Assembly: GCF_003385215.1 (NCBI RefSeq) | Contig: NZ_PQHW01000027.1 | Span: forward strand, 1 to 64,000 | Reading direction: 5' to 3' | Length of the DNA stretch: 64,000 nt | From: Amycolatopsis thermalba | Lineage (GTDB): Bacteria; Actinomycetota; Actinomycetes; Mycobacteriales; Pseudonocardiaceae | In this document: positions 1 to 64,000 of the stretch, piece by piece | Position numbering within the stretch: position 1 is the stretch's first letter | Layout: each line of letters opens with the position of its first letter | The notes under the pieces: model-generated | What the model saw: the letters and a program-made list of their open reading frames with translations, nothing else | Databases searched by the model: none | Told to the model about the DNA's origin: nothing | Position numbers and translations under genes: made by a program

Positions 1-171
1 CGGCGACTCTTCAGCTCTCTTCTTTTTCTCGGCCGTCACCCAGTTATGCACCGTCTGCGCGACCAAATCAAAATCGCGCGCCGCTTCGGTATAGCTCAGC
101 CCGCCCTCGAGTACCGCGTTGACGACCTCAGCCTTCAATTCCGGCGAGTACTTTCTCGGTCTCCTTGCCAT
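1..171 (-). CDS. IS3-type transposase OrfA, N-terminal fragment (runs off the window)
   Basis: The first 57 codons read MARRPRKYSPELKAEVV and continue into a helix-turn-helix (GLSYTEAARDF, then TVHNWV). This is the DNA-binding N-terminus typical of IS3/IS911-type OrfA proteins that bind the element ends. The ATG at 169-171 follows a GGAGGAG ribosome site about 7 bases upstream. The reading frame is open to the window edge, so the rest of OrfA and the OrfB integrase lie outside. Whether the element is intact cannot be judged here. It could also be a stand-alone HTH-21/HTH-29 protein, but the sequence style favours a transposase. Confidence 0.75.
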   Translation of the reverse strand, partial: MARRPRKYSPELKAEVVNAVLEGGLSYTEAARDFDLVAQTVHNWVTAEKKKRAEESP

Positions 172-339
172 GAAACACTCCTCCGGGCTCCTCCGCCAGT
201 CTACTTGGAAGACGTGTCCGGAGACCTCGGAGCACATCACTTTCCCGCCTTGACACGACTGCTCGGCGACTGAAACACAATCAGGCATCGGGGGCGGGGG
301 TGGTCGGAAGGTGACCGTTCGGCGCCGTGAGGCGCTCCC

Positions 340-370
340 GCCCGCAGGGCGGGCCGCCCGCAGGGCGGGC
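340..370. repeat. Two tandem copies of a 15-bp hairpin
   Basis: GCCCGCAGGGCGGGC occurs at 340-354 and again at 356-370. Each copy folds as a 6-bp GCCCGC/GCGGGC stem with an AGG loop. The pair lies between the transposase fragment and the long palindrome, downstream of no recognisable plus-strand gene. It may act as a terminator or simply be palindromic debris; no T-run follows. Confidence 0.7.
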
Positions 371-476
371 TCTTCGCCTGCCTAACGTCACCTCTAAAGA
401 TCAAGAGATGTCCTCGCCGGACGGGCAGGCTCCGGGATGACGGGGAATGCAGGAACCTCGCCTTGGCGAGGTGGTC

Positions 477-629
477 GCTGGGTGGTCATCCCGTCGCCTT
501 CCGGTTTGTGCATATCACCTTGAGCCAGGCCCGCAAGGTTGGCACCGTCGGCCGCCGGTTGGCGGCCTGGGTTGCGGCCCTGGCTCAAGGTGATCGTTTC
601 GGTGTCAGGCGACGGGATGACCACCCAGC
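477..629. repeat. 153-bp long palindromic (inverted-repeat) element
   Basis: Outer arms of 22 bp (477-498 and 608-629) are perfectly complementary. Inside them, 514-529 pairs perfectly with 579-594, then 530-536 with 572-578 with one mismatch, then GCCGCC 551-556 with GGCGGC 561-566 around a GGTT loop. About 50 of 76 bases per arm pair, so a transcript would fold into a long hairpin with one internal bulge (499-513 against 595-607). No convincing gene lies inside. It could be a MITE-like mobile palindrome, a structured RNA or a recombination relic. It sits directly beside an IS fragment. Confidence 0.8.
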
Positions 630-641
630 TACCTTGGGTGC

Positions 642-678
642 AAAAAAGGGGCGGCCGCTGCGCGACCGCCCCTCTTTT
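642..678 (-). terminator. Bidirectional intrinsic terminator after the DUF5130 gene
   Basis: The 8-bp stem AGGGGCGG (647-654) pairs with CCGCCCCT (666-673). The minus strand ends in six T residues (642-647), and the plus strand carries TCTTTT after the stem. It lies 5 bases beyond the stop of the minus-strand DUF5130 gene and also faces the palindromic element, so it would insulate both sides. Confidence 0.75.
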
Positions 679-682
679 CTGC

Positions 683-1168
683 CTAGTGCTTGGGTGCGGA
701 GCCGGCCTGGTCGGCCAGCATGCGCAGGCCCGAGACCAAGCCGCCGATGAGGTCGCCCTCTTTGAAGGACGCCACCATGCTCATCACGGCCAGCTTCGCG
801 CCGCGGTCGGGGAGACGGCGGATCGCGTCGGAGCCCGTCACGATCTCCACGACCCGCTCGCCCGGGGAGACGGCGATCAGCACGGCGTTCGCGGAGTCCG
901 GCTCGATCCGCGCGTGCAGCTCCTCCGCCCGGGCGCGGCTCTCGGAGCCCAGCTCGCCCAGGTACACGCTGAAGTCGAGCCCGGTCTCCCGGCTCGCGAG
1001 GGTCAGCGCTTCGTCCAGACGGGCCAACTGGACGGTGCTGAATGGGCTGGATGGAGCAGCGGGCTCGTACATCCGGGCCACCGAGCGGCGACCGGTCGCG
1101 GTAATCGCGACCCCGATCTCCAGCTCCTCGTCCGATCCTGGCTGTCGGGTCAGCTCACCAGCTGCCAC
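683..1168 (-). CDS. DUF5130 domain-containing protein
   Basis: This 161-residue protein has no signal peptide or membrane segment. The body (about 55-150) alternates strands and helices, with stretches such as VYLGELGSE, VLIAVSPGERVVEIVTG and a C-terminal helix-rich VASFKEGDLIGGLVSGL, in the style of TPM/DUF5130 domains. Function is unknown; TPM-like domains are often tied to membrane or envelope processes. Its start overlaps the end of ctaJ by 14 bp, so the two are probably translationally coupled and expressed together. A terminator follows the stop. Family assignment is by recognition of the sequence style. Confidence 0.7.
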   Translation of the reverse strand: MAAGELTRQPGSDEELEIGVAITATGRRSVARMYEPAAPSSPFSTVQLARLDEALTLASRETGLDFSVYLGELGSESRARAEELHARIEPDSANAVLIAVSPGERVVEIVTGSDAIRRLPDRGAKLAVMSMVASFKEGDLIGGLVSGLRMLADQAGSAPKH

Positions 1169-1424
1169 GGGCTCCTCCTGCCGCCGTCACGCGCGCGTTC
1201 CCGCTCGCGTCCCTGTTCTCCACCGGTTCGCCGGAGTGCGTGTCGTGCACGGTCCCGATACCTTCCGGGTTGCCGCTCCACCACATCGGCGGGTACTCCC
1301 AGGCCTGGCCGGGCCGGTAGCGCGGCGTGCCGGTCAGCTTCGACCGCAGGGTGAGCACGCTGATCACCCCGTAGATCGCGGCCGGGATCAGCGCGAAGAT
1401 CAGGATCGTCTCTCCGATGTTCAC
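1155..1424 (-). CDS. ctaJ: aa3-type cytochrome oxidase accessory subunit CtaJ
   Basis: An 89-residue protein with one hydrophobic segment (about residues 5-26, ILIFALIPAAIYGVISVL), followed by a cytoplasmic RSKLTGTPRYRPGQAWEYPPMWW region and a variable polar tail. This layout matches the small CtaJ subunit found in the actinobacterial bc1-aa3 respiratory supercomplex, where it packs against cytochrome oxidase. The main oxidase genes are not in this window. It is the first gene of a two-gene unit with DUF5130 (14-bp overlap). Assignment rests on the N-terminal membrane segment plus the PGQAWEYPPMWW motif. Confidence 0.7.
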   Translation of the reverse strand: MNIGETILIFALIPAAIYGVISVLTLRSKLTGTPRYRPGQAWEYPPMWWSGNPEGIGTVHDTHSGEPVENRDASGNARVTAAGGARGSW

Positions 1425-1697
1425 GCGTGAAGAGTAGCCCGAGCAGCCCCGGCCCGCCGAAGCCGGTCACGACCGCTCGTCGCATCCGGGCCACCGTCCG
1501 CCGAGCGTCGCGACGTCATTGGGGCGATGGGCTGAAGAGCGGTCGGACGAAAGGTTGCAACTCAACGTACAGCCGGCCGCACCCGGCGCGATTGCCTTGT
1601 CCGGTGGCCCAGTTCCTCGTAGCTTTTTCACCTGTACGGGCCTTGCGCCCCGCTCCCCTTCCCAATGAGTAACGCACAGGTCCCTGGAGGACAGATC

Positions 1698-1985
1698 ATG
1701 TACCTGCTCCGTACCCTCGCCCAGAGCAACGACGACCACGCTCCGTCACTGATCGACACAGCGGACGGCTGCTCCACGCGGGGCACGCGTGTGACGCGCG
1801 GCACAAGGGTTACCGCCGGTACTCGAGTCACCCGCGGCACCCGCGTCACCAGGGGGACCCGGGTCACCGCCGGTACCCGCGTGACCCGTGGCACGCGAGT
1901 CACCCGTGGCACCCGCGTCACGATGGGCACCCGCGTCACGCGTGGCACCCGAGTCACCCGCGGCACGCGCGTCACCGCCGCCTGA
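1698..1985 (+). CDS. Small cationic protein with eleven GTRVT(R/A/M) hexapeptide repeats
   Basis: ATG at 1698 follows a GGAGG site 7 bases upstream (an in-frame ATG at 1665 lacks one). The 95-residue product has a 28-residue non-repetitive head rich in Asp/Leu (LLRTLAQSNDDHAPSLID), one Cys (C25), then eleven consecutive GTRVTx units (residues 29-94) and a final Ala. Position six runs R,A,R,R,A,R,R,M,R,R,A, so a non-Arg residue recurs every third unit, every 18 residues. The units use all of CGC, CGT, CGA, CGG and AGG for Arg and three codons for Thr, so the peptide is far more conserved than the DNA. That favours real translation in this frame. The fold may be a beta-solenoid. No modifying enzyme, transporter or partner lies beside it. 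Family not recognised. Confidence 0.7.
   Translation: MYLLRTLAQSNDDHAPSLIDTADGCSTRGTRVTRGTRVTAGTRVTRGTRVTRGTRVTAGTRVTRGTRVTRGTRVTMGTRVTRGTRVTRGTRVTAA
1782..1979 (+). repeat. Eleven 18-bp tandem repeats within the hexapeptide-repeat gene
   Basis: The array has a strict 18-bp period (unit GGCACCCGCGTCACCCGT with variants) and no spacers, so it is not a CRISPR array. Differences between units fall almost entirely at synonymous positions of the plus-strand frame. A 54-bp higher-order period is visible at the last codon of every third unit. Confidence 0.9.
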
Positions 1986-2085
1986 GACCCGTCCCGTCCC
2001 GGAAACTGACCCGAACCACCACCAAGTCGAAGACGTCGGAACGCCCCGGCTCACCACCACAGCCGGGGCGCCGGTGTGCGTCCGA

Positions 2086-2598
2086 TCAGGCCGCCACGCC
2101 GAGGTAGGGCTTCCACAGCGGGTCCGCGTCCCCGGAGTGCACCAGCAACCGCCAGTGCGGGCCCCGCGGCGCCGTCGGCACCACCCGCAGCTGCCAGCCC
2201 AGCTCCTCCAGGAGCCGGTCGGCCTTGCGGTGGTTGCACTTCGCACAACACGCCACGCAGTTCTGCCAGCTGTGCGGACCACCCTTGCTGCGCGGCAGCA
2301 CGTGGTCGATCGTCTCGGCCCGCCCGCCGCAGTACGCGCACTTGTAGCGGTCCCGGTGCATCAGCCCGGCCCGCGTCAACGGCACCTGCGCCCGGTAGGG
2401 CACCCGCACGTACGTCGACAACCGGATCACCGACGGCACCGGCAGCGACAGCGTCGCCGCGTGCAACGTCAGACCGGCCGGGTCGCCGTGCACGACCTCC
2501 GCCTTCCCGCACATGACCAGCACCACGGCCCGCCGCAGCGGGAGCGCGGTCAGCGGTTCGAACGTGGCGTTGAGCAGCAGCACCCGCCGCCTGCCCAT
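2086..2598 (-). CDS. HNH endonuclease
   Basis: 170 residues if started at the ATG at 2596-2598, giving MGRRRVLLLNATFEPL, the usual beginning of this actinobacterial HNH family. Residues about 75-130 hold the HNH site: CAYCGG, then TIDHVLPRSKGG, then W-N-C-V-A-C-CAKCNHRKADR, with two Cys pairs for structural zinc and the His/Asn/His catalytic set. The frame is open about 270 bp further upstream, but that extension is low-complexity and unlike the family. The family contains restriction-like and repair nucleases; the actual substrate is unknown. It converges on the hexapeptide-repeat gene. There is no cognate methyltransferase nearby, so it is not an obvious restriction system. Confidence 0.8.
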   Translation of the reverse strand: MGRRRVLLLNATFEPLTALPLRRAVVLVMCGKAEVVHGDPAGLTLHAATLSLPVPSVIRLSTYVRVPYRAQVPLTRAGLMHRDRYKCAYCGGRAETIDHVLPRSKGGPHSWQNCVACCAKCNHRKADRLLEELGWQLRVVPTAPRGPHWRLLVHSGDADPLWKPYLGVAA

Positions 2599-2974
2599 GG
2601 AGAACGTGCCGGGGCCGCCGGAACCGGCCGGATCCCGCCCTCTACGCTGACCCGAGGGTCGGCTCACGCGGCCGCCTCGCGGGGGTGGCCCACTGGGCTG
2701 AGGTCCGCCTCCGGGCGGCCCCTGACCCTGGTGAGCGCCCTGATCATGCGTAGAACACAGGGCTACCTCCGGCGCCTGCCCGCCCACCGCTTGGTCGGGG
2801 GCGCCGAGGGGGATCGGTTGTCGGTCTGGCACTCGACCACCTCCACCGGTGCAGCCATAGTCGACCACAGATCACACCCGATGCGCACCTGTGTTAGAAG
2901 ACGTGTCCTGTGAAATTCGTTCGACGTCTGCGTGACGACGGGCGGAAACGGCCAGAAAGGGATCCCGGAGCCCC
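2599..2974. other. Intergenic region between divergent HNH and mscS genes
   Basis: 376 bp without a convincing gene. It must hold the promoters of both divergent genes. A segment around 2890-2935 is locally AT-richer than its surroundings (CTGTGTTAGAAG, TGTGAAATTCG), a plausible promoter zone. The rest is GC-rich with short inverted repeats and no clear motif. Confidence 0.5.
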
Positions 2975-3934
2975 GTGACGCCGCTGCTCAACGAAGCACC
3001 CGAGTGCATCAACGAACCCGGCACCTGGTGCTATCAAGTGTTCCAGATCACGCACAACGAGTGGCTGGCGGCCTCCGCCAACTGGCTGATCGCCAAGCCG
3101 CTGCGGATCATCCTGATCCTGCTCGTCGCGATGATCATCCGGTTCCTGCTGCACAAGCTGATCGACCAGGTCACCACCATGCCGCGTGGCAACGGCGGGA
3201 AGCTGCCCACGATCCTGCGTCCCCTGCGCGAGCGCGCCCCCGACATCCTCGGCCCGGTCGTGGCCGAGCGGCGCCGCCAGCGGGCCAAGACGATCGGCTC
3301 GGTGCTCAAGTCGCTGACCTCGTTCGTCGTGCTCGGGCTCGCCGCCATCTACATCCTGGGCGAGCTGGGCATCAACCTCGGGCCGCTGCTCGCCTCGGCC
3401 GGTGTGGTCGGCATCGCGCTCGCGTTCGGCGCCCAGAACCTGGTCAAGGACTTCCTGTCCGGGATGTTCATGATGCTGGAGGACCAGTACGGCGTCGGTG
3501 ACGTCGTCGACATCGGGCCGGCCACCGGCACGGTCGAGTCGGTCGGCCTGCGCATCACCACGATCCGCGACGTCAAGGGCACCGTCTGGTACGTCCGCAA
3601 CGGCGAGGTGACCCGCGTCGGCAACTCCAGCCAGGGCTACGCGATCGCCCTGGTCGACGTGCCGCTGAGCTACAACGCCGACGTCGAGCGCGCCACCGCC
3701 GTCCTCACCGAGGCCGCCCACAGCGCCGCGACCACCGAGCCGCTGTCGGTCGACCTGCTGGAGGAGCCCGAGGTGCTCGGCGTGGAGAAGGTCACGCCGG
3801 AGAGCATCGAGCTGCGGCTGACGGTCAAGGTGCGGCCGGGCCGGCAGTGGGCCGTGCAGCGGCAGCTGCGTGCGGCGTGCCTCACGGCGCTGGAGGAAGC
3901 CGGCTTCCTGTCCGCCGCGACCACGGCACAATGA
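2975..3934 (+). CDS. Mechanosensitive ion channel family protein (MscS type)
   Basis: 319 residues from a GTG preceded by GGAG. A hydrophobic helix at about 42-60 ([20 protein letters not shown]) is followed by a cytoplasmic linker and a second helix near 113-133. The conserved MscS pore-lining and beta-domain segment follows at about 140-185 ([18 protein letters not shown], then [10 protein letters not shown]). This is a small-type MscS channel that would open under membrane tension to release solutes on osmotic downshift. The C-terminal alpha/beta domain (about 230-319) is complete. Only 13 bp separate it from the glbO start, so the two are probably cotranscribed. Confidence 0.88.
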
Positions 3935-3947
3935 GAGGGTGACCGGT

Positions 3948-4331
3948 ATGAGCGACCCCCAGTCCTTCTTCGAGGCCGTCGGCGGGGAACCGACGTTCCG
4001 CAAGATCGTCGCGCGGTTCTACGCCGAGGTGGCGAAGGACGAGGTGCTGCGGCCGATGTACCCCGAGGAGGACCTCGGGCCGGCCGAGGACCGGCTGCGC
4101 CTGTTCTTGATGCAGTACTGGGGTGGCCCGCACACCTACTCCGACCAGCGCGGCCACCCGCGCCTGCGGATGCGGCACGCGCCGTTCAAGATCGGCCCCA
4201 TCGAGCGCGACGCGTGGCTGCGCGCGATGCGCGTCGCGGTCGACGAAGCCGGGCTGCCGGAGCCGCTGGAGACCCAGCTGTGGAACTACCTCGAGATGGC
4301 CGCCCACAGCATGATGAACAGCTGGGTCTGA
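3948..4331 (+). CDS. glbO: Group II truncated haemoglobin (GlbO type)
   Basis: 127 residues from the ATG at 3948 with an AGAGGG site upstream. Features: [25 protein letters not shown] (helices A-B), [25 protein letters not shown] (helices C-E with the group II Trp/Tyr pocket), and [19 protein letters not shown], where H-A-P-F supplies the proximal haem histidine (F8). It should be a haem protein binding O2 or NO in the cytoplasm; mycobacterial GlbO is linked to oxygen transfer to the respiratory membrane. It follows the mechanosensitive channel gene closely and ends in a hairpin shared with the convergent oxidoreductase gene. Confidence 0.9.
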
Positions 4332-4363
4332 GCCCCGCGCCCGCCTGAGCGGGCACGGGGCTC
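4330..4363. terminator. Bidirectional hairpin between glbO and the LLM oxidoreductase
   Basis: GAGCCCCG (4330-4337) pairs with CGGGGCTC (4356-4363), and an inner GCCCGC (4339-4344) pairs with GCGGGC (4349-4354). It lies between two convergent stop codons. No T-run follows, as is common in high-GC actinobacteria. Confidence 0.7.
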
Positions 4364-4369
4364 CCGGCG

Positions 4370-5206
4370 TCAGAGCTTGGCCAGCTCGTTGGCGAGCGGC
4401 TCCAGCACGTCCGGCGTGTGCGGCGGCGGCAGGTAGACGATCGCCAGGTCCAGGCCCTGCTCGCCGAGCGCGGCGGCCTCGTCGGCGACCTTGGCGTAGT
4501 CGAGGTCCGTGTCCAGCCGCACGTGGCTGGACAGCATGATCTCCTTCGGATCGCGGCCGATGTCGGCGCAGTGCTGGTGCAGCACGTCCCGCTTGCGGGC
4601 GAACTCCTCCGGCGTGCCGCCGACGAAGTTCCAGTGCTGGGCGAAGCGCGCCGCGGTGCGCAGGGTGCGCTTCTCACCGCTGCCGCCGATCACGATCGGC
4701 GGGTGCGGGCGCTGGATCGGCTTCGGCTCGTTGCGGGCGTCGGTGAGCTGGTAGTACTCGCCCTGGAAGGTGGTCGTCTCCTGCGTGAGCAGGCCGACCA
4801 GCACCTCGCAGGCCTCCTCGAACCGGTCGCTGCGCTGCTTGACCGTGCCGAGTTCCATGCCGTAGGCGCCGGACTCCTCCTCGTTCCAGCCGGCGCCGGT
4901 GCCGATCTCCAGCCGCCCGTTCGACACGATGTCGAGCGTCGCGGCCATGTTCGCCAGCAGCGCCGGGTGCCGGTAGTGGATGCCGCTGACGAGCGTGCCC
5001 AGGCGCAGCCGCTTGGTCGCCTGCGCCAGCGCGGTCAGCGTGACCCAGCCCTCCAGGCACGGGCCGGTCGGGTCGGAGAAGATCGGGTAGAAGTGGTCGA
5101 AGGTCCAGCCGGACTCGAAGATCTCGATGTCGTCGGCCGCCTGCCACACGGCGAGCATGTCGGACCACTCGGTGTTCTGGGGTGAGGTCTTGAACGCGAA
5201 GCGCAT
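4370..5206 (-). CDS. LLM-class flavin/F420-dependent oxidoreductase
   Basis: 278 residues. The luciferase-like TIM barrel is complete: FESGWTFDHFYPI near the N-terminus, LTALAQATKRLRLGTLVSG, then HPALLANMAATLDIVSNGRLEIGTGAGW (the strand-helix typical of F420-type LLM proteins), and PIVIGGSGEKRTLRTAARFAQHWN towards the C-terminus. Such enzymes reduce or oxidise diverse substrates with F420 or FMN; the substrate cannot be told from sequence. It stands alone, converging on glbO, and is separated from the upstream gene by about 40 bp. Confidence 0.85.
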   Translation of the reverse strand: MRFAFKTSPQNTEWSDMLAVWQAADDIEIFESGWTFDHFYPIFSDPTGPCLEGWVTLTALAQATKRLRLGTLVSGIHYRHPALLANMAATLDIVSNGRLEIGTGAGWNEEESGAYGMELGTVKQRSDRFEEACEVLVGLLTQETTTFQGEYYQLTDARNEPKPIQRPHPPIVIGGSGEKRTLRTAARFAQHWNFVGGTPEEFARKRDVLHQHCADIGRDPKEIMLSSHVRLDTDLDYAKVADEAAALGEQGLDLAIVYLPPPHTPDVLEPLANELAKL

Positions 5207-5245
5207 GGTCGCGACCCTAGCGACCTGGAGCTGCTCCAGCGCAAG

Positions 5246-5881
5246 TCAGAACAGCAGCGGAAGCAACGCGTGCCGCCGCCGGACCACGGCACCGTAGCGG
5301 GCGTCCAGGCGCATCCACGAGTTCGTCGCCGTCACCCGGATGACGTCATCCGGAATGGACGAATCGAAGAACCCCATTCCGGACAGGGCGAACAGGCACC
5401 GCATCTGGACCTTGACCTCGATATCGCCCTCGCTGACCGTCAGGACCGCCTGGTCCATCAGCGACGCCGGCGGGTTGCCGTGCGGGCCGGCGTTCTCCCG
5501 GGCCAGCGCGACACCGCGGTCGGTGAGGTCGCTGATCACCTTCGTGGGCAGCTCGTCGACCAGCTGCCACGGCCCGGTGGCCGGCAGTTCGCTGTGCCAC
5601 AGCAGGTCCCGCGGCGGCCCCGGGTCCATCCGCTCGCCGCCGGCGACCGTGAGGGCGGCCAGCAGCTCGTTGCCGGACACCGTCACGTCACCAGGCTCGA
5701 CCTCGCCGTGGACCGCGCGGGTGGCCAGGCAGTCGAACGGCGTGGACACCCACGCCTCGACGATGCCGCCACCGCGGTTGCGCAGCCGCACGGCGGCCTG
5801 GCCGTCCAGCCGCACAGCCCGGGCCACGAAGGCCCCGAGCGTCTCCCGGTCGCCCCGGTCGGGGACGCGCAGCTCGGTCAC
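5246..5881 (-). CDS. Conserved actinobacterial hypothetical protein
   Basis: 211 residues, no membrane segment or signal. I do not recognise a named domain. The body is a mixed alpha/beta polypeptide (VRLRNRGGGIVEAWVSTPFDCLATRAV, ELLAALTVAGG, VISDLTDRGVALARE), ending in a basic-hydrophobic tail RRRHALLPLLF. Its start overlaps the stop of the upstream thioesterase gene by 4 bp (ATGA), so the two are translationally coupled. From memory, a similarly sized hypothetical follows the thioesterase gene in mycobacteria, which suggests a shared role. Confidence 0.7.
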   Translation of the reverse strand: MTELRVPDRGDRETLGAFVARAVRLDGQAAVRLRNRGGGIVEAWVSTPFDCLATRAVHGEVEPGDVTVSGNELLAALTVAGGERMDPGPPRDLLWHSELPATGPWQLVDELPTKVISDLTDRGVALARENAGPHGNPPASLMDQAVLTVSEGDIEVKVQMRCLFALSGMGFFDSSIPDDVIRVTATNSWMRLDARYGAVVRRRHALLPLLF

Positions 5882-6300
5882 GCGCCCGCCTCCGTCAGCC
5901 GGGTCTGCAGGAACGCCCGCTCCTCCGCGGTCAGGCGGCGCGGACGGCTGGTGGTGACGTCGTAGGGCGCGAGGACGGTCTCGGCGGTGACCGCGACCGG
6001 CGATCCGGCGTCCGGGCCGTCGTGCACCCGGTAGTCCAGGGTCAGCGACGCGAACTTGAGGTCCTTCAGCGAGATCTCCACCCGGATCTCCTGCCCGTCC
6101 ACCACGATCGGGGCGCGGTAGTGCACGGCCAGCTTGACCACGACCATGCCCTTCGCGAACTCCGCGAGCCCGGCGCGGCCCGCTTCGTCGAACAACAACG
6201 GCACGCGTGCCTCTTCGAGCAACGTCACCATGTTGGCGTGGTTGACGTGCCCGAACACGTCCATGTCCGACCAGCGGGGCCGCACCTTCGCTACGTACAC
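5878..6300 (-). CDS. Acyl-CoA thioesterase (hotdog fold, 4HBT family)
   Basis: 140 residues, the normal length for a single 4-hydroxybenzoyl-CoA-thioesterase-like hotdog. The active-site segment RWSDMDVFGHVNHANMVTLLEEARVPLLF near residue 9 carries the catalytic Asp of the D-x-F-G-H-V-N motif, and KLAVHYRAPIVVDGQEIRVEI provides the long central strand. It should hydrolyse acyl-CoA esters in the cytoplasm; chain preference is unknown. It lies 10 bp downstream of the NAD-GDH stop in the same direction, and its end overlaps the hypothetical gene by 4 bp, so GDH, thioesterase and hypothetical may form one unit. Confidence 0.85.
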   Translation of the reverse strand: MYVAKVRPRWSDMDVFGHVNHANMVTLLEEARVPLLFDEAGRAGLAEFAKGMVVVKLAVHYRAPIVVDGQEIRVEISLKDLKFASLTLDYRVHDGPDAGSPVAVTAETVLAPYDVTTSRPRRLTAEERAFLQTRLTEAGA

Positions 6301-6310
6301 CCCGATATTC

Positions 6311-9300
6311 CTACCTCACCGTGCTCCGCAGCTGGCGCGCGGCGACCGACAGCGTCGCGAGATCGAGGCGGCCGGACTGGTTGATCTCGTCGAGCGACAC
6401 CCTGGCCCGGGCCAGCCGGGAGGCGTTCGCCTTCTCCCACTGCGCGATCTTGGCGTCCGTGTCGTCCTCGGGATCGCTGTGCCGCAGCGCGTCCAGCGTG
6501 ATCGCCCGCAGCGACGAGTACACGTCGTCGCGCAGGGCCAGCCGGGCCAGCGCGTGCCACCGGTTCCCGCGCTCCAGCGCGCTGATCGAGGTGAGCAGCC
6601 GGTCGACGTCGAGGTGGGCGGACAGCGCGTAGTACAGCTGCGACGCCTCCTCCGGGCTGCTCTCCGCGTCCACCCCGGTCGCGCGCACCGCCAGCTCGGC
6701 CACCTCGACGACGTCGAGCAGCCCGTAGGCGTCCAGCAGGACCGCGACCCGCAGCGCCAGCTCACGCGGCACCCCGGCCTCGGCGTAGCGGTCGGCCTGC
6801 TCGCGCACGGCCTCGGCTTCCCGGCCACGCAGGAGCGTGTCGACCTTCGGCGCCAGCTCGGCGACGACCGGACCGAAGCGCGAGATCTCCGCGCCGACGG
6901 CCAGCGGCTGCGGCCGGTTGGCGAGGAACCAGCGCGCGGCCCGGTCCAGCAGGCGCCGCGACTCCAGCATCATCGCGTCCTGCACCTCGGTGGGCACCGA
7001 GTTGTCGAGCGCGTGGATGTCGTCCCACAGGGCGTTGAGGTTGAACACGCGCGTGACGATCGTGTACGCGCGCACCGCGTCGGTGGCGGTCGCGTTCATC
7101 TCCTCGGCCAGGCGGTAGGCGTAGGACACGCCCGCCCCGTCGACGACCTCGTTCACCAGCAGCGTCGTGATGATCTGGCGGCGCAGCGGGTGCTCGCCGA
7201 TGCGGTCGGCGAACCGCTCGCGCAGCGGCTTCGGGAAGTACTCGGGCAGCCGCCGGGCGAACACCTCCGCATCCGGCAGGTCGCTGGCCAGCAGCTCGTC
7301 CTTCAGCTCCAGCTTCACGTGCGCGAGCAGGGTCGCCAGCTCCGGCGAGGTGAGGCCCTCACTGGCCTTCTCCAGCGCCTGGAACTGCTGCTTGCTCGGC
7401 AGCGCCTCCAGCTTGCGGTCCAGCGCCCCGGCCTTCTCCAGGCTCGCGACCAGCCGCGCGTGCACGGGCAGCATCTGCGGCGCGTGCGCCCGGCTCACGC
7501 CGAGCACCGCGTTCTGGTGGTAGTTGTCCGCGAGCACCAGGCGACCGACCTCGTCGGTCATCTCGTGCAGCAGCTCGTTGCGCTGCTCGCGGTCCAGTGC
7601 GCCGCTGCCGACCAGGTGGTCGAGCAGGATCTTGATGTTGACCTCGTGGTCGGAGCAGTCCACCCCGGCGGAGTTGTCCAGCGCGTCGGTGTTGATCTTG
7701 CCACCGGCGCGGGCGAACTCGATGCGGCCGCGCTGGGTCAGGCCCAGGTTGCCGCCCTCGCCGACCACCTTCACCCGCAGCTGGTTGCCGTCGACGCGCA
7801 CCGCGTCGTTGGCCTTGTCCCCGGCGTCGGCGTGGGTCTCGGTCTCGGCCTTGACGTAGGTGCCGATGCCGCCGTTCCACAGCAGGTCCACCGGCGCCAG
7901 CAGGATCGCGCGGATCAGGTCGGCGGGGGCGAGCTGGGTGACGTCGTCGGCCAGGCCGAGCGCCTGACGCACCTGCGGCGACACCGGGATCGTCTTGGCG
8001 CTGCGGGAGAACACGCCGCCGCCCTCGCTGATCAGCGAGCGGTCGTAGTCCTCCCACGACGAGCGCGGCAGCTCGAACAGGCGCTTGCGCTCGCGGAACG
8101 ACGCCGCCGCGTCCGGGTTCGGGTCGAGGAAGACGTGCAGGTGGTTGAACGCGGCCACCAGCCGGATGTGCTCGGACAGCAGCATGCCGTTGCCGAACAC
8201 GTCACCGGCCATGTCCCCGATGCCGACGACCGTGAAGTCCTGGGTCTGGGTGTCCACGCCCAGCTCGCGGAAGTGCCGCTTGACGCTCTCCCACGCGCCG
8301 CGGGCGGTGATGCCCATGGCCTTGTGGTCGTAGCCGACCGACCCGCCGGAGGCGAACGCGTCGCCCAGCCAGAAGCCGTAGGCCGCGGACACCTCGTTGG
8401 CGATGTCGGAGAAGGTCGCGGTGCCCTTGTCGGCCGCCACCACGAGGTAGTTGTCGTCGCCGTCGTAGCGCACGACGTCCCTGGCCGGGATCGTGCGGCC
8501 CTCGACGAGGTTGTCGGTGAGGTCGAGCAGGCCGGAGATGAACATGCGGTAGCAGGCGATGCCCTCGGCCAGGTGCGCGTCGCGGTCCACGCCCGGGTCG
8601 CCGGTCGGGACCGGCGGGCGCTTGACGACGAACCCGCCCTTCGCGCCCACGGGCACGATCACGGCGTTCTTCACCGCCTGCGCCTTGACCAGGCCCAGGA
8701 TCTCGGTGCGGAAGTCCTCCCGGCGGTCCGACCAGCGCAGGCCACCGCGGGCGACCGAGCCGAAGCGCAGGTGCACACCCTCGACGCGCGGCGAGTACAC
8801 GAAGATCTCGAACCGCGGCCGCGGCTCCGGCAGGTCCGGCACGCTCTTCGGGTCCAGCTTGAGCGCCAGGTACGGGCGCGGGCGGCCGTCGGCGTCGGTG
8901 ACCCGGTAGTTGGTGCGCAGCGTGGCGCAGATGACCGACAGCAGGCGGCGGAGGATGCGGTCCTCGTCCAGGCTGGTGACCGCGTCGATCATCGCGGAGA
9001 TCTCACCGACCAGCGCCTCGGTCTGCTCGTCCGCGTCCGGGTCCGTGGTCAGGTCGAAGCGGTGCTCGAACAGCTTCACCAGCATCTTGGCGATGTCGGT
9101 GTGCGCGAGGACGGCGCGCTGGATGTACTCCTGCGAGTACGGCGTGCCGGCCTGGCGCAGGTAGCGCGAGTAGGCGCGCAGCACCGCGGCCTGGCGCCAG
9201 GACAGCCCGGCGCGCAGCACGAGGGCGTTGAAGTCGTCGACCTCGCAGTCGCCCCGCCACGCGGCGGCGAAGGCGTCCTGGAAGCGCTCGCGCAGGTCGC

Positions 9301-11272
9301 GCTCGGCCTCGCCGAGGTCGGTCAGGCCGATGCGCAGCCCGAAGTCGTAGACCCAGGACCGGGTGCCGTCCCAGCGGCGCAGCTCGTAGGGCCGCTCGTC
9401 GACGACCTCCAGGCCCATCCGCTGCAGGACGGGCAGCACGGCCGACAGCGTGACGCCCTCGCCGAGCAGGTAGAGCTTGAACCGCCGCTCCCCCGGCTCG
9501 GCGCCGTCCGGCGTGTAGAACGACATGGCCAGGTCGTCCGGGCCGGTCAGGCTCTCCAGCTTGCGCAGGTCGGCGAGCGCCTCGGTGGCGGTGAAGTCCT
9601 CCTTGTACGCCTCGGGGAAGATGCCCGAGTAGCGCTGGCCGAGCTCACCGGCCGACTCCTCGCCGAGGGTGGCCGTGGTGCGGGCGGCCTCGCCGGCGCG
9701 CTCGCGCCGTTCCGCCAGGATCGCCTCGACCATCAGATCGTCCCAGTTGCGCACCGCGGCGTTGAGGCGTTCCTGGATGCGCAGCACGTCCGGCTCGACG
9801 CGCGTGGCCGGGTCGGTGTGGACGGTGAAGTGCACCTGGGCGAGCGCGGTCTCGCCGACGCGCGTGCCGTACTCGAGGTGGGTGCCTTCGAGTTCGGCGA
9901 GCAGGACTTCCTGCATCGCCAGGCGCGAGCGGGTGGTGTAGCGGTCGCGCGGCAGGAACACCAGGCACGAGTAGAAGCGGCCGAAGGTGTCGCGGCGCAG
10001 GAACAGCCGCAGGCGGCGCCGGTCGGACAGGGTGATGGCGCCGATGGCGGTCGAGTAGAGCGAGTCGAGGTCGGCGGAGAACAGGTCGGCGCGCGGCCAG
10101 TTCTGCAGGACCTCCAGCATGCGCTGGCCGGAGTAGGACTCCATCGGGAAGCCGGCGCGGTGGATGACCTCGCACACCTTGCGGGAGATGACCGGCACGT
10201 CGAGGACGTCCTCGTGCAGCGCGGAGGTGGTGAACATGCCGAGGAACCGGTGCTCGCCGGTGACGTTGCCGCGCTCGTCGAACGTCTTGACGCCCACGTA
10301 GTACGGGTAGACCGGACGGTTCACTGTGGACGGTGCGCTGGCCTGGGTGAGGACGAGCAGGTGCGGGGCGAGCGCGGTGGCGGCCGTGTCGGGGCCGGCG
10401 GTGAGGCTGCGGGCGGCGAGGCTGTCCTGGCGCAGCACGCCGAGCCCGGACGCGAGGGCGGCGCGCAGGGCGGGTCCGTCGGCGCCCGGGTCGGGGTCCT
10501 CGACCAGTTCGTAGCGGCGGTAGCCGAGGAACATGAAGTGGCCGTCGGCGAGCCAGCGGAGGAGGTTCGCGCCCTCGGTGACCTCGTCGTCGGGCAGCGG
10601 CGGCGGGGTGGCGTCGAGTTCGGCGGCGAGGCTTTCCGCGGCCTGGATCATCTTGTCGGTGTCCTCGACGACCTCACGGACGTCGCCGAGGACGGAGGCG
10701 AGGTGGGTGCTCAGCTCGCGGCCGCGGTTGGGGTCGGTGATCAGGTCGATCTCGACGTACATCCACGATTCGACCATCGCGCCCTCGGGCGGGTTGGCGA
10801 CGTCGGCGGCCGGGTGGACCTTGACGAGTTCGCCGGTGATGTCCCGCGTGACGGCGACGATGGGGTGCACGAGGCGCTGGACTTGGACGCCGTCGCGGGC
10901 GAGCTTGGCGGTGACCGAGTCGACCAGGTAGGGCATGTCGTCGGTGACGATCTGGACCACGGTGGCGTCGCGGGTCCACCCGTCCTCGGCGGTGGTCGGG
11001 TTGAGGAGGCGGACCGCGGGGCCCCCCGGCACGCGGTTGCGCGCGAACTCCTGGTGGGACCGGACGGCGCCGACGAGGTCGACGGGGTCGTCGCCGAGGA
11101 TCTCGTCGGCGGGGATGTGGCGGTAGTAGAGGCGGATGAGGTCGGCGATGTCCGGCGCGTGCCGGGCCGCGGCTTCGATCAGCTCGTCGCGGATCTGCTC
11201 CGGGCTGGCAGGGCGTAGACGGTCGGTTCCGGACGTGGTCCCGGGGCGGACGGACACTCTTGACGAGCTCAT
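6311..11272 (-). CDS. gdh: NAD-specific glutamate dehydrogenase (180-kDa class)
   Basis: 1653 residues from the ATG at 11270-11272, preceded by GGAG about 11 bases away; this length is standard for the large class. The N-terminal half carries the regulatory ACT-like and PAS-like regions (for example VVQIVTDDMPYLVDSVTAKL). The catalytic dehydrogenase core starts near residue 840 with GGLRWSDRREDFRTEILGLV and includes the active-site lysine in VPVGAKGGFVVK (about 874). The NAD-binding region follows (VVGEGGNLGLTQRGRIEFA). It converts glutamate to 2-oxoglutarate and ammonia. In mycobacteria this enzyme is controlled by the FHA protein GarA, which is not in this window. A frame shift upstream of 11272 is open but has no ribosome site. 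Confidence 0.95.
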   Translation of the reverse strand: MSSSRVSVRPGTTSGTDRLRPASPEQIRDELIEAAARHAPDIADLIRLYYRHIPADEILGDDPVDLVGAVRSHQEFARNRVPGGPAVRLLNPTTAEDGWTRDATVVQIVTDDMPYLVDSVTAKLARDGVQVQRLVHPIVAVTRDITGELVKVHPAADVANPPEGAMVESWMYVEIDLITDPNRGRELSTHLASVLGDVREVVEDTDKMIQAAESLAAELDATPPPLPDDEVTEGANLLRWLADGHFMFLGYRRYELVEDPDPGADGPALRAALASGLGVLRQDSLAARSLTAGPDTAATALAPHLLVLTQASAPSTVNRPVYPYYVGVKTFDERGNVTGEHRFLGMFTTSALHEDVLDVPVISRKVCEVIHRAGFPMESYSGQRMLEVLQNWPRADLFSADLDSLYSTAIGAITLSDRRRLRLFLRRDTFGRFYSCLVFLPRDRYTTRSRLAMQEVLLAELEGTHLEYGTRVGETALAQVHFTVHTDPATRVEPDVLRIQERLNAAVRNWDDLMVEAILAERRERAGEAARTTATLGEESAGELGQRYSGIFPEAYKEDFTATEALADLRKLESLTGPDDLAMSFYTPDGAEPGERRFKLYLLGEGVTLSAVLPVLQRMGLEVVDERPYELRRWDGTRSWVYDFGLRIGLTDLGEAERDLRERFQDAFAAAWRGDCEVDDFNALVLRAGLSWRQAAVLRAYSRYLRQAGTPYSQEYIQRAVLAHTDIAKMLVKLFEHRFDLTTDPDADEQTEALVGEISAMIDAVTSLDEDRILRRLLSVICATLRTNYRVTDADGRPRPYLALKLDPKSVPDLPEPRPRFEIFVYSPRVEGVHLRFGSVARGGLRWSDRREDFRTEILGLVKAQAVKNAVIVPVGAKGGFVVKRPPVPTGDPGVDRDAHLAEGIACYRMFISGLLDLTDNLVEGRTIPARDVVRYDGDDNYLVVAADKGTATFSDIANEVSAAYGFWLGDAFASGGSVGYDHKAMGITARGAWESVKRHFRELGVDTQTQDFTVVGIGDMAGDVFGNGMLLSEHIRLVAAFNHLHVFLDPNPDAAASFRERKRLFELPRSSWEDYDRSLISEGGGVFSRSAKTIPVSPQVRQALGLADDVTQLAPADLIRAILLAPVDLLWNGGIGTYVKAETETHADAGDKANDAVRVDGNQLRVKVVGEGGNLGLTQRGRIEFARAGGKINTDALDNSAGVDCSDHEVNIKILLDHLVGSGALDREQRNELLHEMTDEVGRLVLADNYHQNAVLGVSRAHAPQMLPVHARLVASLEKAGALDRKLEALPSKQQFQALEKASEGLTSPELATLLAHVKLELKDELLASDLPDAEVFARRLPEYFPKPLRERFADRIGEHPLRRQIITTLLVNEVVDGAGVSYAYRLAEEMNATATDAVRAYTIVTRVFNLNALWDDIHALDNSVPTEVQDAMMLESRRLLDRAARWFLANRPQPLAVGAEISRFGPVVAELAPKVDTLLRGREAEAVREQADRYAEAGVPRELALRVAVLLDAYGLLDVVEVAELAVRATGVDAESSPEEASQLYYALSAHLDVDRLLTSISALERGNRWHALARLALRDDVYSSLRAITLDALRHSDPEDDTDAKIAQWEKANASRLARARVSLDEINQSGRLDLATLSVAARQLRSTVR

Positions 11273-12062
11273 CTCAGGCAACTCTCCACCGAGTCTGATC
11301 GCGCGCATGACGCTGAACGAACACCACCATAACCAGCCCGAAAAACCCACTGACGCCCGACCGCCGGATCGTAGAATCGATGCACAATCGAGGCGGATTG
11401 GCACAGGGATGGAAGCGGGTTTTCACGTTGGAGGGATGGCCGAGGGCAGGCCCCCCGAAACACGATGGCGACCCCTCGGCGCACGGTGCGCCAGCCGCTA
11501 CGGCACGTTCCCCCGGCGACGGCGGCCAGGTTTCGCGACGCCCTTCCACCCCGGCTCGCCCCAGCCCGACGGCAGCGACGCCACCCCACGAGCTCGCCCC
11601 GCCAACGGCGGCAGCCACGCCCCGCCACAACCTCGGCCCACCAACGGCGGCAGTCAAGCCGCAACTTCACCCCGTCAGCGGCCTCACACGGCCCATACCA
11701 CCGTGGCGGCCGTTCTCGTCACCGAGCACTTCCGTCGCTACGCCCTGGACCACCCGTCGACTGAAGCCAAGCCACCCCAGCGGCGGCACCCGGCTCCCCC
11801 GCGATGCCAACCGGCACCCGGCGCACTACCGCTACGCACGGCCGCACCCCAGCCACGCCACAGTGCACCCTCAACCCTCGACACCGCGGAAACCCAGCGT
11901 CCGGCTCACAGCCGTTGCGGCCACGGCCGCGCAACCGCGGTGAAGGTCAGCCGTTGCGTTCACAGCCGCAGCCGCCGGTGAAAGGTCAGCCGTCGCCGCG
12001 GTCGCGGCCGTTGCCCGACTCGCAGCCGTCGCGCCCACAGCCGCACAGCCGCCGGTGAAAGG
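11273..12062. other. 790-bp intergenic region upstream of gdh
   Basis: The first 130 bp next to gdh (to about 11400) are of moderate GC and should contain its promoter and ribosome site. From about 11480 to 12062 the sequence is Pro/Arg/Gly-coding-like low complexity in all frames with no conserved gene. The distal part (about 11870-12062) is made of decaying copies of the 3' end of the neighbouring repeat-rich gene. Confidence 0.6.
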
Positions 12063-12079
12063 TCAGCCGTCGCCGCGGT
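11870..12079 (-). repeat. Decaying 77-bp tandem copies of the 3' end of the adjacent gene
   Basis: A 33-bp block beginning AGCCGCCGGTGAAAGGTCAG is present at 11970-12002 and 12047-12079, exactly 77 bp apart, with the second copy spanning the stop codon of the repeat-rich gene (12063-12065). A weaker third copy lies at about 11890-11960, where the minus strand still reads GRGRNGCEP, like the true C-terminus GHGRNGSEPGN. The copies outside the gene have lost the frame. Confidence 0.75.
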
Positions 12080-14891
12080 GGCGGCCGTTTCCGGGCTCGC
12101 TGCCGTTGCGTCCGTGGCCGTTGACCGGTCGCGGCTCGGACGATGATTGGTTGCCGAGTCGCTTCACGAGGGCCGCCGCGCTCGCGGTGCCCGCCTGGTG
12201 CTCGGCGAGCGCGCGGGCGAGCAGGTCGGCTAGGCCGGCGTCCTCGGGCAGATCGTCGTCCGGCACGCCGGTCAGCTCGGTGCGGAACGGCTCGCCGAGA
12301 TCGTCGTCCCGCAGCACGGGCGCGTTCGTGAACGGGGTCTCCGACGTGCTGCTGCTGGTGGCCGGTTCGCTGTCCGTGCCGGAGAAGTCGTCCCACGGCG
12401 CCAGCGACGGTGGCAGCCGCAGGCGAGGCAACCAGTTGTCGATGACCGGCACGCTCGGCGCCGGCTCGTTCTCGCCGCGAACCTCGGGCTCGGAAGCGCT
12501 GTCCGAACGCGCAGCCGGAGCGACCTCGGCGCGGCTGACCGGCTCCGCCTCCGCACTCAACCACGACTCGCTGGAGGCGTCACCGTCGTCCCGCACGGCA
12601 AACTCCTCACGCCCGTCGGGCTCACGGCTCGCGCCGCCGCGTCCAGCAGAATCGCGGCCAGTCTCCGCACGCCCGCCGAACTCACGGCCCGCGTCGCCGA
12701 GGCCAGCACGCCCACCGGACTCCCGGCCCGCGTCGCCGAGGCCAGCACGCCCACCGGATTCCCGGCCCGCGTCGCCGAGGCCAGCACGCCCACCGGACTC
12801 CCGGCCCGCGTCGCCGAGGCCAGCACGCCCACCGGATTCCCGGCCCGCGTCGCCGAGGCCAGCAAAGTCCCGGCCGACATCCGCGCGCTCACCGAACTCA
12901 CGGCCGTTGTCCCCGCGTCCATCGCGGCCGGCCTCCGCGGAGTCGCCGAGCGTGTCGTCCCCGGCGCGGCGGCGTCCGGCGGTCTCGGGGCGTCCCGGCT
13001 CACCCGTTCCGGCTGCGCGGCGGCGACCGCCACCCGCCCCGGTGCTGACGCCCAGCCTGTCCAGCACGCTCCGCGCCGCGACCGACCCGTGCTCCGAGTC
13101 GTGCCGCGTCTTCCGGGCCGCCCGCGTCTCGGCGCGCTCGGAGCGCGAAACCGCCACGTCCTCCGACGTCACGTCGTCCCGCGACGCAACCTCTTCGGAC
13201 CGCCCGTCCGGCTTGTCCTCGGCCCGCCGACGCCCCGCCGATCCCTCACGCGATCGATCCGGCAGCGCCTTCACAACCGCGTCCCCCAGCCGGGACACAT
13301 CCACGACCGGTTCGGACCGCCGGTACCGCACCACGTCCGAAGCCTCGGACCGCGATGCCGTCGCGGCATCCTCCCGCGGCTTCTCGGACTCACGCTGCTC
13401 GGACCGCGACGCCGTCACGACCTCGTCCGAGCGCGATGTCCGGCCGCGCTCCTCGGACCGCGATCCTGGAATGGTGTCGTCCGATCGCGAAGCCCGCACC
13501 ACGTCTTCGAAGCGCGCGGTCTTCGCGACCTCCGCCGGCCGCTCGTCGGCGGGTTCGGGCGCCAGCGACCAGCTCGGCCGGGCGCTCTGCGGCCGAGCCT
13601 GTTCCGCCGCCTCACGCGGTCGCGGCGTCTCCTGGCTCGTCGCCTCGATGCTCGCCGGCTCGGGCACCGACAACGGCGCGACCGCAACCGAAGCGGTCGC
13701 GACCTCGCTCGCCGGCACCGACCCCAGGACGTGGTCAAGATCGACATCGGCGTGCCCGCCGCCACCGAACTCACCGGCCAGCAGGCCCACCGCCTGACGC
13801 CGGGCACGCGCGTGGATGTGCTCGGCGGCCCGGGCCAGCTGCAGGCACTCGATCGCCTCGGCGTACCGGCCGAGGCGCTCCTCCACGTGCGCCAGCTCAG
13901 TCCACAGGCGCGCGGTCAGCGCGTGCAGCTCGTGCCGCTCGGTGGCGTGCACGGCGTCACGCAGCATCCGCGCGGCCGCCTCCACGCTGCCGGAGGGCAG
14001 CAGGACCCGGGTGGCGATCGCCATCCGGAGCCACCCGGCCGGCGCGACGGACGCCGCACGGGCCGGCTCGTCCAGTACCGGTCGCGCGAGGTCCAGCGCG
14101 TTGGTGCCGTCCCCGCGGTCGAGCAGCGAGCAGACGAGCTGGAGCACCAGCCGGATCCGCACCACACCACCGTCGTGCTGCGCGTCCTCCAGCTGTTCGA
14201 GGAAACCGAGCCCCGTCGGCGCCGCGTCGGCCGCGCCGATGACGTCCCCGTGACGCCGCCGGTGCGCCGACACCGCGACCCGCAGCAGCGACCGCGCCAG
14301 CAGCCGCCCGTCACCGTCGAGGTCGTCGTCCGCCCCGCACAGCCGGTCGGCCTCGGCGAGGGTCCGGTCGAGTTCCAGCTTGCGCCCGAACTGCGACAGG
14401 CACCCGACCAGCTGGCTCAGCGCCGCCGCCTTGCGCGCGCCACCGAAGCCGGACGCGTCCAGCACCGGCCGCAGCGCGGCGAGCCCGGTCAAGGGCGCGC
14501 CGACACTGCGCGCACACACGGCGAGGTCGGTGCGCAACTGGGCCGCGAGCGTCGTCTGCCCCGTGTCCTCCGCGGCACGCAGGGCAGCCACGGCACGGCC
14601 CACCGTCGGCGCCCGCAGACCGAGACGAACCCGCGCCGACACCGCGAGCCCCTCGCCACGGACCCACAGCTCCTCCGCTCCGGCCGCCTCGGCCAGGGCA
14701 GCGGCCCGCTCACCGAGCACGAGCGCCAGCTCGGGCGCGCGCAGCTCGAAGTCGGCCGCCTGGCCGAGCAACCGCTCGACCGCCGCGATCTCGGCGCTCC
14801 GGCCGCCGTCCTGCGGACGCGAACCGGTTCGGCTGTGCTGGGTGGCTACCAAGGGGACTCCGCTTCCGTGTCGGCTCGAGCGTGCTAGCAC
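12063..14891 (-). CDS. Large protein: helical TPR-like N-half, disordered repeat-rich C-half
   Basis: 942 residues from the GTG at 14889-14891. A TTG at 14850-14852 with a GGAG site 5 bases away is an equally good start (929 residues). Residues about 30-370 are amphipathic helical hairpins rich in Ala/Leu/Arg, of TPR or AfsR-tail style (ALAEAAGAEELW, YAEAIECLQLARAAE). Residues about 380-880 are low-complexity Arg/Glu/Ser/Asp, including five 13-residue AGLGDAGRESGGR units. The tail is PVNGHGRNGSEPGNG. No catalytic motif or signal peptide is seen. It sits between gdh and ettA, genes that are adjacent in mycobacteria as far as I recall, so it may be a lineage-specific insertion. Function unknown. 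Confidence 0.7.
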   Translation of the reverse strand: MLARSSRHGSGVPLVATQHSRTGSRPQDGGRSAEIAAVERLLGQAADFELRAPELALVLGERAAALAEAAGAEELWVRGEGLAVSARVRLGLRAPTVGRAVAALRAAEDTGQTTLAAQLRTDLAVCARSVGAPLTGLAALRPVLDASGFGGARKAAALSQLVGCLSQFGRKLELDRTLAEADRLCGADDDLDGDGRLLARSLLRVAVSAHRRRHGDVIGAADAAPTGLGFLEQLEDAQHDGGVVRIRLVLQLVCSLLDRGDGTNALDLARPVLDEPARAASVAPAGWLRMAIATRVLLPSGSVEAAARMLRDAVHATERHELHALTARLWTELAHVEERLGRYAEAIECLQLARAAEHIHARARRQAVGLLAGEFGGGGHADVDLDHVLGSVPASEVATASVAVAPLSVPEPASIEATSQETPRPREAAEQARPQSARPSWSLAPEPADERPAEVAKTARFEDVVRASRSDDTIPGSRSEERGRTSRSDEVVTASRSEQRESEKPREDAATASRSEASDVVRYRRSEPVVDVSRLGDAVVKALPDRSREGSAGRRRAEDKPDGRSEEVASRDDVTSEDVAVSRSERAETRAARKTRHDSEHGSVAARSVLDRLGVSTGAGGGRRRAAGTGEPGRPETAGRRRAGDDTLGDSAEAGRDGRGDNGREFGERADVGRDFAGLGDAGRESGGRAGLGDAGRESGGRAGLGDAGRESGGRAGLGDAGRESGGRAGLGDAGREFGGRAETGRDSAGRGGASREPDGREEFAVRDDGDASSESWLSAEAEPVSRAEVAPAARSDSASEPEVRGENEPAPSVPVIDNWLPRLRLPPSLAPWDDFSGTDSEPATSSSTSETPFTNAPVLRDDDLGEPFRTELTGVPDDDLPEDAGLADLLARALAEHQAGTASAAALVKRLGNQSSSEPRPVNGHGRNGSEPGNGRHRGDG
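12691..12864 (-). repeat. 39-bp tandem repeats within the repeat-rich gene
   Basis: Unit starts are at 12691, 12730, 12769, 12808 and 12847, exactly 39 bp apart and nearly identical in DNA. Units alternate between ACTCCC and ATTCCC at one site, a 78-bp higher-order period that implies recent dimer duplication. They encode AGLGDAGRESGGR. Confidence 0.9.
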
Positions 14892-14904
14892 GGGGCTTCC
14901 CCGC

Positions 14905-16581
<1,677 letters not shown>

Positions 16582-16679
16582 GCCCACGATCGTAGAGCCG
16601 TGTCACGCGCGACCGAACGCCGGTCACCATCCCGCGACGGACAGTCAACCCCCCGTCACCGTGGAGAACCTCCGGCGCG

Positions 16680-17177
16680 TCACGGGCCCTGCCCTCCCCG
16701 CGGCCCGGCCAGCACCGGCGCGCGGTCCCCGACGGGCCGGTTCTCCAGGGCTTCGTCGGTGAGGCAGGCAGGGTCCCACAACGGGATCTGGGACGGCACA
16801 TCGGGTTCGGCCCCGGGACCCCGCCTCAGCGAGACGCCGCACTGGGCGAGGTTGGGCCCGAGCGCGAAAGCCTCGAGTTCAAGTTGAGCACGAGACCCGT
16901 CGACGTCCGGATCGCCGGTGTGCAGCCGCCCGTTGACCACCACGGGATCGCCCCGGCGCAACGCCTGCGCCGCCGAGGCCGCCAGTGCGCGATGGCACAC
17001 CACCCGCACCGAGAACCGCCTGCCCGGCACCCACTCCTGCCTGCGCCTGTCGAACCGGCGCTCGTCACTGCGTGCCCAGAAGATCGCCAGCTCACGCCGG
17101 TCCTGCCCGACCCGCTTGACCGTGATGTCGCTGGTCATCGTGCCCACCAGGGTCACCATCGTCTCCCCGATCGCCAT
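16680..17177 (-). CDS. SSB-like single-stranded DNA-binding protein (short paralogue)
   Basis: 165 residues from the ATG at 17175-17177, with AGAAGGAGA 7-8 bases upstream. The OB fold is visible: GETMVTLVGTMTSDITVKRV, ELAIFWARSDER, FSVRVVCHRALAASAAQALRRGDPVVVNGRL. This resembles the first 110 residues of bacterial SSB. The tail does not end in the acidic DDxxPF tip through which housekeeping SSB recruits partners; it ends RAPVLAGPRGGQGP. It is therefore a paralogue rather than the main ssb. A DnaA-box pair lies about 95 bp upstream. It precedes ettA in the same direction. Confidence 0.85.
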   Translation of the reverse strand: MAIGETMVTLVGTMTSDITVKRVGQDRRELAIFWARSDERRFDRRRQEWVPGRRFSVRVVCHRALAASAAQALRRGDPVVVNGRLHTGDPDVDGSRAQLELEAFALGPNLAQCGVSLRRGPGAEPDVPSQIPLWDPACLTDEALENRPVGDRAPVLAGPRGGQGP

Positions 17178-17263
17178 CGCCGTTCTCCTTCTCACTCGTC
17201 GTCACCGGCCTGACACCAGAGTGCCCCGGGAACGAGCGGTGGGGAGAGCGAAAGCGAAATCGG

Positions 17264-17302
17264 CCGAAATCTGTGGATGGTTTCGGGCCGTGTGGACAAC
17301 TC
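17264..17302 (-). promoter_or_regulatory. DnaA-box pair element upstream of the ssb-like gene
   Basis: On the minus strand: GAG-TTGTCCACA, 10 bases, CCATCCACA-GATTTCGG. Both 9-mers fit the actinobacterial DnaA box (YYVTCCACA), lie in the same orientation and are 19 bp apart start to start. The same arrangement, with conserved flanks, recurs upstream of the M23 peptidase gene at 62826-62863. Confidence 0.6.
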
Positions 17303-17346
17303 GCGGGGAAAACCGTTCGTGGCACCGAAAATGTCGGTGGCGTGTG

Positions 17347-19356
17347 CTAGGGGCGGGGCTTGCCCTGGTCCGCCATCTGCTTGAGCATCGCGTTGTAGGC
17401 CGCCAGCTCCTGGTCGCCGCTGGCCTCCTCCCGGCGGTCCTTCCGCTTCGCCTCCCGCGCGTCCGCCCGCGACCACTGCACGAGCAACGCGATCAGCACC
17501 AGCAGCACCGGCACCTCACCGGACGCCCACGCGATCCCGCCGCCCAGCCGCTGGTCCGCCAGCAGGTCGGACACCCACGGCAGGTGCAGCGCGCGGTAGA
17601 AGTTGTCGCCGATGATCGTCTGCTTCGACATCAGGATCACGCCGAAGAAGGCGTGGAAGGGCATGGCGGCGAACATCATCCCGAGCCGGCCGAGGTGCGG
17701 CAGCCGCCGCGGAGCCTGGTCGACGCCGATCACCGGCCAGTAGAAGACGTAACCGGCGAGGAGGAAGTGGGCGTTCATCAGAAGGTGTGCCCAGTGGTAG
17801 TTCAGCGCCGCGTCGAACAGGCCGGAGAAGTACAGCGCGTAGAACGAACCGACGAACAAGGCCAGCGCGACGATCGGATGGGTGAGCACCCGGGACACCG
17901 GTGAGTGCACTGCCGCCAGGAGCCACTCGCGCGGCCCCGGCGGGGCGTCCCGGCCCGCCACCGGCAACGCCCGCAGCGCGAGCGTCACCGGCCCGCCCAG
18001 GACGAACAGCACCGGAGCGATCATCGACAGGAGCATGTGGCTGCCCATGTGCACGCTGAACATCGCCGGCGAGTAGCGCCCGATGCCCGAGGACGTGGCG
18101 ATCAGGAGCACGAAGCACCCCGCCAGCCACGCCACCGTCCGCCCCACCGGCCACGCGACCCCGTTGCGCCGCAGCCGCCGCAGGCCCGCCAGGTAGAGCG
18201 CGGCCAGCACGATCGCCGCCGTGCCGTAGATCAGGTCGAAGCGCCAGTCGAACAGCAGCCTCAGCAGGGTCGGCGCGCCGGGCAGGTCGTAGCCGATGAG
18301 CAGTTCCGTCGTGGACGGCTGCACGGCTTCCTGCGGCGGCGGGGTGCGGCCCAGCGCGGTGGCGATGCCGATCGTGACGAACATGATCAGCACCTCGACC
18401 GCGGCCAGCCGCAGCAGCTGCCCGCCGCCCTGGCCGTCGACCACCGCCCGCACGCCGCGGCTGCGCTGCTGCTGGCCGAACACGCCGAGCACCAGCAGCG
18501 CGACGATCTTCGCCACGACGAGCAGGCCGTACTCGGTGGTGAGCAGGTCGGACAGGGGCAGCCGGACCAGCGCGTTGATCACGCCGGACAGCGCCATCAC
18601 GATCCAGCAGACCAGCGCGAGCCGGGAGAAGCGGCGCGCCGCGAGCGACAGGTGCTCCCCGCGCCGCCAGCCGAGCGCGAGCAGCGCGACCAGGCCGCCG
18701 ACCCACAGCGAGGCGGCGATCAGGTGGTAGAGCAGGCTGTTCGTGGCGAGGTCGTGCGAGCCGCCGCTGGCCGAGTGGCCGGTCACGGCCACCGGGACGA
18801 GCCCGGCGACGGACAGCCCGAACAGCACCGCGGTCCAGCCCCAGGACAGCGCGAGGCGGCAGCCGAGCACCAGCACGAGCGCGATGGCCGCCGTCCACAG
18901 CCAGGCCTTGGGCTGCTCGATCGCGTCCACCAGGTCCAGCAGGACCTGCGGCGAGAACAGCTCGGTGACCGGCTTGCCCGCCGCGTCCGCCGCGGTGAAC
19001 AGGACCGAGGCGAGTGCGGCGAAGAACCACACCCACGCGGCGATCCCGGCGGCGCGCAGGGCCGCGTACCCGTCACGCGCCAGGACGCCGGACTTCTGCG
19101 GCGGCACCAGGAACGTCGCGAGCAGCAGGGATCCCACGCACACGACCGACGCCGCGTCGGCGAGCACCCGGACCACGCCGACGCCGTACTGGGTGACGAG
19201 CCCGGGCTCGGGGAGGCCGGCGATCTGGTAGGTGGCCCCGCCCGACAGCGCGAGCAGCGCGACGGCCACCACCGCCGCCAGCAACCCGCACACCAGGAGC
19301 AGCGGGAGGACGCTCACCCGGCGCCGGGTCGCGGTCTCGGAAACTTCGGAGGGCAC
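17347..19356 (-). CDS. CopD-CtaG fusion: copper/cytochrome oxidase assembly membrane protein
   Basis: 669 residues from the GTG at 19354-19356; a TTG overlapping the MFS stop (19380) would add 8. The N-terminal half (about 20-340) has eight or nine membrane helices with the CopD-like HLIAASLWVGGLVALL motif. The C-terminal half (about 375-640) is a caa3-type CtaG domain with GIGRYSPAMFSVHMGSHMLLSMIAPVLFVLGGP and HWAHLLMNAHFLLAGYVFYWPVIG, rich in intramembrane His and Met suited to copper. It probably moves or delivers copper for haem-copper oxidase at the membrane. A charged cytoplasmic tail follows. It lies directly downstream of the MFS gene in the same direction. Confidence 0.88.
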   Translation of the reverse strand: MPSEVSETATRRRVSVLPLLLVCGLLAAVVAVALLALSGGATYQIAGLPEPGLVTQYGVGVVRVLADAASVVCVGSLLLATFLVPPQKSGVLARDGYAALRAAGIAAWVWFFAALASVLFTAADAAGKPVTELFSPQVLLDLVDAIEQPKAWLWTAAIALVLVLGCRLALSWGWTAVLFGLSVAGLVPVAVTGHSASGGSHDLATNSLLYHLIAASLWVGGLVALLALGWRRGEHLSLAARRFSRLALVCWIVMALSGVINALVRLPLSDLLTTEYGLLVVAKIVALLVLGVFGQQQRSRGVRAVVDGQGGGQLLRLAAVEVLIMFVTIGIATALGRTPPPQEAVQPSTTELLIGYDLPGAPTLLRLLFDWRFDLIYGTAAIVLAALYLAGLRRLRRNGVAWPVGRTVAWLAGCFVLLIATSSGIGRYSPAMFSVHMGSHMLLSMIAPVLFVLGGPVTLALRALPVAGRDAPPGPREWLLAAVHSPVSRVLTHPIVALALFVGSFYALYFSGLFDAALNYHWAHLLMNAHFLLAGYVFYWPVIGVDQAPRRLPHLGRLGMMFAAMPFHAFFGVILMSKQTIIGDNFYRALHLPWVSDLLADQRLGGGIAWASGEVPVLLVLIALLVQWSRADAREAKRKDRREEASGDQELAAYNAMLKQMADQGKPRP

Positions 19357-19376
19357 ACGTCGAGGGTAGGCCCGCG

Positions 19377-20573
19377 TCAAACGCGGAGTTCGGCAGTGGT
19401 CCGTTCACGGTGACCTGCGCGACTCGCGCCGGCGGCGGCCGGGGCGATGAGCGCCGCGAGGACCGCTACCAGCACGAACGAAGCGGACAGGGAGGTCAGC
19501 TGGGCGATACCGCCGATCAGCGGCGGACCGGCCAGGAACCCGGTGTAGGCGACGGTGGTGACGAACGCGATCTCCCGCTCCCCGCCGCTGCCGTCCGCAC
19601 GCTTGCCCGCCTCGCCGGCGAGGCTGAGCGCGACCGGGAACGCGGCGGCCAGACCCATCCCAGCCAGGACGAACCCGGCAAAGGCCAGCGCGGCGATCGG
19701 GACCAGCGCGGACATCAGCAGGCCGGCGGCGGCCACGACCGCACCGATCGCGAGGGTGCGGGTGGCCCCGAGGCGGCGCTGCACCCACGCGCTGCCCAGC
19801 CGCGTCACGGCCATGGCCAGCGAGAACGCGGTGAAGGCCAGCGCGGCCGCGCCCTGACCGGCGCCGTGCTCGGTGACCAGCAGCAGCGCGGACCAGTCCG
19901 AGCTGGCGCCTTCGGCCATCGCGGAACACAGCGGGACCACGGCCAGCAGCCACAGCACCGGCCGGCGGGTGGGTGCCGTGGTCGCCGCGCGGGCGGGCCG
20001 CTCGGATCGGGGCACCGCCCGTGGCAGGCCGTGGTGGACGGCCAGCATCACGAGCGCCGTCACGACGGCGGCGACCAGGAAGTGCCGCTCGGGCGACCAG
20101 CGCAGCGCCGCGGCGAGCCCGGCCGCGGCCGACGCGACCAGGCCGCCGAAGCTGAACCCGGCGTGGAAGACCGGCATGATCGCCTTGCCGGTGCGCCGTT
20201 CGACGCTGACGCCGCCGATGTTCATCGCCACGTCGAGCCCGCCGTTGGCGAAACCGAGGCCGAACAGGGCGACCGCGAGCCACGCCACTGAACCGACGAG
20301 CCCGGTCAGCGGCAGCACGACGCAGGACAGCAGCGTCGCGGCGAGCATGACGGCACGCGCGCCGAACCGCTCCGACAGCCGGCCGGACAGCGGAGCCGCG
20401 AGGAGGAGCCCCGCGGTGCCGCCGAGCAACGCCAGACCCAGCTCGCCCGGACTGGCGCCCACCTGCTCGGCGAGGGCGGGCACACGCGGCGCCCACGACC
20501 CGTACACCGCGCCGTTGAGCGCGAAGACCACGAAGACCGCTGTCCGGTCGCTGACCACAATCACCCGTCCCAC
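19377..20573 (-). CDS. MFS transporter
   Basis: 398 residues with twelve predicted membrane helices. FVVFALNGAVYGSWAPRVPALAEQVGASPGELGLALLG at the start and GFANGGLDVAMNIGGVSVERRTGKAIMPVFHAGFSFGG near residue 110-150 resemble the YbjJ/fucose-permease branch. Substrate unknown. The GTG start faces a divergent LacI-type regulator gene with a LacI-like operator between them, so induction by a sugar or metabolite is likely. The end abuts the CopD-CtaG gene (stop at 19377), but functional linkage to copper is not evident. Confidence 0.85.
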   Translation of the reverse strand: MGRVIVVSDRTAVFVVFALNGAVYGSWAPRVPALAEQVGASPGELGLALLGGTAGLLLAAPLSGRLSERFGARAVMLAATLLSCVVLPLTGLVGSVAWLAVALFGLGFANGGLDVAMNIGGVSVERRTGKAIMPVFHAGFSFGGLVASAAAGLAAALRWSPERHFLVAAVVTALVMLAVHHGLPRAVPRSERPARAATTAPTRRPVLWLLAVVPLCSAMAEGASSDWSALLLVTEHGAGQGAAALAFTAFSLAMAVTRLGSAWVQRRLGATRTLAIGAVVAAAGLLMSALVPIAALAFAGFVLAGMGLAAAFPVALSLAGEAGKRADGSGGEREIAFVTTVAYTGFLAGPPLIGGIAQLTSLSASFVLVAVLAALIAPAAAGASRAGHRERTTAELRV

Positions 20574-20577
20574 AATG

Positions 20578-20592
20578 ACTTAAGCGCTTCAG
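20578..20592. promoter_or_regulatory. LacI-type operator between divergent MFS and lacI-family genes
   Basis: The sequence ACTTAAGCGCTTCAG contains the perfect palindrome AAGCGCTT (20582-20589), with the central CG typical of LacI-family operators (AA-n-CG-n-TT). It lies 5-19 bp upstream of the MFS GTG and about 40 bp upstream of the regulator ATG, a position suited to repression of both. Confidence 0.65.
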
Positions 20593-20630
20593 AACGTCAA
20601 CCGGGTTCTGGTTCGGTCTAGACTGCGGCG

Positions 20631-21704
20631 ATGACCGGTACCCGTCGGCGCCGCCCGACGCTCGACGACGTCGCCAGCGCGGTGGGCGTGTCTCGGGCGA
20701 CGGTGTCCAACGCGTACAACCGCCCCGACCAGCTCTCGGCCGGCCTGCGCGACGAAGTGCTGCGCGTGGCGAAGCGGCTCGGGTACGCGGGTCCCAACCC
20801 GACCGCGCGCAGCCTCGCCACCCAGCGGTCGGGCGCGATCGCCTTCATGCTCGACACCGGGTTGTCGGCGGCGTTCTCCGATCCGGCGTTGTCGATCACG
20901 CTCGACGCGCTCGCGAGCCGGGTGGATCCGGAGGGGCACGCGCTGCTGCTCCTGCCGGGCGGGCACGACGGCGGGCCGCGGGCGGACCGGGTGCTCGCGG
21001 CGCAGGCGGACCTCGCGGTGGCGTACTCGCTGGCGGACAACGCGCCGGCGCTGCGGGCGGTCAAGCAGCGCGGGTTGCCGCTGGTGGTGATCGACCAGCC
21101 GATCGTTCCCGGATCGGCGCGGGTGTCGACGGACGACCGGGGTGGCGCGACGGCCGCGGCCCGGCACCTGCTGGAACTGGGACACCGGCGGTTCGCGATC
21201 CTGTCCGCGCAGTGCCTGTCCGAGCCGCGCGGGGGGCCGCTGAGCGCGGCCGAGGCGGCGCAGAGCCGGTTCCTGGACAACCGGGAGCGGCTCGCGGGAT
21301 ATCTGGAAACGTTGGCCGCGGCGGGGATCGCCCCGGACGCGGTGCCCATCTGGGAGGTGTCGGGGCTGTCGCGGGAGGCGGCGATGCCCGGCGCGGCGCG
21401 CCTGCTCGACCGCGAACCGACCGCGCTGTTGTGCATGTCGGACGAACTGGCACTGGCGGCACTGGCGGTGGCGCGGCAACGCGGTCTGCGCGTGCCGCGG
21501 GATCTGTCGATCGTCGGGTTCGACGACACCCCGCCGGCGGCGTGGTCGGATCCGCCGTTGACGACGGTGCGGCAGGACCTCGTGCGCAAGGGACAGCTCG
21601 CCGGGGAGCTCGCGTTGCACCTGCTCGCCGGGCACCGCGCACCGAAGCCGACCACATTGGACGTCGAACTCGTGGTGCGCGGTTCCACGAGTCCCGCCGA
21701 ATAG
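20631..21704 (+). CDS. LacI-family transcriptional regulator
   Basis: 357 residues. The N-terminal helix-turn-helix is canonical (PTLDDVASAVGVSRATVSNAYNRP), followed by the hinge NPTARSLATQRSGAIAFML and a periplasmic-binding-protein-like effector domain (VVIDQPIVPGSARVSTDDRGGATAAARHLLELGHRRFAIL and SIVGFDDTPPAAW). It should repress the divergent MFS gene and itself through the AAGCGCTT palindrome. The effector is not predictable. No Shine-Dalgarno site is evident before the ATG. Confidence 0.9.
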   Translation: MTGTRRRRPTLDDVASAVGVSRATVSNAYNRPDQLSAGLRDEVLRVAKRLGYAGPNPTARSLATQRSGAIAFMLDTGLSAAFSDPALSITLDALASRVDPEGHALLLLPGGHDGGPRADRVLAAQADLAVAYSLADNAPALRAVKQRGLPLVVIDQPIVPGSARVSTDDRGGATAAARHLLELGHRRFAILSAQCLSEPRGGPLSAAEAAQSRFLDNRERLAGYLETLAAAGIAPDAVPIWEVSGLSREAAMPGAARLLDREPTALLCMSDELALAALAVARQRGLRVPRDLSIVGFDDTPPAAWSDPPLTTVRQDLVRKGQLAGELALHLLAGHRAPKPTTLDVELVVRGSTSPAE

Positions 21705-21744
21705 CAGAAGATTCGCCCGCTCGGCAAGAGCGAGTTCGCGATCC

Positions 21745-21801
21745 TGTGGACAACTGCGGTTCGGTGGTCTCGATCGAGTTAACGGAACCTACTTATCCAC
21801 A
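21745..21801. promoter_or_regulatory. Two opposed consensus DnaA boxes
   Basis: TGTGGACAA at 21745-21753 (complement of TTGTCCACA) and TTATCCACA at 21793-21801 are both perfect boxes, in opposite orientation and 48 bp apart. They lie between the LacI-family gene and the secreted inhibitor gene. Role unknown; possibly DnaA titration or transcriptional control. Confidence 0.45.
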
Positions 21802-21897
21802 CGAGTAGAAATCCCTGCTGACAAGCTTTCCCGCACCGGCCATTGTGGATCCCGGAACCGCGCAGTGCGGAAAACCCACTCACAGGGGAGTTGAGAA

Positions 21898-22278
21898 ATG
21901 TTCGGGAAAGTTCGCGCGTACCTGCCGAGAGTGCTCGTCCTGGCCGCGCTGGGACTGCTGACCGCGGGAGGCATCGCCGAGGCGGAAACCGCGCCGCCCG
22001 TGGGGTACGGCTGCGAGCAGGGCGAGTTCTGCGCGTGGTCGGAGGAGTTCTACGGCGGGGCGGTGCAGTTCCTCGACCTGCGCACCGCCAACCCGGGTGA
22101 ATGCATCCCGCTCAGCGGTGACGCACGTTCCTTCGTGAACCGGCTGGAGCGCGAAGTGACGGTGTACCAGGGCGAGGACTGCTCCACCGAAGGTGACTTC
22201 ACCACGTACCCGGGCGGCGGAACGTTCGTACCGCACGCACCGTTCGTCGTGCGGGCCATCCAGATCTGGGATTACTAG
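21898..22278 (+). CDS. Secreted peptidase-inhibitor family I36-like protein
   Basis: 126 residues with a GGGGAG site 8 bases before the ATG. An N-terminal signal peptide (hydrophobic LPRVLVLAALGLLTAGG, cleavage probably after AEA near residue 30) exports it. The mature part is a small cysteine-containing beta domain: CEQGEFCAWSEEFYGGAVQFLDL, then FVNRLEREVTVYQGEDC, ending VVRAIQIWDY. The C-x5-C-x-W-S-x3-Y/F-G-G start is the signature of the Streptomyces metalloproteinase-inhibitor/gamma-crystallin-like fold. It may inhibit extracellular proteases, but many family members have no proven target. Confidence 0.8.
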   Translation: MFGKVRAYLPRVLVLAALGLLTAGGIAEAETAPPVGYGCEQGEFCAWSEEFYGGAVQFLDLRTANPGECIPLSGDARSFVNRLEREVTVYQGEDCSTEGDFTTYPGGGTFVPHAPFVVRAIQIWDY

Positions 22279-22496
22279 GCCGCATCCCCACGGACGGGGC
22301 CGGCGCCCGCTCGCTCCTGGGGACGTGAGTCCGAGCGGACGCCGGTCCGGGACCCGCACCGCGCGGTTCCCACCCGCGGGCGCGGCGCAGGCACACGGCG
22401 CGCCCGCGGGTCACCCAGGTCACGGCTGAGATGTCGGAGCCGCTGTCGTCAGGTTTGACGGACCCCGCTGTGGCCCGCTGCCTGGGAGCGGAGGCT

Positions 22497-22925
22497 AGTT
22501 CCCGTCCGGTTCAGGCGTGATCGGGTCGTGGTCTCTCCTGGCCTGATCGCAGTGGGAACTCGACGGTCGACTGTGGTCCCGGTAGGGATTCCGCTCTTCC
22601 GGAGCCGCCAGGGTGGGAAAGACCTACCGTTCACCGCGGACCCCGCGCGCTGGGTCCACTGCCTTGCCGTGGAGGTGATTCCGTCTGGTTCAGGCAATGT
22701 AGTCGGCCCTGTCCTGATCACAGTGGGAACTCGACGGTCAGCTGTGGCCCGGTAGAGGTTCAGCTCCTCCCGGAACCGCCAGGGGTGGGAAAGACCTACC
22801 GCTCGCCACAGGCCCCGCACACTGGGGACCACTGCCGTGCCGTGGAGGTGAGATTCCGGTCTGGTTCAGGCAATGTAGTCGCGGTCAGCTGCGCTCCCGG
22901 TAGGGGTTCAGCTCCTCCGGAGGCA
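22497..22925 (-). repeat. About 180-bp tandem repeats: decayed copies of the glycosidase gene 3' end
   Basis: Block AGTGGGAACTCGACGGTC occurs at 22551 and 22732 (181 bp apart), and CAGGCAATGTAGTCG at 22691 and 22868 (177 bp apart). Each unit contains a version of the glycosidase C-terminal codons (true end EELNPYRERS; the copy near 22760 still reads REELNLYRA on the minus strand). There are two decayed units plus the real 3' end at 22885-22925. The remaining intergenic sequence, 22279-22496, shows nothing recognisable. Confidence 0.75.
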
Positions 22926-24708
22926 CGGCCGCCGCTGGGCGGGTGAGGATGGCCTGGATCCGCGCCGGGTCGACCTTCGGTGTGCGGTCGGCGGTGAGCA
23001 GTCCGTTGCGTTCCTGCTCGGTGTCGGTCAGCTGGGTGTAGCAGAAGCCGGCGAGTGCCGGGGACGACAGGACGGCGGTGACGAGCTGGTCCAGCCGGGC
23101 GACCAGCTCCTCCTCGTCGGCCACGGTCGAGTAGCCGAACCACTTCTCGTCCTCGGCGGGAACGTAGGAGAGGCCGCCGAACTCGGTGAGCATGACGGCG
23201 CGGGCCTCGGCAAGGTCGTCGAGCAGGAGGCGGCGACCGCCGGGCCGTCCGTCGGCCAGGGTGCGGCGCAACGTGTCGGTGTCGCCGTAGCGAGTGGACA
23301 ATGCCTCGCCCATCGGGGCGTAGTCGTGCACGCCGACGATGTCGGCTTCCGGGATCTCCCAGCCGTCGTTGCCGATGACGGGACGGCTGGGATCGACACT
23401 CTTGGTGAGGTGGTAGAGAGATCGCACGAAGTGGGCTTGAGCGGGTGCCGAGGCGATGTCGGGAACGCCCCAGCTCTCGTTGACCGGCACCCAGGTCACG
23501 ATGCACGGGTGGCTGCGGTCCCGGCGCAGGATCTCCAGCCACTCCCGGGTCAGCCGTTCGACGGCTTCGGGCGCGAACTCGTAGGCGTTCGCGGTCTCGC
23601 CCCAGACGAGCAGGCCGAGCCGGTCGCACCAGAAGAGGAACCGCGGATCCTCGGCCTTCTGGTGCACCCGGACACCGGTGAACCCGAGTTCCTTGATGAG
23701 CTCGACTTCCCGGCGCAGCGCGACCGCGTCCGGCGCGGCGAGGTGTGACTGCGGCCAGTAGCCCTGTTCCAGAACCATTCGCGGGTAGTACGGGAGGTGA
23801 TTGAGGAGGAAGCGACCGTCGGTCACCCCGACCTCACGCAGACCCAGGTAGCTCGACGCGGCGTCGGACGGCGCTTCGGCGGCGTGCAGCTCCACCGCGG
23901 CGTCGACCAGTACCGGGTTCTCCGGAGACCACAACAGGCGGGACCGGTCCTGACCGTGCCGCAGCGCGGGCACGGCGACGTCGAACCGGAACCGCCGCCG
24001 GTCGACGCGCACGGACTGCTCGGACAGGATCTCGTCCCCGTGCCGCAGCACCACGCGAACCGTGACGGCCTCGCCCGGCGCCGCGGACAGCTCGCCCTCG
24101 CAGGAGACCGACGCACGGGTGAGATCCGGCGTCCAGTGCAGTTCGCGGAGGTGCAGGGCCGGCACGACCTCCGCCCACACCGGCTGCCAGATCCCCGTGG
24201 TGCGGTGGTACCAGATGTCGTGCGGCTCGGGGTGCCAGTCCTGCTTGCCCCGGGGCTGAGTGCCTTCGTCCGGCCGGTCTTCGGCCCGGAGAACGACGAC
24301 TTGCGGACCAGTGGCCCGCAGAGCGGAGGTGATGTCGAAGGAGAACGGTGTCTGCCCGCCTTCGTGGCTGCCCAGGTGGATTCCGTTGACCCACACCGAA
24401 GCCGCGTAGTCCACGGCGGCGAAGTGCAGGATCAGCCGGTGGCCGTCGGGGATCGCCGGGGCGTCGAACTCGCGCCGGTACCAGACGACGGTGTGCGGTT
24501 CGGTCGCGTGCAGGCCGGAGAGTTCCGACTCCGGCGGGTACGGAACGGTGATCGTCCGGTCGAAGGGATCGGCCGAGGCGAACCATCGGCCGGCGAGGCC
24601 GCGATCGTCGTCGTCGAAGGCGAAGCCCCAGGAGCCGTTCAGGTCGAACCACTCGGGCCGGACGAGTTGCGGTCGTGGGCACAGACGGTCCGGGTCGGCG
24701 GCGATCAT
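22885..24708 (-). CDS. Glycoside hydrolase family 2 protein
   Basis: 607 residues from the ATG at 24706-24708; an ATG at 24744 would add 12. The N-terminal sugar-binding jelly-roll (about 15-180: LNGSWGFAFDDDDRG, TVPYPPESELSG, WYRREFDAP, VWVNGIHLGSHEGGQTPFSFDIT) is followed by an Ig-like domain and a TIM barrel from about 275. The catalytic acid/base is the Glu in TWVPVNESWG, and the nucleophile is probably the Glu in VMLTEFGGLSY. The layout matches beta-galactosidase, beta-glucuronidase or beta-mannosidase-like enzymes. There is no signal peptide, so it acts inside the cell. Specificity is not resolvable. Its 3' end has been tandemly duplicated downstream. Confidence 0.88.
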   Translation of the reverse strand: MIAADPDRLCPRPQLVRPEWFDLNGSWGFAFDDDDRGLAGRWFASADPFDRTITVPYPPESELSGLHATEPHTVVWYRREFDAPAIPDGHRLILHFAAVDYAASVWVNGIHLGSHEGGQTPFSFDITSALRATGPQVVVLRAEDRPDEGTQPRGKQDWHPEPHDIWYHRTTGIWQPVWAEVVPALHLRELHWTPDLTRASVSCEGELSAAPGEAVTVRVVLRHGDEILSEQSVRVDRRRFRFDVAVPALRHGQDRSRLLWSPENPVLVDAAVELHAAEAPSDAASSYLGLREVGVTDGRFLLNHLPYYPRMVLEQGYWPQSHLAAPDAVALRREVELIKELGFTGVRVHQKAEDPRFLFWCDRLGLLVWGETANAYEFAPEAVERLTREWLEILRRDRSHPCIVTWVPVNESWGVPDIASAPAQAHFVRSLYHLTKSVDPSRPVIGNDGWEIPEADIVGVHDYAPMGEALSTRYGDTDTLRRTLADGRPGGRRLLLDDLAEARAVMLTEFGGLSYVPAEDEKWFGYSTVADEEELVARLDQLVTAVLSSPALAGFCYTQLTDTEQERNGLLTADRTPKVDPARIQAILTRPAAAVPPEELNPYRERS

Positions 24709-24891
24709 GACGAAAACCCTACGACAGGAAGGAGGATTGAGCATCGCACCACGAACTGCCCGCTTCGACGCCGTGACAACCGCGTTGGCCGTTCGCCGCG
24801 CAGACAGGACGCCCGGCCGCGCCGTGATCCCCCGGTAGGCCTGTGGCCGCCACCTCCCGTGCCATCCCTTCCCAGGGACGACGCGGGGCTC

Positions 24892-25404
24892 TCAGGCAGG
24901 GGCACGCTCTCCGTCGGTCTCCGCGTCTGGGCGGGCTTCGGCTGGACGGCCGTATGCGCGGCCGTCGTTGCTGCGCTGGAGGAGGCCTTCGTCAACGAGG
25001 TAACGGCGAAGCGCGGCGTGGTCGTCGTGGATCGCGGCGAGCTTTTCGCGCACCTCCGGCTCCGTGTAGACACGTCCGGGCTCGAACCGCTCGGCGAGTT
25101 TCGAGAGCAGAGCCTGGCGGAGCTTGCCCGGACGAGGGATCGCGGTGAGCCGGCCGTGGTTGAACAGTGCTTCGAGCGGATCGGACGGGGGTCGGGCGAG
25201 CGAGTCGCGGAAGGCTTCCGGTACGGCTCGGTAGCGGTTCTCGCTGACCGTGACGATCCCGGCCGAGATGAGGCGCTTCGCGAGCTTGCCGGTGTGCCGG
25301 TCGTCGGCGACCGGGAGCCCGTCAGGTGCGGTGCAGATCCGGGCGAAGAGCATCAGACGTTCGGGGTCCGCCAGCGCGGAGACCAGCGCTTCCGGTGAGG
25401 CCAT
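24892..25404 (-). CDS. DUF2087 domain protein with ArsR-like N-terminal helix-turn-helix
   Basis: 170 residues from the ATG at 25402-25404. Residues 1-70 (ALVSALADPERLMLFARI, KLAKRLISAGIV) look like a winged-helix DNA-binding domain. Residues about 85-150 carry the DUF2087 motif (RPGKLRQALLSKLAERFEPGRVYTEPEVREKL, then ALRRYLVDEGLLQRSNDGRAYGR). Such proteins are presumed transcriptional regulators. The tail is Arg/Glu/Ala-rich and variable. It is divergent from nothing obvious, being followed by the glycosidase in the same direction with a gap of about 180 bp. Confidence 0.82.
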   Translation of the reverse strand: MASPEALVSALADPERLMLFARICTAPDGLPVADDRHTGKLAKRLISAGIVTVSENRYRAVPEAFRDSLARPPSDPLEALFNHGRLTAIPRPGKLRQALLSKLAERFEPGRVYTEPEVREKLAAIHDDHAALRRYLVDEGLLQRSNDGRAYGRPAEARPDAETDGERAPA

Positions 25405-25556
25405 GGCCACGACCGTACCTGCGGCCAAGCGACCGGCGAACCGGTTTTCAAGATCCGGATCCGGTTGGGGGGAGTGCGTGATCCGCCGACGGACCGGGGG
25501 CCGGTCCTGCCCGCGCCGCCGGGCGGCGAAGACACACCGCCGGCTGCCGGTCGCAG

Positions 25557-25628
25557 CAGGCAGCGAGGGCGCCCGCCACCGTCTCCGCAGGCAGCGAGGG
25601 CGCCCGCCGCAGTCTCCGCAGGCAGCGA
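25557..25628. repeat. 31-bp tandem repeat, about 2.3 copies
   Basis: CAGGCAGCGAGGGCGCCCGC begins at 25557 and 25588, and a third partial copy begins at 25619. Period 31 bp is not a multiple of three. It lies in the 480-bp gap between the DUF2087 start and the PP2C stop; the remainder of that gap (25405-25556) holds no recognised feature. Confidence 0.7.
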
Positions 25629-25695
25629 ACGCCCCACCGGCCTCGGAAGAGCGCGGGGCTGGCACGGCCACGTGAACTCGCGCACCTCGCGCGGC

Positions 25696-25878
25696 TCATC
25701 GCCATCCGGCAGGGGCGCGACAGAGCGACTGTGGCCATGGCGGCCCCTCGCCGGGGTTCCGCATCTCCAGGTCGAGCGGCGTCCCGGGCTCAGTGCGGTC
25801 GATCAGCGTCCAGAGTGCAAAGCGGCCGAGCGACCCCCGCGTGTCAAACCAGTGCCCGCGAACAGTGACGCCGGACAA
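25696..25878 (-). CDS. Possible small hypothetical ORF downstream of the phosphatase
   Basis: A 60-residue frame from a TTG at 25876-25878, 6 bp after the phosphatase stop. The middle (GHWFDTRGSLGRFALWTLID, then PGTPLDLEMRNPGEG) looks like normal protein rather than a low-complexity shadow. No Shine-Dalgarno site or known domain is seen. It could be the remnant of a longer gene or an unannotated small protein. Confidence 0.25.
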   Translation of the reverse strand: MSGVTVRGHWFDTRGSLGRFALWTLIDRTEPGTPLDLEMRNPGEGPPWPQSLCRAPAGWR

Positions 25879-25884
25879 CCGTCG

Positions 25885-26622
25885 TCAGGCGGCGACGTCC
25901 GCCACGATGCAGCTGATGTTGTCCGGTCCGCCTCCGGCGTTGGCCAGCTCGACCAGCTTCTGCACGGCCTCCTCCGGGTCCGGCACCGTCGTCAGCACCT
26001 CCGTCAGCTGCTCCGGCGTCGCGACGTCCGAGAGGCCGTCGGAACAAATGAGGTATCGGTCGCCGGCTCGGGTGTCGAGGACGAAGAGGTCCGGCTCGGG
26101 CTCGCCGGCGCCCTGCAGCGCCCTGGTGAGCACCGAACGCTGCGGGTGGCTCACCGCCAGCTCCGGCGAGATCCGCCCCTGGTCCACCAGCTCCTGCACC
26201 ACCGTGTGGTCCCGCGTCACCTGCACCAGCTCACCCTCGCGCAGCCGGTACGCCCGCGAGTCGCCCACGTGAGCCACCGCGAACGACGCCCCGTCCCACG
26301 CCAGGACCGTCAGCGTGGTCCCCATGCCCTGCAGCCGGCTGTCCTCCTCGACCAGCGCCCGCAGACGGCGCCCCGCGTCGGAAACGGCTTCCGCCAGCGC
26401 CTCCACGCCGGCCTTCGCGGACTCGGCCTCGAGGCGCTCGTCCAGGGCGGCGATCGCGGCGACCGCGCCCGAACTGGCGACCTCACCGGCGACGTGCCCA
26501 CCCATCCCGTCGGCGACGGCGAGCAGACGCGGACTCGTGTAGACCGAGTCCTCGTTCGCTTCGCGTCGCTGTCCGACGTCGGAAGCCACGGCGTAGGAAA
26601 TCGTCAGCGGCCCAGGTTCCAT
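25885..26622 (-). CDS. PP2C-family serine/threonine protein phosphatase
   Basis: 245 residues from the ATG at 26620-26622. All the metal-binding motifs are present: VGQRREANEDSV, LLAVADGMGGHVAGEVAS, MGTTLTVLAW, AHVGDSRAYRL, SDGLSDVATPEQL and GGPDNISCIVADV. It is a soluble single-domain PP2C (PPM) phosphatase, lacking the membrane anchor and extracellular region of mycobacterial PstP, so it would act in the cytoplasm on Ser/Thr-phosphorylated proteins. No kinase, FHA or PASTA gene is adjacent. It is divergent from a SARP-family regulator with a gap of about 77 bp, so the two may share a control region. Confidence 0.9.
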   Translation of the reverse strand: MEPGPLTISYAVASDVGQRREANEDSVYTSPRLLAVADGMGGHVAGEVASSGAVAAIAALDERLEAESAKAGVEALAEAVSDAGRRLRALVEEDSRLQGMGTTLTVLAWDGASFAVAHVGDSRAYRLREGELVQVTRDHTVVQELVDQGRISPELAVSHPQRSVLTRALQGAGEPEPDLFVLDTRAGDRYLICSDGLSDVATPEQLTEVLTTVPDPEEAVQKLVELANAGGGPDNISCIVADVAA

Positions 26623-26699
26623 ACGTGAAGTAAAGCAGCGGGCCGCGAACCACGGCACAGCCTCACCCCGTCCAAGGCGCCATGCGCCACAATCACCGG

Positions 26700-29600
26700 G
26701 TGTGGTTCGCCGTCCTGGGTCCGGTCGAGGCGCGCTCCGCGGCCGGCGACCCCGTGCCCGTCGGCGGGCCACGACCGCGATCCCTCCTCGCCCTCCTGCT
26801 GCTCGACGCCGGTCGCGTCGTCGGCACCGACCGGCTCATCGACGGCCTCTACGGCGACGCCCCACCCGGCGACGCGGCCAACGCACTGCAGGCCCAGGTG
26901 TCCCGCCTGCGCCGCAAGCTCGGTGCCGGGGCACGCATCGAGTCCCAGCCCGCCGGCTACCGGCTCACGGTCGAACCCGATCGCGTCGACCTGCACCGCT
27001 TCACCCGGCTCGCCCGCGACGGCCGTCAAGCCCTGACCGGCGGCGAACCCGCCCGCGCGGCGAAGCTGCTCCGCGAAGCGCTGGACCTCTGGCGCGGCCC
27101 GGCGCTGGCCGACATCCGCGACGCCCCCTTCGCCGAAGCGCAGGCCGCACGCCTCGACGAGCTGCGCACCACCGCGCTCGAGGACCGCGCGGAAGCCGAC
27201 CTCGCGCTCGGCGAATCCCGCGCGGTGATCGACGAACTCACCGAGCTGTGCGCCGCCCACCCCCTCCGCGAACGGCCCCGCGTCCTGCTCGTGCGCGCGC
27301 TCGCCGCCAACGGCCGTCACGCCGAGGCGCTCACCGTCTTCGAGGACGCCCGCCGCACGCTCGCCGACGAACTGGGGGCGGACCCGTCGCCGGAACTCGC
27401 CGCCGCTCACCTCGCCGTGCTGCGCGCCGAACCGGTGCCCGAACCGCCGAAGCTCCCCGCCCAGCTCACCAGCTTCATCGGCCGCGAACCGGAACTGGCC
27501 CGCATCGCCGGCCTGCTCGCGACCGGACGCCTGGTCACCCTGACCGGCCCCGGCGGCGCGGGGAAGACCCGTCTGTCCATCGAGGCCGGTGGCCGAGCCG
27601 ACGGCGAAGTGTGCTTCGTGGACCTGTCACCCGTCACCAGCGGCACCGGCGTCGCCCAAGCCGTCCTCACCGCGCTCGGCCTGCGGGAGACCGGTCTGTT
27701 CCCCGCCTCCGGGGCCGCGCCGGACCCGGTCGCGCGGATCGAGGTGGCGCTGACCGACCGTCGCATGCTGCTGATCCTCGACAACTGCGAGCACGTCATC
27801 GCCGACGCCGCGAAGCTCGTCCACCGATTACTCTCGTCGGCTCCCGGACTGCGCGTGCTCGCCACCAGCCGCGAACCCCTGGGCATCACCGGCGAGGCCC
27901 TGTGCGCCGTGCCGCCGCTCGCGTCACCTCCGCCGGAGACCAGCGCGGCCGAGGCGACCGGCTACGAGTCGGTGCGGCTGTTCACCGAACGGGCCGCCGC
28001 GGTGCGCCCCGGTTTCCGGCTCGACGACGACTCGGCCGCGCGGGTGCTGCGGATCTGCGCCGCGCTCGACGGATTGCCCCTGGCCATCGAACTGGCCGCG
28101 GCGCGCCTGCGGACCCTGCCCCTGGATCAGCTCGAGGCCCGTCTCGACGACAGGTTCCGCCTGCTGTCCAGGGGCAGCCGCACCGCCGCGCCGCGGCACC
28201 AGACGTTGCGCGCGGTCGTGGGCTGGAGCTGGGACCTCCTCGAACCGGAGGAGCAGGACCTGGTGCGGCGCTTCGCGATCTTCGCCGGCGGCGCCACGGC
28301 GGAGGCGGTCGCGGGCGTCTGTGGACTGTCCGAACCGGACACCGAGGACCTCCTGGAAAGCCTCGTCGACAAATCGCTCCTCGAGATGTCCGGCGACCGG
28401 TACCGGATGCTGGAGACGATCCGGGCGTTCAGCGGTGAAAGACTGGATGAATCGGGCGAACGGGACGCGGTGGCACGCGCGCACGCCGAGCACTTCCTCG
28501 CTCTCGCCCAGACCGCCGACCCGCACCTGCGCCGCACCGAGCAGATCGAGTGGCTCGCCCGTCTGACGGCCGAGCGAGCGAACCTGCACGGCGCGCTGCG
28601 CTGGGCGGTCGAGGAGGACACCGGGTTGGCGCTGCGGCTCGTCGGCGCGCTGTCGTCGTACTGGCGACTGCTGGGCGTGCGCACGGAGATCGCGCCGCTG
28701 GCCGCGCGGCTGCTGGACAACCTCGGCGCGGAACCGCCGGACGGCCTGGCGGAGGAGTACGCACTGTGCGTGCTCAACGCCGCACCCGCGGAACCGCCGG
28801 GGCTGGACGAGCACCTGCGGCGCGTCGAATCGATCATGCGGTCGCTGGCGTGGCCGCTGCGTCAGCCGTACCTGCTCGTCTACTGGGCGCTGTTCGCCGG
28901 GCCGCCGGATCCGGCGAGCCGGCCGAACGAGCTGGAACAGGCCATGTTCGACGACGAGGATCCGTGGTTCCAGGCGCTGCACCACTTCTCGGCGAGCTAC
29001 ATCCGGCTGTTGAACGGCGACACCCCGGGCGCGGAGGAGACGTTCGGCAAGTCGCTCGAGCTGTTCCGCGAAATCGGCGACCGCTGGGGTACCGCGCAGG
29101 TGCTCGACGGGCTGGCCGAGCTCGCGGACCTGCGCGGTGACCGGGAGCGGTCGCTGGCGCTGACCGACGAGGCGATGGCCCTGCTCGGGCAGCTCAACGC
29201 GACGGAGGAGCTGGCCGAGCTGGGGGCGCGGCGGTCGGACCGGCTGCTGCGCGACGGTGACCTGACCGACGCCGAAGCCGGCTACCACCGCGCGGCCGAC
29301 CTGGCACGGCGCGCGGGGGCGTCCACCGTGCTCGCCCTCACCGAGCGCGGGTTCGGCGAACTGGCCCGGCACCGCGGGGACTTCGCGCGTGCGCGGGAGC
29401 ACTACGAGCGGGCGCTGGCCACGCTGGGCGCGGATTGGCAGAGCGACGCGGCGAGCGCGCAGACCCTGACCGCGCTGGGCCGGCTCGCCGAGGCGACGGG
29501 CGACCTGGCCGAGGCGCGGGCGCGGCACCGGCAGGCGCTGGACATCACGCTGACGCAGCACTTCCGCTCCAGCATCGCGGACGCGCTGGAGGGGCAGGCG

Positions 29601-29843
29601 GGGATGACCCTGCTCGACGGCGACGCCGAGGGGGCGGCCGAGCAGCTGGGGATGGCGGTGGCGCTGCGGGGCGCAGCGCGACCGGGCGACCAGGACGTGG
29701 CGGGCGTGGCGGCGGGGTGCCAGAAGCTGCTGGGCGCCGACGCCTTCGCCACGGCCTACGACCGCGGCGCGGCACTGCGCTACGAGGAGATCATCACCAG
29801 GCTCGCCCGGACCGACCACGGACACGAGAGCCCGGTGGGGTGA
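26700..29843 (+). CDS. AfsR/SARP-family transcriptional regulator (BTAD-NB-ARC-TPR)
   Basis: 1047 residues from the GTG at 26700, giving MWFAVLGPVEAR, the standard SARP opening; an ATG at 26682 is open. There is no ribosome site and CACAAT lies 8 bases upstream of the GTG, consistent with a leaderless transcript. Domains: OmpR-like winged helix (1-90), bacterial transcriptional activator domain BTAD (about 95-240), STAND/NB-ARC ATPase with Walker A GPGGAGKTR near 283 and Walker B RMLLILDNCEH, then an alpha-helical TPR-like C-terminus (about 650-1047). These regulators usually activate secondary-metabolite or stress genes after ligand-driven oligomerisation. No biosynthetic cluster is adjacent. 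Downstream lies a decayed copy of its own 3' end. Confidence 0.9.
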   Translation: MWFAVLGPVEARSAAGDPVPVGGPRPRSLLALLLLDAGRVVGTDRLIDGLYGDAPPGDAANALQAQVSRLRRKLGAGARIESQPAGYRLTVEPDRVDLHRFTRLARDGRQALTGGEPARAAKLLREALDLWRGPALADIRDAPFAEAQAARLDELRTTALEDRAEADLALGESRAVIDELTELCAAHPLRERPRVLLVRALAANGRHAEALTVFEDARRTLADELGADPSPELAAAHLAVLRAEPVPEPPKLPAQLTSFIGREPELARIAGLLATGRLVTLTGPGGAGKTRLSIEAGGRADGEVCFVDLSPVTSGTGVAQAVLTALGLRETGLFPASGAAPDPVARIEVALTDRRMLLILDNCEHVIADAAKLVHRLLSSAPGLRVLATSREPLGITGEALCAVPPLASPPPETSAAEATGYESVRLFTERAAAVRPGFRLDDDSAARVLRICAALDGLPLAIELAAARLRTLPLDQLEARLDDRFRLLSRGSRTAAPRHQTLRAVVGWSWDLLEPEEQDLVRRFAIFAGGATAEAVAGVCGLSEPDTEDLLESLVDKSLLEMSGDRYRMLETIRAFSGERLDESGERDAVARAHAEHFLALAQTADPHLRRTEQIEWLARLTAERANLHGALRWAVEEDTGLALRLVGALSSYWRLLGVRTEIAPLAARLLDNLGAEPPDGLAEEYALCVLNAAPAEPPGLDEHLRRVESIMRSLAWPLRQPYLLVYWALFAGPPDPASRPNELEQAMFDDEDPWFQALHHFSASYIRLLNGDTPGAEETFGKSLELFREIGDRWGTAQVLDGLAELADLRGDRERSLALTDEAMALLGQLNATEELAELGARRSDRLLRDGDLTDAEAGYHRAADLARRAGASTVLALTERGFGELARHRGDFARAREHYERALATLGADWQSDAASAQTLTALGRLAEATGDLAEARARHRQALDITLTQHFRSSIADALEGQAGMTLLDGDAEGAAEQLGMAVALRGAARPGDQDVAGVAAGCQKLLGADAFATAYDRGAALRYEEIITRLARTDHGHESPVG

Positions 29844-29861
29844 CCCGGGCGGGCAGCGGGT

Positions 29862-29981
29862 GAAAAAGCTCCTGGCGCCGGCACCTGCGCCACCGCCTAC
29901 GAACACGGCACGGCACGGCCCTACAAGGAGATCACCCGGCTCGCCCGGACCGACCACGGACACGACCACCGGGTGGGGTGA
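29862..29981 (+). pseudogene. Decayed duplicate of the SARP gene 3' end
   Basis: Immediately after the SARP stop, the DNA again encodes, with one frame change, ATAYEHGTARPYKEITRLAR and a TDHGHDHRVG-stop ending (29979-29981). The true C-terminus is ATAYDRGAALRYEEIITRLA followed by RTDHGHESPVG-stop. A KLL codon run like that upstream of the real end also remains (near 29865). It has no start or promoter and is a non-functional remnant. The rest of the gap to 30191 shows no gene. Confidence 0.8.
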
Positions 29982-30191
29982 CCGGCCGGACACCTGGACA
30001 CGACGGGCGCCGCCCGGCCACGCAACCGTGGACGGGCGGCGCGGCGGGGATCGCCCGGCCGAGGGATGCCCGCTGCGGCAGACATGGGGTGCTCGGAAGA
30101 ACCTCGGCGCCGATGCTTGCCACCGTGGCCGTCGCCTCGTCCTGAACCGGGTACGTCGCGGCTGGGGCCCGGCGGCCGCGTCGGGCAACCC

Positions 30192-31367
30192 TCACATCCC
30201 GTAGTCCTTCAGTTTCAGCGTGTTCGCCGCCTTCAGGGTCATCCTGTCGAAGGCTCCCGAGAACATCCGGGTCGTCAGCATGCGGTGCGACTGGTTCCGC
30301 AGCCACAGCCCACGCGCCGTGCGCGGGGCCAGGAACGGGCCGGTTCCCTTGGCCTGCTTGGCACCCGCCTCGGCGGCCGGGCGTACCGCCGCCTCGTACC
30401 GCGGGAACGCCAGCCGGTGGTCGCCCGCCGCCGCGAACAGTTCGCCCGCCAGTACGTACGCCGCCATCATCGCCAGGCCCGTTCCGCTGCCGCCCGGGCC
30501 CACGCCCCATCCCGCGTCGCCGACCAACGCCACCCGGCCGCTCGTGTAGCGCGGCAGGTACACGTGCGCCAGCTCGTCGAAGTACAGGTCAGTGGCGGCG
30601 TGCAATCCCTCCAGCAGGCGCGGCACCTCCCAGCCGACCCCGGCGTAGACCTCCGCGATCACCTTCTTCACCTGGGCCTCGTCCTTGCGGTCGTAGCTCA
30701 GGCCGTCCGCCGCGAAGACGAAACCGACGCTCGCCGGGCCGTCCGGGTCCTGCGCGGCGTACGTCACGCCCCGGCCGAGCACGTTGTAGATCAACCCGGT
30801 GTGGTCCAGCCGCAGGTGGTTCGGCGCGCTGAAACCCGCGCACGCGTACCCCATCTCGGTCCGGAACCGCGACTCCGGGCCGAACGCCAGCGCCCGCACA
30901 CCCGAATGCAGCCCGTCCGCGCCGATCACCAGGTCCACGGTCCGCGGGGCGCCGTGGGCGAACGTCACCTCGACACCCGAACCGGTCTCGGTCAGGGACG
31001 TGATCCAGTCGCCGAACACGTACTCCGTCCGGTCCTTCGTCGCCTCGTACAACACGCGGCTCAGGTCGCCGCGCTGGATCTCCACCTCACCGCTGATCAT
31101 CGACGCCGGCAGGCTCGCCACGCGCCGGCCGGAGGCGTCCAGGATGTGCTGCTCCCCCATCGCCGTCTGGTGCGCGCGGATCTCCTCCAGCAACCCCATC
31201 CGCCGCAGCACCTTCATCTGCTCGCCGCGGAAGTCGACCGCCTGCCCGCCCGCACGCAGCGCGGGCGCCCGCTCGACCACGGTCGTCGAGTACCCCAGGC
31301 GGTTCAGCCAGAACGCCACGGACGGGCCGGCGATGCTCGCACCGGAAATCAGCACTGTCTTGCTCAT
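30192..31367 (-). CDS. FAD-dependent monooxygenase (PHBH-like group A flavoprotein)
   Basis: 391 residues from an ATG with a GGAGG site. The FAD fingerprint MSKTVLISGASIAGPSVAFWLNRLGYSTTVVERA is at the N-terminus, the second FAD/NADPH motif LVIGADGLHSGVR lies near 150, and the third, GRVALVGDAGWGVGPGGSGTGLAMMAAYVLAGEL, near 280. The family hydroxylates aromatic or polyketide-like compounds, including tetracycline-type drugs. Substrate unknown. It is not obviously part of a biosynthetic cluster. The gene next upstream is a GNAT in the same direction, 54 bp away. Confidence 0.88.
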   Translation of the reverse strand: MSKTVLISGASIAGPSVAFWLNRLGYSTTVVERAPALRAGGQAVDFRGEQMKVLRRMGLLEEIRAHQTAMGEQHILDASGRRVASLPASMISGEVEIQRGDLSRVLYEATKDRTEYVFGDWITSLTETGSGVEVTFAHGAPRTVDLVIGADGLHSGVRALAFGPESRFRTEMGYACAGFSAPNHLRLDHTGLIYNVLGRGVTYAAQDPDGPASVGFVFAADGLSYDRKDEAQVKKVIAEVYAGVGWEVPRLLEGLHAATDLYFDELAHVYLPRYTSGRVALVGDAGWGVGPGGSGTGLAMMAAYVLAGELFAAAGDHRLAFPRYEAAVRPAAEAGAKQAKGTGPFLAPRTARGLWLRNQSHRMLTTRMFSGAFDRMTLKAANTLKLKDYGM

Positions 31368-31421
31368 CGGGACTCCTCCACTCGGTTGCCCCGAGCTTCG
31401 CGAGGAGCGCTGACCGCCGGC

Positions 31422-32363
31422 TTACCGTCCGCTGACCGGCCGCGCGTGCACGTGCCAGTGACCGGTCACCACGAACCCGCACCGCTCGTACACGCGCTGC
31501 GCGCCGGTGGGGTTCTCGCTGTCCACGCCGAGCACGGCACGCCGGTATCCGCGGGCGCGCGCCGCCCGCAACGCGGCGGCGACCAGGCTCCTGGCGGCAC
31601 CGCGGCCACGCGCTTCCGGAAGCGTGCCGACGTACTCGACCACCACCTCCCCGTCGGCGGCACCGCGCTCGAGGCACAGCACCAACGCGATCACCCGATC
31701 GCTGTCGAGCAGCAGGAACGACAGGTCCGGCTGGAAACCCGCGCTGCCGGTCACCCAGTGGCGGAACAGCTCGGGCGTCAAGGCCGTGCTGGCGAAGTGC
31801 TCCCGGAACGCCTCGTTGAGCGCGAGCCGGGTCGCCTCCTCGTACCGCGCCTCGTACGGCACCGGCTCGACCGTGGACTCGATCGGCGGCAACGCGGACA
31901 GGTCCGCGGCCATGTCGGCGATGGTGCGCACCACCTCGTACCCGCCCCGGCACAGCACCGACGCGTACCACCGCTGGTTCTCGTGCGCCGCGGCGTGCAG
32001 TTCCAGCGGCGCGCCCGGGAACACCTTCGCGTGCAGTTTCGCGCTCGCCTCCTCGTACCACCGGAGCAACTCCGCACCGAGGGCGTCGCTCCGGTGGTCC
32101 GGGTGCACCATCGACTCCACCCGCATACGGTGCACCGGGTCCGCTTCGGTGCGCCGGGCCGTCATCGCGTACGCGATCAGCCGGTCGCCCTCCACCACGG
32201 CCACGCCCGCGTCGGGCAGGGGCGAATTCGGCGACTCCAGGCTCTCCCCGATGTCGGCGACGCTGTGCTCCTCCCCCGTGGGCTCCACCGTCTCCCCCGC
32301 GGCGAACAACTCCGCCACCGCTTCGGCATCGTCGCGTCGCAGTGCGCGCCAAGTCACAGTCAT
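31422..32363 (-). CDS. GNAT-family N-acetyltransferase, probably with two GNAT domains
   Basis: 313 residues from the ATG at 32361-32363. The N-terminal half (RRDDAEAVAELFAAGE, VHPDHRSDALGAELLRWYEEA) and C-terminal half (YVGTLPEARGRGAARSLVAAALRAARARGYRRAVLGVDSENPTGAQRVYERCGFVVTGHW) each look like a GNAT module. The C-terminal one has the R/Q-x-x-G-x-A/G pyrophosphate loop (RGRGAA), so it is the active acetyl-CoA-binding copy. Substrate unknown. The gene faces the divergent yaaA start about 70 bp away. The frame is open further upstream, but that extension overlaps yaaA and is spurious. Confidence 0.85.
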   Translation of the reverse strand: MTVTWRALRRDDAEAVAELFAAGETVEPTGEEHSVADIGESLESPNSPLPDAGVAVVEGDRLIAYAMTARRTEADPVHRMRVESMVHPDHRSDALGAELLRWYEEASAKLHAKVFPGAPLELHAAAHENQRWYASVLCRGGYEVVRTIADMAADLSALPPIESTVEPVPYEARYEEATRLALNEAFREHFASTALTPELFRHWVTGSAGFQPDLSFLLLDSDRVIALVLCLERGAADGEVVVEYVGTLPEARGRGAARSLVAAALRAARARGYRRAVLGVDSENPTGAQRVYERCGFVVTGHWHVHARPVSGR

Positions 32364-32432
32364 CCACGCAGCGTAGGCACTGCCGCTGGCCCGTCCCCAA
32401 TGATTTCCCGGGCGCGGGTTACCCTGCTGGCC

Positions 32433-33164
32433 GTGCTGGTGCTGCTGCCTCCTTCGGAAACCAAAGCCGCCGGTGGGGACGGCCCTCCGCTGGATCTGGA
32501 CGCGCTGTCGTTCCCCGAGCTGAACCCGCTGCGGCGCAAGCTCGCCGACGCACTGGCCGAGCTGGCCGGAGACGTGCCGGAGAGCCTGAACGTGCTGGGG
32601 CTGTCGGGGCGGCAGGAGGAAGAGGTCGCCCGCAACGCCGCGCTCTGGAGCGCACCCACCCTGCCCGCGCTGGAGCGCTACACCGGCGTGCTCTACGACG
32701 CCCTCGACTACGGCGGCCTGCGCCCGGCCGCGCGGGCCAAGGCCGACCGCAGGCTGGCCGTCGCGTCCGCCCTGTTCGGCATCGCCCGCGGCGACGACCG
32801 CATCCCGGCCTATCGCCTCTCCGGCGGCACGACCCTGCCCGCCCTCGGCACGCTGCGCTCGCTGTGGCGCCCGGTCCTGGAACCCGCGCTGGCCGAAGTG
32901 GACGGTCTGATCGTCGACCTGCGCTCGGGCGCCTACGCCGCGCTGGCCCGCATCCCGCGCGCGATCACGGTGCGCGTGGTCACCGCGAGCGGGCGGACGG
33001 TGAGCCACTTCAACAAGGCGTACAAGGGAAAGCTCGCCGCCGCGCTGGCGACCGCCTCGCGCGAACCCTCCACAGTGGAAGGCCTGATCGGCGCCGCCGA
33101 GCGCGCGGGCATCACGCTCGACCGGGTGGGCGAGCAGGAACTGGAGCTGATCACCGACCGGTGA
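32433..33164 (+). CDS. yaaA: Peroxide stress protein YaaA family
   Basis: 243 residues from the GTG at 32433, giving MLVLLPPSETK, the diagnostic YaaA opening. Other family blocks are LSFPELNPLRRKLADAL, ALERYTGVLYDALDY and AYRLSGGTTLPALGTLRSLWRPVL, with VIDVRSGAY-type VDLRSGAY later. YaaA lowers intracellular iron damage during H2O2 stress in E. coli; this role is inferred. The 3' end overlaps the convergent oxidoreductase gene by 14 bp. Another start at 32400 would give a signal-like N-terminus that does not fit this cytoplasmic family. Confidence 0.88.
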   Translation: MLVLLPPSETKAAGGDGPPLDLDALSFPELNPLRRKLADALAELAGDVPESLNVLGLSGRQEEEVARNAALWSAPTLPALERYTGVLYDALDYGGLRPAARAKADRRLAVASALFGIARGDDRIPAYRLSGGTTLPALGTLRSLWRPVLEPALAEVDGLIVDLRSGAYAALARIPRAITVRVVTASGRTVSHFNKAYKGKLAAALATASREPSTVEGLIGAAERAGITLDRVGEQELELITDR

Positions 33165-34236
33165 ACCGCTCCGGCCGGTAGGGCGTCAGGTCGACCGGCG
33201 CCTCCTCACCGAGCGCGAGACCCGCGACGAGCCGCCCGGCGAACGGCGCGACGGTGAGCCCGCCGGGACCGAACCCGGTGGCGACCAGCACGTCCGGACG
33301 CTCCGCCAGCGCGCCGAGCAGCGGCAGGCCATCGGGCGAGGCGGGGCGGAAACCGATCCTCGTCTCCAGCAGCGTCGCGTCGGCCAGGCCCGGTGCGACC
33401 GTCAGGGCGTGGTCCAGGACCTCGCGCTGCCCGGCCGCGGTGATCCGGTGGTCGAACCCGGAACCGGTCTCGCGCGTGGCGCCCGCGACGACCCGCGAGC
33501 CGGGGAAGGCCAGCAGGTAGTGGCTGGACACCGGCAGCACGACCGGCCAGCGCGCGGTGTCCACCCCGGGCAGTTCGAAATGACTGATCTGTCCGCGTTG
33601 CGGCGCCACGGACACCGACGGCACCAGCTCACCGCTCCACGCCCCGGCCGCGACGACGACCTTGTCCGCCGCCAGCTCCTCCCCCGCGACGCGTACCCCG
33701 CGCCGGGTCAGCTCCGCCGCGCCCTCGACGATCCGGGCGCCCCGCGTCACTGCCGCGTCCAGCAGCGCCTGCCGCATGCGCCGCCCGTCCACCCGGCCGC
33801 CGCCACTGACGTGCACCGCGGCCAGGCCGGGGGCGAGCGCGGGGAACAGCTCGCGGGCCTGCGCCGGATCGAGCCGGGACACCTCGCCGGCCACCGGTTC
33901 CCCGGCCACGCGTTCACTCACCCGGGCGAAAGCCTCGTCGAGTTCGGCCGGGTCCGCCGACACCACCATCCCGCCGACCACCTCGAACGACGTGTCCCCC
34001 GCGCCGTCCTCGGCCAGCTGCGCGATCAGCTCCGGGTAGTACGCCGCGGCCGCGGCGGCGAAGCGGTACTCGTCGTCGCCGCGGCGGCTGGTCCACGGGC
34101 ACACGATCCCGGCGCCCGCGGCCGTCGCCACTCCCGGACGGCCCGCGTCGGCCACGACGACCTCGGCGCCACGGCGGGCGAGCTGGTGGGCGGTACTCGC
34201 CCCGGCGATCCCGGAGCCGATCACGATCACGCGCAT
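33151..34236 (-). CDS. FAD-dependent oxidoreductase (D-amino-acid-oxidase/glycine-oxidase-like)
   Basis: 361 residues. MRVIVIGSGIAGASTAHQLARRGAEVVVADAG is a GxGxxG dinucleotide fold binding FAD. The substrate domain follows (FEVVGGMVVSADPAELDEAF, QISHFELPG), and the C-terminal FAD block is GFRPASPDGLPLLG with GFGPGGLTVAPFAGRLVAGL. This DAO family oxidises amino acids, amines or related compounds with O2; the substrate is unknown. Convergent with yaaA (14-bp overlap). Confidence 0.87.
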   Translation of the reverse strand: MRVIVIGSGIAGASTAHQLARRGAEVVVADAGRPGVATAAGAGIVCPWTSRRGDDEYRFAAAAAAYYPELIAQLAEDGAGDTSFEVVGGMVVSADPAELDEAFARVSERVAGEPVAGEVSRLDPAQARELFPALAPGLAAVHVSGGGRVDGRRMRQALLDAAVTRGARIVEGAAELTRRGVRVAGEELAADKVVVAAGAWSGELVPSVSVAPQRGQISHFELPGVDTARWPVVLPVSSHYLLAFPGSRVVAGATRETGSGFDHRITAAGQREVLDHALTVAPGLADATLLETRIGFRPASPDGLPLLGALAERPDVLVATGFGPGGLTVAPFAGRLVAGLALGEEAPVDLTPYRPERFTGR

Positions 34237-34444
34237 GCCGCCAGTCTGCCGGTAATTCGGTTGCGGCCGCAGCGCCGCCGCGGGCATGATCACCCGTACG
34301 CCGGTGCGCTGGGCCCGGTGGTGGAGAAGGGAGGTGCGTCGTGTCCGTCGTTGTCCTGGGCCGTGCCTTCCTCGCCCATCCACCCGCCCCGCCCGCCTGA
34401 TCACCACGGCGCCGGTGGGGCACCTCAGCCATGGAGACCCACCA

Positions 34445-35380
34445 GTGCGCCAGCACGATTTCGCCGAAGACCCCACCCCGCGCTCCCGTCGTCGCCGCCC
34501 GCGGTCCGACGACGAGTTCAATCCGATCCGCAGCGGCCGCCTCACGCAGGACGAACGTGAGCGGCTGGCCCGCCTGCGCGAGGACAGCTACGCCGAACCC
34601 GAGATCCCGGGCGGCGCCGACCGCTACTCGACCTGGGACAGCGCCGAGCACGGCCCACGCCCGCACCCGGCCTGGGTGATCACCGAACTGGCCGCCGTGG
34701 ACACCGAGCTGGGTGTCCTCAAGACCGGCAAGGAGGCCGAGGTGCACCTGCTGCGCCGCGGCCTGCCGGACGGCAGCCGGGAATGCCTGCTCGCCGCGAA
34801 GCGTTACCGGTTGAGCGAGCACCGCCAGTTCCACCGCGACTCCGGTTACCTCGAGGGCAGGCGCATGCGCCGGTCCCGGGAGAACCGGGCCATGGCACAA
34901 CGGAGCTCGTTCGGCCGCAACCTCATCGCCGAGCAGTGGGCGGTCGCCGAGTTCGCCGCGCTCAGTCGCTTGTGGACCATCGGCGTGCCGGTGCCGTACC
35001 CGGTGCAGCGGGACGGCACGGAACTCCTGCTGGAGTTCATCGGAGAGCCCGACGGCACGGCGGCGCCACGCCTGGCACAGCTGCGGCCCGAACCGGAGGA
35101 ACTACGCGAACTGTGGTTCCAGACGGTCGGGGCGCTCGACGTCCTGGCGTCGGAGGGGCTCGCGCACGGAGACCTGTCCGCCTACAACATCCTCGTCCAC
35201 GACGGCCGGATCGTGCTCATCGATCTGCCACAGGTCGTGGATGTGGTGGCCAATCCGAGAGGAGCGGAGTACCTCACCCGTGACGTCCACAACATCTCCG
35301 CGTGGTTTGCCGCGCGGGGACTGCAGGTCGGAGCCGATGACCTGGCTCGGGACCTGCTGGAGCGGGCGGGGCTGGCGTGA
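34445..35380 (+). CDS. RIO-like serine/threonine protein kinase
   Basis: 311 residues from the GTG at 34445 with GGAG 8 bases upstream. The first 60 residues are basic and disordered (SRRRRPRSDDEF). The RIO kinase lobes follow: TELGVLKTGKEAEVHLLRR (P-loop substitute and strand), ECLLAAKRYR with the ATP-binding Lys, LLLEFIGEPDG hinge, catalytic loop LAHGDLSAYNILVHDGRI (about 240, with Asp and Asn), and metal-binding IDLPQVVD (about 258). RIO1-type proteins act in ribosome maturation in archaea and eukaryotes. Bacterial copies are poorly characterised. It lies 213 bp upstream of a DEAD-box RNA helicase, which fits an RNA/ribosome theme. Confidence 0.87.
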   Translation: MRQHDFAEDPTPRSRRRRPRSDDEFNPIRSGRLTQDERERLARLREDSYAEPEIPGGADRYSTWDSAEHGPRPHPAWVITELAAVDTELGVLKTGKEAEVHLLRRGLPDGSRECLLAAKRYRLSEHRQFHRDSGYLEGRRMRRSRENRAMAQRSSFGRNLIAEQWAVAEFAALSRLWTIGVPVPYPVQRDGTELLLEFIGEPDGTAAPRLAQLRPEPEELRELWFQTVGALDVLASEGLAHGDLSAYNILVHDGRIVLIDLPQVVDVVANPRGAEYLTRDVHNISAWFAARGLQVGADDLARDLLERAGLA

Positions 35381-35593
35381 AGTACCGGACGGTCTTCAGG
35401 TAGTCTGATCACAGTCCGCGACCGGCGACGTGAATTCGGGTCGCCCCCTTCCTGGAACGCGGCACTAACCACCGATGGCGCAGCCGCGCCGGGTTCGTCC
35501 TTGTGAAAGCCCGCCGAACATGTCTTTCGCCTGCCTGCGCGCAGGCACACCGGGCCTCCCTTGCGACGTACCACCACGTCCGAGAGGCAATGC
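35381..35593 (+). other. Leader region of the DEAD-box helicase gene
   Basis: 213 bp with no gene. It contains the hairpin GCCTGCGCGCAGGC near 35535-35548 and a GAGAGG ribosome site just before the GTG start. A long structured 5' leader would be typical of cold-inducible RNA helicase genes, but no known riboswitch was recognised. Confidence 0.4.
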
Positions 35594-36976
35594 GTGAGCA
35601 TCACCCTTGAGTCCACTTCCACCGTGCAGTCGTTCGCCGACCTGAACCTGCCGGAGCCCCTGCTCGGGGCTCTGCGCAAGGCCGGCATCGACGCACCCTT
35701 CCCGATCCAGTCGGCGACCCTGCCGGACGCGCTCGCCGGGCGCGACGTGCTCGGCCGGGCGCAGACCGGATCCGGGAAGACCCTCGCCTTCGGGCTGGCC
35801 CTGCTGGCCCGCCTCGAGGGCGGCAGGGCCCGGTCGCGGAAGCCCCGCGGCCTGGTCCTCGTTCCCACCCGTGAGCTGGCCCTCCAGGTCAGCGACGCGC
35901 TCACCCCGCTGGCCCGCGCGCTGGGCCTGTGGTGCCGGACCGCCGTCGGCGGGATGGCCTTCCCCCGGCAGGCCGAGGCGCTGCACCGCGGCGTCGACCT
36001 GCTGATCGCCACGCCGGGCCGTCTGTCCGACCACGTCCGGCAGGGCACCGCGGACCTCAGCGAGGTCCAGTTCATCGCCATCGACGAGGCCGACCAGATG
36101 GCGGACATGGGCTTCCTGCCCCAGGTCCGGGAGATCCTGGACCTGACCCCGCGCGACGGGCAGCGGCTGCTGTTCTCCGCGACGCTCGACGGCGACGTCG
36201 GGCAGCTGGTCAACCGGTACATGCACGACCCGGTCGAGCACTCGGTCGCGCCGGCCACCGCCAGCGTCGACACCATGGACCACTACGTGTTCCAGGTCTC
36301 GCGCCAGGAGAAGCAGACGGTGATCACCGAGATCGGCGCCCGCGAGGGCCGCACGATCATGTTCGTGCGCACCAAGCACCACGTGGACCGGTTGACCGAC
36401 CGGCTGCGTGAGCGCGGTGTGCGGGCCGGTGCGCTGCACGGCGGCAAGTCGCAGGGCCAGCGCAACCGGGTCCTGCAGGACTTCCGCGAGGGCCACACCA
36501 CGGTGCTGGTCGCCACGGACGTCGCCGCGCGCGGCATCCACGTCGACGACGTCAGCCTGGTGCTGCACGTCGACCCGGCGGCCGACCACAAGGACTACCT
36601 GCACCGCGCCGGCCGCACCGCGCGCGCCGGGGCGTCGGGTGTCGTGGTCACGCTGATCACGCCGGACCAGCGGCGCACCGTGCGCCGGATGACCGACAAG
36701 GCCGGCGTGCGCGCCGACCAGCTGGTCGTGCGGCCCGGTGACGCGAAGCTGTCCGACATCACCGGTGCTCGCGAGCCGAGCGGGGTGCCGTTCGTGGAGC
36801 GGCCGCGGGACACCGCGCCGCGCCGGGGTGGCGGCTCGCGTGGCTTCGGCGGGCCGACGCGGCCGCGCCGGGGCGGCGGTTACGGCTACGGTGACCGCGA
36901 CCGCGGGCACGGTGCCGGCTACCGGCAGGGGCGTCCGGGCCGCGGCCCGCGCCGCAGCACGCCGTCCGCCAGCTGA
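35594..36976 (+). CDS. DEAD-box ATP-dependent RNA helicase
   Basis: 460 residues from the GTG at 35594. Q motif SFADLNLPEPLLGALRKAGI and PFPIQSATLP; motif I AQTGSGKT (about 57); Ia PTRELALQV; II DEAD in IDEADQMADMGF (about 162); III SAT; IV FVRTKHHVDRL; V VATDVAARGIHV; VI HRAGRTARAG. The C-terminal tail (about 405-460) is Arg/Gly/Tyr-rich (RRGGGSRGFGG, GGGYGYGDRDRG), a typical RNA-binding extension. It would unwind RNA in ribosome assembly, cold adaptation or decay. It is followed by an unusually strong intrinsic terminator. Confidence 0.93.
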   Translation: MSITLESTSTVQSFADLNLPEPLLGALRKAGIDAPFPIQSATLPDALAGRDVLGRAQTGSGKTLAFGLALLARLEGGRARSRKPRGLVLVPTRELALQVSDALTPLARALGLWCRTAVGGMAFPRQAEALHRGVDLLIATPGRLSDHVRQGTADLSEVQFIAIDEADQMADMGFLPQVREILDLTPRDGQRLLFSATLDGDVGQLVNRYMHDPVEHSVAPATASVDTMDHYVFQVSRQEKQTVITEIGAREGRTIMFVRTKHHVDRLTDRLRERGVRAGALHGGKSQGQRNRVLQDFREGHTTVLVATDVAARGIHVDDVSLVLHVDPAADHKDYLHRAGRTARAGASGVVVTLITPDQRRTVRRMTDKAGVRADQLVVRPGDAKLSDITGAREPSGVPFVERPRDTAPRRGGGSRGFGGPTRPRRGGGYGYGDRDRGHGAGYRQGRPGRGPRRSTPSAS

Positions 36977-36991
36977 CGCGCTGAAACCGAG

Positions 36992-37030
36992 AACCGCCGC
37001 GATCCCAGCCCGGGGTCGCGGCGGTTTTTT
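36992..37030 (+). terminator. Intrinsic terminator of the DEAD-box helicase gene
   Basis: AACCGCCGCGATCCC (36992-37006) pairs with GGGGTCGCGGCGGTT (37012-37026) with a single G-T mismatch and a 5-base AGCCC loop region, then a run of six T. It is one of the few textbook Rho-independent terminators in this GC-rich window. Confidence 0.92.
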
Positions 37031-37144
37031 CCTGCGCTCCGCTCGGCTTGGGGCGGCCGGCTCCCCCATGACCACTTGTCACCCGGGACCTCGACTGACA
37101 GGTTGGTCGGCATTCCCAGAACCGACTCAGTCAGGAGAGCCGCG

Positions 37145-37741
37145 ATGAGCACGGTGATCAGCAGCCCCACCATCTCGGTCGACGGCTACCTGGCCGGTCC
37201 CCGCCAGAGCCGCGAGCTCGGGCTCGGCGAAGGCGGTGAGCGGCTGCACCGGTGGATGTTCGAAGCCGCGGAGGAGAACCGGGCCGAGCGCGACGCGATC
37301 CTCGGCCACGGCGCCTACATCATGGGACGCAACATGTTCGGCCCGATCCGCGGCGAGTGGGACGACCCCGGGTGGCACGGCTGGTGGGGTGACGAGCCGC
37401 CGTACCACGCGCCGGTCTTCGTGCTGACCCACTACCCGCGGGAGCCGATCGAGATGGCGGGCGGCACGACCTTCCACTTCGTCACCGACGGCATCGAGCC
37501 GGCGCTCGACCAGGCGCGTGCCGCCGCGGGTGAGCGGTCCGTGGCGATCATGGGCGGTGCGGCGACGATCGACCAGTACCTGGACGCCGGGCTGATCGAC
37601 GAGCTGCGGCTGACCATCGCGCCGACGGTGCTCGGCGACGGCGCCCGGCTCTTCGCCGGCGTGACCAGCCTGGACCTCGAACCCGTGTCGTCACGCACCA
37701 CCACGCTGGCCACCCACGTGACCTACCGCGTCCGGCGCTAG
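37145..37741 (+). CDS. Dihydrofolate-reductase-family (RibD C-terminal-like) protein
   Basis: 198 residues; ATG at 37145 after an AGGAGAG site. ISSPTISVDGYLAGP at the N-terminus, YIMGRNMFGPIRGEW, VFVLTHYPREPIEM, then VAIMGGAATIDQYLDAGLIDELRLTIAPTVLGDGARLF are the standard RibD_C/DHFR-fold motifs for NADPH binding. Family members reduce riboflavin precursors or drugs; most stand-alone actinobacterial copies have unknown substrates. Its stop overlaps the stop of the convergent PIG-L deacetylase gene by 4 bp. Confidence 0.87.
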   Translation: MSTVISSPTISVDGYLAGPRQSRELGLGEGGERLHRWMFEAAEENRAERDAILGHGAYIMGRNMFGPIRGEWDDPGWHGWWGDEPPYHAPVFVLTHYPREPIEMAGGTTFHFVTDGIEPALDQARAAAGERSVAIMGGAATIDQYLDAGLIDELRLTIAPTVLGDGARLFAGVTSLDLEPVSSRTTTLATHVTYRVRR

Positions 37742-38457
37742 ATCGGGAACAGCTCGAACGTGCAGGCCAGCGGCACCCCGAACGACTCGCCGGCCTGGGC
37801 GGCGAACTGGCGCAGGAACGGCTCCGGTTCGGCCATGTCACCGCCCAGCGCGGCCAGGTACGCCTTGTGCTCCCGCAGCGAAGCGACCGCCGCGTCGAAG
37901 GTGTCCGTGATGTCCACCGCGTGGGTCTGCACCGGCGAGCCGCACACGGCCACCCACCGCACGCCGCTCCACGGCTCCAGCCCGAGGTCGCGGAACAGCC
38001 AGCGGTTGGCCGCGTCCCGGACCGCGTCCAGCGTCGCCACGCCGACGTTGCGGTGGTCGGCCATGTTGTACCCGCCGCCGGGGAACGACTCGCGGTGGTT
38101 GAGCGTCACCACCAGCTCCGGGCGGTGCCGCCGGATCGCCGCCGCGATGTCCCGCCGCAACGGGATCCCGTTCTCGATCAGGCCGTCCGGGTGGTCCAGG
38201 AACTCGACCTCCTCGACCCCGACGACCCGGGCCGCGGCCAGCTGCTCCTGCGTCCGCAGTGGCCCGGCCTCCTCGGGCGGCAGGCTGTCGATCCCGGCCT
38301 CGCCCCGCGAGGCGAGCACGTACACCACCGACTTCCCCTGGCCCGTCCACCGGGCGATCGCCCCGGCCGCGCCGTACTCCAGGTCGTCCGGGTGCGCGAC
38401 CACCGCGAGCGCCCGGTTCCAGTCCTCCGGCATCGCGGCCGGTCTCGGGTCGGTCAT
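37738..38457 (-). CDS. PIG-L/LmbE-family deacetylase
   Basis: 239 residues. The zinc-binding AHPDD motif is at residues 21-25 (LAVVAHPDDLEYGAAG), with SRGEAGID, LDHPDGLIENG and a later His motif in NMADHRNVG. PIG-L enzymes remove N-acetyl groups from sugars; in actinobacteria relatives act in mycothiol synthesis (MshB), mycothiol conjugate cleavage (Mca) or antibiotic tailoring. This copy is shorter than MshB/Mca and its exact role is open. Divergent from bioF, with 45 bp between the starts. Confidence 0.87.
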   Translation of the reverse strand: MTDPRPAAMPEDWNRALAVVAHPDDLEYGAAGAIARWTGQGKSVVYVLASRGEAGIDSLPPEEAGPLRTQEQLAAARVVGVEEVEFLDHPDGLIENGIPLRRDIAAAIRRHRPELVVTLNHRESFPGGGYNMADHRNVGVATLDAVRDAANRWLFRDLGLEPWSGVRWVAVCGSPVQTHAVDITDTFDAAVASLREHKAYLAALGGDMAEPEPFLRQFAAQAGESFGVPLACTFELFPI

Positions 38458-38502
38458 GGCCCCTCCACTGCCCAGCGCGGGCTCGGTGCGACACTGCGTG
38501 AC

Positions 38503-39678
38503 GTGAACCTACCGGCTTCCTCCTCTCCAGAGCAGGTTTTCGACTGGCTCGACACCGCGGCCGAGAAGCGCGCGGCGGCCGGGCTGACCCGCCGGCTGCG
38601 GCCGCGGGGAGCCTCCTCGACCGAGCTGGACCTCGCCGGCAACGACTACCTCGGCCTGGCCCGCGACAAGCGCGTCGCCGGGGCCGCCGCGGCGGCCGCG
38701 CTCCGCTGGGGCGCCGGCGCGACCGGGTCGCGCCTGGGCACCGGCTCCACCGAGCTGCACACCGAGCTCGAATACGAGCTGGCCCGCTTCTGCGGCGCGC
38801 AGGCCGCGCTGGTGTTCTCCTCGGGTTTCACCGCCAACCTCGGCGCCGTCACCGCCCTGTCCGGGGCCGAATCCGCGATCGTCACCGACAAGTACGTGCA
38901 CACGTCGCTGATCGAGGGCTGCCGCCTGTCCCGCACCGACGTCGCGGCGATCAACCACTGCGATCCGGCGGCGATCAAGCACGCGCTCGCGACCCGCCGC
39001 AAACCGCGGGCGCTGGTGGTCACCGATTCGGTGTTCTCCGTCGACGGCGATCTCGCCCCGCTACGTGAGCTGTCCCAGGTCTGCCGCGAGCACGGCGCGG
39101 CGCTGCTGGTCGACGACGCGCATGGGTTCGGCGTGCTCGGCGAGGGCGGCCGCGGCGCGGTGCACGCGGCCGGGCTGGCGGGCGAGCCGGACGTGGTCAC
39201 CACGATCACCCTGTCCACGGCGCTCGGCGCGCAGGGCGGCGCCGTTCTCGGGCCGCGCCGGGTGATCCGGCACCTCGTGGAGACCGCGCGCAGCTTCATC
39301 TTCGACACCGGCCTCGCCCCGGCCAGCGCGGCCGCGGCACTGGCCGCGCTCGGGGTGCTCAAGTCCGAGCCTGGCCTGCCGGAGAAGGTCCTCACCAACG
39401 CGGTGACGCTGTCGAGCCGGCTGCGCGCGACCGGGTTCCGGGTGAGCAACCCGGAGGCGGCCGTGATCTCGGTTCAGGCGCCCTCCCCCGAGTCGGCCGC
39501 CGAATGGGCCGGCCGCTGCGCCGAGCAGGGGGTGCGGGTCGGCTGCTTCCGCCCGCCGTCGGTCCCGGACGGCGTCTCGCGGCTGCGCCTGACCGCCCGG
39601 GCCGACCTCACGGAGTCCGATGTGGACACCGCGGTGAAGGTGATCAGCGAGTCGGCGCCAGCCGGCGTCGCATCGTGA
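38503..39678 (+). CDS. bioF: 8-amino-7-oxononanoate synthase (BioF-like), PLP lysine replaced by Thr
   Basis: 391 residues from the GTG at 38503. The alpha-oxoamine synthase fold is complete: LDLAGNDYLGLARDKRV, GAGATGSRLGTGSTELHTELE, ALVFSSGFTANLGAV, ALLVDDAHGFGVLGEGGRG. BioF condenses pimeloyl-thioester with alanine using PLP. The PLP-lysine block, normally TLSKALGSQGG, reads ITLSTALGAQGG: codon 239 (39217-39219) is ACG, Thr, where AAG, Lys, is expected. No nearby Lys replaces it. Either this is an inactive paralogue or pseudo-enzyme, or there is a base error or recent mutation. The rest of the frame is intact. No other biotin genes are in the window. Confidence 0.85.
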   Translation: MNLPASSSPEQVFDWLDTAAEKRAAAGLTRRLRPRGASSTELDLAGNDYLGLARDKRVAGAAAAAALRWGAGATGSRLGTGSTELHTELEYELARFCGAQAALVFSSGFTANLGAVTALSGAESAIVTDKYVHTSLIEGCRLSRTDVAAINHCDPAAIKHALATRRKPRALVVTDSVFSVDGDLAPLRELSQVCREHGAALLVDDAHGFGVLGEGGRGAVHAAGLAGEPDVVTTITLSTALGAQGGAVLGPRRVIRHLVETARSFIFDTGLAPASAAAALAALGVLKSEPGLPEKVLTNAVTLSSRLRATGFRVSNPEAAVISVQAPSPESAAEWAGRCAEQGVRVGCFRPPSVPDGVSRLRLTARADLTESDVDTAVKVISESAPAGVAS

Positions 39679-40090
39679 TGTGCGGGATGCCGTCCTCGTC
39701 GAACTCGTCGCCCTCGGCGACGTAGCCGAACTTCTCGTAGAAGCCGCGCGCGTAGGTCTGCGCGTCGAGCACGCTGTCCGCGTCGCCGACCGAGATCAGC
39801 GCCGCGGTCATCAGGCGGGCGGCGAGCCCCTTGCCGCGGGCGTGCTTCGCGGTGACCACGCGGCCGATGCGCTGGACGCCGTCCCCGTCGTCGAGAACCC
39901 GGAGGTAGGACTCGATGCCGTCGGGGCCGTCGATCCAGAAGTGGCGGGTCGTCGGGTGCAGGTCACGCCCGTCCAGCTCGGGGTACGGGCAGTTCTGCTC
40001 CACGACGAACACCTCCACCCGGAGCCGGAGGATGTCGTACAGCTGCTGCGTGGTCAGGTCCGGTCCGCGGACGCCTCTGTCGGGGTTCAC
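39644..40090 (-). CDS. GNAT-family acetyltransferase (ElaA-like)
   Basis: 148 residues from a GTG at 40088-40090 with an AGGAG just upstream. The N-terminal LRLRVEVFVVEQNCPYPELDGRDLHPTTRHFWI is the ElaA-type opening (R-x-E-V-F-V-V-E-Q). The acetyl-CoA site is RVVTAKHARGKGLAARLMTAAL, and the end is FYEKFGYVAEGDEFDEDGIPHITM. Substrate unknown. It overlaps the bioF 3' end by 35 bp in opposite orientation, and the serine protease gene is next upstream in the same direction. Confidence 0.88.
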   Translation of the reverse strand: MNPDRGVRGPDLTTQQLYDILRLRVEVFVVEQNCPYPELDGRDLHPTTRHFWIDGPDGIESYLRVLDDGDGVQRIGRVVTAKHARGKGLAARLMTAALISVGDADSVLDAQTYARGFYEKFGYVAEGDEFDEDGIPHITMRRRLAPTR

Positions 40091-40100
40091 GGACTCCTGA

Positions 40101-40910
40101 CTACCAGAACACGACCCGCGACGACTCGGCTTCGCTGCGAATCTCGTTCACGTAGGTGATCACGCGGGTGTAGACGCCCGGTTTGCCCGGTTGCGCGCAG
40201 CCGTCGCCCCACGACACCAGCCCGATGAGCGTGTTGCCCACGACCAGCGGCCCGCCCGAGTCGCCCTGGCAGGCGTCCACCTTGCCCTCGGGGTAACCGG
40301 CGCAGACCATCGACCGGGAATCGTAGTTCGAGTAGCTGGCCCGGCAGCCGGAGTCGCTGATGACCGGCACCTCGGCCTTGCGCAGGACGTCCGAGCGCGC
40401 CCCGCCGTCGGAGGTGCGGCCCCAGCCCAGCACCGTCGCGCGGGTGCCCTCGGCGTAGAGCGAGTCGTCGCCGGGCAGGTTCACCGGCTGGTACGGCAGG
40501 CTCTGCGACAACTTGAGCACCGCGACGTCGTTCCCCTTGCCCGGGTCGGAGAACGAGTCCGGCATCCACACCTCGCGCACGGACACGGTCTTGCCCTCGT
40601 TGGTGCGCTTGTCCGTGCGGCCCGCCACGACCCGCAGGTCCGCCCGCTTCACGGCGCCGGCGCAGTGCGCCGCGGTGGCCACGGCGGTCGAGCTGACGAT
40701 GACCCCGCCGCAGAACTGGTTGCCGCTCTTGTCGGTCAGGTACACCGCGTACGGGTAGCTGCTGGTGGACGCCTCCGTACCGCCGACGATGTTCGGACGG
40801 GCGCCGGTGCTCGGCACGGCCGCGGCCACGGCCGCGGGGAACGCGGCGGCGGCGATGACCGCCGTCAGCGCCAGGCGGAACTTGCGGTCGCGTCGACGGT
40901 GCTTCGCCAT
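40101..40910 (-). CDS. Secreted trypsin-like serine protease (S1 family)
   Basis: 269 residues; AAAGGAG lies 8 bases before the ATG. A Sec signal peptide (MAKHRRRDRKFR then LALTAVIAAAAFPAAVAAA) precedes a short propeptide; the mature enzyme should begin at IVGG (residue 41). The catalytic triad is His82 (TAAHC), Asp128 (GNDVAV) and Ser218 (GDSGGP). Asp212, six residues before the Ser, predicts trypsin-like cleavage after Arg or Lys. Four to six Cys fit the usual disulfides. It would be exported as a zymogen and degrade extracellular protein. Divergent from an M15 lipoprotein gene. Confidence 0.93.
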   Translation of the reverse strand: MAKHRRRDRKFRLALTAVIAAAAFPAAVAAAVPSTGARPNIVGGTEASTSSYPYAVYLTDKSGNQFCGGVIVSSTAVATAAHCAGAVKRADLRVVAGRTDKRTNEGKTVSVREVWMPDSFSDPGKGNDVAVLKLSQSLPYQPVNLPGDDSLYAEGTRATVLGWGRTSDGGARSDVLRKAEVPVISDSGCRASYSNYDSRSMVCAGYPEGKVDACQGDSGGPLVVGNTLIGLVSWGDGCAQPGKPGVYTRVITYVNEIRSEAESSRVVFW

Positions 40911-41073
40911 GCGCGCGCTCCTTTCGGAAGAGCTCGATGAATCCCCCGGTGTCACACCCGATGGTCGAAAAACCGGCTTCGGGGCGTGAGATTGCCGCAC
41001 ATACAGTAATCGACAAGGGCCCGGAACCGGTGTCACTGAATCGGGTGGTATCCGGTTCTGCGAAGCTGGAGAC

Positions 41074-41922
41074 GTGCGAGGAATCGTGGCGCTCCTGCTG
41101 GCGCTCGGGCTCGTGGCGTGCGGCGCCCCACCCGAGCCGCCACCCGCACCCGTGCCCTCGCCCACGGTCCCGGCGACCACGACAACCACCACGACCCCTG
41201 CACCGCCGCCCACCACGTCCACGGCACCGGCCTGGACCGTCGGCGCCACCCCGCTGCCCCGCCGCCCGGACGGCTTCGGCGAGATCCGGCCGACCCCGGC
41301 CGTGCTGCGCGACCGCCGCCTCCCGACGACGGACCTGCTGCCGCCGCCCGCGGACGGCCGCTACGCCTCGACGGTGAGCGCGGTCCCGGCGGACGTGCTG
41401 ACGCGCAGCACCTGGCGGCCCGCGTGTCCGGCGGCCACGTCCGAGCTGCGCTACCTGACGATGTCGTTCTGGGGCTTCGACGGGAAGCCGCACACCGGTG
41501 AGATGCTCGTCGGCGCCTCGGTCGCGCGGGAGGTCACGCGCGTGTTCGGGCAGCTGTTCGCCGCGCGGTTCCCGATCGAGGAGATGCGGGTCACCTCGCC
41601 CGCCGAACTCGACGCTCCGCCGACCGGGGACGGCAACAACACCAGCGCGTTCGTCTGCCGCCCGGTGCGCGGCCAGACGAACTGGTCGGCGCACGCGTAC
41701 GGCCTGGCGATCGACCTGAACCCGTTCTGCAACCCCTACACCAAGGACGATCTGGTGCTGCCGGAACTCTCCTCGGCGTACCTGGACCGCTCGTGGGTGC
41801 GGCCGGGCATGGTGGAGGCCGGTGACGCGACGGTGCGGGCGTTCGCCGCGGCCGGCTGGAGCTGGGGCGGGGCCTGGCGGGAGCCGAAGGACCGGATGCA
41901 TTTCACCGCGACCGGCGGGTAG
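41074..41922 (+). CDS. M15-family D-alanyl-D-alanine carboxypeptidase-like lipoprotein
   Basis: 282 residues from a GTG after GGAG. Lipobox LVAC with Cys16 predicts a lipid anchor after signal peptidase II. Residues about 22-65 are a Pro/Thr linker. The C-terminal domain (about 110-282) shows the M15 zinc ligands in TNWSAHAYGLAIDLNPF (His and Asp) and KDRMHF (His), and the EEMRVTSP segment. It probably trims peptidoglycan peptides on the outer face of the membrane. Divergent from the trypsin-like protease gene. Confidence 0.87.
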   Translation: MRGIVALLLALGLVACGAPPEPPPAPVPSPTVPATTTTTTTPAPPPTTSTAPAWTVGATPLPRRPDGFGEIRPTPAVLRDRRLPTTDLLPPPADGRYASTVSAVPADVLTRSTWRPACPAATSELRYLTMSFWGFDGKPHTGEMLVGASVAREVTRVFGQLFAARFPIEEMRVTSPAELDAPPTGDGNNTSAFVCRPVRGQTNWSAHAYGLAIDLNPFCNPYTKDDLVLPELSSAYLDRSWVRPGMVEAGDATVRAFAAAGWSWGGAWREPKDRMHFTATGG

Positions 41923-41988
41923 TAACGGGAACAGATTTCGGGTCCGGACCGGTTGTACCGGATCGGACTACTTGGGAGGTAACCGCAC

Positions 41989-43380
41989 GTGCCCCACTAC
42001 GACCTGGTGATCGTCGGAACCGGCTCGGGGAACTCGATCCTCGACCCCCGGTTCGCGGGCTGGAAGACGGCGATCGTGGAGAAGGGTGTGTTCGGCGGCA
42101 CGTGCCTGAACGTCGGGTGCATCCCGACCAAGATGTTCGTGCACGCCGCGGACGTGGCCGCGACCCCGTCGGTGTCCAGCCGGTTCGGCGTGGACGAGAC
42201 GCTGGACAAGGTGCGCTGGACCGACGTGCGCGACCGGATCTTCGGCCGCATCGACCCGATCGCCGAGGGCGGGCGCGAGTACCGGAAGAACCACGAGGAC
42301 AACGCCGGCGTCACCGTGTACGAGGGCCAGGGGCGGTTCACCGGGCACAAGGAGCTGACGGTGTCGTTCGCGGACGGGCGGCCGGACGAGGTCGTCACCG
42401 CGGACCGGTTCGTGCTCGCCGCGGGCGGGCGTCCGGTGGTGCCGGACCTGCCGGGCCTGGAGGACGTGCGCTACCACACCTCGGACACCGTGATGCGGCT
42501 CGACGTGCTGCCCGCGCGGATGGTCATCGTCGGCAGCGGGTTCATCGCGGCGGAGTTCGCGCACGTGTTCCGCTCGTTCGGGGTGGAGGTCACGATGGTG
42601 GCCCGGTCCGGCGCGTTGTTGCGCAGCGAGGACTTCGACCTCAGCAAGCGGTTCACGGAGCTGGCCGAGCGCCGGTTCGACGTGCGGCTCAACCGCAAGA
42701 CCGTGCGGGTGCGCCCGTCCGGGACGGGGGTCGCGCTGGAGCTGGAGGGCCCCGGCGGCGCGGAGACCGTCGAGGCGGACGAGCTGCTGATCGCGGTCGG
42801 GCGCCGGCCGAACACCGACCTGCTGGACGTGGCCGCGACGGGCGTGACCACGACCGAGAGCGGGCACGTGGTGGTCGACGACCACCAGGAAACGGTGGTC
42901 GAGGGGATCTACGCGCTGGGCGACATCTCGTCGCCGTACGAGCTGAAGCACGTCGCCAACCACGAGGCGCGGGTCGTGCAGCACAACCTGCTGAACCCGG
43001 ACTCGCCGATGACGGCCGACCACCGGTTCGTGCCGCACGCGGTGTTCACCTCGCCGCAGATCGCCTCGGTCGGCCTGACCGAGCAGGAGGCACGGGCGCG
43101 GGGCGTGGAGTACGTGACGTCCACACAGGACTACGCCGGCATCGCCTACGGCTGGGCGATGGAGGACACCAGCGGGTTCGCGAAGCTGCTGGCCGACCCG
43201 TCGACCGGGCAGCTGATCGGCGCGCACATCATCGGCCCGCAGGCGTCGACGGTGATCCAGCCGCTGATCCAGGCGATGAGCTTCGGCCTCGACGCGAAGT
43301 CCATGGCCCGCGGCCAGTACTGGATCCACCCGGCGATGCCCGAGCTGATCGAGAACGCGCTGCTGAACCTGCCGCTGTGA
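41989..43380 (+). CDS. mtr: Mycothione reductase
   Basis: 463 residues from a GTG with GGGAGG 9 bases away. The FAD motif VIVGTGSGNSI, the redox disulfide CLNVGC (Cys39 and Cys44), the NAD(P)H motif VIVGSGFIAAEFAHVF near 180, the second FAD block YALGDISSPYELKHVANHEAR, and the C-terminal catalytic HPAMPEL fit the flavoprotein disulfide reductases. The GTGSGNS N-terminus and length match mycothione reductase, which keeps mycothiol reduced for antioxidant defence in actinobacteria. Other mycothiol genes are not in the window. Confidence 0.92.
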   Translation: MPHYDLVIVGTGSGNSILDPRFAGWKTAIVEKGVFGGTCLNVGCIPTKMFVHAADVAATPSVSSRFGVDETLDKVRWTDVRDRIFGRIDPIAEGGREYRKNHEDNAGVTVYEGQGRFTGHKELTVSFADGRPDEVVTADRFVLAAGGRPVVPDLPGLEDVRYHTSDTVMRLDVLPARMVIVGSGFIAAEFAHVFRSFGVEVTMVARSGALLRSEDFDLSKRFTELAERRFDVRLNRKTVRVRPSGTGVALELEGPGGAETVEADELLIAVGRRPNTDLLDVAATGVTTTESGHVVVDDHQETVVEGIYALGDISSPYELKHVANHEARVVQHNLLNPDSPMTADHRFVPHAVFTSPQIASVGLTEQEARARGVEYVTSTQDYAGIAYGWAMEDTSGFAKLLADPSTGQLIGAHIIGPQASTVIQPLIQAMSFGLDAKSMARGQYWIHPAMPELIENALLNLPL

Positions 43381-43403
43381 GCGGTCAGCCGTAGCGGGAC
43401 CGG

Positions 43404-43829
43404 TCAGCGGGGCGAGCAGGCGCCGGCGATCGCCGAGGTGTCCCAGTAGAACGGGTGCACCTCAGCGATCCGCCGGTCCACGATCGCGATGGTCTGCAGG
43501 ATCGGGAACCGCAGCTCGCGCCCGGTTGCCCGGGCCCGGGCGTGGACGTGGGTGAGCACGACGAGCGGACTGCTGGTGCGGAGGAACTCCTGGGCCACCA
43601 TTTCGAAGGTCTCCCACGCACCGCTCATCGCGGCGAAAAACCGCTCCAGTCCCTCGTGCCCGCGCCAAACCCCGCCATAGGGCAGCGCCTCCGCCTGGTG
43701 GAGGACCACGTCCGGGGCGAAGAACGGGGCAAGCGGTTCGAACGAGGCGCGGCCGGGACCACCGGCGGCCAGGTACGCGGCCTCGGCCGCGTACATACCG
43801 CGCAGCACCGACAGATCACTGGTTTCCAT
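43404..43829 (-). CDS. Nuclear transport factor 2/SnoaL-like family protein
   Basis: 141 residues. A conical NTF2-like fold is suggested by FEPLAPFFAPDVVLHQAEALPYGGVWRGHEGLERFFAAM, VVLTHVHARARATGREL and a terminal HPFYWDTSAI. These small proteins act as isomerases, cyclases or binding proteins; the pocket substrate cannot be told. It converges on mtr, and the MFS transporter is next upstream. Confidence 0.83.
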   Translation of the reverse strand: METSDLSVLRGMYAAEAAYLAAGGPGRASFEPLAPFFAPDVVLHQAEALPYGGVWRGHEGLERFFAAMSGAWETFEMVAQEFLRTSSPLVVLTHVHARARATGRELRFPILQTIAIVDRRIAEVHPFYWDTSAIAGACSPR

Positions 43830-43872
43830 GATCGCTACTGTGGATCACGGCGCGGCTGAGCGCTGGCGGGAA

Positions 43873-45087
43873 TCAGACGTAGCGTGGCCGGCCGGCGAAG
43901 AAGCCGAACACCATCTGCCCCGCCACCACGGCCAGCAGCATCGCGAACGGCACGGTCCACCCGTGCGTCACGTCGTGCAGCAGGCCGAACAGGAACGGGC
44001 CGACCGCGGCCAGCAGGTAGCCGATCCCCTGCGCCATCGCCGACAGCTTCGCCGTTTCGGCGCCCGTGCGCGCCCGCAGCGCGATCGTCGTCAGCGCCAG
44101 CGAGAACACCGCCATCCCGATGCCGATGAAGATCGACCACAGCAGCGGCGCCGCACTCGGCGCGACCATCAGGCCGGTCACGCCGGCGATGCCGAACACA
44201 CCCAGCAGCAGGATCCACCCGCTCTGGCTGCCCTGCTTCGCGGCGAGCGGCGGCACGATCAGGCTCACCGGCAGGCCGAGGAGCGACACCAGGCCCATCA
44301 TCAGGCCGGCGTCGGCGCGGGTCACGCCCGCGTCCATCAGCACCTGCGGCAGCCAGCCCATCACGATGTAGGCCAGGCAGGCCTGCATCCCGAAGAAGAC
44401 CGTCACGATCCAGGCCAGCGGGCTGCGGAACAGCGACCGCGCGGCGGTCGCGTTCTCGCCCGAGGCGGCCCCGCCGGGACGGGTCCGCGCGGACGCCAGC
44501 CACAGCACGAGCGCCGCGACGGCCAGGGCCGCCCAGCTGGCGAGCCCGGGACGCCAGCCGCCGAACGCGCTGTCCAGCGGCGGGGTCAGCGCCGAGCCGA
44601 GGGCGCCACCGGCCTGCAGCGCGCCGGTGTAGAGCCCGGTCATCAGGCCGATCCGCGTCGCGAAGGACTCCTTGACCACGACCGGGATCAGCACGTTCGC
44701 CAGCGCGATCCCCGCGGTCCCGATCAACGTCCCGCCCAGCACGACCAGCGGCCCGTCCAGCACCCGCAGCACCAGGCCACCGGCCAGCAGCACGAGCGCG
44801 AGCGACACGGCCGTGGCGATGCCCAGGCGCCGGGCGACCACCGGCGCGGTCAGGCCGGCGAGCGCGAAGCACAGGCCGGGCATGGTCGTCAGCGCCCCCG
44901 CCCAGGTGGCGGACGCGCCCAGCGTGTCCTGCATCTCGTCGAGCACCGCGCCGACGCTGGTCACCGCGGGGCGCAGGTTCATCGCCGCCAGCAGGACCGC
45001 CACCGCGAGCAGCCCGCTGCCGATGAGCACGCGAGGCGCGGGGACGCGCGTCTTCTCCTCCACCGATGCTTCATCATTGACGGTCAC
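43873..45087 (-). CDS. MFS transporter, CynX/NimT type
   Basis: 404 residues from the GTG at 45085-45087; an ATG at 45108 would place the operator inside the gene. Twelve membrane helices; AAMNLRPAVTSVGAVLDEMQDTLG and LCFALAGLTAPVVARRLG are typical of the CynX/NimT (cyanate/2-nitroimidazole) branch. Substrate unknown. Divergent from a FadR-type GntR regulator with a matching operator between, so regulator and exporter form a control pair. Confidence 0.87.
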   Translation of the reverse strand: MTVNDEASVEEKTRVPAPRVLIGSGLLAVAVLLAAMNLRPAVTSVGAVLDEMQDTLGASATWAGALTTMPGLCFALAGLTAPVVARRLGIATAVSLALVLLAGGLVLRVLDGPLVVLGGTLIGTAGIALANVLIPVVVKESFATRIGLMTGLYTGALQAGGALGSALTPPLDSAFGGWRPGLASWAALAVAALVLWLASARTRPGGAASGENATAARSLFRSPLAWIVTVFFGMQACLAYIVMGWLPQVLMDAGVTRADAGLMMGLVSLLGLPVSLIVPPLAAKQGSQSGWILLLGVFGIAGVTGLMVAPSAAPLLWSIFIGIGMAVFSLALTTIALRARTGAETAKLSAMAQGIGYLLAAVGPFLFGLLHDVTHGWTVPFAMLLAVVAGQMVFGFFAGRPRYV

Positions 45088-45093
45088 AGCGGC

Positions 45094-45104
45094 TAGTATG
45101 ACAA
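45094..45104. promoter_or_regulatory. FadR/GntR-type operator
   Basis: TAGTATGACAA exactly fits the FadR-subfamily operator TNGTNNNACNA. It lies between the MFS GTG (45087) and the regulator GTG (45136) and overlaps a TATG-ACAAA-CATA inverted repeat (45097-45109), suiting simultaneous control of both genes. Confidence 0.7.
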
Positions 45105-45135
45105 ACATAGGATGATCGGGTGAAGGGATATCCCC

Positions 45136-45804
45136 GTGCCACTCGCCACTACTCGCCGGACCGGTCTCGTCGACCAGGTGATCGGGCAGCTCAGGGACGC
45201 CATCGCGGAGGGCGAATGGGCCATCGGCCAGCGGATACCCACCGAGGCGGCACTCGCCGAGAGCCTCGCGGTGGGACGCAACACGGTCCGGGAAGCCGTG
45301 CGCGCGCTCGCGCACAGCGGGCTGCTGGAGGTGCGGCAGGGCGACGGCACGTACGTCCGCGCCACGAGTGAGGTCTCCGGCGCGATCCGCCGGCTGTGCG
45401 GCTCCGAGCTGCGCGAGGTGCTGGGGGTGCGGCCGGCGCCGGAGGTGGAGGCCGCGCGGCTGGCCGCGACCGTCCGCACCGAGGAGGAGCTGGCGACGAT
45501 CACCGAGCTGCTCGACCAGCGCGACGAGGCCTACCGGGGCGAGGACATCGAAACGTACGTGCGGGCGGACACCGAGTTCCACCTCGCGGTCGTGCGGGCC
45601 AGCCACAACGCGCTGCTCACCGAGCTGTACCGCGGGATTCTCGAGGCCGTGACGGCCAGTGTCGCGGCCACGACGGACACCCGCCTGCCCGAGACCGAGG
45701 CGATCGGCCACCGCGGCCTGCTGGAGGCCATCGCGGCGCGGGACACCGAGCGCGCGATGACCGAGGCGGCCGGCTTCCTGGACAACCTGATCGCCGACGC
45801 CTGA
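45136..45804 (+). CDS. FadR/GntR-family transcriptional regulator
   Basis: 222 residues from a GTG preceded by AAGGGA. The N-terminal winged helix is classic GntR (LVDQVIGQLRDAIAEGEWAIGQRIPTEAALAESLAVGRNTVREAVRALAHSGLLEVRQGDGTYV). The C-terminal FCD effector domain has VRADTEFHLAVVRASHNALL and TEAIGHRGLLEAIAARD, whose Asp/His residues normally bind a metal and acid ligand. It should repress the divergent MFS gene. Confidence 0.9.
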   Translation: MPLATTRRTGLVDQVIGQLRDAIAEGEWAIGQRIPTEAALAESLAVGRNTVREAVRALAHSGLLEVRQGDGTYVRATSEVSGAIRRLCGSELREVLGVRPAPEVEAARLAATVRTEEELATITELLDQRDEAYRGEDIETYVRADTEFHLAVVRASHNALLTELYRGILEAVTASVAATTDTRLPETEAIGHRGLLEAIAARDTERAMTEAAGFLDNLIADA

Positions 45805-45921
45805 CCGGCGGCGGGGCGAGCGTAGTCACGGTGCGAGCGCCAGGGGCTGCGCGACAGCCCCGCACGAACCCACCGTGGTGCGCGGTCCGCCCCGGCGCGC
45901 GGCTCCGCGGGCCGACCGTGG

Positions 45922-46779
45922 TCAGGGCAGCGTCAGGATCTCCGCGCCGTCCGCGGTCACCACCAGGGTGTGCTCGAACTGGGCCGTCCAGCTCTTGTCC
46001 TTCGTGGTGACCGTCCAGTCGTCGTCCCAGATGTCGTAGTCGATCGAGCCGAGCGTGATCATCGGCTCGATCGTGAACGTCATGCCCTCCTCGATGACCG
46101 TGGTCACCGACGGGTCCTCGTAGTGCAGCACGGTCGGCGCGGTGTGGAAGGCCGGGCCGACGCCGTGGCCGGTGAAGTCCCGCACCACGCCGTAGCCGAA
46201 CCGCTTCGCGTAGGACTCGATCACGCGGCCGATCACGTTCAGCTGGCGGCCGGGCCGCACGGCCTTGATCGCGCGCATCGTCGCCTCGTGGGTGCGCTCG
46301 ACCAGCAGCCGCACCTCCTCCGACACGTCACCGGCGCAGAACGTCGCGTTCGTGTCGCCGTGCACGCCGCCGATGTAGGCGGTGACGTCGATGTTGCAGA
46401 TGTCGCCGTCCTGGATCACCGTCGAGTCCGGGATGCCGTGGCAGATGACCTCGTTCAGCGAGGTGCAGCAGGACTTCGGGAAGCCGCGGTAACCGAGCGT
46501 CGACGGGTAGGCGTTGTGGTCGAGCAGGAACTCGTGCACCACCTTGTCGACGTCGTCGGTGGTGTTGCCCGGCTTGACGGCCTTGCCGCCCTCCTCCAGC
46601 GCCTGCGCGGCGATCTTGCTCGCCACGCGCATGGCCTCGATGACCTCGGGCGTGCGCACGCCGTTGCCGGTGTCCCGCTTCGGCGCCGGCCTGTCCACGT
46701 ATTCGGGGCGCGGAATGCTGGCGGGCACGGGGCGGCGCGGCGTCTGGACGCCAGGGGTCAACGGAGCACGCTGGGACAT
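45922..46779 (-). CDS. map: Type I methionine aminopeptidase
   Basis: 285 residues with a 35-residue Pro-rich N-terminal extension ([21 protein letters not shown]), as in mycobacterial MapB (MetAP1c). The two-metal site is complete: Asp residues in [20 protein letters not shown], His in FTGHGVG, Glu in TIEPMI and Glu in QFEHTL; the substrate His is in VICHGIPD. It removes the initiator Met from nascent proteins. It is the first gene of the conserved minus-strand block in window order. Confidence 0.93.
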
Positions 46780-46825
46780 GACTCCACCCTACGACCCCCG
46801 ACGGGCGCGGCGGCTGTGAGCCCGG

Positions 46826-47686
46826 TCAGAAAAGCACGGTCGCGTACCGGCCCACCTGGCTGAACCCGATGCGGCGGTAGGCGGCCAGCGCGGGGCTGTT
46901 GAAGCTGTTCACGTACAGGCTGGCCGTGCGGCCGAGCCCGTTGACGAGCCGGCTCACCACCGCCGCCGTGCCGGAGGCGCCCAGGCCGTGCCCGCGCCGG
47001 TCCGGCCGCACCCAGACGCCCTGGATCTGGCCCACGCTGCGGGACATCGCCCCGATCTCGGCCTTGAACACGACCTCGCCGTTCTCGAACCGGGCGAACG
47101 CGCGCCCGCTGGAGATCAGCTCCGCGACGCGGGCGCGGTAGCTCACGCCACCGTCACCGGCGCGCGGGTCGACGCCGACCTCCTCGATGAACATCGCGAT
47201 CGCCGCCGGCAGGTACCGCTCCAGCTCGTCCGGGCGCACCGGGCGCACCAGCGGGTCCGGCTTCACCGCGGGCTGGGCGTCCATCGCCATCAGCGGCTGG
47301 TCGTCGCGCACCTCGCGGGCCGGGCCCCACTCCCCCGCCAGCTCGTCCCACAGCCCCAGGACCTGCTCGGCCGGGCCGACCAGCGACGAGCACACGCGTT
47401 GCTTGCGCAGGGCCCGGTCCGCGAACGACCGCAGGGCCGCCGCGTTGCCGCGCAACGGGATCAGGTTCGGGCCGGAGAAACACAGGCCGGGCAGGCGGCC
47501 GCCGCGGGCGCCCCGGTAGTCGGCGGCCCACAGCTCCCCGCCGAGGCGCCAGGGGTCCAGACCGGCCACCTCGACGCGCGCGCTGACCATGCAACTGGCC
47601 ACCGGGTCCGCCGCGAGCACGGCACGGACCACGGCATCGTCCCGATCACTGAGCAGCCGTGCACCGGCAAGCCGCAACACGTCCAC
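46826..47686 (-). CDS. GNAT acetyltransferase with DUF4081 domain
   Basis: 286 residues. The N-terminal 150 residues (ADPVASCMVSARVEVAGLDPWRLGGELW, RSFADRALRKQRVCSSLVGPAEQVLGLW) fit DUF4081, and the C-terminal GNAT (FKAEIGAMSRSVGQIQGVWVRPDRRGHGLGASG, then YVNSFNSPALAAYRRIGFSQVG) carries the acetyl-CoA loop RRGHGLGASG. This pairing occurs next to ispG in mycobacteria, as I recall. Substrate unknown. Here three extra genes separate it from ispG. Confidence 0.88.
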   Translation of the reverse strand: MDVLRLAGARLLSDRDDAVVRAVLAADPVASCMVSARVEVAGLDPWRLGGELWAADYRGARGGRLPGLCFSGPNLIPLRGNAAALRSFADRALRKQRVCSSLVGPAEQVLGLWDELAGEWGPAREVRDDQPLMAMDAQPAVKPDPLVRPVRPDELERYLPAAIAMFIEEVGVDPRAGDGGVSYRARVAELISSGRAFARFENGEVVFKAEIGAMSRSVGQIQGVWVRPDRRGHGLGASGTAAVVSRLVNGLGRTASLYVNSFNSPALAAYRRIGFSQVGRYATVLF

Positions 47687-47728
47687 CAGATTGCCAGATG
47701 GAGTGGTGGATCGGGAAATCGTGGGGGA

Positions 47729-48124
47729 TCAGGCGGCGCCGCGGTAGGTGCCGAAGGTCCACAGGTTGCCCTCCGGATCGCGGGCGGTGAAGGTGTGCGA
47801 GCCGTAGCCGGTGTCGTGGAGGGGCTCGACGATCTCCGCACCGGCCTGGCGCACCCGCTCGTGGATCTCGTCGACGTGGTCGGTGACCACGTACGCGGAG
47901 CCGGCGTTCTTCGTCTCGCCGTGGACGCCTGTGGTGTGGCCGGTGCTGCCGAACATGAAGCCGCCGCCTTCGGGCCAGCGCAGCTCGGCGTGGGCGATCT
48001 GCCCGTCCTCGCCCGGCACGACGAGCGTCTCGCGGAAGCCGAACACCTCGGTGAGGAACTTCCGCGCGGCGTGCGCGTCGTCGTAGCGGAAGGCGGGCCA
48101 GACGGTGGGTGGGTTCTCGGTCAT
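47729..48124 (-). CDS. VOC-family (glyoxalase-like) protein
   Basis: 131 residues, one VOC module: VWPAFRYDDAHAARKFLTEVFGFRETLVVP, then DGQIAHAELRWPEGGGFMFGS, and VEPLHDTGYGSHTFTARDPEGNLWTFGTY. The last block (E-N-L-W-T-F) is typical of metal-binding VOC resistance or ring-cleaving proteins. Its start overlaps the AraC regulator stop by 4 bp (ATGA), so it is translationally coupled to the regulator. Confidence 0.87.
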   Translation of the reverse strand: MTENPPTVWPAFRYDDAHAARKFLTEVFGFRETLVVPGEDGQIAHAELRWPEGGGFMFGSTGHTTGVHGETKNAGSAYVVTDHVDEIHERVRQAGAEIVEPLHDTGYGSHTFTARDPEGNLWTFGTYRGAA

Positions 48125-48948
48125 GTCCCCGAGTCTGGGCCCGCCGAGGCGTCCTGGTCTTGGAGGAATGGGAGTTCCTCGGCGATCCAGGTGCGCGGCG
48201 AGCACCCGGCCAGGGCGCGCCACTCGTTGGACAGGTGGGCCTGGTCGTAGAAGCCGCAGTCGGCGGCGAGGGTGGCCAGGTCGGTGGGGGCCTGGCGGAG
48301 CCTGGCGATGGCGCGCTCGAAGCGGAGGACGCGGGCGGCCTGCTTGGGCGGCAGGCCCAGCTCGCGGCGGAAGCGTTCGGCGAAGTGGCGGCGGCTCCAG
48401 CCGACCTCGGCGGCGAGGTCCTCGACGCGGATCAGCCCACCGGCCGCGGTGAGGCGGCGCCAGGCCCAGGCGACCTCCCGGGCCGGTTCGCGGTCGGCGC
48501 GGGCGGGGCGGAAGACGTCGTCGAGGATGGCGAAGCGGTGGGCCCAGGTGGGGGCGTCGGCGAGGCGTTCGGCGAGGTGTTTCGGCCCCAGCTCGGCGAG
48601 GTCGACGACGAGGTTGCTCAGCTCGGTGGCCGGGACGCCGAACAGGGCGGGCGTGGCGAGCGGGTCGATCTCGACGTGGACGCCCGATTGGAAGGCGTCC
48701 TGGGCGATCAGGGCGGGCGCGGTGTGCATCCCGCCGAGCGCGGCGGTGTAGCGGCCCGGCGACTGGCCGGGGCGGGGCAGGCCGGTGAAGCGGATCGGCT
48801 CGGCGAGGCTGATGACGAGCGTGACGTGCCGCGAGGGCAGCCCGCGGTGGGTTTCGAGGGTCACGCCGTGCTGCGTGTAGCCGATGTACCGCGTGATCGC
48901 GGGCCGCAACTGCGGGTGCGGCGCACGAACAACCCACTCGGCCGTCAC
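48121..48948 (-). CDS. AraC-family transcriptional regulator
   Basis: 275 residues from a GTG. The C-terminal AraC domain has the two helix-turn-helix segments: IRVEDLAAEVGWSRRHFAERFRRELG and LATLAADCGFYDQAHLSNEWRALAGCSPRTW. The N-terminal half (VTLVISLAEPIRF, ALGGMHTAPALIAQ) resembles DUF6597/AraC effector domains. It is coupled to the VOC gene through ATGA, forming a small regulator-effector cassette inserted between ispG and the GNAT gene. Confidence 0.88.
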   Translation of the reverse strand: MTAEWVVRAPHPQLRPAITRYIGYTQHGVTLETHRGLPSRHVTLVISLAEPIRFTGLPRPGQSPGRYTAALGGMHTAPALIAQDAFQSGVHVEIDPLATPALFGVPATELSNLVVDLAELGPKHLAERLADAPTWAHRFAILDDVFRPARADREPAREVAWAWRRLTAAGGLIRVEDLAAEVGWSRRHFAERFRRELGLPPKQAARVLRFERAIARLRQAPTDLATLAADCGFYDQAHLSNEWRALAGCSPRTWIAEELPFLQDQDASAGPDSGT

Positions 48949-48952
48949 GGGC

Positions 48953-49519
48953 TCAGAACCCGGTGGTCTCCAACCGGATCCCGAACGGCTCGCCGATCTC
49001 GACGGGTTGCCCGAACGGGACCCGGACGGTCCGGCTGTAGACGCCCTGAACCGGCTCGGTGAACAGCGAGACCGCGGGGCCGTCCTCGTCGTAGGCGTCG
49101 ATCAGCAGGTACTGCGGAATGCCGCCGTGGGCGTAGGCCCACTTCTTCTTCCGGTCGTGCTCACCGTTGCTCGGCGAGGTGATCTCCACGGCCAGGAGCA
49201 CGTGCTCGGCCGGGACCGGATCGGAGTTCTCCGGCACAACGTCGCGCGGCACCACGCAGAGATCCGGCACGTGGATGCTCCCGATCGCGCGAATACCGAC
49301 ACCCAGCGTCTGGACGATGCCGCACCCCGCAGGGCGTGCCCGGCGCAGTGCATCGTCCACCAGATCTGCGATCAGGTTGTGCTTTCCCCCAGGCGGCGGC
49401 GTGATCTGAATCCCCTCGGCGGTGAGCTCCGGGCGCCAGCCCTCCGGCACCTGGAGTTCGCGCCAGGTGTCCAGCAGCCGTTCCCAGGTCATCGCCGAAC
49501 CCGCGAATGCGGTGCTCAT
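48953..49519 (-). CDS. Uma2-family (PD-(D/E)XK-like) restriction-endonuclease-fold protein
   Basis: 188 residues. TWERLLDTWRELQVPEGWRPEL precedes the core: HVPDLCVVPRDVV (Asp), then VLLAVEITSPSNGEHDRKKKWAYAHGGIPQYLLID, the Uma2 E-x-x-S-P-S-x(4)-D-x-x-x-K motif. Uma2 proteins have the endonuclease fold but are mostly uncharacterised; they are numerous in cyanobacteria and actinobacteria and often mobile. It lies 4 bp upstream of the AraC gene and 80 bp downstream of ispG, in an accessory insertion. Confidence 0.88.
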   Translation of the reverse strand: MSTAFAGSAMTWERLLDTWRELQVPEGWRPELTAEGIQITPPPGGKHNLIADLVDDALRRARPAGCGIVQTLGVGIRAIGSIHVPDLCVVPRDVVPENSDPVPAEHVLLAVEITSPSNGEHDRKKKWAYAHGGIPQYLLIDAYDEDGPAVSLFTEPVQGVYSRTVRVPFGQPVEIGEPFGIRLETTGF

Positions 49520-49601
49520 CGACCCACCCCGTTCCTGCCGTCCACGCGCCGTCCCGAAGGATAGCGGCCGGAGGGCCCGGATGTGCCCTCGGTGAGGGAG
49601 C

Positions 49602-50753
49602 CTAACTCACCGTGACGACGGGAGAACCGCTTCCTTCCGCGTCCCCCGCCTCCTCGGCGATGCGCATCGCCTCTTCGATCAGCGTTTCGACGATCTGGTG
49701 CTCCGGCACGGTCTTGATGACCTCGCCCTTGACGAAGATCTGGCCCTTGCCGTTGCCGCTCGCCACGCCGAGGTCGGCCTCGCGCGCCTCACCGGGGCCG
49801 TTCACCACGCAGCCCATCACCGCGACGCGCAGCGGGATCTCCATGCCCTCCAGGCCCGCGGTGACCTCGTCGGCCAGCTTGTAGACGTCCACCTGCGCCC
49901 GGCCGCACGACGGGCACGACACGATCTCCAGCTTCCGCGGCCGCAGGTTCAGCGACTGCAGGATCTGGATGCCGACCTTGACCTCCTCGACCGGCGGCGC
50001 GGACAGCGACACGCGGATGGTGTCGCCGATGCCCTGCCGCAGCAGCGCGCCGAAGGCCACGGCCGACTTGATCGTGCCCTGGAACGCCGGGCCCGCCTCG
50101 GTGACGCCCAGGTGCAGCGGGTAGTCGCACTGCTCGGCCAGGATCTCGTACGCCCGGATCATGACCACCGGGTCGTTGTGCTTGACCGAGATCTTGATGT
50201 CGTGGAAGTCGTGCTCGGCGAACAGCGACGCCTCCCACAGCGCCGACTCGGCCAGCGCCTCCGGGGTGGCCTTGCCGTACTTCTTCAGCAGCCGCGGGTC
50301 CAGCGAACCGGCGTTGACGCCGATCCGGATGGGCGTGCCGTGGTCCTTCGCCGCCTGGGCGATCTCGGCCACCTTGTCGTCGAACTTCTTGATGTTGCCC
50401 GGGTTCACCCGCACCGCCGCGCAGCCGGCCTCGATCGCGGCGAACACGTACTTGGGCTGGAAGTGGATGTCCGCGATGACCGGGATCTGCGACTTCTTCG
50501 CGATCGCCGGCAACGCCTCGGCGTCGTCCGCGGACGGGCAGGCCACGCGCACGATGTCGCAGCCGGCCGCGGTGAGCTGCGCGATCTGCTGCAGCGTCGC
50601 GTTCACGTCCGCGGTCAGGGTGGTCGTCATGGACTGCACCGAGATCGGGTGTTCACTGCCGACACCGACGTTGCCCACCATGAGCTGGCGCGTCTTGCGG
50701 CGCTCGGACAGCACGGGGGCGGGGAGGGCGGGCATACCAAGCTCGACGCTCAT
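49602..50753 (-). CDS. ispG: (E)-4-hydroxy-3-methylbut-2-enyl-diphosphate synthase (IspG)
   Basis: 383 residues from the ATG at 50751-50753. The TIM-barrel half begins [20 protein letters not shown]. The iron-sulfur half carries the three cluster Cys in SCPSCGR (about 278) and [10 protein letters not shown], with the Glu after NGPG as fourth ligand. It performs the sixth MEP-pathway step, reductive dehydration of MEcPP to HMBPP, on the way to isoprenoids. It is in the same direction as rip1 and dxr, an arrangement known from mycobacteria. Confidence 0.95.
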
Positions 50754-50880
50754 CGAATCCTCTACGGCGTGAGACGGGCTGCTGACGTTGTCCAGCTTAC
50801 TCACAGGCCGGGCCCGGCACGGTGGCGACCGGCCGGAGCGAGTTCCCCCGCACAAGGCCCTGACCTGGTGAAACGTACCG

Positions 50881-52101
50881 CTACTGCAGCCTGATCGGGT
50901 TGACGATGTCGGCGGTGACGGTGAGCAGGGTTACGGCCCCGCCGATCAGCACCAGCACGACGGTGACCGCGGACAGCTTCGAGTAGTCGACCGGGCCGCC
51001 CGCGGCCTTGCCGCGCAGCTTGCGGATCCAGTCGCGGACCCGTTCGTACCAGATGACCGCGATGTGCCCGCCGTCCAGCGGCAGCAGCGGCAGCAGGTTG
51101 AACACGCCGACGAAGAAGTTCAGGCTCGCCAGCAGGAGCAGGAACAGCGACCACAGCCCGGCTTCGACGGCCTCGCCGCCGATGCGGCTCGCGCCGACCA
51201 CGCTGACCGGCGTGTTGGGGTCGCGCTCGCCGCCGAAGATCGACGACACCACGGCCGGGATGCGCTCCGGGAACTCCAGCAGGCGCTGCCAGGTCTGGAC
51301 GAACATGTCGCCGGTGAAGCCGGCCGCGCCGCCGATCGCGGTGATCGCGTTGTACTCGAACATGCGCTGGAAGGTGACGCCGATCGAACCGACGGAGACG
51401 ACCTTCTCCGGCCCGTTGGGGTTGGCCGGGTCGGTGACCGGGCGGTCGACCCGCACCACGTCCACGGTCAGCGGCACGATCCGGCCGTCGCGCTCGACCT
51501 CGAACCGGGTCGGGCCGGACAGCTGCTGGATCGCCGCCGTGACGTCGGAGTAGGTCGGGGTGCGGGTGCCGTTGACCGACACGATCTCGTCGCCCGGCTG
51601 GATGCCGCCGCTCTTCGCCGGGGCCGCGTCGCCCGGCCGGCACACCGGGTTGGCGAACTCCTCGTCGGTGGTCGCGCTGCGCACGCACTCCGACACCGTG
51701 GAGATCTGCGGCTTGCCGACCGCGTTGGGCAGGCCCATCGTGGCGGCCATCAGGTAGAGCACCACGAAACCGAGGATGAAGTGCGTGACCGAGCCGGCGG
51801 CCATCACGACGGTGCGCTTCCAGGTCTTGAAGCGCCACATCGCGCGCGGCGCCTCGTCCGGCTTCACCTCGTCCAGCGCGGTCATGCCCGCGATGTCGCA
51901 GAACCCGCCCAGCGGGATCCACTTCAGGCCGTACTCCGTCTCGCCGCGGCGGAAGGAGAACACCGTCGGGCCGAACCCGACGAAGTAGCGGCGGACCTTC
52001 ATGCCGAACGCCTTGGCGGTCAGCATGTGCCCCGCCTCGTGCAGCGCGACGGACACGCAGATGCCCAGCGCGAACAGCACGACTCCGAAAACGTAGGCCA
52101 C
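50881..52101 (-). CDS. rip1: Site-2 intramembrane zinc metalloprotease Rip1 (M50)
   Basis: 406 residues from a GTG; its ribosome site GGAGGGAA lies within the dxr 3' end. First helix carries HEAGH (residues 21-25), zinc ligands with catalytic Glu; the third zinc ligand is in [16 protein letters not shown] (about 340). A PDZ domain (about 165-240: [23 protein letters not shown]) lies between. RIP proteases release sigma or envelope regulators by cutting anti-sigma factors in the membrane. Only 3 bp separate it from the dxr stop, so it is coupled to dxr. Confidence 0.94.
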
Positions 52102-52104
52102 CCG

Positions 52105-53310
52105 CTACTTCCCTCCGGTCAAGATCTCCGCGGCCCGGGCTCGTGCCCACTGCTCGGCCGCCAGTACCTCCGCGACGTCGCCAGGCTCGCGACGCCACTC
52201 GTCGGCGGCCTCCACCACCTGGGTAACAGTGTCCACAATCGCCGTGAAGCCGGCGTTCTGCGTCAGGAACGCCTCGACGCACACCTCGTTGGCCGCGTTG
52301 TAGACCGCGGGCAGGCAGCCGCCCACGGTACCGGCGTGCCGGGCCAGCTCGACCGCCGGGAAGGCCTCGTTGTCCAGGGGTTCGAACGTCCACTGGGCGG
52401 CCTGGTCCCAGCGGCAGGCCGGGGCCGCGCCGGGCACCCGGTCCGGCCAGTTCAGGGCGAGCGCGATCGGCAGGCGCATGTCCGGCGGGCTGGCCTGGGC
52501 CAGGGTGGAGCCGTCGGTGAAGGTGATCATCGAGTGCACGATCGACTGCGGGTGGACGACCACGTCGATCCGGTCACACGCGACGCCGAACAGCAGGCTC
52601 GCCTCGATCAGCTCCAGGCCCTTGTTGACCAGGGTGGCCGAGTTGATGGTGATGAGCCGGCCCATCGCCCAGGTGGGGTGGGCCAGCGCGTCTTCGACTG
52701 TGACGTTCGCCAGATCGGCGCGCTTGCGGCCGCGGAACGGCCCACCGGAGGCGGTCAGCACGAAGCGGTCGACCTCCTCGGCGCGGCCGCCGCGCAGTGC
52801 CTGGGCCATCGCCGAGTGCTCGGAGTCGACCGGGACGAGCTGGCCGGGCTTGGCCTGCTTGAGCACGAGCGGCCCGCCGGCGATGAGCGACTCCTTGTTC
52901 GCCAGGGCCAGCGTCGCGCCGGTGTCCAGGGCCTTGAGCGTCGGTTCGAGGCCCTGGGACCCGGGCAGGCCGTTGAGGACGACGTCGACCCGGACCGTGT
53001 TGATCAGCTCGACGACGGCGTCCCGGCCGGCGAAGATGCGCGGCAGTTTGAACTCGCCCCGCGAGTAGCCGCGCTTCTGGGCCTCGGCGTACAGCGCGAG
53101 CTGCAGATCCTCGACGACCGTGGGTTTCGTCACGGCCACCGCGTCGACCGGCTCGGCCAGCGCCTGCGCGGCCAGCAGCGCCGGATCGGACCCGCCCGCG
53201 GCGAGGCCCGCGATGCGGAAGAGGTGCTGGTTGCGGGCGGCGACGTCGAGGGCCTGCGTGCCGATCGAGCCGGTCGAGCCGAGCACGAGGACGGTGCGGG
53301 GTGCGTTCAT
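52105..53310 (-). CDS. dxr: 1-deoxy-D-xylulose-5-phosphate reductoisomerase (Dxr)
   Basis: 401 residues from the ATG at 53308-53310; an ATG three codons upstream is possible. NADPH fold [17 protein letters not shown], substrate and metal residues in [18 protein letters not shown] and TASGGPFRG, plus [27 protein letters not shown], all complete. It makes MEP from DXP, the committed step of the pathway continued by ispG two genes downstream. Target of fosmidomycin. The gene pair dxr-rip1 is spaced by 3 bp. Confidence 0.95.
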
Positions 53311-53413
53311 CCGGGACATTGTCGCGAACCCGTCCGAGCGGGTCATCGGCGCGGGGCCGGTCGCGGTGTGGAATCATCCGGTTGGACGTTCAGCAGGGCC
53401 TGGAGGAGTGATC

Positions 53414-53683
53414 GTGGCGAGCAAGTCGGTCGAGAAGCGGCGGCAGGCCGCTCCGGCGAAGGTGGACCCGCGGGACGAGCCGTCGGCCGAGTGGGGCTGG
53501 CACGGCGGGTTCCCGAAGGGCGGGCGCATCGCGGGCTGGGTCACGGTCGTCGTGCTGCTGGCGATGATCTACAACAACCACGAGAACAACACCGAGAACG
53601 TGTGGCTGGTCGGCATCGCGGCCGGCATCGCGTTCGGGCTGCTCTGGGAGATGCGGAAGAAGCGCACGGCCTGGCGCCGCTGA
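53414..53683 (+). CDS. DUF2631 small membrane protein
   Basis: 89 residues from the GTG at 53414 with AGGAG upstream. The N-terminal 35 residues are charged (EKRRQAAPAKVDPRDEPSAEWGWHGGFPKG). Then come two hydrophobic segments, IAGWVTVVVLLAMIY and VWLVGIAAGIAFGLLWEM, and a basic tail. Conserved small DUF2631 membrane proteins sit near dxr in actinobacteria. Function unknown. It is divergent from dxr and ends in a strong hairpin. Confidence 0.82.
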   Translation: MASKSVEKRRQAAPAKVDPRDEPSAEWGWHGGFPKGGRIAGWVTVVVLLAMIYNNHENNTENVWLVGIAAGIAFGLLWEMRKKRTAWRR

Positions 53684-53699
53684 CGCAGGCGACGTGAGG

Positions 53700-53729
53700 A
53701 GGGGCCCCTCGGCGAGGGGCCCCTTCTTT
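53700..53729. terminator. Hairpin terminator after the DUF2631 gene
   Basis: AGGGGCCCC (53700-53708) pairs with GGGGCCCCT (53716-53724) across a 7-base loop and is followed by TCTTT. It lies 17 bp beyond the DUF2631 stop. The stem itself contains GGGGCCCC, so it can also slip. Confidence 0.82.
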
Positions 53730-54127
53730 GCTGCTCAGCCCTCGAACAACCCGTCCACACGACCGGACTCGGGCCCGGCGAAGCCGCTCGGCGATGCGCC
53801 CCGGAAGGCCGACGCGCATCCCGAGATCGGCGAAGACACGCTTCGACCTCGATCGGCCCGTCGCGCCGGGGGAAATGGGCGACGCACCCGAGCGCGATCC
53901 ACGGCGCCTCGCCCTCGATCTCGGAAAGCAACCTCACACCGAGCTGAGGGCGGCAGAACACGGCGGTCGCCTGGCCCAGGGCGCGTGTGCCAGGTCGTCG
54001 GCCGAAAAGCACAGCTCGCCGGAGTACGGAACGTTACCGGTGGGAAAACCGGCCGCCCGGAAGGAACCGAGAAGTCCGGTGGACGAGTCCGCACCAGCGA
54101 AATCCCCCCGTCTCGCCGCGCCTTCGA
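53730..54127. other. 400-bp gap without a clear gene, possible degraded gene
   Basis: No complete gene was found. On the minus strand near 53860-54000, frames read protein-like stretches such as LLSEIEGEAPWIALGCVAHF and another frame reads YSGELCFSADDLAHAPWARR. The switch between frames suggests a frameshifted remnant of an unknown gene. Otherwise the region would hold only the end of the rlmN transcript. Confidence 0.35.
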
Positions 54128-55234
54128 TCAGCCTTCGGCCGCCAGCTGCCCGCACGCGGCGGCGATCTCCTGGCCCCGCGTGTCCCGCACGGTGCACGCC
54201 ACGCCGCCCTCGTTGACGCGCCGCACGAACTCCCTCTCGACCGGTTTCGGGGAGGCGTCCCATTTCGAGCCGGGCGTCGGGTTCAGCGGGATCACGTTCA
54301 CGTGCACCAGCTGGCCCAGGTGCTTGCGCAGCCGCTTCGCCAGCAGGTCCGCCCGCCACGGCTGGTCGTTCACGTCCCGGATCAGCGCGTACTCGATCGA
54401 CACGCGGCGGCCCGTCGAGTCGGCGTAGTACCGCGCCGCCTCCAGCACCTCGTCCACCGACCAGCGGTTGTTGACCGGCACGAGCGTGTCGCGCAGCTCG
54501 TCGTCCGGGGTGTGCAGCGACACCGCCAGCCGGACCTGCATCTTCTCGTCCGCCAGTCGCCGGATCGCCGGGGCCAGCCCGACCGTGGACACCGTGACCG
54601 ACCGCTGCGAGATGCCCAGCCCGTTCGGCGCCGGGTCGGTGATGCGGCGCACCGCGGCCACCACCCGCTTGTAGTTCGCCAGCGGCTCGCCCATGCCCAT
54701 GAACACGATGTTCGACAGCCGCCCCGGGCCGCCGGGCATCAACCCGTCCCGCATGACCGCGGCAGCCGACCGCACCTGGTCGACGATCTCCGCGGTCGAC
54801 AGGTTCCGGGTCAGCCCGGCCTGGCCGGTGGCGCAGAACGGGCACGCCATGCCGCAGCCGGCCTGGCTGGAGATGCACAGCGTCGCCCGGTCCGGGTAGC
54901 GCATCAGGACGCTCTCCAGCAGCGTGCCGTCGTGCGCCCGCCACAGCGTCTTGCGCGTCGTGCCGTCGTCGCAGGCCAGCGCCCGCACCTCGGTCAGCAG
55001 CGGCGGCATCAGCTCGGACACCAGCCGCTCCCGGGACGCGGCCGGGATGTCGGTCATCGCCTCCGGGTCGGCGGTGAGGCGGGCGAAGTAGTGGTTCGAC
55101 AGCTGCTTGGCGCGGAAGGGCTTCTCGCCGAGGTCGCTGACGGCCGCCGCGCGTTCGGCGGCGGTCAGATCGGCGAGGTGGCGAGGCGGCATCCCACGCC
55201 GGGGAGCCTCGAAGAGCAGCGGCAATGTCGACAC
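54128..55234 (-). CDS. rlmN: 23S rRNA/tRNA adenine-C2 methyltransferase RlmN
   Basis: 368 residues from the GTG at 55232-55234. A CAATAT -10-like hexamer lies about 10 bases upstream and no ribosome site is seen, so the message may be leaderless; the frame is open 54 bp further. Radical-SAM cluster CGMACPFC (about 125), [15 protein letters not shown] before it, [14 protein letters not shown], and the catalytic Cys near the end ([12 protein letters not shown]) are all present. RlmN methylates A2503 of 23S rRNA and A37 of some tRNAs. Confidence 0.94.
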
Positions 55235-55437
55235 AACCGCATATTGTCCCACGCCACCGCCCGGGGAACCCGCGCCGGGGTGCCGCACTGGCCACCGGCG
55301 CCGCGACGCTGCTCACCCTGCCCCGACCGGCACCGCGGACTTCGGATCAACGGCAGCACGCAGACGGGCCGGGCCACTGGCGCCACACCGTCTCCACAGG
55401 TCATCCAGGTCGACGACCCGGCGGACCGACAGCCGGG

Positions 55438-55465
55438 TTGCCTTACGACTGTTTCCGATATATCG
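55438..55465 (+). promoter_or_regulatory. padR promoter with embedded operator palindrome
   Basis: TTGCCT (55438-55443) and TATATC (55459-55464) are plausible -35 and -10 boxes. The -10 box is buried in the perfect 10-bp palindrome CGATATATCG (55456-55465), a PadR-like ATAT-rich operator, 35 bp upstream of the padR ATG. This placement suggests autorepression. Confidence 0.6.
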
Positions 55466-55500
55466 TGAGAATGTCGGAACAGTACGGAAGGAGAACCGAC

Positions 55501-56118
55501 ATGAGACACGGACATTTCCCCCCGCCGCACGGGCGGCCCGCTTTCGGCCCGTTCGCCCGCGGTGGTTTCGGAGAGTTCCCCCCGGGCTGGGGCCCGGGCG
55601 GTCCGCGCGGCGAGTTCCGGGGACGCGGTCCCCGCGGCCCGCACGGCGGGCGGCGGGGACGACGAGGCGACGTGCGCGCCGCCATCCTCGCCCTGCTGGC
55701 CGAACAGCCCCGGCACGGTTACGAGATCATCAGCGAGATCGCCGAGCGCAGCGGCGGCTTCTGGCGGCCGAGCCCCGGCTCGGTCTACCCGACCCTGCAG
55801 CTGATGGCCGACGAAGGCCTGGTCGTGGCTCGCGAGGACGGCGGCAAGCGCCTGTTCGAGCTGACCGACGCCGGCCGTGAGGCGGCCGCGAACCAGGACG
55901 GGAAGCCGCCGTGGGAGCAGATCGCCTCCGACGTCGACCCGAACGAGGTCGACCTGCGCAAGGCGGGCGCCATGCTGGCCGCCGCCGCGGTCCAGGTGTC
56001 CCAGGCCGGGACGCCGGGTCAGAAGCGGCGCGCCGCGGAGATCCTCAACGAAGCCCGTCGGTCGATCTACGCCGTGCTCGGCGAGATCGACACCGACGAC
56101 GAGGACGACGAGGAGTGA
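55501..56118 (+). CDS. PadR-family transcriptional regulator
   Basis: 205 residues from the ATG at 55501 with GGAGA 8 bases away. Residues 1-58 are Gly/Pro/Arg/Phe-rich and disordered (for example PPGWGPGGPRGEFRGRG), as in many actinobacterial PadR proteins. The winged helix is VRAAILALLAEQPRHGYEIISEIAERSGGFWRPSPGSVYPTLQLMADEGLV, then REDGGKRLFELTDAGREAA. The C-terminal dimerisation helices end in an acidic tail DTDDEDDEE. Its last 52 bp overlap the convergent methyltransferase gene. Confidence 0.9.
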   Translation: MRHGHFPPPHGRPAFGPFARGGFGEFPPGWGPGGPRGEFRGRGPRGPHGGRRGRRGDVRAAILALLAEQPRHGYEIISEIAERSGGFWRPSPGSVYPTLQLMADEGLVVAREDGGKRLFELTDAGREAAANQDGKPPWEQIASDVDPNEVDLRKAGAMLAAAAVQVSQAGTPGQKRRAAEILNEARRSIYAVLGEIDTDDEDDEE

Positions 56119-56897
56119 CCAGGCAGCACGAGGCCGGCGGGCTTGTCGCGGACGAGAACGCGATAGCCCACCGGCACCGTGAAGCCCGCGCCGTGCCGGC
56201 CGCGCGATCCGTTGTCCCGTAGGACCTCTTCGATCGCGCGGTCGGCCACCTCCGGGCTGAACTCGATGCGCAGCACCGCCGCGAGGCTCTCGGAGTCGGC
56301 GAACCGCCACTTCGCCGTCAGTCGACGGCAGCGAAAACCCTGGCCGGCGAAGAACGCGTCGACCGCGGCCGGGTCGTAGTCGGGCAGATCGGCCCGCATC
56401 CACCGGCCATACGGCTCACTGGACACGTCCAGATCGACGATCACCAGCGCTCCCCCCGGCCGCAGCACGCGGTCCGCCTCGCGCAGACCGGGTTCGCAGC
56501 CCGGGCCGAAGAAGTACGCGGTGCGCGCGTGCACGACGTCGGCACTCGCGTCCGGCACCGGGATCAGCTGCGCGGAACCACGCAGCACCCGCACCGAAGA
56601 CAGTCCGGCGACCCGGCGTTCCGCCCGGCGCACCAGCGGTTCGTGCGGCTCGACGCCGATCACCGACCGCGCCGTCCCGGCGAAGCGGGGCAGGTGAAAA
56701 CCGTCCCCGCAGCCGACGTCCAGGACGTCCTTGCCCTGCCAGGGACATTCCTCGGCGAGGACCCGCCAGATGTCGCCGTCGACGTCCTGCGCGCGGTTCT
56801 CCAGCTCGTAGGTGTCCGGGTAGTACCAGATGTTGGGGCTGGGCAGGACGTCCGCCCGGGACGTGGTCCGCTGCCCACGCCGGGCGATCTTCCACAC
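56067..56897 (-). CDS. Class I SAM-dependent methyltransferase
   Basis: 276 residues from a GTG at 56895-56897. SAM motif I VLDVGCGDGFHLPRF near residue 58, motif II GVEPHE, and LREADRVLRPGGALVIVDLDV near 150 define a Methyltransf_11-type enzyme. The end, PGHSSSSSSSVSIS, is the antisense of the PadR acidic tail, since the last 52 bp overlap padR convergently. A shorter ancestral C-terminus is likely. Substrate unknown. Part of a padR-methyltransferase-VOC cassette inserted between rlmN and cdsA. Confidence 0.83.
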   Translation of the reverse strand: MWKIARRGQRTTSRADVLPSPNIWYYPDTYELENRAQDVDGDIWRVLAEECPWQGKDVLDVGCGDGFHLPRFAGTARSVIGVEPHEPLVRRAERRVAGLSSVRVLRGSAQLIPVPDASADVVHARTAYFFGPGCEPGLREADRVLRPGGALVIVDLDVSSEPYGRWMRADLPDYDPAAVDAFFAGQGFRCRRLTAKWRFADSESLAAVLRIEFSPEVADRAIEEVLRDNGSRGRHGAGFTVPVGYRVLVRDKPAGLVLPGHSSSSSSSVSISPSTA

Positions 56898-56981
56898 ACC
56901 GCAAGGATAAATGAAAAGTTGCCCGGAAAGCGCTTCGCGTTCGGCCTAGACTTGCTGCCCTCCCCACCGATCGGAGGCGGT

Positions 56982-57824
56982 ATGTCCGTCGGATCTTCGG
57001 CCCCGTCCGTTCTGCCGTCCGGGGTTCCGTGCTGGGTCGAGCTCGCCACCGTCGACGAGGCGGCGTCCCACCGGTTCTACGAGGGCCTCTTCGGCTGGAC
57101 CTACGTGCTCAGCCGCGATCCCGCCACGCGCACCGGCCGGTACCTGATCGGCACGCTGGAGGGCGTGCCCGTCGGTGGTCTCTACCAGGCGGCGCCCGGG
57201 CAGGCGAGCGCGTGGATGATCAACATCTCGGTGCAGAACGCGCAGGCGGCGGCGAACTGGGTGCAGCGGCTCGGCGGTGCGGTCACGCTCGAACCGACCG
57301 TGCTGCCCCACCGCGGCTGCATCATGCACGGCGTCGAGCCCTCCGGCGCGCCGTTCGTGCTGTGGCAGCCGCCGCCGGACTGGGCGTTCGCGACCGGCTA
57401 TCCGAACACCTTCTCCGGGGCGGATCTCAACACCCGCGACGGCGCGGCCGCGGACGGCTTCTTCACCAGGCTGTTCTCGTACACGAGCCTGCAGGTGGGC
57501 GACAACCGCGGCATCGACTACGTGGAATGGCGGCTGGACCAGCAACCGGTGCTGTACCGGTACGTGATGGGGCCCGAGTACCCGCCGCAGGCGCCGCCGC
57601 ACTGGATGGTGTACTTCGGCGTCGACCCGGCCCGCGGCGCGGACGCGACGGCAGGCCACGCGCTCATGCTCGGCGGCACCGTGCTGGTGGAGCCCTACGA
57701 CACGCCGTGGGGCCGGATCGCGATCCTCGCCGATCCGGCCGGGGCGGTGTTCTCGATCATCGACCACTCGCGCGTGAGCGAGGGCTGGGGCCGCGCCGAG
57801 GTGGACGACCCCTACGACGACTGA
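56982..57824 (+). CDS. VOC-family protein with two glyoxalase modules
   Basis: 280 residues; GGAGG lies about 5 bases before the ATG. Module 1: PCWVELATVDEAASHRFYEGLFGWTYVLS, then APGQASAWMINISVQNAQAAANWVQRLGG and FVLWQPP. Module 2: ADGFFTRLFSYTSLQVGD, HWMVYFGVDPARGADATAGHALMLGGTVLVEPYDTPWGRIAILADPAGAVFSIID. This two-module form is frequent in actinobacteria (antibiotic-resistance-like or unknown). Divergent from the methyltransferase gene. Confidence 0.87.
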   Translation: MSVGSSAPSVLPSGVPCWVELATVDEAASHRFYEGLFGWTYVLSRDPATRTGRYLIGTLEGVPVGGLYQAAPGQASAWMINISVQNAQAAANWVQRLGGAVTLEPTVLPHRGCIMHGVEPSGAPFVLWQPPPDWAFATGYPNTFSGADLNTRDGAAADGFFTRLFSYTSLQVGDNRGIDYVEWRLDQQPVLYRYVMGPEYPPQAPPHWMVYFGVDPARGADATAGHALMLGGTVLVEPYDTPWGRIAILADPAGAVFSIIDHSRVSEGWGRAEVDDPYDD

Positions 57825-58077
57825 GCCGGTTCTTACCGTCGCGCTCTCCGGGCGTGCGACAGCTTGCCCGTCACGTCTGCACCCGGCCCGCCTCGGGCCA
57901 CCCACACCGACCAGGACCGAACGACTGGTGCTCCGCGAGTCCGCTGCGGGACCGCGCTCGATCCTGGCGGCGCGGAGAGTCCGGGGTGTCTGCGTCCGGA
58001 TGCCGGCTGGGCCGAACGCGTCTACCTGTTCCTGCCGAAGCCTCGGCGATGCGGTCGCGCAGCCGAGGCGCTTCCGG

Positions 58078-58959
58078 TCAGTTCAGGAACGCCGACAGCA
58101 GCAGGAACGACACCACGGCCGACGGCAGCAGCGAGTCGAGCCGGTCCATCAGGCCGCCGTGCCCGGGCAGCAGCGTTCCCATGTCCTTGATGCCGAGGTC
58201 CCGCTTCATCAGCGACTCGACCAGGTCGCCCAGCGTCGCGGTCAGCACGATCGCGACCCCGAACACCACACCCTGCCAGATCTGCCCGTCGAGCAGCAGC
58301 GTCAGCGTCAGCGCGCCCGCCACGACGCCCGCGACCAGCGAGCCGCTGAAGCCTTCCCACGTCTTCTTCGGGCTGATCGACGGCGCCATCGGGTGCTTGC
58401 CCTTGAGGACACCGGCGATGTAACCGCCGGTGTCCGACGCGACGACGCCGATCAGGAACGCCAGCACCCGGCCCACCCCGTCGGCGGGCGGGACCAGCAT
58501 CGCCGCGAACGCGCCGAACAGCGGCAGGTACGCGGCGGTGAACACGGACGCGCTGATGTCCCGCAGATAGCCCTCGGCCCCGCCGGGCAGGCGCCACAGC
58601 AGGCAGGCCAGAACGGTGACCGCGAACGCGATCAGCGCGCCCTCGTAACCGAACGGCCAGGCCAGCCAGATCATCGCCTGACCGCCGGCCAGCAGCGGGA
58701 CCAGTGCGAGCCGGATCCCCGCGGCACGGCGGAGCGCCTGCGCGAACTCGTACGTGCCGGCGGCGATCGCCGCCGCGATGATCCCGATGAACAGGTACCG
58801 CACGGTGAGCAGCGACACGAGGATCGCCGCGCCCAGCAGCAGCCCGACACCGATCGCCGCGGGAAGGTTGCGTCCCGCCCGCGACGCTTTCTTGGCCGGT
58901 TCGGCCGGCTCCGCAGAAGCCACGGGGGCCTTCTCGCGTTCTTCGCTCACCGGGGGCAT
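58078..58959 (-). CDS. cdsA: Phosphatidate cytidylyltransferase (CdsA)
   Basis: 293 residues with about eight membrane helices after a charged N-terminus. The CDP-alcohol signature SPKKTWEGFSGSLVAG, plus GDLVESLMKRDLGIKDMGTLLPGHGGLMDRLDSLL near the C-terminus, is complete with its Asp residues. It makes CDP-diacylglycerol from phosphatidate and CTP for phospholipid synthesis. Its start overlaps the frr stop by one base (TGATG), so the two genes are translationally coupled. Confidence 0.94.
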   Translation of the reverse strand: MPPVSEEREKAPVASAEPAEPAKKASRAGRNLPAAIGVGLLLGAAILVSLLTVRYLFIGIIAAAIAAGTYEFAQALRRAAGIRLALVPLLAGGQAMIWLAWPFGYEGALIAFAVTVLACLLWRLPGGAEGYLRDISASVFTAAYLPLFGAFAAMLVPPADGVGRVLAFLIGVVASDTGGYIAGVLKGKHPMAPSISPKKTWEGFSGSLVAGVVAGALTLTLLLDGQIWQGVVFGVAIVLTATLGDLVESLMKRDLGIKDMGTLLPGHGGLMDRLDSLLPSAVVSFLLLSAFLN

Positions 58960-59516
58960 CAGACCTCGAGCAGCTCGGTTTCCTTGTGTTTGACGAGCTC
59001 GTCGACCTTCGCCACGTAGTTGTCGGTCAGGTGCTGCAGTTCCTTCTCCGCGCGCGCGACCTCGTCCTCACCGGCTTCGCCGTCCTTGGCGATGCGGTCG
59101 AGCTCCTCCTTGGCCTTGCGGCGCACCCCGCGGATGTGGACCTTGGCGTCCTCGCCCTTGGACTTGACCATCTTCACCATCTCCTTGCGCCGCTCCTCGG
59201 TGAGCTGCGGGATGGTGATGCGGATGATCTGCCCGTCGTTGGACGGGTTCACGCCCAGGTCGGACTCGCGGATGGCCTTCTCGATCGCACCGAGCTGCCC
59301 CTGGTCGTAGGGCTTGACGATCACCATGCGGGCCTCGGGGATGTTGACGCCGGCCACCTGGTTCAGCGGCATCGTCGACCCGTACGCCTCGACCATGATC
59401 CGGGCGAACATGCCCGGGTTGGCCCGGCCGGTCCGCACCGACGACAGATCCTCCTTGGCGAAGGACACCGCTTTTTCCATCTTCTCCTCGGCGTCGAGGA
59501 GGGTCTCGTCGATCAC
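58959..59516 (-). CDS. frr: Ribosome recycling factor
   Basis: 185 residues from a GTG, the canonical RRF length. [37 protein letters not shown] and [33 protein letters not shown] are the family hallmarks. It splits post-termination ribosomes with EF-G. It sits in the order pyrH-frr-cdsA shared by most actinobacteria and lies 44 bp after pyrH. Confidence 0.97.
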
Positions 59517-59560
59517 GGCTACTCCCGTTGTCTGTGCTGTTGTTCCCGGTCCCCCGGCGG

Positions 59561-60310
59561 TCAGGCGCTCGGCCCGGCGACGGGGGTGCTCACCAACGTG
59601 CCGATCCTCTCACCACGCACCGCCCTGGCGATGTTCCCCTCGGTGAGAAGGTTGAACACGATGATGGGCATGTTGTTGTCCATGCAGAGGCTGAAGGCGG
59701 TGGCGTCGGCGACCTTGAGCCCGCGTTCGAGCACCTCGCGGTGGCTGATCTCGTCGAACATCTTGGCGCTCGGGTCGCTCTTCGGGTCCGCGGTGAAGAC
59801 CCCGTCCACGGCCTTGGCCATGAGCACCGCCTCGCAGCCGATCTCCAGCGAGCGCTGGGCGGCGGCGGTGTCGGTGGAGAAGTAGGGCATCCCGGTGCCG
59901 GCGCCGAAGATCACCACGCGGCCCTTCTCGAGGTGCCGCTCGGCGCGCCGCGGGATGTAGGGCTCGGCGACCTGGCCCATGGTGATGGCGGTCTGCACGC
60001 GCGTGGGGACGCCTTCCTTCTCCAGGAAGTCCTGCAGCGCCAGGGAGTTCATGACGGTGCCGAGCATGGCCATGTAGTCGGCCCGGTCGCGGTCCATGCC
60101 GCGCTGGGACAGCTCGGCGCCCCGGAAGTAGTTGCCGCCGCCGATCACGACGGCCATCTGGACGCCGGTGCGGACGACGTCCGCGATCTGCGCGGCCACG
60201 GAGTGGACGACGTCGGGGTCGAGACCGAGCGCTCCCCCGCCGAACATCTCGCCACCCAGTTTCAGCAGCACCCGCCGGTAACCGCCGTCGGCTCGTTTCG
60301 CCTCGCCCAT
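59561..60310 (-). CDS. pyrH: UMP kinase
   Basis: 249 residues. [15 protein letters not shown] opens the amino-acid-kinase fold. Further blocks are [76 protein letters not shown] and the C-terminal [12 protein letters not shown]. It phosphorylates UMP to UDP and is allosterically controlled by GTP and UTP in relatives. A hairpin lies between tsf and pyrH, so pyrH may have its own promoter. Confidence 0.96.
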
Positions 60311-60360
60311 GTCCGCCTCCGCCCGCTCGGGTGCTCTCGTGGAGCCTGCCTTCGCGAGTG

Positions 60361-60392
60361 TGCCCCGTCCCCGTGATCACGGAGACGGGGCA
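60361..60392 (-). terminator. Hairpin between tsf and pyrH
   Basis: TGCCCCGTC (60361-60369) pairs with GACGGGGCA (60384-60392), and the inner CCGTGATCACGG continues the stem, with one C/A mismatch. No T-run follows. It lies 23 bp beyond the tsf stop and could attenuate read-through into pyrH. Confidence 0.65.
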
Positions 60393-60414
60393 CCCTCACG
60401 TCACTGCCGTCGTG

Positions 60415-61242
60415 TTACGGCTGGCCGACCTCGAACCGGGCGAACCGGGTGACGGTCACGCCGGCCGCGTCGAGCAGCGCCTTGACGGTCTTCTTGTTGT
60501 CGAGCACCGACGGCTGCTCCAGCAGCACGGTGTCCTTGTAGAACGCGTTGACCTTGCCCTCGATGATCTTGGGCAGGGCCTGCTCGGGCTTGCCTTCGGC
60601 CCGGGCGGTCTCCTCGGCGATGCGGCGCTCGTTGTCGACCAGGTCGGCGGGCACCTCTTCGCGGGTCAGGTACTTCGGCTTGAGGGCCGCGATCTGCAGC
60701 GCCGCGTTGCGGGCCGCCTCGGCGGCGCCGTCGCCCTCGCCGCTGTACTCGACCAGCACGCCGACCGCCGGGGGCAGGTCGGTGCCGCGGCGGTGCAGGT
60801 ACGTCGCGACCTGGCCGTCGAAGGCCACGACGCGGCGCAGGACCAGCTTCTCGCCGATCTTGGCGGCCAGCTCCTGGACGGCGTCGCCGACGGACTTGCC
60901 GCCCTCGAGCTCGGCCGCGGCCAGCTTCTCGACGTCGTCGGTCTGCAGGGTCTGGGCGACCTTGACGATCTTGTTGGCGAGCTCCTGGAACTGCTCGTTC
61001 TTGGCGACGAAGTCGGTCTCGGAGTTGATCTCGACCAGCACGCCGCCGTCCCCGGCGACGAGGCCCTCGGCGGTGGCGCGCTCGGCGCGCTTGCCGACGT
61101 CCTTGGCGCCCTTGATACGCAGGAACTCAACGGCCTTGTCGAAGTCGCCGCCGCTCTCCTCGAGCGCCTTCTTGCAGTCCATCATGCCGGAGCCGGTGAG
61201 CTCGCGGAGACGCTTGACGTCCGCCGCGGTGTAGTTCGCCAT
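60415..61242 (-). CDS. tsf: Elongation factor Ts
   Basis: 275 residues. [42 protein letters not shown] and the EF-Tu-contact [10 protein letters not shown] segment (near 77) are diagnostic. It recycles EF-Tu-GDP to EF-Tu-GTP. It follows rpsB in the standard rpsB-tsf pair with a 69-bp gap. Confidence 0.97.
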
Positions 61243-61311
61243 CGTGCGGTGTCCGTTCCTCTCGGAAAGTTGTGGGGGCCGCGCCTGCGCGGCGTGGCCT
61301 GCCGGAAAGAT

Positions 61312-62136
61312 TCAGGAGGCGGTGGTCTGCTCGGCCGGGGCCTCGTTGCCCTTGAGCAGGTCCTGCTCCCACTCGGCCAGCGGCTCGTCGGACACGCCCG
61401 GCTCGGGCTTGTCCTGGCCCTCGGCGGCCGGCGCGGAGCCGTTGCGGCTGGAGCGGGCCATCAGGCCGGCGGCGGCGGCCTCGGCGACCACCTTGGTGAG
61501 CAGCGCGGCCGAGCGGATCGCGTCGTCGTTGCCCGGGATCGGGTAGTCGACCTCGTCCGGGTCGCAGTTGGTGTCCAGGACCGCGACGACCGGGATGTTC
61601 AGCTTGCGCGCCTCGCCGACGGCGATGTGCTCCTTCTTGGTGTCCACGATCCAGACGGCGCTGGGCACCTTCTGCATGTCGCGGATACCGCCGAGGGTGC
61701 GCTCCAGCTTCTCCTTCTCGCGGGTCAGCGTCAGGATCTCGCGCTTGGTGAGACCCTGGAAACCGCCGGTCTGCTCCTGCGACTCCAGCTCCTTGAGGCG
61801 CAGCAGCCGCTTGTGGACCGTCTGGAAGTTGGTCAGCATGCCGCCGAGCCAGCGCTGGTTGACGAAGGGCATGCCCACGCGCTGCGCCTCGCGGGCGATC
61901 GCCTCCTGGGCCTGCTTCTTCGTGCCGACGAACATGATGGTGCCGCCGTGCGCGACGGTCTCCTTGATGAACTCGTACGCACGGTCGATGTAGCTCAGCG
62001 TCTGCTGCAGGTCGATGATGTAGATGCCGTTGCGCTCGGTGAGGATGTAGCGCTTCATCTTCGGGTTCCAGCGGCGGGTCTGGTGCCCGAAGTGCACGCC
62101 GGAATCGAGCAGCTGCTTCATGGTGACGACGGCCAT
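61312..62136 (-). CDS. rpsB: 30S ribosomal protein uS2
   Basis: 274 residues from the ATG at 62134-62136. [31 protein letters not shown] and [20 protein letters not shown] are the uS2 signatures; [49 protein letters not shown] follows. The C-terminal 50 residues are a variable Ala/Glu/Ser-rich tail. The frame is open far upstream, but that part is repeat-derived sequence. First gene of the rpsB-tsf transcript. Confidence 0.97.
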
Positions 62137-62400
62137 GGCCGGATCCGCACCTCTTCTGTGTAGCGCGCGCCCCGCGGGACGCGCTGGCCGGTTTTGTCGC
62201 CGTCGGCCGGGTGGCCGGCGACCCTGGTGCAGTGCCGGTGCCCGGACCCCGGGGGTTGCTCCTCGGGGACCGCCGGGCGCCGTGGGTTCCTCTGAGCGGG
62301 GAACCTGCACGTACACGCGAAGTCGACCTGTCGTGACAGGCCGCGCGAACAGTGTACGCCCTGGCGACGCGGGGTTCACCACGGGCGGCCTCGTGATCGC
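62137..62400 (-). other. rpsB upstream leader and promoter region
   Basis: 264 bp with no gene. A purine-rich AGAAGAGGTG site precedes rpsB. Several strong hairpins, for example GGCCGGGTGGCCGGC near 62205 and CCCCGGGGGTTGCTCCTCGGGG near 62250, could form an autoregulatory leader for uS2. No established leader motif was recognised with confidence. Confidence 0.4.
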
Positions 62401-62700
62401 GGCAGGCGCCGCGGGAGCCCGGGGGCGCCAGTGGTGAGCCGGATGCACCACCGCCGACCCGGGCGCACTGGGGGCGAGCCTAGGTGCGACACGGGTGAGC
62501 CCGGGGTGCTGCGGGTGAGCCAGGGCGCGCAGTACGGGCCCCGAGCCCGCGGTGCTGCTCCTGGATGCGCGACGCGGGCCCCGGATGCGCGGGGCCGGCC
62601 TCGGGTGCGCCGTGCCGGCCCCGAGTGCGTCACCGCCGGCCGGCGTGCGCCATCGCCCGCCCGGGCGTCTGGGGGTGAGCCCGAGTTCTGCGGCATCTCG
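62401..62700. repeat. Degenerate 20-bp minisatellite, about 15 units
   Basis: Units of exactly 20 bp are in register from 62401 to about 62700 (starts at 62401, 62421, 62441 and so on). Examples are GGATGCACCACCGCCGACCC at 62441, CCGGATGCGCGGGGCCGGCC at 62581 and TCGGGTGCGCCGTGCCGGCC at 62601. The shared pattern is roughly YYGGRTGCGC followed by a 3-4-base variable part and GGCC, GAGC or GAGCC. The 20-bp period is not a multiple of three, so it is non-coding. Degeneracy is high, but the register is maintained. Confidence 0.75.
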
Positions 62701-62825
62701 GGCGCTGGCCCTGTTCCCCTTCGGGGTTCGCACTTCCGGCTCGTTCTGGTGGCCCGTACCCCACGCGAACCGTGCTCGGCCCCCTGCGGCCCGCTCGCGC
62801 GTGGTGCGAGTGTGTTCGCAGGTTC

Positions 62826-62863
62826 GAGTTGTCCACAAGCGGCCGAGTTATCCACAGATTTGG
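62826..62863 (+). promoter_or_regulatory. DnaA-box pair element upstream of the M23 peptidase gene
   Basis: GAG-TTGTCCACA (62829-62837), 10 bases, TTATCCACA (62848-62856), then GATTTGG. Same orientation, spacing (19 bp start to start) and flanks as the element upstream of the ssb-like gene. It lies 44 bp upstream of the ATG of the peptidase. Confidence 0.6.
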
Positions 62864-62906
62864 TCAGCGGCCGTTCCCGAGGCCGGAAGTGCGCCACCCT
62901 GGGTTG

Positions 62907-63470
62907 ATGATCGTGGGAGTTCGCCGATTGCTCGGGATCGTGCTGGTCAGCGCCGGTTTGCTGGCCGGCTCGCCGGACGTTGGAGGGGTCAGGGCGGCAC
63001 CTCAGGGACCCGTGACGACCGCCCCGCCGGCTGCGGTGCGCGACGACCTGGATCCGCGGTTCGGGTGGCCGTTGTCGCCCAAGCCGGTGGTGGTCCGGCC
63101 GTTCCAGGCGCCGTCAGGGCCGTACGGGCCGGGTCATCGCGGGGTGGACCTGGCTGCGACGCCCGGTCAGCAGGTTCTGGCCGCGGGGCCGGGCGTCGTG
63201 GTGTTCGCGGGGCTCGTCGCGGGGCGTCCGGTGGTCTCGATCGACCACGACGGCGGGTTGCGCACGACCTACGAGCCGGTCACGCCGACGGTTCCGGCCG
63301 GGACGCAGGTGTGGCGGGGGCAGCCGATCGGCGTCGTCGAGGCCGGGCATCCGGGGTGTCCGGTCGAGGCCTGCCTGCACTGGGGTGTCCGCCGGGGCGA
63401 GGAGTACCTGAGCCCGCTTCCCCTGGTCCAGACCGGCACAGCGATCCGGCTGAAACCCTGGGCGGGTTAG
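62907..63470 (+). CDS. Secreted M23-family (LytM-like) peptidase
   Basis: 187 residues from the ATG at 62907. An uncleaved or Sec-type signal segment ([28 protein letters not shown]) is followed by the M23 beta-domain: [39 protein letters not shown] (zinc ligands His and Asp in HRGVD), GLRTTYEPV, then [15 protein letters not shown] with the catalytic and zinc His. It probably cuts peptidoglycan cross-bridges. Its stop overlaps the whiG stop by 4 bp (convergent). A DnaA-box pair lies just upstream. Confidence 0.88.
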
Positions 63471-64000
63471 ACCCCGGCCTGCTCCGTGAGCCGGGCGCGC
63501 AGCCGGAGGACCGCGCGGGTGTGCAGCTGGCTGACCCGCGACTCGGTGACGCCCAGGACCCGGCCGATCTCGGCGAGCGTCAGCCGTTCGAAGTAGTAGA
63601 GGCTGACCACGATCCGGTCACGCTCGGTCAGCTGGGCGATGGCCTCGGCGAGCTGGCGCCGGTTGTCCCGGTCGACGAGGACGGCGACGGGGTCGATGGC
63701 GTCGTCGTCGGGGAGCGTGTCGACCAGCGAGCCGCTCTCCCGGCCGGCCGCCATGAGGTCCTCGAGCGCGACGACGCTGGTCAGCTGGAGCTGGCTGTAG
63801 AGGTCGCGCAGCTCTTCGAGGGTGATGCCCAGCTCGGCGGCGACCTCGGTGTCGGTCGGGGTGCGGCGCAGGCGGCCGCCGAGGCGCTCGAGCGCGCGCT
63901 CCACCTCACGGGCACGGCTGCGCACGACGCGGGGCACCCAGTCCTGGGAGCGCAGGTCGTCGAGGATCGCGCCGCGGATCCGCTGCATCGCGTAGGTCTC
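63467..64000 (-). CDS. whiG: WhiG/FliA-type RNA polymerase sigma factor, 3' part
   Basis: About 177 C-terminal residues; the 5' part lies beyond the window edge. Sigma region 3 ([40 protein letters not shown]) and region 4 helix-turn-helix ([52 protein letters not shown]) match the FliA/WhiG branch. WhiG commits aerial hyphae to sporulation in Streptomyces. Location next to rpsB-tsf also fits streptomycete whiG. The [18 protein letters not shown] at the edge is the region-2/3 junction. Confidence 0.9.

What the first reader, a model, noticed from the sequence alone, without database searches (positions are those of the whole stretch)
39211..39228. BioF-like enzyme with Thr in place of the PLP lysine
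Seen: the PLP block reads TLSTALGAQGG; codon 239 is ACG where AAG would give the Lys of TLSKALG. All other motifs look intact. Known: alpha-oxoamine synthases form an internal aldimine with this Lys and lose activity without it. One base (A to C) explains the change.
Basis: partly seen in the sequence, partly recalled or inferred. Interest (0 to 1): 0.62.

Follow-up and report, generated by a model that had tools for sequence, protein, structure and literature searches.

The report
Conserved vitamin enzyme lacking catalytic lysine
A biotin-making enzyme in a family of soil bacteria has lost its essential catalytic lysine at least four or five separate times, in the genomes read only where another gene set can make biotin or much of the pathway is gone, yet natural selection still guards the rest of the protein, which suggests it has a second, unknown job.

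Summary
Window ORF 38503-39678 (+) is a BioF-type protein with Thr (ACG, 39217-39219) at the PLP-lysine position. It is not a lone mutation: the 96%-identical relative has Ala, and of 182 family genomes read, 22 lack the Lys (Thr, Ala, His, Asn or Gly). A tree needs five changes, at least four by well-supported branches.

Of the 22, 17 (the window genome included) carry another, Lys-bearing bioF; five lack bioA plus bioB and/or bioD. Yet the Lys-less genes stay conserved: dN/dS 0.05-0.06 in three of five lineages, 0.07 and 0.11 in the others, against 0.04-0.05 for Lys-bearing background. Neutrality is rejected for the window's branch. Of 27 tested genomes with the extra copy, 21 have lost the ancestral bioB; all 27 still have this bioF (one in pieces). 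In older lineages more of the PLP site erodes, after a burst of change.

Best reading: a former 8-amino-7-oxononanoate synthase repeatedly turned into a retained pseudoenzyme with a Lys-independent, probably biotin-independent role, still unknown. LCB1 of serine palmitoyltransferase is the nearest parallel, but four Lys-less genomes have no other BioF as partner.

The parts
38503..39678 (+). bioF-type gene (type 1), 391 aa, GTG start; alpha-oxoamine synthase fold, PLP lysine absent
   Evidence: (TIGR00858, 388 bits)
39217..39219 (+). codon 239, ACG (Thr), at the position of E. coli AONS Lys236
39208..39240 (+). PLP-lysine block TLSTALGAQGG
38899..38901 (+). His133 codon (E. coli His133; equivalent to the PLP-stacking His159 of SPT), kept here; Gln/Asn in genus g27
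39112..39123 (+). Asp204 to His207 (PLP ring contacts, role recalled), kept here; Asp204 is Asn in 8 of the 10 Lys-less g11 genes
39550..39552 (+). Arg350 codon (E. coli Arg349), kept here; Gln in G008/G018, Cys/Thr in g27
37738..38457 (-). PIG-L family deacetylase gene, divergent neighbour (45 bp gap); conserved beside bioF in many but not all loci read; functional link not shown
39644..40090 (-). GNAT acetyltransferase gene, convergent neighbour overlapping the bioF 3' end by 35 bp; found beside bioF in most loci read, not in the four of g27 type

Best explanation
The window gene is the vertically inherited, stand-alone bioF of this actinobacterial family. In three relatives checked that have only this copy (G002, G003, G007) it carries the Lys and is the only bioF-profile hit, so there it is presumably the working AONS. 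In the window's lineage a second bioB-bioA-bioF operon with a Lys-bearing BioF took over biotin synthesis; the ancestral bioA and bioB were lost. The old BioF lost its PLP lysine but was kept, as a folded, selected protein. I infer that it now acts as a pseudoenzyme, through binding (a protein partner or a small ligand) rather than AONS catalysis. The same happened independently in other lineages, also in genomes that lack several biotin genes, so its retained job is Lys-independent and most likely biotin-independent. Shown: the missing Lys, recurrence, another BioF or missing pathway genes, purifying selection, erosion of the PLP site in other lineages. Inferred: loss of AONS activity, order of events, non-catalytic role, nature of the role.
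For: 22 of 182 genomes read lack the Lys; a tree of 97 genes needs 5 changes, at least 4 forced by starred branches. Of the 22, 17 have another BioF (49-60% identical to the window protein) with Lys, and 5 lack bioA over the cut-off and also bioB and/or bioD. dN/dS 0.060 and 0.052 within two Lys-less clades against 0.045-0.050 in three Lys-bearing sets; window tip 0.060 (against 1: 2dlnL 46.3), Thr/Ala clade 0.054 (2dlnL 124.6). Stem then crown: g27 0.257 then 0.054; g11 clade 0.138 then 0.051. In all 27 genomes with the extra copy that were tested for bioB the type-1 bioF is still present (one in pieces), while the ancestral bioB is gone in 21. Within genera g1, g11 and g27 all 106 genomes have a type-1 match. 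Other reading frames give higher dN/dS. Both predicted models have the AONS fold.
Against: No expression, protein or phenotype data. No partner, ligand or conserved neighbour points to a role: PIG-L is not beside it in the three g11-type loci read, GNAT not in the four g27-type loci. The His clade (G008/G018) has dN/dS 0.112, twice background, which fits some relaxation. G259's copy is frameshifted. 18 of 390 genomes, some 99% complete, have no match at 1e-60, and many genera whose best match is weaker were not checked for a type-1 gene, so it can be absent elsewhere. 13 of 30 genomes with the extra copy keep the Lys, and so does G014, which lacks bioA and bioB over the cut-off. In the window's protein the other catalytic residues are kept, so PLP binding or residual chemistry is not excluded. 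If the window's loss is recent on its tip, its dN/dS is partly pre-loss.
Confidence: 0.68

Rival explanations
1. LCB1-like subunit: the Lys-less BioF forms a heterodimer with the Lys-bearing type-2 BioF (or another alpha-oxoamine synthase) and supports it structurally, as SPT1/LCB1 does for SPT2/LCB2.
For: Same superfamily precedent: SPT1 lacks the Lys and forms a heterodimer with SPT2 (PMC6148460, passages). 17 of 22 Lys-less genomes have a Lys-bearing BioF of 49-60% identity.
Against: In four Lys-less genomes (G253, G257, G259, G260) the bioF profile finds no other hit at 1e-40, and G256 has only about 40% identical BioF-like genes, so a BioF partner cannot be the general reason for retention. 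A partner from another branch of the superfamily was not excluded.
Confidence: 0.13
2. Enzyme with altered chemistry: PLP (or PMP) bound without a Schiff base, or a PLP-free acyltransferase or thioesterase reaction in the old pocket.
For: In the window and G006 the other PLP-site residues checked are kept. SPT K265A still holds a PLP aldimine in a crystal (title of 4bmk). Some sugar dehydratases use His in place of Lys (recalled).
Against: Five different residues replace Lys, more than one even within single clades. Other PLP-site residues are later lost in some lineages (Asp204Asn, His133Gln/Asn, Arg350Cys/Thr/Gln), so no one chemistry is conserved.
Confidence: 0.12
3. Redundant gene in decay: catalysis was released and the gene is a young pseudogene on its way out.
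For: Losses seen only where the enzyme is redundant or several pathway genes are missing; chosen active-site residues change more than other invariant ones in g27 and over all Lys-less rows; one frameshifted copy (G259); His clade dN/dS doubled.
Against: dN/dS close to that of Lys-bearing copies inside two whole Lys-less clades; neutrality rejected on the window branch; the gene stays in 27 of 27 tested genomes with the extra copy while ancestral bioB is gone in 21.
Confidence: 0.06
4. Assembly or sequencing error at one base in the window.
For: Draft genome of 222 contigs; one base separates ACG from AAG.
Against: Ala at the same site in the 96% identical relative; 22 of 182 genomes affected.
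Confidence: 0.01

Closest known systems
8-amino-7-oxononanoate synthase (BioF, AONS), e.g. Mycobacterium smegmatis BioF 3wy7/7s5m and E. coli BioF 1bs0/1dje
   Same: About 55-57% identical to 3wy7/7s5m, same predicted fold (TM normalised by query 0.83-0.91); the other catalytic positions checked are kept in the window protein.
   Different: Lacks the PLP lysine; stands alone while Lys-bearing BioF copies sit beside bioA and bioB elsewhere in the same genome.
SPT1/LCB1, the Lys-less subunit of eukaryotic serine palmitoyltransferase
   Same: Alpha-oxoamine synthase that lost the PLP lysine and is retained (PMC6148460, passages).
   Different: LCB1 works with LCB2; here four genomes have no other bioF-profile hit, the losses are recurrent and the replacing residue varies. 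Foldseek ranks a chain of the human SPT complex (7k0m_A) well below AONS.
Rv3778c of M. tuberculosis, noncatalytic relative of cysteine desulfurases
   Same: Relative of PLP enzymes that lacks the conserved Lys, called expressed and likely noncatalytic (PMC12910592, passages).
   Different: Different family; no recurrent loss is described in the passages read.
S. cerevisiae Alt2, alanine transaminase paralogue that lost its activity
   Same: PLP-enzyme paralogue retained after loss of the ancestral role (PMC5960717, search listing only).
   Different: Not an alpha-oxoamine synthase; I did not read whether its Lys is kept.

Membership tests
8-amino-7-oxononanoate synthase (AONS/BioF) | Alpha-oxoamine synthase fold and full-length sequence homology | tested here: met
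   Best PDB hits are BioF (3wy7, 7s5m) by sequence and by model; TIGR00858 covers 39-381.
8-amino-7-oxononanoate synthase (AONS/BioF) | Score over the curated TIGR00858 cut-off | tested here: inconclusive
   388.3 bits against 426.45, but none of 44 family genomes examined, Lys-bearing ones included, has a hit over it (0 of 35, 0 of 9).
8-amino-7-oxononanoate synthase (AONS/BioF) | PLP-binding catalytic lysine | tested here: not met
   Thr239.
8-amino-7-oxononanoate synthase (AONS/BioF) | Other PLP-site residues (E. coli His133, Asp204, His207, Arg349, Ser179, Asn47; roles partly recalled) | tested here: met
   All kept in the window protein; several not in g27 or the g11 Asn clade.
8-amino-7-oxononanoate synthase (AONS/BioF) | Makes 8-amino-7-oxononanoate | not testable with these tools
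   Needs assay or complementation.
Pseudoenzyme of the alpha-oxoamine synthase family | Catalytic motif absent in the sequence | tested here: met
Pseudoenzyme of the alpha-oxoamine synthase family | Retained by selection as a protein | tested here: met
   dN/dS about 0.05 inside two Lys-less clades and on the window's clade, neutrality rejected; other frames as control. His clade 0.112.
Pseudoenzyme of the alpha-oxoamine synthase family | No catalytic activity | not testable with these tools
   Needs biochemistry.
LCB1-type partner subunit | A Lys-bearing partner of the BioF type is always present | tested here: not met
   G253, G257, G259 and G260 have no other bioF-profile hit at 1e-40; more distant members of the superfamily were not examined as partners.
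LCB1-type partner subunit | Physical heterodimer | not testable with these tools
   No complex prediction or binding data.

The most novel reading that the evidence does not exclude
BioF of this actinobacterial family has always had two jobs. Besides making 8-amino-7-oxononanoate it does something that needs its fold but neither its lysine nor, in the end, PLP. When another operon takes over biotin synthesis, or biotin synthesis is lost, catalysis can be shed and the hidden second job is exposed. This has happened at least four or five times by loss of the Lys, and perhaps twice more by other active-site residues while Lys is kept (G001 Asn47Glu with Gly108Glu; G014 His133Gly).
Probability: 0.38. 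Interest if true: 0.77.

Novelty: new variant of a known kind. Interest (0 to 1): 0.62.

Why it matters
An enzyme freed of its job is commonly deleted in bacteria. Here one vitamin-biosynthesis enzyme repeatedly loses its catalytic lysine yet is kept under near-normal purifying selection, often while pathway neighbours disappear. That makes a set of natural, probably catalytic-dead mutants, with sister species as controls, in which a hidden second function of a textbook enzyme can be sought. It also warns that annotation by homology ('8-amino-7-oxononanoate synthase') probably mispredicts biotin synthesis for these genes, and that metabolic models built on it may be wrong for the genomes that have no other BioF.

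Tried and rejected
Sequencing error or private mutation: rejected by the relatives.

Misalignment: rejected, no gap and no nearby Lys. One row (L029, a 37% homologue) reads 'A' only because the alignment slips by a few residues (GTLGKALGG); it was not counted.

Antisense or other overlapping gene as the cause of the constraint: a long antisense ORF (38646-39449, -) exists, but its frame has dN/dS 0.10-0.11 against 0.05-0.06 in the sense frame, in two Lys-less sets and one Lys-bearing set alike.

Genome neighbourhood as a clue to function: PIG-L and GNAT are frequent neighbours, but not in all of the 14 loci compared with the window; no functional link claimed.

'Lys is always lost first': dropped. 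G001 and G014 keep Lys but have changed Asn47/Gly108 or His133/Asn47. G001 has the second operon; G014 has no bioA or bioB over the cut-off.

Ancestral bioB as a control: my first wording (21 of 21) counted only the genomes where bioB was displaced. The full count is 21 of 27 tested genomes with the extra copy; G104, G108, G123, G133, G161 and G328 keep a bioB away from the extra bioF. In G161 no bioB lies beside the extra bioF.

Active-site enrichment of changes: for g27 6 of 9 chosen residues against 31 of 152 others (p 0.005), for all Lys-less rows together 7 of 9 against 48 of 152 (p 0.008), for the g11 clade 4 of 9 against 23 of 152 (p 0.044); not significant for the His clade (p 0.38), G260 (p 0.25), or G001 with G014 (p 0.07); the Thr/Ala pair has no such change. 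The nine residues were chosen by me from the family's known chemistry (recalled); Lys itself was left out.

First codon-model runs failed on a thread setting and were repeated; the dN/dS values were not captured and were read from the logs.

Literature on Lys-less BioF: seven searches showed nothing on it in the rows listed; listed were 15 of 185, 15 of 25, 3 of 3, 12 of 1,381 (swamped by 'biofilm'), 20 of 156, 10 of 10 and 0 of 0. The library holds open-licence papers only.

Full report
OBSERVATION. The ORF at 38503-39678 (+) encodes 391 aa. Its best NCBIfam profile is TIGR00858 bioF (388 bits, below the curated 426); its best solved relatives are M. smegmatis BioF (3wy7, 7s5m). The PLP block reads TLSTALGAQGG; Thr239 (ACG, 39217-39219) sits where E. 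coli BioF has Lys236. The predicted structure (mean pLDDT 92.4) matches 7s5m and 3wy7. Of 162 positions at least 98% invariant among 158 Lys-bearing rows, the window protein differs only at 239.

IT IS RECURRENT. All 19 genomes of the window's genus have an orthologue: 15 with Lys, window (G000) Thr, G006 Ala, G008 and G018 His. With 30 genomes read, 33 new ones and 100, I read the site in 182 of 390 family genomes; 372 of the 390 have a match at 1e-60. The 182 include nine g7 genes of 57-59% identity whose orthology I did not check, and two genes read in part (G024, G133); all of these have Lys. 22 of 182 lack Lys: G000 T, G006 A, G008 and G018 H; in genus g11 G123 T, eight N, G138 H; all seven of genus g27 G (one, G259, frameshifted); G260 of g28 T. 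Among 80 loci of named genomes 79 have Lys and one (L042, Prauserella isguenensis, identical to G256's gene in the tree) has Gly. Before the alignment, 11 of 191 loci were left out by an identity and coverage filter (the nine g7 genes, G024 and G133); G259 was not entered. Synteny was compared in 14 loci: the DEAD-box helicase gene with PIG-L and/or GNAT lies at the same place in three g1, two g11, three g27 and four of six named loci; the other two named loci share PIG-L and GNAT, or GNAT alone. G260's surroundings were not examined. A tree of 97 genes with the site's codon left out needs five changes of the label, at least four forced by starred branches (quick method, SH-aLRT only). The tree does not give direction; I take loss because Lys is near-universal outside.

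WHERE LYS IS LOST. The additional bioF copies are 49-60% identical to the window protein and carry Lys wherever read. They lie within a few kb of a bioB in the genomes compared, except G161; bioA lies between them in the g1 and g27 cases tested (G000, G006, G008, G009, G018, G254, G255, G258) but not in G118 or G123. 30 of the 182 genomes have such a copy (9 in g1, 17 in g11, 3 in g27, and G328, whose copy has stops); 17 of the 30 have a Lys-less type-1 gene. Of the other 152, five are Lys-less: G253, G256, G257, G259, G260. All five lack bioA over the cut-off; G253, G256, G257 and G259 lack bioD, and G257 has no bioB over the cut-off; G260 lacks bioB while its three congeners have it (bioD not tested in G260). 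G259 is only 91% complete. G256 has two further bioF-profile hits, one about 40% identical. Against a simple rule: 13 of the 30 with an extra copy still have Lys, and G014, which lacks bioA and bioB over the cut-off, also keeps it. Pathway completeness was not tested in most single-copy Lys-bearing genomes. In single-copy G002, G003 and G007 the type-1 gene is the only bioF-profile hit at 1e-40, and bioD and bioB lie together elsewhere.

THE WINDOW'S GENOME. G000 has two bioB-bioA-bioF sets, on contigs C2 and C1; both BioF keep Lys; bioA on C2 has an in-frame stop, bioA on C1 has none. bioD lies on C208. No other bioA or bioB over the cut-off was found.

SELECTION. With IQ-TREE (GY+F3X4), dN/dS is 0.060 in six g27 genes and 0.052 in nine g11 genes of the Asn/His group (all branches after the loss, if the loss is ancestral to the clade), 0.079 for the four Lys-less g1 genes (which includes branches before the losses), and 0.048, 0.050, 0.045 in three Lys-bearing sets. 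My own branch model in g1 gives background 0.053, Thr/Ala clade 0.055, His clade 0.112; window tip alone 0.060 (against 1: 2dlnL 46.3), Thr/Ala clade 0.054 (against 1: 124.6); His clade against one ratio 2dlnL 9.0, its tips 0.143, so somewhat relaxed. G260 tip 0.073; g27 stem 0.257, crown 0.054, background 0.049. For the g11 clade the stem is 0.138, crown 0.051, background 0.043. Trees were fixed by me, saturation at third positions is likely, and equal codon frequencies across genomes are assumed. Other frames of the same alignments give higher values.

EROSION OF THE SITE. Lys-less genes form a series: window and G006 differ only at 239; G008/G018 also have Arg350Gln; G123 and G260 also Asn47Asp; eight g11 genes also Asp204Asn; g27 has lost His133, Ser179, Gly108, Arg350 and more (24 invariant positions, Lys included, changed in all six members aligned) but keeps Asp204, His207 and Arg362. 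The g27-type model still has the AONS fold (pLDDT 89.5, best hit 7s5m). Roles of these residues follow the SPT review PMC6148460 (passages: Lys265, His159, His234, Asp231, Arg378/390) and my recall of AONS numbering.

CONTROL FROM THE PATHWAY. 27 genomes with the extra copy were tested for bioB. In 21 (nine g1, nine g11 of the Asn/His group, three g27) the only bioB over the cut-off is beside the extra bioF (two such in G000), so the ancestral bioB is gone; six (G104, G108, G123, G133, G161, G328) keep one elsewhere. The type-1 bioF is present in all 27, in pieces in G133. Within g1 (19), g11 (80) and g27 (7) every genome has a type-1 match. Other genera with weaker best matches were not checked for the type-1 gene, so I cannot say how often it is lost there.

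READING. Catalysis by alpha-oxoamine synthases uses this Lys for the internal aldimine and for deprotonation (PMC11906848, passages), so loss of AONS activity is the expected result (not assayed). The protein is nevertheless selected, in genomes with and without another BioF. I conclude that it has become a retained pseudoenzyme with a Lys-independent role. The role itself is unknown; binding of a partner or ligand is my guess. That the role pre-dates the loss (a moonlighting ancestor) is the boldest reading and would explain repeated retention; it is not shown.

PRIOR ART. Lys-less relatives of PLP enzymes are known: SPT1/LCB1 (PMC6148460, passages), Rv3778c (PMC12910592, passages). I saw nothing on Lys-less BioF in the listings of searches of an open-licence library, several of which list only part of their hits. 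Hence: new variant of a known kind.

Noticed in passing
G000 contigs C2:28132-31498 and C1:109867-113209 (L201, L202): The window's genome holds two bioB-bioA-bioF sets, each with a divergent gene of similar N-terminal sequence beside it (TetR family by Pfam for the C2 one); bioA of the C2 set carries an in-frame stop.
   Followed up: partly
L018 (G001) and L019 (G014): Two Lys-bearing type-1 BioF genes have other active-site changes (Asn47Glu with Gly108Glu; His133Gly with Asn47Asp), in a genome with a second operon and in one without bioA or bioB over the cut-off.
   Followed up: partly
L150, L152-L156 (genus g27): A long, fast stem (dN/dS 0.257) precedes a strongly constrained crown (0.054), with 24 formerly invariant positions changed in all six aligned members.
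   Followed up: partly
window residue 47 and equivalents: Asn47Asp recurs in g27, G260, G123, three genes of the Asn clade and G014.
   Followed up: no
window 39644-39678: The bioF 3' end and the convergent GNAT gene overlap by 35 bp; PIG-L (37738-38457) starts 45 bp from the bioF start on the other strand.
   Followed up: no
window 40101-41922: A trypsin-like gene (-) and an M15 peptidase gene (+) overlap at their listed 5' ends, so the longest start of one of them is probably wrong.
   Followed up: no
window 41989-43380: Mycothione reductase gene (TIGR03452 over its cut-off), in conserved synteny with the locus in several g1 and g11-type loci.
   Followed up: no
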